This document shows positions 1 through 18,337 of a DNA stretch of 18,337 nucleotides, in pieces. Origin of the DNA: Thermoplasmata archaeon (GTDB taxonomy: Archaea > Thermoplasmatota > Thermoplasmata > GCA-020350865); the NCBI GenBank assembly GCA_020351895.1, contig CP070672.1, positions 3,219,119 to 3,237,455 of the forward strand, given 5' to 3'. Below the pieces are notes generated by a model, which saw nothing but the letters and a program-made list of their open reading frames with translations, had not been told where the DNA came from and ran no database searches. Position numbers and translations under genes: made by a program. The stretch's first letter is position 1, and every line of letters begins with the position of its first letter.

Positions 1-1214
1 AAAGAAAGGGATATTAAATTCCTGATCATCTTCCGCTCATCCGAAAGATAATAAGGCATAAAAATTACTGTATTTCTATCCCCCACCATTCCTGTAATGG
101 CAGCTCTGAGTTTCATCTTAGATATCAATTTATATGTAGCTTTCACAATGTTGTTCATTTCGGTAACGGGAACATAAATCTCTCCCAATACAGCCGAGGG
201 ACCGGCTCGTTTGGTGCGAAGTTCAAAAAATCGTTCATTCCATTCATGTTGGGCAACTTCTTTTTCTTGTTTCTCTCCTTTGCAGTTTTTAACAGTCCTG
301 TCCAGGATTTCTTCTTCAAGATCCAGAACCTCGGAATCGCCCTCTAATGCTAGGTTCAATATTCCACTAACATTAGGCATGTTTTCTTTTACTCCTATCT
401 CCCTTAGAAAATCAAAATGGTTTTTATCTAAAAACGAAATATGCAGGGGTACAACCTGTGATTTTGTTACCGCTTCTACCGCTTCTGAGAGCGTTTTGAA
501 ATCTGAAAAACCATAGGATATGGGTCGCAGCTCCTCAGGGGCGGGATATATTCTTAAAATTGCCTTGGTAATAATTCCCAGTGTACCCTCTGCACCAAAG
601 AATAATCTATTGATATTCTGATCACTATTGTTCATTTCAGTTTTATCAGCTGTATTTACAATTCTACCGTTTGGTTGAACAACCTCTAAACCCCTTATAT
701 GATCGATTGCTGATCCGTACTTATAAGAACCTACTCCCACGCCACCGGTATTGATCCATCCTCCCACTGTAGCCGCATAGGCACTACTTGGGTAAGAACC
801 AATGAGAAATCCCCTTCTTATTAAGGTTTCATAGAGCATTTTCCAGGTGATTCCGGATTCCACAGTTACCGTTAAATTCTCTTTGTCAATGTTTAATATT
901 TTATTCATTTTTGTTAAATCAAAAACTATGCCCCCCGAAATAGGCATTGCTCCCCCCAAACCCCAACTTGCCCCTCCTCTTGGAATTATGGGTATCCCCT
1001 CTGAAATCGCGATTTTAACTATTTCTGAAATCTCATTTGCGTCCTTTGGTATCACAACAAGATCCGGCATCATTTTAAATCCAAGTTCCATCATTTTTGG
1101 AAGGGAGGCGAGATCGTGGCTGTACATCCTCCTTTCAAAACTGTTGATTCTAACCATGTCCTTACCTGAGATTCCGATAATCTGTTCATATATTTCGTCT
1201 GGGATACTGCTCAT
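1..1214 (-). CDS. FAD-binding oxidase (GlcD-like, VAO/PCMH fold), C-terminus cut by window edge
   Basis: The reverse strand reads open from ATG at 1214 to the left edge (404 codons, no stop), so the C-terminus lies outside. The product starts MSSIPDEIYEQI. It carries the FAD-binding PCMH pattern: PRGGASWGLGG near residues 78-88 (pyrophosphate loop), GGWINTGGVGVGSYKYG near 150-166, and FFGAEGTLGII near 205-215. This is the layout of GlcD, D-lactate dehydrogenase and alkyldihydroxyacetone-phosphate synthase enzymes, which oxidise a 2-hydroxy acid or similar substrate using FAD. The visible part covers the FAD domain and much of the FAD-oxidase C-terminal domain. A GGAGAT ribosome site at 1221-1226 fits the ATG at 1214. 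The substrate cannot be told from sequence. Some archaeal relatives carry a C-terminal iron-sulfur domain, which would fall outside the window. Confidence 0.9.
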   Translation of the reverse strand, partial: MSSIPDEIYEQIIGISGKDMVRINSFERRMYSHDLASLPKMMELGFKMMPDLVVIPKDANEISEIVKIAISEGIPIIPRGGASWGLGGAMPISGGIVFDLTKMNKILNIDKENLTVTVESGITWKMLYETLIRRGFLIGSYPSSAYAATVGGWINTGGVGVGSYKYGSAIDHIRGLEVVQPNGRIVNTADKTEMNNSDQNINRLFFGAEGTLGIITKAILRIYPAPEELRPISYGFSDFKTLSEAVEAVTKSQVVPLHISFLDKNHFDFLREIGVKENMPNVSGILNLALEGDSEVLDLEEEILDRTVKNCKGEKQEKEVAQHEWNERFFELRTKRAGPSAVLGEIYVPVTEMNNIVKATYKLISKMKLRAAITGMVGDRNTVIFMPYYLSDERKMIRNLISLS

Positions 1215-1561
1215 TTCGCAATCTCCATGCTGTAATTCATTAATTGAATGTCGTGAACCTCACTTTTTTGGACATCTTCTTATTATTTTATATCAGACAT
1301 ATGGCAATTATTTAGTTGATTTTCGTTTGAATTTATACTGATGCCGCAGTGGAAATGACGATAAACGAATATATAAATTCATTTGATTTATACATATCGG
1401 CATTTTCACATCGCTTTTCGTCACATCTGCATTAATTTATGGGTTTTTATATTTAACGGTTCAATAATCAATTTGTAATTTATATAGCCTAATCTGTTTT
1501 TACTGTTACAAAAAATTCAATATATCAAAATTATATACCCAAAAGGTTTGAGGGATTTAGG
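1215..1561. promoter_or_regulatory. Divergent promoter region between the FAD oxidase and the OsmC-like gene
   Basis: No gene is seen in this AT-rich 347-base gap. For the leftward gene the nearest TATA-like run is TGATATAAAATA (minus strand, about 1284-1295). For the rightward gene there are TATA-like runs at about 1476-1487 (TAATTTATATAG) and 1529-1539 (AATTATATACC). An imperfect inverted repeat pairs 1356-1368 (tgacgataaacga) with 1411-1423 (tcgcttttcgtca), 11 of 13 positions, 42 bases apart. It could be an operator. Which TATA box is used cannot be settled by eye. Confidence 0.4.
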
Positions 1562-2014
1562 ATGAAGGAACATGAGAAAAAAGAGGAAATAAAGATTGTT
1601 AAAGCCCACGTTAAGGTCTTTTGGGAGGGTGGAGTTAAGACCAACAGCATGATGCGGGGTTTTGAGGTGGTAGCTGATGCTCCCAAGTGGAAATATGGAA
1701 CCAATACGGCTCCAGCACCTGGGGAGCTCTTTTTAACCAGCCTGGGAGCCTGTTTCACATCTACATTTACTAAATGCGCACAGGAACTGGCCATCATCTT
1801 GGATGATGTTACCACAGATGTCAGGGCCAAAATCGATCACGAGATGAGCGGAAGAGAGCGGTTTGTGAAGATCACAATGGAACTATCCGCTTTTGCTGAC
1901 GAGAAATACAAAAAGGAGCTAAAAAAGTGCTTTGAGATGGCAAAGATGAGGTGCCCTTTGACAAATGCAGTCAAGACTGAGCTGGAGATTTCCTATAAAT
2001 TTCGAAAAGTATAA
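1562..2014 (+). CDS. OsmC/Ohr-family peroxiredoxin-like protein
   Basis: The 150-residue product has the usual length and pattern of OsmC family proteins, cytoplasmic thiol peroxidases that reduce organic hydroperoxides. The two family cysteines are Cys64 in SLGACFTSTF and Cys131 in MRCPLTNAV. Extra cysteines lie at 72 and 123. The N-terminus holds a charged stretch (KEHEKKEEIK) before the first strand. The start is supported by GAGGGA at 1550-1555. The gene is divergent from the FAD oxidase and is followed by a hairpin with a T tract, so it is probably transcribed alone. The family assignment is firm. Whether this member is a true peroxidase or another OsmC-fold protein is not shown. Confidence 0.9.
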   Translation: MKEHEKKEEIKIVKAHVKVFWEGGVKTNSMMRGFEVVADAPKWKYGTNTAPAPGELFLTSLGACFTSTFTKCAQELAIILDDVTTDVRAKIDHEMSGRERFVKITMELSAFADEKYKKELKKCFEMAKMRCPLTNAVKTELEISYKFRKV

Positions 2015-2016
2015 CC

Positions 2017-2046
2017 TGATTCGAGGTATTGAATCAAATTTTTTTT
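2017..2046 (+). terminator. Hairpin plus T tract after the OsmC-like gene
   Basis: Directly after the stop codon, TGATTC (2017-2022) and GAATCA (2031-2036) form a perfect 6-bp stem with an 8-base loop, followed by eight T residues (2039-2046). A T tract alone can end transcription in archaea. The tract runs into the stop codon of the convergent UbiA gene. Confidence 0.6.
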
Positions 2047-2980
2047 AAACAGCGACTATAAGCAGGACAGCACACATCACGATATTGTAGTTTGTAGCAA
2101 CCATTGTTGCCCTCAGGCTTTTTATAATGTTCGTCGGTTCTTTTATCAACGGTACTGCCGAAATCCAAAAGATAACAGAGATAACCAACATTGTTATGAT
2201 AAAAATCAATGAATCAGAGAAAAAGGTGGCAAGGTAGATTGCGAAAATCAACGTAACCACCGAGAAGACAACGCTGAGTAAAACTACACTTCTTGGTTTC
2301 GGTTTTATTAAAAACGTTTTTGCTACATTAATCGCCCAAGGCAATGTAAGAATATGAAAGGCCTGCCAGAATGCAAAAACGAGATATAACACCCAGGGGA
2401 TGGGTGAGGTAAATAATGTATCTGGAGAAAAGGCAACCCAGCCTCCTACAGCTATTAATGGAGGTATTGGTGCAAGAACCAGATATCCAATCCTGTCTCT
2501 AAGATATGGATATAATGTTCCTAATCCTAAGGCTACCAACTCAACAACCACAAGCTGCCAGTTGAAAAATATATATGTTAGAATTATTCCCAGTGCTGCA
2601 AGTGATATGGCATAATAGGCTCCGCTTCTTCGGGAAATAATCTCAGAGGGAAGGGGTCTATCTGGCCATTTCTTTTTGTCGATTTCCTTATCTATTGTAT
2701 CGTCTATTGTGTGTTCTGCTGATGTCAATAAATAAACGGCAATTGACCCTATAACAATTGATTCCAAAGAGGGGATTCTTTCCAGGGCGATAATGGCTGC
2801 TGCAAAAAACATCAGGGGTCCCATAATGGCGATTGCGGGTCTTTGGAGGCATATAAGACTTAGAATCTTATTTTTTATTGATTTTCCCTTGGGAATCCCC
2901 TGCCCGTAAAGTAGTCCCATGATTTTCATTGAGGTTGTGAAATCCTCTTCTATTTTCATGCTCTCACGGATTATATTCAT
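2045..2980 (-). CDS. UbiA-family membrane prenyltransferase
   Basis: This 311-residue protein is dominated by hydrophobic helices, about eight or nine. It carries the first UbiA aspartate-rich motif: D93, D94, D97 and D101, followed by WPDRPLPSE at 105-113, matching DxxxD followed by PxRPL. UbiA enzymes bind prenyl diphosphate through Mg2+ at this motif and transfer the isoprenoid to an acceptor in the membrane, as in archaeal ether lipid, menaquinone, chlorophyll or heme A synthesis. The second motif is not canonical: a loop with YPYLRDRIG stands after helix four, and no clear DxxxD is seen in the second half. The acceptor is therefore uncertain. About 40 residues precede the first helix. 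AGGA sits just before the ATG at 2980, and a TATA-like run lies near 3049-3058. Confidence 0.85.
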   Translation of the reverse strand: MNIIRESMKIEEDFTTSMKIMGLLYGQGIPKGKSIKNKILSLICLQRPAIAIMGPLMFFAAAIIALERIPSLESIVIGSIAVYLLTSAEHTIDDTIDKEIDKKKWPDRPLPSEIISRRSGAYYAISLAALGIILTYIFFNWQLVVVELVALGLGTLYPYLRDRIGYLVLAPIPPLIAVGGWVAFSPDTLFTSPIPWVLYLVFAFWQAFHILTLPWAINVAKTFLIKPKPRSVVLLSVVFSVVTLIFAIYLATFFSDSLIFIITMLVISVIFWISAVPLIKEPTNIIKSLRATMVATNYNIVMCAVLLIVAV

Positions 2981-3048
2981 TCGTCCTGTTTATCGAGTTT
3001 AGGATGATATGTCTTTTTTGTGCAATATTGATGGCTAATTGCCAGATA

Positions 3049-3058
3049 ATTTATACCT
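3049..3058 (-). promoter_or_regulatory. Putative TATA box for the UbiA-family gene
   Basis: The minus strand reads GGTATAAATT here. Transcription would begin near 3025-3030, leaving a leader of about 45 bases before the ATG at 2980. The rest of the gap 2981-3247 is AT-rich and shows nothing else I can support. Confidence 0.4.
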
Positions 3059-3247
3059 TTTTTATTCGAAAGTTACATAATGAATCCACTATATATCGAT
3101 TTTTTGCATAAAAGTGATATATTCCAAGGTATGATGATAATGCTTTTGATTTAGCTTTCTGTAATCATGAATATCATTGATCAATATAGTATGAATTTCT
3201 TTAAGGGAAGACCTCATGGAATATTCTAATTCTAGGGGGCTCCTTTC

Positions 3248-5620
3248 TTATTTAAGCCCTATGATTATGTCAGAATCCATGAAACCGTTTCCATAATATG
3301 TAGAATTCGTTAGCAGCAACTCATTGATCTCTTTAAGGTCATCTATTTTATTCATTTTCAATTTGTTCTGCGAGTAGGTATAAAGAACATCATCGATGTA
3401 AAATGATCTTTTAATATAGTTGTCATTATACCTATACCAACGACTGTATCCAGACTGAAATTCGCTACCATTGGAGTGACTTATTCTTCCCTTCAACGAA
3501 AATCCGTTTTCTATGGAGATATGTAGGACATAAGCGCCATTCCATACGTATTCTCCTTGGGTATTTGGTGGTGCACCGTTTGGATATCGGCTTTCGTTGA
3601 TTTCGTAAAGTTGTATTGGTAAGACAAGCATATTCTTTTCTTGGCTTACTAACAAAGCATGAGGGTCCCCTAATGCCAGTGAATTGGTTCCTCTGTCTCC
3701 GATAATGAATTTCGATATCTCCTTTGGATTCTTCACATCGCTGACATCGAAGAGAGAAAGTTTTACACCTTGATACCAGGCAAATGTCCCCATATCCACA
3801 GTGTCCTTACCCAATCCAATGATGTGGTTCTCGTCATATGGATGGAGGTAATCAGAGTATCCTGGAATCTTCAATTCACCCAATATCTTTGGTTCATATG
3901 GATCTGTGAGGTCAATGACAAAGAATGGATCCACTTTCTTGAATGTGACAAGATAGGCTCTGTTTCCCATGAATCGTGCGGAGTAGATCTTCTCTCCTGG
4001 TGCAATGTCAGATATGTTGCCCACAATGTTTAGGTCCATATCAAGGATATGAACATGATTTCTTGCACCGCCTTGTCCATTTCTCCAGACATTACCAGTG
4101 GTGGTGGCAATCCTGAAATAAAGTTTATGCTCACCCATGGAAAACCGGTTCAAGACATGTCCTGGGACCTCTCCCATTGCCTCGTATTGTATCATTCCAT
4201 TCCCAATAGATATACGATGGAGGATGGTCATTTCGATGCGCTCCGTATAATATCCTTGGTTCTTTGAGTAATAATTTGTTGAAGATGATTTCGTGTATGT
4301 AATATAGATGTTATTCATTGAGAAAAATATGTTTTGAGATCTCTCCATTATTATGGCCCTAGAGACAGGTTTTACCGAACAATCGAGAACATTGATGGAC
4401 ATAAAGAACGTTATTGGCAGCCTGGAGGAGTAAGGGGAATATTCGAAGTTATTAAAATAATAAATGTCTTTCGGATGAACCGGAAGATCAGTTTCCTGGG
4501 TAAGGCGGTTCACATACTGTTGTGATATGAGATATAGATAGTCTCCAATCAATCGGGATTGTACGAAATTACCCTTGAAGTGGTAGGTATCCATCAATTC
4601 TGGATTTTCCTTGTCTTTTATGCCGAATATATAGATCATTGGTCCCCTATCATTCTCGTAGCTAAGTAGAACTAGCCTATCCCCATATATATAAATCTCT
4701 TTTATGGTCCCATTCATCCTTATCTGCGAGAGAATTTTCGCATTCTCTGCAGGATGAGCCTCTATTATGAGCACCTTGTTCTTATGGTTTTCATCCTTTG
4801 AAATGATATACGCATACTTACCATCATTTTTAATAATGTCTCCCTCGTCAACACCTGTGACCTGGACATTTGTGATGGAATAACCTGAGCCTGAGTTTCC
4901 CACTGCAGAGCCAAAAGACTCTACAGCTGAACCTTTGTTGGTGATTGTTATAAAATTCATAGTTCCTGAATCATTCTCCCAGGAGTTACATTTTGGATAG
5001 ATTCTTGGTTGGAATGTATTATTTTCCACATAGCTTCGGAACTTTTCAAAAGAAGGAAAATTCCTAATTCCACATGATTCATCTTCTGGATTTTCTCTAT
5101 CCACAAAAGGAGTGACATCATCTTCTTGATCCTTGGAGTTGATCTCAATTATTTCCTTTATTTTTATCTCCTCTATTATTAGAGGTTCAGGATGGAAAGG
5201 CAGGGTCAAATTGAAAGTCTTTCTATGTGTCACTAACCCGGCCTCCACTTCTTCCTGGATTTCACTTGTTTCTTCTGCTGCTTCCTCTTTTGGAAGTTCA
5301 GTCTCTGGTAATCCCTCAACCGGAAATTTCTCTTCTGGATTTTCATCCTCCTTTAGCTCTTTATAATGATTTCTGATATATTCTGCGGTATTATCATCCA
5401 ATCCACTTGGCAGTTTAACATAGATTATTTCATTGTTGCCTCTTACTAAGATATAATCTGAATCTGATGTATAATCTGTTTTGAATTCAGATTTACCAGT
5501 TACAGGTTCAAGTTTTTCAACCATAAGGTCTGAAAGCCCAGCATTACCTATTGTCACATTCGCCAAAAGTAACGTGCATAAGGACACGATTCCAAACACC
5601 ATTATCTTCCTGTTCAGCAT
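3248..5620 (-). CDS. Secreted COG4880-type beta-propeller protein (Beta_propel domain)
   Basis: I place the start at the ATG at 5618-5620, preceded by GGTGA, giving 790 residues. A TTG start at 5680 would extend the frame, but it lies upstream of the TATA box inside the promoter. Residues 1-26 form a signal peptide (MLNRKIMVFGIVSLCTLLLA). A negatively charged, proline-rich spacer follows at about 90-190. The family signature GVDEGDIIKNDG stands at 256-267, and repeated beta-strand blades run to the C-terminus. This matches secreted proteins with a C-terminal propeller distantly related to WD40 repeats. Such proteins are exported; no enzymatic role is established and binding is the likely function. 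Cys183 and Cys211 could form a disulfide. The gene is monocistronic, under the shared element at 5650-5705. Confidence 0.85.
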   Translation of the reverse strand: MLNRKIMVFGIVSLCTLLLANVTIGNAGLSDLMVEKLEPVTGKSEFKTDYTSDSDYILVRGNNEIIYVKLPSGLDDNTAEYIRNHYKELKEDENPEEKFPVEGLPETELPKEEAAEETSEIQEEVEAGLVTHRKTFNLTLPFHPEPLIIEEIKIKEIIEINSKDQEDDVTPFVDRENPEDESCGIRNFPSFEKFRSYVENNTFQPRIYPKCNSWENDSGTMNFITITNKGSAVESFGSAVGNSGSGYSITNVQVTGVDEGDIIKNDGKYAYIISKDENHKNKVLIIEAHPAENAKILSQIRMNGTIKEIYIYGDRLVLLSYENDRGPMIYIFGIKDKENPELMDTYHFKGNFVQSRLIGDYLYLISQQYVNRLTQETDLPVHPKDIYYFNNFEYSPYSSRLPITFFMSINVLDCSVKPVSRAIIMERSQNIFFSMNNIYITYTKSSSTNYYSKNQGYYTERIEMTILHRISIGNGMIQYEAMGEVPGHVLNRFSMGEHKLYFRIATTTGNVWRNGQGGARNHVHILDMDLNIVGNISDIAPGEKIYSARFMGNRAYLVTFKKVDPFFVIDLTDPYEPKILGELKIPGYSDYLHPYDENHIIGLGKDTVDMGTFAWYQGVKLSLFDVSDVKNPKEISKFIIGDRGTNSLALGDPHALLVSQEKNMLVLPIQLYEINESRYPNGAPPNTQGEYVWNGAYVLHISIENGFSLKGRISHSNGSEFQSGYSRWYRYNDNYIKRSFYIDDVLYTYSQNKLKMNKIDDLKEINELLLTNSTYYGNGFMDSDIIIGLK

Positions 5621-5649
5621 GATGTTCACCAATTTATCAATCCCAATCG

Positions 5650-5705
5650 ATATAAAAAGTATTTTTGGCCTAATCGTCAAAATGTTGGCACGTTCGTCAA
5701 AATGT
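5650..5705 (-). promoter_or_regulatory. Promoter with double operator box for the beta-propeller gene
   Basis: On the plus strand the order is tataaaaagta (5651-5661, the TATA box read backwards), ttttt-ggc (5662-5669), then tcgtcaaaatgt at 5674-5685 and an identical tcgtcaaaatgt at 5694-5705, exactly 20 bp apart. The boxes thus lie just upstream of the TATA/BRE region for the leftward gene. The same layout recurs before three other genes in this window. The TATA position predicts a start of transcription near 5629, about nine bases before the ATG. Confidence 0.75.
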
Positions 5706-5710
5706 ATGAC

Positions 5711-5773
5711 TAAGAAAAAAAGAAAATGACGTAATTAATACTTCTCATTTTGGGGCCTTAAGTAAACCCCAAA
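5711..5773 (-). terminator. Hairpin and T-rich tract after the PKD-protein transcription unit
   Basis: Reading leftward from the stop at 5802, arms TTTGGGG (5767-5773) and CCCCAAA (5749-5755) can pair with an 11-base loop. About 20 bases further the minus strand reads ATTTTCTTTTTTTCTTA (5711-5727). A T-rich tract of this kind is the usual archaeal termination signal. It lies just before the next promoter element at 5650-5705. Confidence 0.5.
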
Positions 5774-5801
5774 TCACTCATTTATCTCTTACTCAATAGT
5801 T

Positions 5802-6323
5802 TTAATATTCTGATGGACATATCATGATACATTTAGCTAATCGTTTTTCATATTCCATGTACATTTGATGATCATAATAGCCATCTATAAAATTATCAAA
5901 CCATGAGCTTTGGGTATTATCCTTCTCATCCTTAGAAATATAATTACTAAAATACACCCCCCATTCATGGAGGATATTTCTCCCCTTTTGGTGTTTTGGA
6001 TATTGCGGTGGAATTAAGTGGATATCACCGTCTGCTGGCTGAATCAAGAGGTGAAACCTTATTATCTCTTCATATGATTTTTCGGTTTCAACCTGAATGA
6101 TTTCCTCTATTACGTCTTCAGGAATATACATAATAGCAAAACGGAAAGGCTTCTGACCCGGAAATAGTCTGGCACCCTTACCCAACCACTCATCGATGAA
6201 ATCTTCTATTTCGTTTTCAAATAATCCCACTTTTGCAAGTTCAGCTCTGAAGAAGTCCTTTAATTCTTTAAGACTTAGTGATTTTCCATCTAAAAATAGA
6301 TTACCTTCTTCGTCCCTATCCAA
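5802..6323 (-). CDS. C-terminal part of the PKD-domain protein, cut off by an in-frame TAG
   Basis: This frame is the direct in-frame continuation of the gene at 6333-8705: after its TAG come Gly, Trp, Ile and then TTG at 6321-6323. As an independent gene it would need that TTG start without a convincing ribosome site, giving 173 residues with no signal peptide. Its first 75 residues (DRDEEGN..., LKDFFRAELAKVGL, EIEDFIDEWLGKG, PFRFAIMYIPED) look like the second half of a domain whose first half (NIYLYRE..., YNFLYYEE) ends the upstream frame. I therefore read it as the tail of one gene interrupted by a nonsense codon. Recoding, a recent mutation and a sequence error are all possible. The final 95 residues, to the end CPSEY, resemble nothing I recognise. 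Confidence 0.6.
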   Translation of the reverse strand: MDRDEEGNLFLDGKSLSLKELKDFFRAELAKVGLFENEIEDFIDEWLGKGARLFPGQKPFRFAIMYIPEDVIEEIIQVETEKSYEEIIRFHLLIQPADGDIHLIPPQYPKHQKGRNILHEWGVYFSNYISKDEKDNTQSSWFDNFIDGYYDHQMYMEYEKRLAKCIMICPSEY

Positions 6324-6332
6324 AATCCAGCC

Positions 6333-8705
6333 CTATTCCGAAGTCTTCGGTTCATTTAATAGCTCTTCATAATAAAGGAAGTTATAATACTCTCCATCAT
6401 AGAGCAATTTTCCGTTCTCTATAAAAACGTCCTCCCAAACAATATCGGTGCCAAGTTCAACCAAGGGTACAGCCTTCGTTACTCTTCCATCAACGATGAT
6501 TCTTATGGTATCGAAACCTGGAGTTTCCCGGTATAAATAGATATTAGGACTAGATGGTCGTGGTGCCACCATTTTAATAATTGACACATTGTAGTTATCA
6601 TTCCAGACTGTCAATTTTACTTGATAATCTTTTTGGGAGTCCTCAAATTTATGGCTCGCCTCGATCCCTATAGAGGTTTCACCATCCCCAAAATCCCAAG
6701 AATAGAAAAAATCATCATGAGTAGTTCCCTCTGGAGTGATAGTTGAATTAGCATTGAAAGTAACTGGGTTGCTCCATGAATTGAGTCTATTATTCCATGA
6801 TGAATAATATTTTAAATAGGTGACATTTTTTTGTTCATTTATGTCACAATAATTCCCCAAGAACTCTTCTTGATTCCACCATGGAAAGTCATTAGGTGCT
6901 GTTGTTATGAAATCAGGTATTAATGGAAGAATATTATCTTTATTCATCACGACGACTTTAATCCAATAAGTAACAGCGTGATAGGATAAATCGGGCTTTT
7001 GATCGTTATTTTCATATTTTGAGACAGAGTCCTCAATCCATAGAATAAAACCCAAGCGTTCATATATATATGTATGTCGTATGCCCACTAAAAAATATCC
7101 GGGCTCTAAAAAAGCTCTGGTAATGGATGTGGAGGTTGTATTTTCTTCGTAAATTCCATCTCCATCAAAATCCCATTCCAACCATGAGCCGTCAGTGAGG
7201 CTAATTGCCTCAGAAATATCAAATGTTAATGGTTCATTTAGATTGCAAAATAGGTATCTTTCCATATCTCTCTCGTAATAATTCCCTAAAATTACAATCT
7301 TGGGATTTTCACTTCCCTTTAAAACAACAAATGTTTTTGAAACACTATGACTCCACCCCCTCATATATAAAGTAACGGTGTATGTCCCTCTATGAGAATA
7401 ATTATAGCAAACATTTATTCCCTCAAGGATATTGCCATCCCCGAAATCCCAGTAAAATATTGTTCCTTCATTTATATCTATGGTTTTTGAAGCGTCAAAC
7501 TCTACTTGGTAATCCTCTAAATATGAGATCTTTTCACTTTCAATCTCTTTCACCCTGACATAAACAATAGATGGATCAATAACTTCGTTTCTTTTTCCAT
7601 CAATATGACCTTGATGGGGGCCTATTGAGGAGGTTCGAGGATTTCTTACATTTAACTGATATATTTTAGGTTCAATTTGTATTGTAAAAGGTTGATCAGA
7701 GAATATAATCCCTGAATTTTCTACATCTTGCCCAGCTCTTAATTCCCTCTCTTCCACAACATTACAAAGCTCAAAATCCAGTATTGGAGGATATCCAGTT
7801 TCTATAGATCCTACACTCACTTCAATTGTATATTCAACAATATTTTGATATTCTACAAATTTGGGAGTAATATTTTCTATCTCAACATTTTTCTTCGTAT
7901 TTAATCGGCCTACTCCCGAAATTGAAGGAGTATCACTTCTGGTATTCCTTATATTTGTATCCATTGAGACATCACCAGTAAACTGTGTAGAATTTGATAC
8001 AAAATCATTTGAAACAAAATAATTAACATCATCTATGTATATTGGATAATATGAATAATTATAGTTATAAGTAATTCTTATATGCATATCATAAAGTCCA
8101 ATTGTGGTGTATTTATAGGATAAAATAGGTGAAAAGCTAACCTCTTCATATATCCCATCACCATCGAAATCCCCTTCACATTTTTTAAGATTATACGAGG
8201 AAAACAAAGATGAAGTATCGAAACTCAACAACCCGTTTACATCGCAAAAAAGATGTCCATCCATAATACCTTCTGTCATCTGATTTGTGAGAACAACATA
8301 CTTGCCTGATTCCTCAAGAGAGAGGTTTTCATTTTGAGGAATCACCTTGGACATATCATCCATCCCATCTCCGTTTTCCCCGATATTACCATTCTCATTT
8401 GATTCTTCTTTGATTTTTTGTATGATTCGATCTTCAATTTCTATTTCATCAATATCCTTGGGCATATCTACTGTGATCCTATTGCCATCCTCATCCTCAA
8501 TCATAAAGAACATCTTTAGTTCCTCAATTGTAAGAATAGGATGATATAAAGATTCCATTGATCCCTGATATTTTTCAAAGCTAGAGGCGATCACCATGCT
8601 TTTCCCGTAACCAAAATTTGTTCCAGTTCCTGCTGGAAAAACCAGGGAAATAAATAGTACAAATACAATGATGAGTATGGCCACTTTAATAGTTCTTCCG
8701 AACAT
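6333..8705 (-). CDS. Secreted multi-PKD-domain protein, ending at TAG inside its C-terminal domain
   Basis: The 790-residue product begins with a signal peptide (about 1-25; ILIIVFVLFISLVFPAG). Two classic PKD domains carry WDFGDG at 419-424 and 669-674. Two further PKD-like segments carry DFDGDGIYEE at 179-188 and 512-521, an aspartate pattern that also suggests calcium binding. PKD domains are immunoglobulin-like modules of exported proteins, used for adhesion or as spacers in S-layer proteins and hydrolases; no catalytic domain is visible. From 719 on (NIYLYRE, VWEDVFIENGKLLYDG, YNFLYYEE) a further domain begins and is broken by TAG at 6333-6335. In-frame readthrough would give 967 residues ending at 5802. 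AGGGA stands before the ATG. The promoter shares the operator element of its neighbours. Confidence 0.85.
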   Translation of the reverse strand: MFGRTIKVAILIIVFVLFISLVFPAGTGTNFGYGKSMVIASSFEKYQGSMESLYHPILTIEELKMFFMIEDEDGNRITVDMPKDIDEIEIEDRIIQKIKEESNENGNIGENGDGMDDMSKVIPQNENLSLEESGKYVVLTNQMTEGIMDGHLFCDVNGLLSFDTSSLFSSYNLKKCEGDFDGDGIYEEVSFSPILSYKYTTIGLYDMHIRITYNYNYSYYPIYIDDVNYFVSNDFVSNSTQFTGDVSMDTNIRNTRSDTPSISGVGRLNTKKNVEIENITPKFVEYQNIVEYTIEVSVGSIETGYPPILDFELCNVVEERELRAGQDVENSGIIFSDQPFTIQIEPKIYQLNVRNPRTSSIGPHQGHIDGKRNEVIDPSIVYVRVKEIESEKISYLEDYQVEFDASKTIDINEGTIFYWDFGDGNILEGINVCYNYSHRGTYTVTLYMRGWSHSVSKTFVVLKGSENPKIVILGNYYERDMERYLFCNLNEPLTFDISEAISLTDGSWLEWDFDGDGIYEENTTSTSITRAFLEPGYFLVGIRHTYIYERLGFILWIEDSVSKYENNDQKPDLSYHAVTYWIKVVVMNKDNILPLIPDFITTAPNDFPWWNQEEFLGNYCDINEQKNVTYLKYYSSWNNRLNSWSNPVTFNANSTITPEGTTHDDFFYSWDFGDGETSIGIEASHKFEDSQKDYQVKLTVWNDNYNVSIIKMVAPRPSSPNIYLYRETPGFDTIRIIVDGRVTKAVPLVELGTDIVWEDVFIENGKLLYDGEYYNFLYYEELLNEPKTSE

Positions 8706-8733
8706 ATTTATCCCTAATTATCTATTTCCGATG

Positions 8734-8789
8734 ATATAAAAAGTATTTTTGGCGTGTTCATCGAAATGTTAGCAGGATTATAGAAATGT
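8734..8789 (-). promoter_or_regulatory. Promoter with double operator box for the PKD-domain gene
   Basis: The plus-strand order is the TATA box read backwards (8735-8745), ttttt-ggc (8746-8753), tcatcgaaatgt (8758-8769) and ttatagaaatgt (8778-8789). The two boxes are 20 bp apart, as before the beta-propeller gene. The 20-base core atataaaaagtatttttggc (8734-8753) is identical to 5650-5669. Confidence 0.75.
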
Positions 8790-8810
8790 CATTTATTAAG
8801 GCATTATAAA

Positions 8811-10289
8811 TCAGGCAATAGAACCCTCGATTATCTCAATTACCTTTTTCAATTGTACATCTTTATTGAGTGAGTACACGATTTCTTTCCCTTTCCTATG
8901 CTTATTGATGATTTCAGCATCCTTCAAACGCTTAACATGCCAATTCACTGTGGAAGGATATATTTTTAGGGCGTTTGAGACACCCTTTTGGTTGGATTCT
9001 GGATTCGAGATAAGGAATTTCACAATCTTCCTTGCTGTATTGTTCTTAAGGGCTGACATAATGTGCTTGTAGCCATTTCCATTCGTATATTTGCTGTACC
9101 TGTTCTTATTGATATAATAGCGCTTAGACTTGCCATTCTTATGAGAGACAATCTTATCCATGCCCTCCAAGACAGAAAGATGATACCTTGCGCTGCCGGA
9201 ACTAAGGTCCAATTTCTTAGTAATTTTCGCCAAATGTTCCCCAGGATTCTCTGCAATGTATATATAAATATCTTTCCTCACGCCGTCCAATATCCCGTTC
9301 CTATCTAACCTAGCAAAAAGCCAATATGACAATACAAGCGATCCTATAATAAGAAGAGATAAAGTGTACATTAGGGGTGGAGGTATGAAACCACTTCCAA
9401 CCTTTCCCTCACCTTCTCTCTCAAATTTTGCATTTTCGTAGAACTGCTCAGCCAGGGCAGCAATAGCTAAGTCATTAATATTATTATATTTCTGAGATCG
9501 TAGCCAAGTCATTGCATTATCCGCGATTTCTTCAATAGGATGTGTAGTTAATGCCATAGTAGCCCAAGCGGTGTCCTCTATTCCTCCAAAGCTACCGTCG
9601 GGTCTTTGTTTTAGCGCCAAAGCTGATATTTCTTTCCAAACATCAATACCTCCGCTGTCCAAGGCCAATATGGATTTTGAGTCGTCCTCAACCGAACCCC
9701 AAGTAAATTCATCCTTATCCTCATGTTCTTGGAGCCAAATAAGACCCTCTTCGACTGCTTCGTCGTTTTCTACTCCTCTTTTATGCAAAGCATATGTTGC
9801 TATGCTAGTGTCGCCTACATCCAAGTTCCAGCTCCCATCTGGCCGTTGGGTATCGGTTATATAAAAGTAAACATCATTTTCAAAATCATCAGTTTCCATA
9901 TTAGGTGCGTCCCAGTATTTGGTTCCCACGTGAGTGCTCCAAAGGATCATCGAGTGAGTTTCTACAGAGAGGTTCTCATGGTAGTTATTTAAGGTCCAAT
10001 TTGTACCTCTATAAGCAGCCCCTCCATATGTTATATATTCAACGGAATCGCTCGGATACCTTTTTAAGGCTTCATAATTAGCAACGATAAGCTCACCTGA
10101 AACATTAATATCGTTATCCCAACTGCCATCTTCGGATTGAAACCCATTAATTTCATCAAGTAATTTAGTTCGATAGTCAATCTGGATCTCATATTCCTCG
10201 GCACTAGCTCCGCTTGCGATTATAAAAATTACACAAATCAGTAAGAGAACTGCCATGCCCAATAATTTTAGACGCCACTCCCCGCTCAT
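8811..10289 (-). CDS. Membrane-anchored double winged-helix regulator with terpenoid-cyclase-like ectodomain (copy A)
   Basis: The 492-residue product has a signal/anchor segment at about 8-30. An extracytoplasmic alpha/alpha-toroid region of prenyltransferase/squalene-cyclase type follows at about 38-290, with QW-like motifs QSEDGSW (51-57), QRPDGSW (148-154) and QRPDGSFGG (228-236) and repeat helices ending in -IATYAL, -SILAL and -ATMAL. One membrane helix lies at about 306-326. Two cytoplasmic winged-helix domains follow: 333-395 (SARYHLSVLEGMDKIVSHKNGKSKRYY) and 413-480 (STVNWHVKRLKDAEII). The pair of HTH domains resembles COG3398 regulators. Where squalene-hopene cyclase has DVDD, this protein has DVGD (157-160), so the middle catalytic Asp is lost and a sensor role is likely. 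The TATA position suggests a leaderless message. Confidence 0.85.
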   Translation of the reverse strand: MSGEWRLKLLGMAVLLLICVIFIIASGASAEEYEIQIDYRTKLLDEINGFQSEDGSWDNDINVSGELIVANYEALKRYPSDSVEYITYGGAAYRGTNWTLNNYHENLSVETHSMILWSTHVGTKYWDAPNMETDDFENDVYFYITDTQRPDGSWNLDVGDTSIATYALHKRGVENDEAVEEGLIWLQEHEDKDEFTWGSVEDDSKSILALDSGGIDVWKEISALALKQRPDGSFGGIEDTAWATMALTTHPIEEIADNAMTWLRSQKYNNINDLAIAALAEQFYENAKFEREGEGKVGSGFIPPPLMYTLSLLIIGSLVLSYWLFARLDRNGILDGVRKDIYIYIAENPGEHLAKITKKLDLSSGSARYHLSVLEGMDKIVSHKNGKSKRYYINKNRYSKYTNGNGYKHIMSALKNNTARKIVKFLISNPESNQKGVSNALKIYPSTVNWHVKRLKDAEIINKHRKGKEIVYSLNKDVQLKKVIEIIEGSIA

Positions 10290-10311
10290 CGGATATTATA
10301 ACCTTTATATA

Positions 10312-10366
10312 TACTTATATAATTTTTGGCTTAATCATAGAAATATTAACAAATATATCGAAATAT
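10312..10366 (-). promoter_or_regulatory. Promoter with double operator box for regulator A
   Basis: The plus-strand order is a TATA-like run (about 10312-10322), ttttt-ggc (10323-10330), tcatagaaatat (10335-10346) and atatcgaaatat (10355-10366), again 20 bp apart. The box stands 7 bases from the first G of ggc, as in the other three promoters. The predicted transcription start falls at about 10290, next to the ATG at 10289. Confidence 0.7.
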
Positions 10367-10392
10367 AATTAATACTCTTGAACCTAAAGAAA

Positions 10393-11907
10393 TTATGCAA
10401 TCGAACCTTCGATTATACCAATTACTTTCGAAAGCTGCACTTCCTGATTGAGGGAGTACACTATCTCCTTTCCTTTTTTCTGCTTGGTGATGATCTCAGC
10501 ATCCCGCAACCTCTTTGCGTGCCAATTCACAGTGGATGGATGGATTCTAAGAGCCTTTGAAACACGTTTCTGGTTCGACTCTGGATTGGATAATAAGAAT
10601 TTGACTATCCTTCTTGCAGTGCCGTTTTTAAGGGCCGACATTATTGGCTTGTATCCGTTTCCGTTCGTATATTTGCTATAACCATTTTTATTAACATAAT
10701 ACCGCTTGTACTTGCCGTTCTTATGGGAGACTATCTTGTCCATTCCCTCCAATACTGAAAGATGATACCTTGTGCTGCTTGAACTCAAGTCGAATTTCTT
10801 GGTAATATTGGCCAAATGTTCCCCTGGATGCTCTGTAATGTATGCATAGATATCTTTTCTTACTCCATCCAATATTTCATTCCTATCTAGCCTAGCAAAT
10901 AACCAATAACCCAAAGCAAGTGAACCAATGATAAAGAATGAAAGGGCGTACATCCAAGGTGGAGGAATGAATCCATTTCCCTCTTCCTCTCTTTCTTCAC
11001 TCAATTTCGCATTCTCATAATACTGCTCAGCCAGGGCGGCCAAGGCTAAATCTTTGTTATTGTCATAATTTTGAGATCGAAGCCAGGAAACTGCTCTCTC
11101 CATACTCATCATCGTATCTTTATTTGGGCTGGTTGACAATGCAATTACCGCCCAACTGGTATCCTCGATTCCCCCAAAGCTGCCGTCCGGTCTTTGCCTT
11201 AACATCAATGCCGCGATTTCTTCCCATACATCGATACCGGCACTGTTTAAGGCCATAATTGCCTTCGAGTCATCTTCAATCGAGCCCCAGGAGTGCTCTT
11301 GTTTATTCTCCTGTTCTAGGAGCCACTCAATACCTTTAATCACTGTCTCTCTGTTCTCTGGCTTTGGTGGTGATAAACCGTATATTGCCATTGCAGTGTC
11401 ACCTACATCGTAATTCCAGCTTCCATGAGGTTCCTGTGTGGCCGCGAGAGTTATAATAGATTCGGTTTGTAAAACTGAGTATGCATCTGGTGAGTTCCCA
11501 GTGTTTCTTACACTAATCGTATACGAGCAATAATCCACAGAAGTGCATTCTTCAACATTTTCTGCTATCCATTTGGAACCACCGATAATGTTCTTCTCGT
11601 AATCTTCTGATTTACTATCAGCGTCATCATCATAAATATATTTATATTCACCCTCATTTCTTGCATATCCTTTTGTCGTATCCAAAGCAACATCATTACC
11701 TAAGTTAGCAATAGCTGTGGTGTTTACATCCTCATCCCAACTACCGTTATCGCTCTGGTTTTTATTTAGCGAATATAGCAAAACTGTAGAATTATCCCCT
11801 CCTTCAACCTCGCCATCCGCACAGGCTGTGCTGGCTATTATGAAAATCGAGCAAATCAATATGAGGGCAAACAGACCCACTCCCGTAATCCGCCACTCCC
11901 CGCTCAT
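10393..11907 (-). CDS. Membrane-anchored double winged-helix regulator with terpenoid-cyclase-like ectodomain (copy B)
   Basis: This is a tandem paralogue of the gene at 8811-10289. I choose the ATG at 11905-11907 (504 residues) because its MSGEWR matches the start of copy A and because an upstream start at 11958 lies inside the operator. Order: signal/anchor (about 8-30), toroid ectodomain with QSDNGSW (51-57), QEPHGSW (158-164) and QRPDGSFGG, a membrane helix near 318-338, then two winged-helix domains. The cytoplasmic half is nearly the same as in copy A, while residues 60-155 of the ectodomain are largely unalike and include ECTSVDYC, a possible disulfide pair. The cyclase motif again reads DVGD (167-170). 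The pair therefore probably reads the same operators in response to different ligands. This is inference. Confidence 0.85.
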   Translation of the reverse strand: MSGEWRITGVGLFALILICSIFIIASTACADGEVEGGDNSTVLLYSLNKNQSDNGSWDEDVNTTAIANLGNDVALDTTKGYARNEGEYKYIYDDDADSKSEDYEKNIIGGSKWIAENVEECTSVDYCSYTISVRNTGNSPDAYSVLQTESIITLAATQEPHGSWNYDVGDTAMAIYGLSPPKPENRETVIKGIEWLLEQENKQEHSWGSIEDDSKAIMALNSAGIDVWEEIAALMLRQRPDGSFGGIEDTSWAVIALSTSPNKDTMMSMERAVSWLRSQNYDNNKDLALAALAEQYYENAKLSEEREEEGNGFIPPPWMYALSFFIIGSLALGYWLFARLDRNEILDGVRKDIYAYITEHPGEHLANITKKFDLSSSSTRYHLSVLEGMDKIVSHKNGKYKRYYVNKNGYSKYTNGNGYKPIMSALKNGTARRIVKFLLSNPESNQKRVSKALRIHPSTVNWHAKRLRDAEIITKQKKGKEIVYSLNQEVQLSKVIGIIEGSIA

Positions 11908-11928
11908 CAAAGAATATACCTTGATGTA

Positions 11929-11963
11929 TACATATATACTTTTTGGCACAATCATCAAAATAT
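11929..11963 (-). promoter_or_regulatory. Promoter with single operator box for regulator B
   Basis: The plus-strand order is a TATA-like run (about 11929-11939), ttttt-ggc (11940-11947) and tcatcaaaatat (11952-11963) at the standard spacing. The second box expected at 11972-11983 matches only about 3 of 12 positions, so I count it as absent. The predicted transcription start is at the ATG (11907), giving a leaderless message. Confidence 0.65.
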
Positions 11964-11997
11964 TATAGATCGTGTGAAGTAAACTTATTCTTTAAAA

Positions 11998-12026
11998 CCC
12001 ACCCACCATCCTCCTTCCTCCACCCA
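11998..12026. repeat. C-rich tract, copy 1 (G-rich on minus strand)
   Basis: This pyrimidine-rich run contains cccaccatcc (12002-12011) and ctccaccca (12018-12026). Both words recur in the same order at 14515-14542, also between divergent genes. The minus strand has many GG and GGG runs and could fold as a G-quadruplex. Function is unknown. Confidence 0.4.
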
Positions 12027-12165
12027 GATCATTCAATAATTTTAGATAATTTCCGATTCAGAGGGAGCAATTAGAGAACCATAATCCTTCATCATGTTCT
12101 TTTATAAACAAAGCTAAAATCTCACCATAATTTAATTACCATTCAAAGAATTATAGTTCGATTTC

Positions 12166-12978
12166 ATGAAAATCCTCCCAGATGTGCGATTGATTGTGAA
12201 CAATGTTCCAATTTCCACAAGGCAGATTGAGGTTCTCACCACTATAGCTTCCATCAAATCCCAAAACAAGGCCGCAAAAGCATTGGGAATCTCTGTTCCT
12301 GTTCTTCATAGACATATAAAAGATTTGGAGAACAAGTTGGGTATGAATTTGATTTCCACAACACCGCAAGGAACGATTTTAACGGAAAACGGAAGAAAGA
12401 TTATAGAGGAATATAACAGGTTCCTAAAAAGAACGGAACCTACACAAAAACCTGTTGTAGCCTGCTCTCCTTTGTTTAGCAATTTGGTTCTGGAAGCTGT
12501 CTCAGCAGCTGAAAGAGAAGGTTACGAAATAAACATTTTGATCGGAGATGACGAGCTAAATAATAACTATCTATCCATGGGTCTTGTGGATGTTGTAATC
12601 TTCGATGACCCGATTTTCGTATACAGGATGAAGGAGACAGATCAAAGGCACGAGATAAAAGAGGTTGTAAAAGATACATTGATCCATGTAAATCGAGGAA
12701 ATAAATACCTCCGATATAGGTACGGAGCCCAAAGAATTGGTTTTAGCAATTTGGATTTGGAAGGTGTTAGTTACGAGGTTGTAGGAGAGACAAGGGATTT
12801 CATGCGTCTTCTAAAATCGGAAAATAGCTTCTTCATAAACAGGAGTTTGGCGGTAAGAGAGGGATTGGACTTGGTAAGTGACACGCCTTTAAATCTGCTT
12901 ATTCACAGCATATTCGCCTTAAGGATGGGGGAAGGAGATGAACTCGATGTCCTATTACAGCAATTGGGGCCTGTATAA
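12166..12978 (+). CDS. LysR/ModE-like transcriptional regulator
   Basis: The 270-residue protein has an N-terminal winged helix at about 15-75 (TRQIEVLTTIASIKSQNKAA, then GISVPVLHRHIKDLENKLG and the wing STTPQGTILTENG), the pattern of LysR and ModE DNA-binding domains. Residues about 95-265 look like a periplasmic-binding-protein-type effector domain, with a first strand KPVVACSPLF and later VDVVIFDDPIF. Such archaeal regulators bind a small molecule or anion; the ligand here is unknown. A TATA-like run at 12126-12138 is about 34 bases before the ATG, and no ribosome site is visible, so the leader must be very short. It is a single-gene unit facing away from regulator B and convergent with the next gene. 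No operator box of the 20-bp type stands before it. Confidence 0.8.
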   Translation: MKILPDVRLIVNNVPISTRQIEVLTTIASIKSQNKAAKALGISVPVLHRHIKDLENKLGMNLISTTPQGTILTENGRKIIEEYNRFLKRTEPTQKPVVACSPLFSNLVLEAVSAAEREGYEINILIGDDELNNNYLSMGLVDVVIFDDPIFVYRMKETDQRHEIKEVVKDTLIHVNRGNKYLRYRYGAQRIGFSNLDLEGVSYEVVGETRDFMRLLKSENSFFINRSLAVREGLDLVSDTPLNLLIHSIFALRMGEGDELDVLLQQLGPV

Positions 12979-13007
12979 AAAAATTTTCCACGAGTGTTCA
13001 ACTTCTT

Positions 13008-13586
13008 TTAGAGCCTGATATAATCCCTGTCCGACCTCGGGGGCCTCTTTTTTAACCAAAGATAAATGACAGTTAAAATAAGCGCTCCAACCAGTGATAT
13101 GACACTAAATACGATATAAATTGGTGAGTATCTGTCCATGATTTTATAGGTTAAATCGACATCGAAGCTACCTGAACTCGAAGGATCGTTGCAATTGAAG
13201 TTCAAATAATAAATCCCACTTTTATCGATATCTACTTGGAAGCGAGCACTGCTGGCATGTTCGATTTTTTTTACATAATCATTACTCCCAGGAGACCAGG
13301 CTTGACCATATGTGAGGTAGAATGTTACATCTGCTCCATCTATATAATATTTTATTTCTAATATGTCGCCTTTTTTAGCCTCAACACCGGTATAACATCC
13401 TGTGTATCCTCCTTGCAGGGTTTTATTGGTTGGGTCCACACGATCATGTGGAATTAGACCCCAAATAAGAAGAATCATGCTGAGAACAACCAGGATAATT
13501 GCAAGGACCTTGATTATGATATTCATCCATTCCTTTTTCTCACTTGGTGTAGATTTGATATCCTCGTCTGGATAATATCCTTTCAT
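13008..13586 (-). CDS. Small membrane protein with two helices flanking a GOLD-like beta-sandwich
   Basis: The 192-residue protein has membrane helices at about 22-46 (IIIKVLAIILVVLSMILLIW) and 152-177 (PIYIVFSVISLVGALILTVIYLW), with an external domain of about 100 residues between them. Its strands (VEAKKGDILEIKYYIDG, SARFQVDIDKSGIYYLNFNC, GSFDVDLTYKI) match the rhythm of the GOLD/emp24-type fold, in which a GD-turn strand and a G-x-Y/F-x-L strand recur. Two cysteines, in TGCYTG and NFNCND, could form a disulfide. The tail KKRPPRSDRDY is basic and cytoplasmic. Function is unknown. The gene sits alone after cutA and converges with the LysR-like gene. Confidence 0.75.
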   Translation of the reverse strand: MKGYYPDEDIKSTPSEKKEWMNIIIKVLAIILVVLSMILLIWGLIPHDRVDPTNKTLQGGYTGCYTGVEAKKGDILEIKYYIDGADVTFYLTYGQAWSPGSNDYVKKIEHASSARFQVDIDKSGIYYLNFNCNDPSSSGSFDVDLTYKIMDRYSPIYIVFSVISLVGALILTVIYLWLKKRPPRSDRDYIRL

Positions 13587-13609
13587 GCAATTGGTTTATT
13601 CTCATGCTT

Positions 13610-13619
13610 GTATAAAAAA
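13610..13619 (-). promoter_or_regulatory. TATA box for the GOLD-like membrane protein gene
   Basis: The minus strand reads TTTTTTATAC, centred about 29 bases before the ATG at 13586. No ribosome site is seen, so the transcript is probably leaderless. Confidence 0.5.
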
Positions 13620-13693
13620 CTGTGGTTGATACTCATTGGAGTGTCAAAGCCACTTCTCTGTACTTTATCCCTCACCATGTCCTTTCTTACAAA

Positions 13694-14011
13694 CTAAGGT
13701 TGAGTCGTCTCTTTCTTTATCCATTCTAGATATTCAGGATTGCCTTCTTCGAAATGAAAAAACTCTATACAAGGCACTTCATAGGAATGGACCGCTTTCA
13801 CCTGGGAGATTATGTTCTCGGAGTTCTTTTTTTGGGTTTTCATGATCAGAACGATCTCATCCTCCGCTTCGATCTTACCTTTCCACCAGTATAGTGACTT
13901 GATGGGAAACATGTTTGCACATGCAATAAGGTGTTTATCGAGCAGGTGATTCGCAATTTCCTTAGCCTCCTCTTCGTCCTTTGCTGTGACATATACCATT
14001 GAGTAACTCAT
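13694..14011 (-). CDS. cutA: CutA-family protein (divalent cation tolerance)
   Basis: I start at ATG 14009-14011 (MSYSMVYVTAKDEEEA), giving 105 residues, the usual CutA length. An upstream in-frame start at 14164 overlaps the TFS gene and adds residues unlike the family. CutA features: YVTAKDEEEAKEIANHLLDK, LIACANMFPIKSLYWWKGKIE (about 25-45), EIVLIMKT, VKAVHSYEVPCI and the closing EYLEWI. CutA forms a ferredoxin-like trimer that binds Cu2+ and other divalent ions; its role in the cell is not well known. The stop is TAG; readthrough would add 36 residues before TGA with no sign of conservation. Confidence 0.9.
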   Translation of the reverse strand: MSYSMVYVTAKDEEEAKEIANHLLDKHLIACANMFPIKSLYWWKGKIEAEDEIVLIMKTQKKNSENIISQVKAVHSYEVPCIEFFHFEEGNPEYLEWIKKETTQP

Positions 14012-14102
14012 ATAGACATAATCGGGATTGGGGGATGTAAATTTATCGATGAAAATTTGATGATGCTTTTTAGGAGGAAATCCCCGCAGGCCTTTACATT
14101 TT

Positions 14103-14405
14103 TTAAAACTCCCGCCAGGTGTGACCACATTTCGTGCATCTGTATATCCTGGTTTCAGGTTCATCGGCTGCCCTTGTCTGCCTCAGAATCCAGTATGCCT
14201 CTTTATTTTTACAATCTGGACACTCGATCCTCGTTTTTGGAAGTGTTTCCAAATCCCCTTCTACAACCAATGTTTCCCTTTCCTCTGCGACTTCCTGGAT
14301 ACTGGTTGACTCGTGTCCCTCTATTTTTATCTTGTGACCGCATTTTCTGCATTCGAAATTTCCTTCGATGGGAAACATTAGTGATTTGCATTCTGGGCAA
14401 AACAT
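14103..14405 (-). CDS. Transcription factor S (archaeal TFIIS/RPB9-like cleavage factor)
   Basis: At 100 residues this matches archaeal TFS in length. The N-terminal zinc ribbon uses C3, C6, C19 and C22. The C-terminal zinc ribbon uses C62, C65, C90 and C93. Between them lies the catalytic loop RAADEPET with the acidic pair D81-E82, which reaches into the RNA polymerase active site to stimulate cleavage of backtracked RNA. All key residues are present, so it should be active, unlike the inhibitory TFS4-type paralogues. GGTGA precedes the ATG, and a TATA box (CTTTTATACA on the minus strand, 14441-14450) is well placed. cutA follows in the same direction after 91 bases. Confidence 0.93.
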   Translation of the reverse strand: MFCPECKSLMFPIEGNFECRKCGHKIKIEGHESTSIQEVAEERETLVVEGDLETLPKTRIECPDCKNKEAYWILRQTRAADEPETRIYRCTKCGHTWREF

Positions 14406-14510
14406 TTTCTCACCGAATTTTAGCCCGTAAAGGTTTTACATGTATAAAAGTTTGATTGCTCCATCTTCATGTCGAATTCTTATTGGTATATGTACGGTAG
14501 ATGCATTTTT

Positions 14511-14545
14511 CTCCCCCACCATCCAAAACCCCCCTCCACCCACCC
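14511..14545. repeat. C-rich tract, copy 2 (G-rich on minus strand)
   Basis: It contains cccaccatcc (14515-14524) and ctccaccca (14534-14542), the same two words in the same order as at 12002-12026. On the minus strand the G runs are GGG, GGG, GGGGGG and GGGGG, with loops of 1, 4 and 11 bases, a borderline G-quadruplex pattern. Confidence 0.4.
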
Positions 14546-14615
14546 TAATAAGCAATCTTTTTCAGATGTATAATAATATCAAAATATAAAGAAAAATTAA
14601 ATATTCTTGCTTTTA

Positions 14616-14652
14616 GGGTATTCCCTGGGAAATCCCCCACAACGTTTATATT
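14616..14652 (+). promoter_or_regulatory. Candidate operator and TATA box for the nfeD-stomatin unit
   Basis: The sequence gggtattccctgggaaatcc plus one c (14616-14636) has dyad symmetry: the two 10-base halves pair except at two positions. It ends about nine bases before a TATA-like run TTTATATT (14645-14652). The leader would be about 60 bases. A dimeric regulator could bind there, but none is identified. Confidence 0.4.
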
Positions 14653-14734
14653 AAAGAATCAATGTTATGAGGGATGGTAATACCCATAAGAAAACTACAA
14701 ATATTCAAAGATAGTTACGCAGAGGGGGAAGTAA

Positions 14735-15232
14735 ATGGCTCTTGATCCTTCAACCATTGGCTTGGCATTATTGATATTTGGTATCTTGCTGATAATAGCA
14801 GAGGCTGCCACCCCAGGTTTCTTTATTGGTGTAATAGGAACCGCATTTATCGCCATGGGTATTATAGGAATATTCTTCCCCTACATTCTTGACACTCCTT
14901 GGTCTCCTATAATCGTGGTTGCGATATCGGCAGGCTCCATGATGGGTGCCATTATGTTCTACAGAAAATTGGGTAAATCACAACCAACTGCAACCACTAT
15001 AACAGAATCCAACGTTGGGAAAACGGGTATCGTAACAGAGGACATCGAGCCCCATAGCCTACACGGTAAAGTTAAAATAAAGCATCAGGTTTGGAGTGCT
15101 ACAGCCGATGTAAAAATTCCAAAAGGAAGGACCGTAAAGGTTGTGGATTGGGAAGGTGTCCATGTGATTGTAGAGGAAATGAAGGGAGAAGAGGGTATTG
15201 TTAAAAAGAAAAGCGGGGAAGTTGAGGTTTAG
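14735..15232 (+). CDS. NfeD-family short membrane protein
   Basis: The 165-residue protein has three membrane helices (about 9-27, 30-50 and 56-76) with the NfeD hallmarks AEAATPGFFIGVIG and later GKVKIKHQVWSATAD, followed by an OB-fold-like C-terminal domain (GRTVKVVDWEGVHVIVEE). It is the short NfeD type without the ClpP-like protease domain. NfeD proteins are encoded beside, and interact with, SPFH/stomatin proteins in membrane microdomains, and such a gene follows here after 12 bases. The stop is TAG, and the stomatin ATG lies in the same frame five codons on, but GGAAGTGA in the gap provides a ribosome site, so two separate proteins are expected. Confidence 0.9.
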   Translation: MALDPSTIGLALLIFGILLIIAEAATPGFFIGVIGTAFIAMGIIGIFFPYILDTPWSPIIVVAISAGSMMGAIMFYRKLGKSQPTATTITESNVGKTGIVTEDIEPHSLHGKVKIKHQVWSATADVKIPKGRTVKVVDWEGVHVIVEEMKGEEGIVKKKSGEVEV

Positions 15233-15244
15233 GGAAGTGAAATT

Positions 15245-16387
15245 ATGGCAAATGGACCTGAGGGCGTTTGGATAGCGTTAAGTGTCATATTGTTGATAGC
15301 CATCGTGATAGTAATAGCCAGCGGGATTCGTATTGTGCGATCGTATCAAAAGGGTTTAGTTGAGGTTTTAGGCTCTTTTAAGGGGATGTTGGATCCTGGT
15401 TTTCATCTGGTTATCCCCATGATAACCAGGGTTACGTTCATGGATTTGAGACTTCAGACCATGGATGTGGCAAGACAGGAGGTCATCACAAAGGACAACT
15501 CACCAACGAATGTTGATGCCGTCATATACATCAAGGTTGTCGACCCGTACAAAGCCTATTACGAGGTCCAGAACTACCGTCAAGCCACTATATTCCTTGC
15601 TCAGACAACGCTGAGGTCCGCAATTGGCGAGATGGAACTGGACGAGATCTTGTATAACAGGGAGATGATAAACGCAAAACTCAGGGACATACTCGATACC
15701 GCAACCGACGCCTGGGGCGTAAAGGTGGATGCAGTGGAAATTAGGGAAGTGGATCCCGTGGGTCCGGTGAAAGCCGCAATGGAGGAACAGACCTCATCAG
15801 AGAGAGAGCGAAGGGCAGCAATTCTAAGGGCCGATGGACAAAAAAGAGCAGCGATTCTGGTTGCCGAGGGAGATAAGCGTTCGAGGATTCTACAGTCAGA
15901 GGGTGTAAGGCAGTCCAAGGTCCTCGAGGCCGAGGGGCAGAGGCTCGCCACCATTCTTGTTGGACAGGGAGAAGCTCAGAAATTGCGTATATTGGCCATG
16001 GGTGCAGCTCCCTTGGATCAAAAAGCGTTGACCGTTCTTTCCATAGATGCGGTGAAGGGTTTGGGGAATGGTCAGGCTACGAAGATAATATTCCCGTTTG
16101 AGCTGACAAAGTTGATTGAAGGGGCCTCAGATTACATAGGCGTAAGCAGGAAGACCCCGGAAGTAACACCAACATCCTATGAAGACCTTGAAGATATGCT
16201 TGGAAAGGCCGAGGATGTACTGGGTGAGATTCCTAAACCCGGTGAGATTAGGAAGCAGCTCGAAACCATTGAAAGGGAATTGGAGGCGGAAACCACGCGC
16301 TCCGAGGAAATAGCCCATATCAAGGGTAAGAAGGGACCCCCAAGGCTGGTTGAGGTAGAAGAGGACGAGACACCGCCCCCTCCATAG
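15245..16387 (+). CDS. Stomatin/SPFH (band 7) domain membrane protein
   Basis: The 380-residue protein has an N-terminal membrane helix (about 9-29) and an SPFH domain at about 30-200 (RSYQKGLVEVLGSFKGMLDPGFHLVIP, VARQEVITKDNSPTNVDAVIY, EIREVDPVGPVKAAMEEQ). A charged helix follows with five 11-residue repeats (about 195-250) ending in ADGQK, AEGDK, SEGVR, AEGQR and GQGEA, which should form a right-handed coiled coil. A variable acidic tail ends in DETPPPP. SPFH proteins form ring or cage oligomers at the membrane and organise membrane regions or hold proteases. It is co-transcribed with the NfeD gene, the usual archaeal pairing. The stop is TAG. Confidence 0.95.
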   Translation: MANGPEGVWIALSVILLIAIVIVIASGIRIVRSYQKGLVEVLGSFKGMLDPGFHLVIPMITRVTFMDLRLQTMDVARQEVITKDNSPTNVDAVIYIKVVDPYKAYYEVQNYRQATIFLAQTTLRSAIGEMELDEILYNREMINAKLRDILDTATDAWGVKVDAVEIREVDPVGPVKAAMEEQTSSERERRAAILRADGQKRAAILVAEGDKRSRILQSEGVRQSKVLEAEGQRLATILVGQGEAQKLRILAMGAAPLDQKALTVLSIDAVKGLGNGQATKIIFPFELTKLIEGASDYIGVSRKTPEVTPTSYEDLEDMLGKAEDVLGEIPKPGEIRKQLETIERELEAETTRSEEIAHIKGKKGPPRLVEVEEDETPPPP

Positions 16388-16406
16388 TTTGACAATCGGG
16401 CTCAAT

Positions 16407-18227
16407 CTAAACGAGTAAAAACACCAAAGCCGAAGCCACGACAGCAAAAAGCAGGGAAATAAAGGTGGTGATTCTCAAAATAGCCACAGTGGAATTCACC
16501 GTGGAGCTTAATCTGGCAACATTTTCATGACCAAAAACACTTATATTTTTTGCCAAGCCAGTGATCATCCCAACCTCAACTTCTTCCAGATCATCCAAAG
16601 CTTTTTTCACAAGGATGTTCACATCCCTAACCAAATCCTTTCTATCCATCCTCAGGCCACCTGGATTGTATCCACCGATTGTGGCGTTAACGGCATGATT
16701 GTCTGTTGTTAGAACTTCGGCATCATCAACAGATTCGGAAACAACATTCAATATCTCTTCTCTTAAGCCCATAACCATGTTGTTGCCATCGAACAGGATA
16801 TAAGCCGCTTTCTGGCCATTGGTCTTAACAACTAGAACCTGTATTCCACTTCTACCGATTCCCCTTTCAGTTTCATAGCCAGTCTTCTGTGCATAACCTG
16901 CAAAAAGTCCCTCTGTTGGATTCTCCTGTGCTTTCTTGGCTGCTTCTTCTGTCAAATCCTGAAGCTCATAGGCTTTCTTTGATCCGAAATACACGCATCC
17001 TGAACCCTTTTCTGCGCAGTTGTGGGCATCGATAAACAGGATGTCTCTTTTTGTTGCAGATGTTGCCTTCTCCCTAACAGCGCTGCCTATGCTGTATTCA
17101 ACATCATCTGTAGGATTAGGGGAGGAGGTATGGATGAGTAATATTCCATTACCTAGTACTTGGGCACATACCTCCATGTGATTGCTGAGCCTGATGAATT
17201 TACCTGCTTGATTGGAATATTCGATTTTGTCCAATATTCCCCTGACCATCTCCGCAATCTTGATTTTATCTTCCGATGATGATAGATTCAGATCATGGGT
17301 TGCAGAACCGTGGGGAACCAGAACATTTTTACTTTTATCTTTTAAATTATCGGTGAGTTTCTTGGGCAGATCACTTCCCCCTAACAGACCAAAGGGGCCT
17401 GGATGAACAGAGGGCACTATCATCATGCTTTTTACTTGATTGCCTCTTTTGAAAGCCACTAAACCAATATGTACATCCATCTTCTGTGAGAAGCTTTTAA
17501 AGAATTCCTCAACCTCGTATGCTCCCTCATAACCTCCTTCAGTGATATGGTCTAGGGAGTATCTTACCATGGCAAGTCCATCCACCCCAAAGGCCTTTTT
17601 CATTGGGAGAGTCGCCACCTGGGTGAGGATGTACACTGAGAAAAGAAATATCATCAAGAAAATCACTGCTAATAAGATTTCCTTTAATCCAAACGGAGGT
17701 AGGAATATAAATAGCATCATGAAGCCTAGAATGGGTTGGATTAGGGAGGCTGGAAGGGAATGTGAATGACTGCTTTGGGAAGTGGATAAAAGAGAAAGAT
17801 GCCTTAGCCAGATTGTTGCAGAGTACCCGAAAATAAGTACTTCTAAGGTCTCGATACCAGTTTCAACAAACAAGTTTAGAGCGGTAAAAATAACTAGAAT
17901 TCCTGCAATAATCATGAGTGACAAAAAGGACATGAGCATGGATCTTCTAAGGTACAATTTTCCTCCCAAGGATTCCGCCAAGGGAACCGATATTAATGCA
18001 GAGAGATAGGTAGGGACTGCGAGAATAATTATTCCGTTTATAATGAATGTTTGGAATGGATCATTTATATCCAGATCGATAAGGAGACCAAAAAATAAAG
18101 AAATAAGGAGAATTGGCCCAATAAGAGTCACGGGTTTAGGCGCCCTGAAAAGATGCTCCATAACACTTGCCGTCTGTTCTACGCTCTTCTGAGCATCTAA
18201 AACGGCTTTCTGCCTATTTTTGGGCAT
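16407..18227 (-). CDS. DUF2070-family membrane protein
   Basis: I choose ATG 18225-18227 (MPKNRQKAVL, 606 residues) because GAGG stands before it and a TATA box at 18271-18283 is well placed; a longer frame to 18329 would run through that promoter. About six membrane helices fill residues 30-205, a large soluble domain spans about 215-575, and one helix ends the protein (about 583-606). The soluble domain has conserved-looking polar motifs: HPGPFG (275-280), PHGSATHDLN (305-314), IDAHN (399-403) and TDNHAVN (508-514). These His/Asp clusters suggest a metal-dependent active site, but the family, found across Archaea, has no established function. It converges with the stomatin gene. Confidence 0.85.
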   Translation of the reverse strand: MPKNRQKAVLDAQKSVEQTASVMEHLFRAPKPVTLIGPILLISLFFGLLIDLDINDPFQTFIINGIIILAVPTYLSALISVPLAESLGGKLYLRRSMLMSFLSLMIIAGILVIFTALNLFVETGIETLEVLIFGYSATIWLRHLSLLSTSQSSHSHSLPASLIQPILGFMMLFIFLPPFGLKEILLAVIFLMIFLFSVYILTQVATLPMKKAFGVDGLAMVRYSLDHITEGGYEGAYEVEEFFKSFSQKMDVHIGLVAFKRGNQVKSMMIVPSVHPGPFGLLGGSDLPKKLTDNLKDKSKNVLVPHGSATHDLNLSSSEDKIKIAEMVRGILDKIEYSNQAGKFIRLSNHMEVCAQVLGNGILLIHTSSPNPTDDVEYSIGSAVREKATSATKRDILFIDAHNCAEKGSGCVYFGSKKAYELQDLTEEAAKKAQENPTEGLFAGYAQKTGYETERGIGRSGIQVLVVKTNGQKAAYILFDGNNMVMGLREEILNVVSESVDDAEVLTTDNHAVNATIGGYNPGGLRMDRKDLVRDVNILVKKALDDLEEVEVGMITGLAKNISVFGHENVARLSSTVNSTVAILRITTFISLLFAVVASALVFLLV

Positions 18228-18270
18228 ACAGGTGTCCTCACGCCAAGGGATTTTTGGTGTTAAGAAGTGG

Positions 18271-18283
18271 TTGTATATATAGG
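18271..18283 (-). promoter_or_regulatory. TATA box for the DUF2070 gene
   Basis: The minus strand reads CCTATATATACAA. Transcription would start near 18250, giving a leader of about 20 bases with GAGG before the ATG at 18227. Nothing further can be supported between 18284 and the right edge. Confidence 0.55.
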
Positions 18284-18337
18284 TTTTCTTACCTCTAATC
18301 AAAGTGGACAATAATATTAATAATATCATATTACCTG

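What the first reader, a model, noticed from the sequence alone, without database searches (positions are those of the whole stretch)
5650..11963. Four promoters share a composite operator with boxes exactly 20 bp apart
Before the beta-propeller gene, the PKD gene and both membrane regulators the plus strand reads TATA, TTTTTGGC, four bases, then a 12-base box. The boxes are tcgtcaaaatgt, tcatcgaaatgt, tcatagaaatat and tcatcaaaatat. In all four, the box starts 7 bases from the first G of GGC. In three, a second box follows with a 20-bp period (two helical turns, same DNA face); the fourth lacks it. The boxes stand directly upstream of the BRE/TATA, a position suited to activation by recruiting TBP/TFB. 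No such element is seen before the other genes. The genes are not operonic, so this is a local regulon and not a shared transcript.
Basis: seen in the sequence. Interest (0 to 1): 0.85.

Follow-up and report, generated by a model that had tools for sequence, protein, structure and literature searches.

The report
Tandem operator for archaeal surface genes
A 20-base DNA control element, often in two abutting copies just upstream of the core promoter, marks a small set of mostly secreted or surface-protein genes in uncultured archaea, including the genes of the membrane-anchored regulators that probably bind it.

Summary
Four minus-strand promoters carry TTTTTGGC-N4-box just upstream of TATA; three carry a second box exactly 20 bp further out. 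TTGGC belongs to the repeating unit, which is 20 bp: TTGGC-N4-TCRTCAAAATG. The regulon is not local. Two related genomes (CP070739.1, CP070751.1) each hold 8 sites with at most 1 mismatch, in 7 promoters, mostly far from the regulator gene. In 9 of 11 promoter pairs compared the proximal unit is 76-100% identical while upstream flanks are 15-40%. A second unit scores high only at +20, in 9 of 24 promoters. Of 15 targets examined, 14 have a hydrophobic N-terminus. Variant units recur in a second order beside the same regulator and beta-propeller genes. Exceptions exist: G066 has the tandem but no close regulator; G058 the reverse. The likely binder is the linked membrane regulator: a terpene-cyclase-like outer domain lacking the middle acid of DxDD, one membrane helix, two winged helices. 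Position predicts activation. Binder and sign are untested. Dyad symmetry was tested and not supported. Closest parallel: ArnR/ArnR1 of Sulfolobus.

The parts
5662..5685 (+). s1 proximal unit with T-run, beta-propeller promoter (gene on minus strand)
5686..5705 (+). s1 distal unit, 20 bp out, itself TTGGCACGTTCGTCAAAATGT from 5685
8746..8769 (+). s2 proximal unit, PKD gene promoter
8770..8789 (+). s2 distal unit, weaker (13 of 17 core positions)
10323..10346 (+). s3 proximal unit, regulator A promoter
10347..10366 (+). s3 distal unit, weaker (12 of 17 core positions)
11940..11963 (+). s4 single unit, regulator B promoter
   Evidence: 7 of 17 at +20
5650..5656 (-). TATA-like box of s1 (TTTATAT on the minus strand)
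8734..8740 (-). TATA-like box of s2
3248..5620 (-). secreted beta-propeller protein, PF09826, ATG start chosen by comparison (longest ORF to 5680)
6333..8705 (-). PKD-domain protein
8811..10289 (-). regulator A: outer toroid, membrane helix, two winged helices
10393..11907 (-). regulator B, paralog of A (61% identity), 504 aa from its ATG

Best explanation
The element is the operator of the linked membrane-anchored one-component regulators. Each 20-bp unit is read by the cytoplasmic double winged-helix part. The unit sits directly upstream of BRE/TATA. A second unit abuts it at beta-propeller and some other promoters, on the same DNA face, and probably gives cooperative binding. Bound regulator most likely recruits TBP/TFB and activates genes for mostly secreted or surface proteins, and regulates its own gene, usually through a single unit. 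Shown: unit, spacing, position, rarity, conservation, and linkage to regulator and target class. Inferred: the binder, cooperativity, activation, and an outside signal.
For: Element before both regulators of the window and before the orthologs in G001 and G002, and variants (3 mismatches) before those of G051 and G095. 7 promoters in each of two genomes at 0-1 mismatch. Conserved units in diverged flanks. Second unit only at +20. 14 of 15 targets with hydrophobic N-terminus against 42 of 108 other ORFs. Best TATA-like octamer 9-16 bp from GCC in 17 of 21 promoters against 32% of shuffles. In G002 a PKD protein with the same double winged helix is also a target. Upstream sites go with activation in reviewed archaeal systems (passages).
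Against: No binding or expression data. G066 has a weak tandem (4 and 5 mismatches) before its beta-propeller gene but its best regulator match is only 8.2e-23. G058 has the regulator but no good site (best E 1.16). Many paralogous double winged-helix proteins exist (11 matches in G001, 19 in G002), any of which could be the binder. One target lacks a hydrophobic start (G2_2160). The unit's 3' end overlaps BRE, which also fits repression. Dyad symmetry expected for a dimer site was not supported.
Confidence: 0.62

Rival explanations
1. The linked membrane regulator binds the unit but represses: occupancy overlaps BRE and blocks TFB/TBP until an outer signal releases it.
For: The unit's GCCAA end runs into the BRE region in the promoters displayed; promoter-occluding repression and autoregulation are described for archaeal regulators (passages).
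Against: Every site examined is on the upstream side of TATA; in the TrmB-type cases reviewed, upstream sites go with activation and downstream sites with repression (passages).
Confidence: 0.2
2. A different transcription factor binds the element, such as one of the many paralogous double winged-helix proteins or an unlinked regulator; the linkage to regulators A and B reflects their being targets.
For: 11 and 19 matches to the double winged-helix profile in G001 and G002; G066 has a tandem without a close ortholog.
Against: Close regulator orthologs and the element occur together in G001, G002, G051, G081, G088 and G095; G003, G010, G013, G016 and G024, which lack a close ortholog, have no profile match better than E 1. 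The LysR-type neighbour is in only 2 of 14 genomes.
Confidence: 0.14
3. Recent duplication: the four promoters are similar because genes and promoters were copied locally, with no regulatory role.
For: Regulators A and B are paralogs (61%); several beta-propeller promoters and the window PKD promoter share TACTTTTTATA next to the unit.
Against: Flanks are unrelated while units are conserved between species; unrelated target families carry it; several beta-propeller genes lack it.
Confidence: 0.03

Closest known systems
ArnR/ArnR1 and the two ArnR boxes of the Sulfolobus acidocaldarius flaB promoter (PMC6396743, passages)
   Same: Paralogous membrane-bound one-component regulators; paired boxes upstream of BRE/TATA (fragment -43 to -84); both boxes needed for binding in vitro; activation of surface-structure genes.
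   Different: Box is TCGAC-N5-GTCGA there, 15 bp; here a 20-bp unit with no supported dyad. DNA-binding part is N-terminal in ArnR (passage), C-terminal and double here. Outer domain and targets differ.
Ptr2-, LysM- and TrmB/Tgr-type archaeal activators (PMC2995911, PMC4158304, passages)
   Different: These are not described in the passages as membrane-anchored and have other folds and motifs.
Transmembrane transcription regulators, TTR (PMC10269533, passages)
   Same: One-component protein with a DNA-binding domain and at least one membrane segment; widespread in archaea.
   Different: The passages seen describe no operator of this kind and no terpene-cyclase-like outer domain; supplementary files were not seen.
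Class II terpene cyclases (squalene-hopene cyclase, drimenyl diphosphate synthase)
   Different: Middle acid of DxDD missing in 18 of 18 rows; fused to a membrane helix and winged helices.

Membership tests
Transmembrane transcription regulators (TTR) | DNA-binding domain plus predicted membrane segment in one chain | tested here: met
   PF13412 and PF24266; hydrophobic peaks near residues 7 and 310; helix 305-331 in the model. Topology itself not tested experimentally.
ArnR-type regulators | Box TCGAC-N5-GTCGA | tested here: not met
   Consensus of 20 sites is TTTTTGGCACGATCGTCAAAATGT
ArnR-type regulators | N-terminal DNA-binding region | tested here: not met
   Winged helices at 337-393 and 408-474 of 492; ArnR feature from a passage
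ArnR-type regulators | Two boxes, both needed for binding | not testable with these tools
   Two units in 9 of 24 promoters; binding not testable
Class II terpene cyclase | Alpha/alpha toroid fold | tested here: met
Class II terpene cyclase | DxDD catalytic motif (role recalled) | tested here: not met
   Middle position is G, S or N in 18 of 18 rows, 17 distinct proteins; alignment to squalene-hopene cyclase, whose single segments are weak

The most novel reading that the evidence does not exclude
An extracytoplasmic receptor made from a terpene-cyclase fold without its catalytic acid senses an isoprenoid or glycan outside the cell and reads a tandem 20-bp operator straight from the membrane, two winged helices per chain meeting conserved blocks (GGC and TCA) 10 bp apart, so controlling a dedicated surface proteome: a lineage-specific archaeal outside-in switch.
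Probability: 0.3. Interest if true: 0.8.

Novelty: new variant of a known kind. Interest (0 to 1): 0.6.

Why it matters
Few archaeal membrane-bound regulators have a defined operator (judged from the papers seen and general knowledge). Here sequence comparison gives the operator, its spacing rule, a probable regulator and 7 strong target promoters per genome in uncultured Thermoplasmata, so binding, cooperativity and the sign of regulation become directly testable. The outer domain ties a terpene-cyclase fold without its catalytic acid to transcription, and a UbiA prenyltransferase gene lies beside the locus in the window and in G002.

Tried and rejected
Dyad symmetry: I first read the unit as a palindrome; permuting columns did not support it (p 0.16 and 0.58), so only the direct-repeat reading is kept.

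LysR-type neighbour (12166-12978) as binder: disfavoured. 2 of 14 genomes have it; G051, G081, G088 and G095 have the element or variants beside the regulator or beta-propeller gene without it.

General promoter feature: rejected by the genome counts.

Weak sites. Of 8 two-mismatch sites opened (L071, L073-L078 and, at L064, the second unit of a tandem), L071, L073 and L076 precede genes with hydrophobic starts, L074, L075 and L077 lie inside ORFs, and L078 shows no clear target. Of 11 weak profile hits opened, 6 lie inside a gene-direction ORF of over 300 aa (L114, L117-L121), L123 lies inside an opposite ORF, and L115, L116, L122 and L124 precede genes with hydrophobic starts. L125 and L126 were fetched but not examined. 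The regulon below the strong set is therefore uncertain.

Profile R1 was trained on sites of the genomes it then searched, so those scores are by construction; the unbiased test is.

Viral contigs: no relative of the regulator confirmed. Papers: no hit for CP070739, COG4880, a five-term search and a six-term search; HVO_0163 gave one paper, listing only. No claim of absence beyond these searches. Lassak et al. 2013 on ArnR was seen only as cited in other papers.

Full report
What is in the window. Four minus-strand genes, a beta-propeller protein (PF09826), a PKD protein and two paralogous membrane regulators, each have a promoter whose plus strand reads a TATA-like sequence, TTTTTGGC, four bases, then a box: tcgtcaaaatgt, tcatcgaaatgt, tcatagaaatat or tcatcaaaatat. 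The box is 7 bases from the first G of GGC in 4 of 4. In 3 of 4 a second box follows at exactly 20 bp; two of these second boxes are weak (13 and 12 of 17 core positions). TTGGCNNNNTCRTCAAAATRT with up to 3 mismatches matches 5 places in the window, all here; 200 shuffles gave a mean of 0.34 and none reached 5.

What the unit is. TTGGC recurs in the distal copy at 5685 and in distal copies in relatives, so the repeating unit is 20 bp, TTGGC-N4-TCRTCAAAATG. Over 20 sites the invariant positions are T4, G6, G7, C8, T16 and A19; the blocks GGC and TCA are 10 bp apart. I scored a second unit at each offset from 1 to 24 in 24 promoters: scores of 12 or more of 17 occur only at offset 20, in 9 of 24. 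The unit looks like an imperfect inverted repeat, but permuted columns do as well too often (p 0.16 and 0.58), so symmetry is not claimed.

Relatives. No whole genome is held for the window; a database copy of its regulator lies on a contig of 4,229,406 bases. The scan of genome contigs confirmed two loci with close relatives (60%): CP070739.1, Methanomassiliicoccales archaeon bin396 (G001), and CP070751.1, Thermoplasmata archaeon bin33 (G002). A pattern made from the window sites alone gave 8 and 9 matches there at up to 2 mismatches, against 2 and 1 for the reversed pattern. With the sharper consensus, written after that, and at most 1 mismatch there are 8 sites in each, in 7 promoters each. 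Of the 12 other genomes in that search, G088 has one exact site beside its regulator, G020 and G102 have one each inside ORFs, and 9 have none.

Targets. Each of the 14 promoters faces an ORF in the predicted direction, starting within about 170 bp. Start choice is uncertain in some: in two beta-propeller genes the longest ORF begins before or inside the site, and opposite-strand ORFs of 120 and 197 aa overlap two sites. Targets include the orthologous regulator, beta-propeller genes, a WD40-type pair, an SBBP-repeat protein, and in G002 a PKD protein that itself carries the double winged helix. Of 15 targets examined (the 14 plus one two-mismatch site), 14 have an N-terminal hydrophobic segment; the exception, G2_2160, has an AsnC-type ligand-binding domain. 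Among other ORFs of 150 aa or more in the same fetched loci it is 42 of 108. Some G001 targets are partly masked and only their open parts were read.

Footprint. In 11 promoter pairs the proximal unit is 62-100% identical (76% or more in 9; the other two involve the distant order), and flanks 20-90 bp upstream of it, counted in two blocks, are 13-40%. The distal unit is 55-95% identical in the 5 beta-propeller pairs and 20-55% in the other 6. So regulator promoters mostly carry one unit (regulator A, with a weak second, is the exception) and the linked beta-propeller promoters two.

A second order. The regulator at E 1e-40 or better is in 8 of 400 sampled genomes of the class: G001, G002, and 6 of 13 of another order. 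There, in loci opened because they hold the regulator or beta-propeller gene, 3-mismatch units lie before the regulator in G051 and G095, a tandem of two 3-mismatch units before the beta-propeller gene in G081, and an exact distal unit with a 4-mismatch proximal one in G088. Weaker tandems precede it in G051 (5 and 5 mismatches) and G066 (4 and 5). G066 has no close regulator ortholog (best 8.2e-23). G058 has the regulator but no good site. Beta-propeller genes in G016, G024 and G109, and further copies in G001 and G002, have no convincing element; G013 has a 3-mismatch match inside the coding frame; G102 and G095 are cut off upstream. So the element does not simply travel with that gene.

How it probably works. 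The unit ends where BRE/TATA begins: the best TATA-like octamer lies 9-16 bp from GCC in 17 of 21 promoters and in 32% of shuffles. Reviewed archaeal activators bind just upstream of the core promoter and contact TBP or TFB, while downstream sites go with repression (passages of PMC4158304 and PMC2995911). ArnR/ArnR1 are the closest working parallel: paralogous membrane-bound regulators and paired boxes within a -43 to -84 fragment, both needed for binding (passages of PMC6396743). The box and domain order differ, so this is not filed as an ArnR member. CsmR of Haloferax is another case of a motif next to the TATA box (passages of PMC13286277).

Verdict. The regulon is genome-wide rather than local. 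Binding by the linked regulator, and activation, are the most likely reading but are not shown.

Noticed in passing
window 12166-12978: LysR-type regulator gene facing away from regulator B; orthologs (60-63%) sit next to the regulator in G001 and G002, none found in 12 other genomes.
   Followed up: yes
window 2045-2980: UbiA prenyltransferase gene beyond the beta-propeller gene; a 64% identical gene lies at the same place in G002 (L069:8853-9800).
   Followed up: partly
L135 (G066), upstream of the beta-propeller gene: Two GCCAA-ending units exactly 20 bp apart in a genome without a close regulator ortholog.
   Followed up: partly
G001, G002: The double winged-helix profile rings 11 and 19 times at E 1e-8, many in long open frames: a large family of apparent receptors.
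   Followed up: no
window 5802-6323: ORF of 173 aa between the PKD and beta-propeller genes with no Pfam match.
   Followed up: no
L074 (G002), 19-8001: Open frame of 2661 aa beginning with many LTNG repeats.
   Followed up: no
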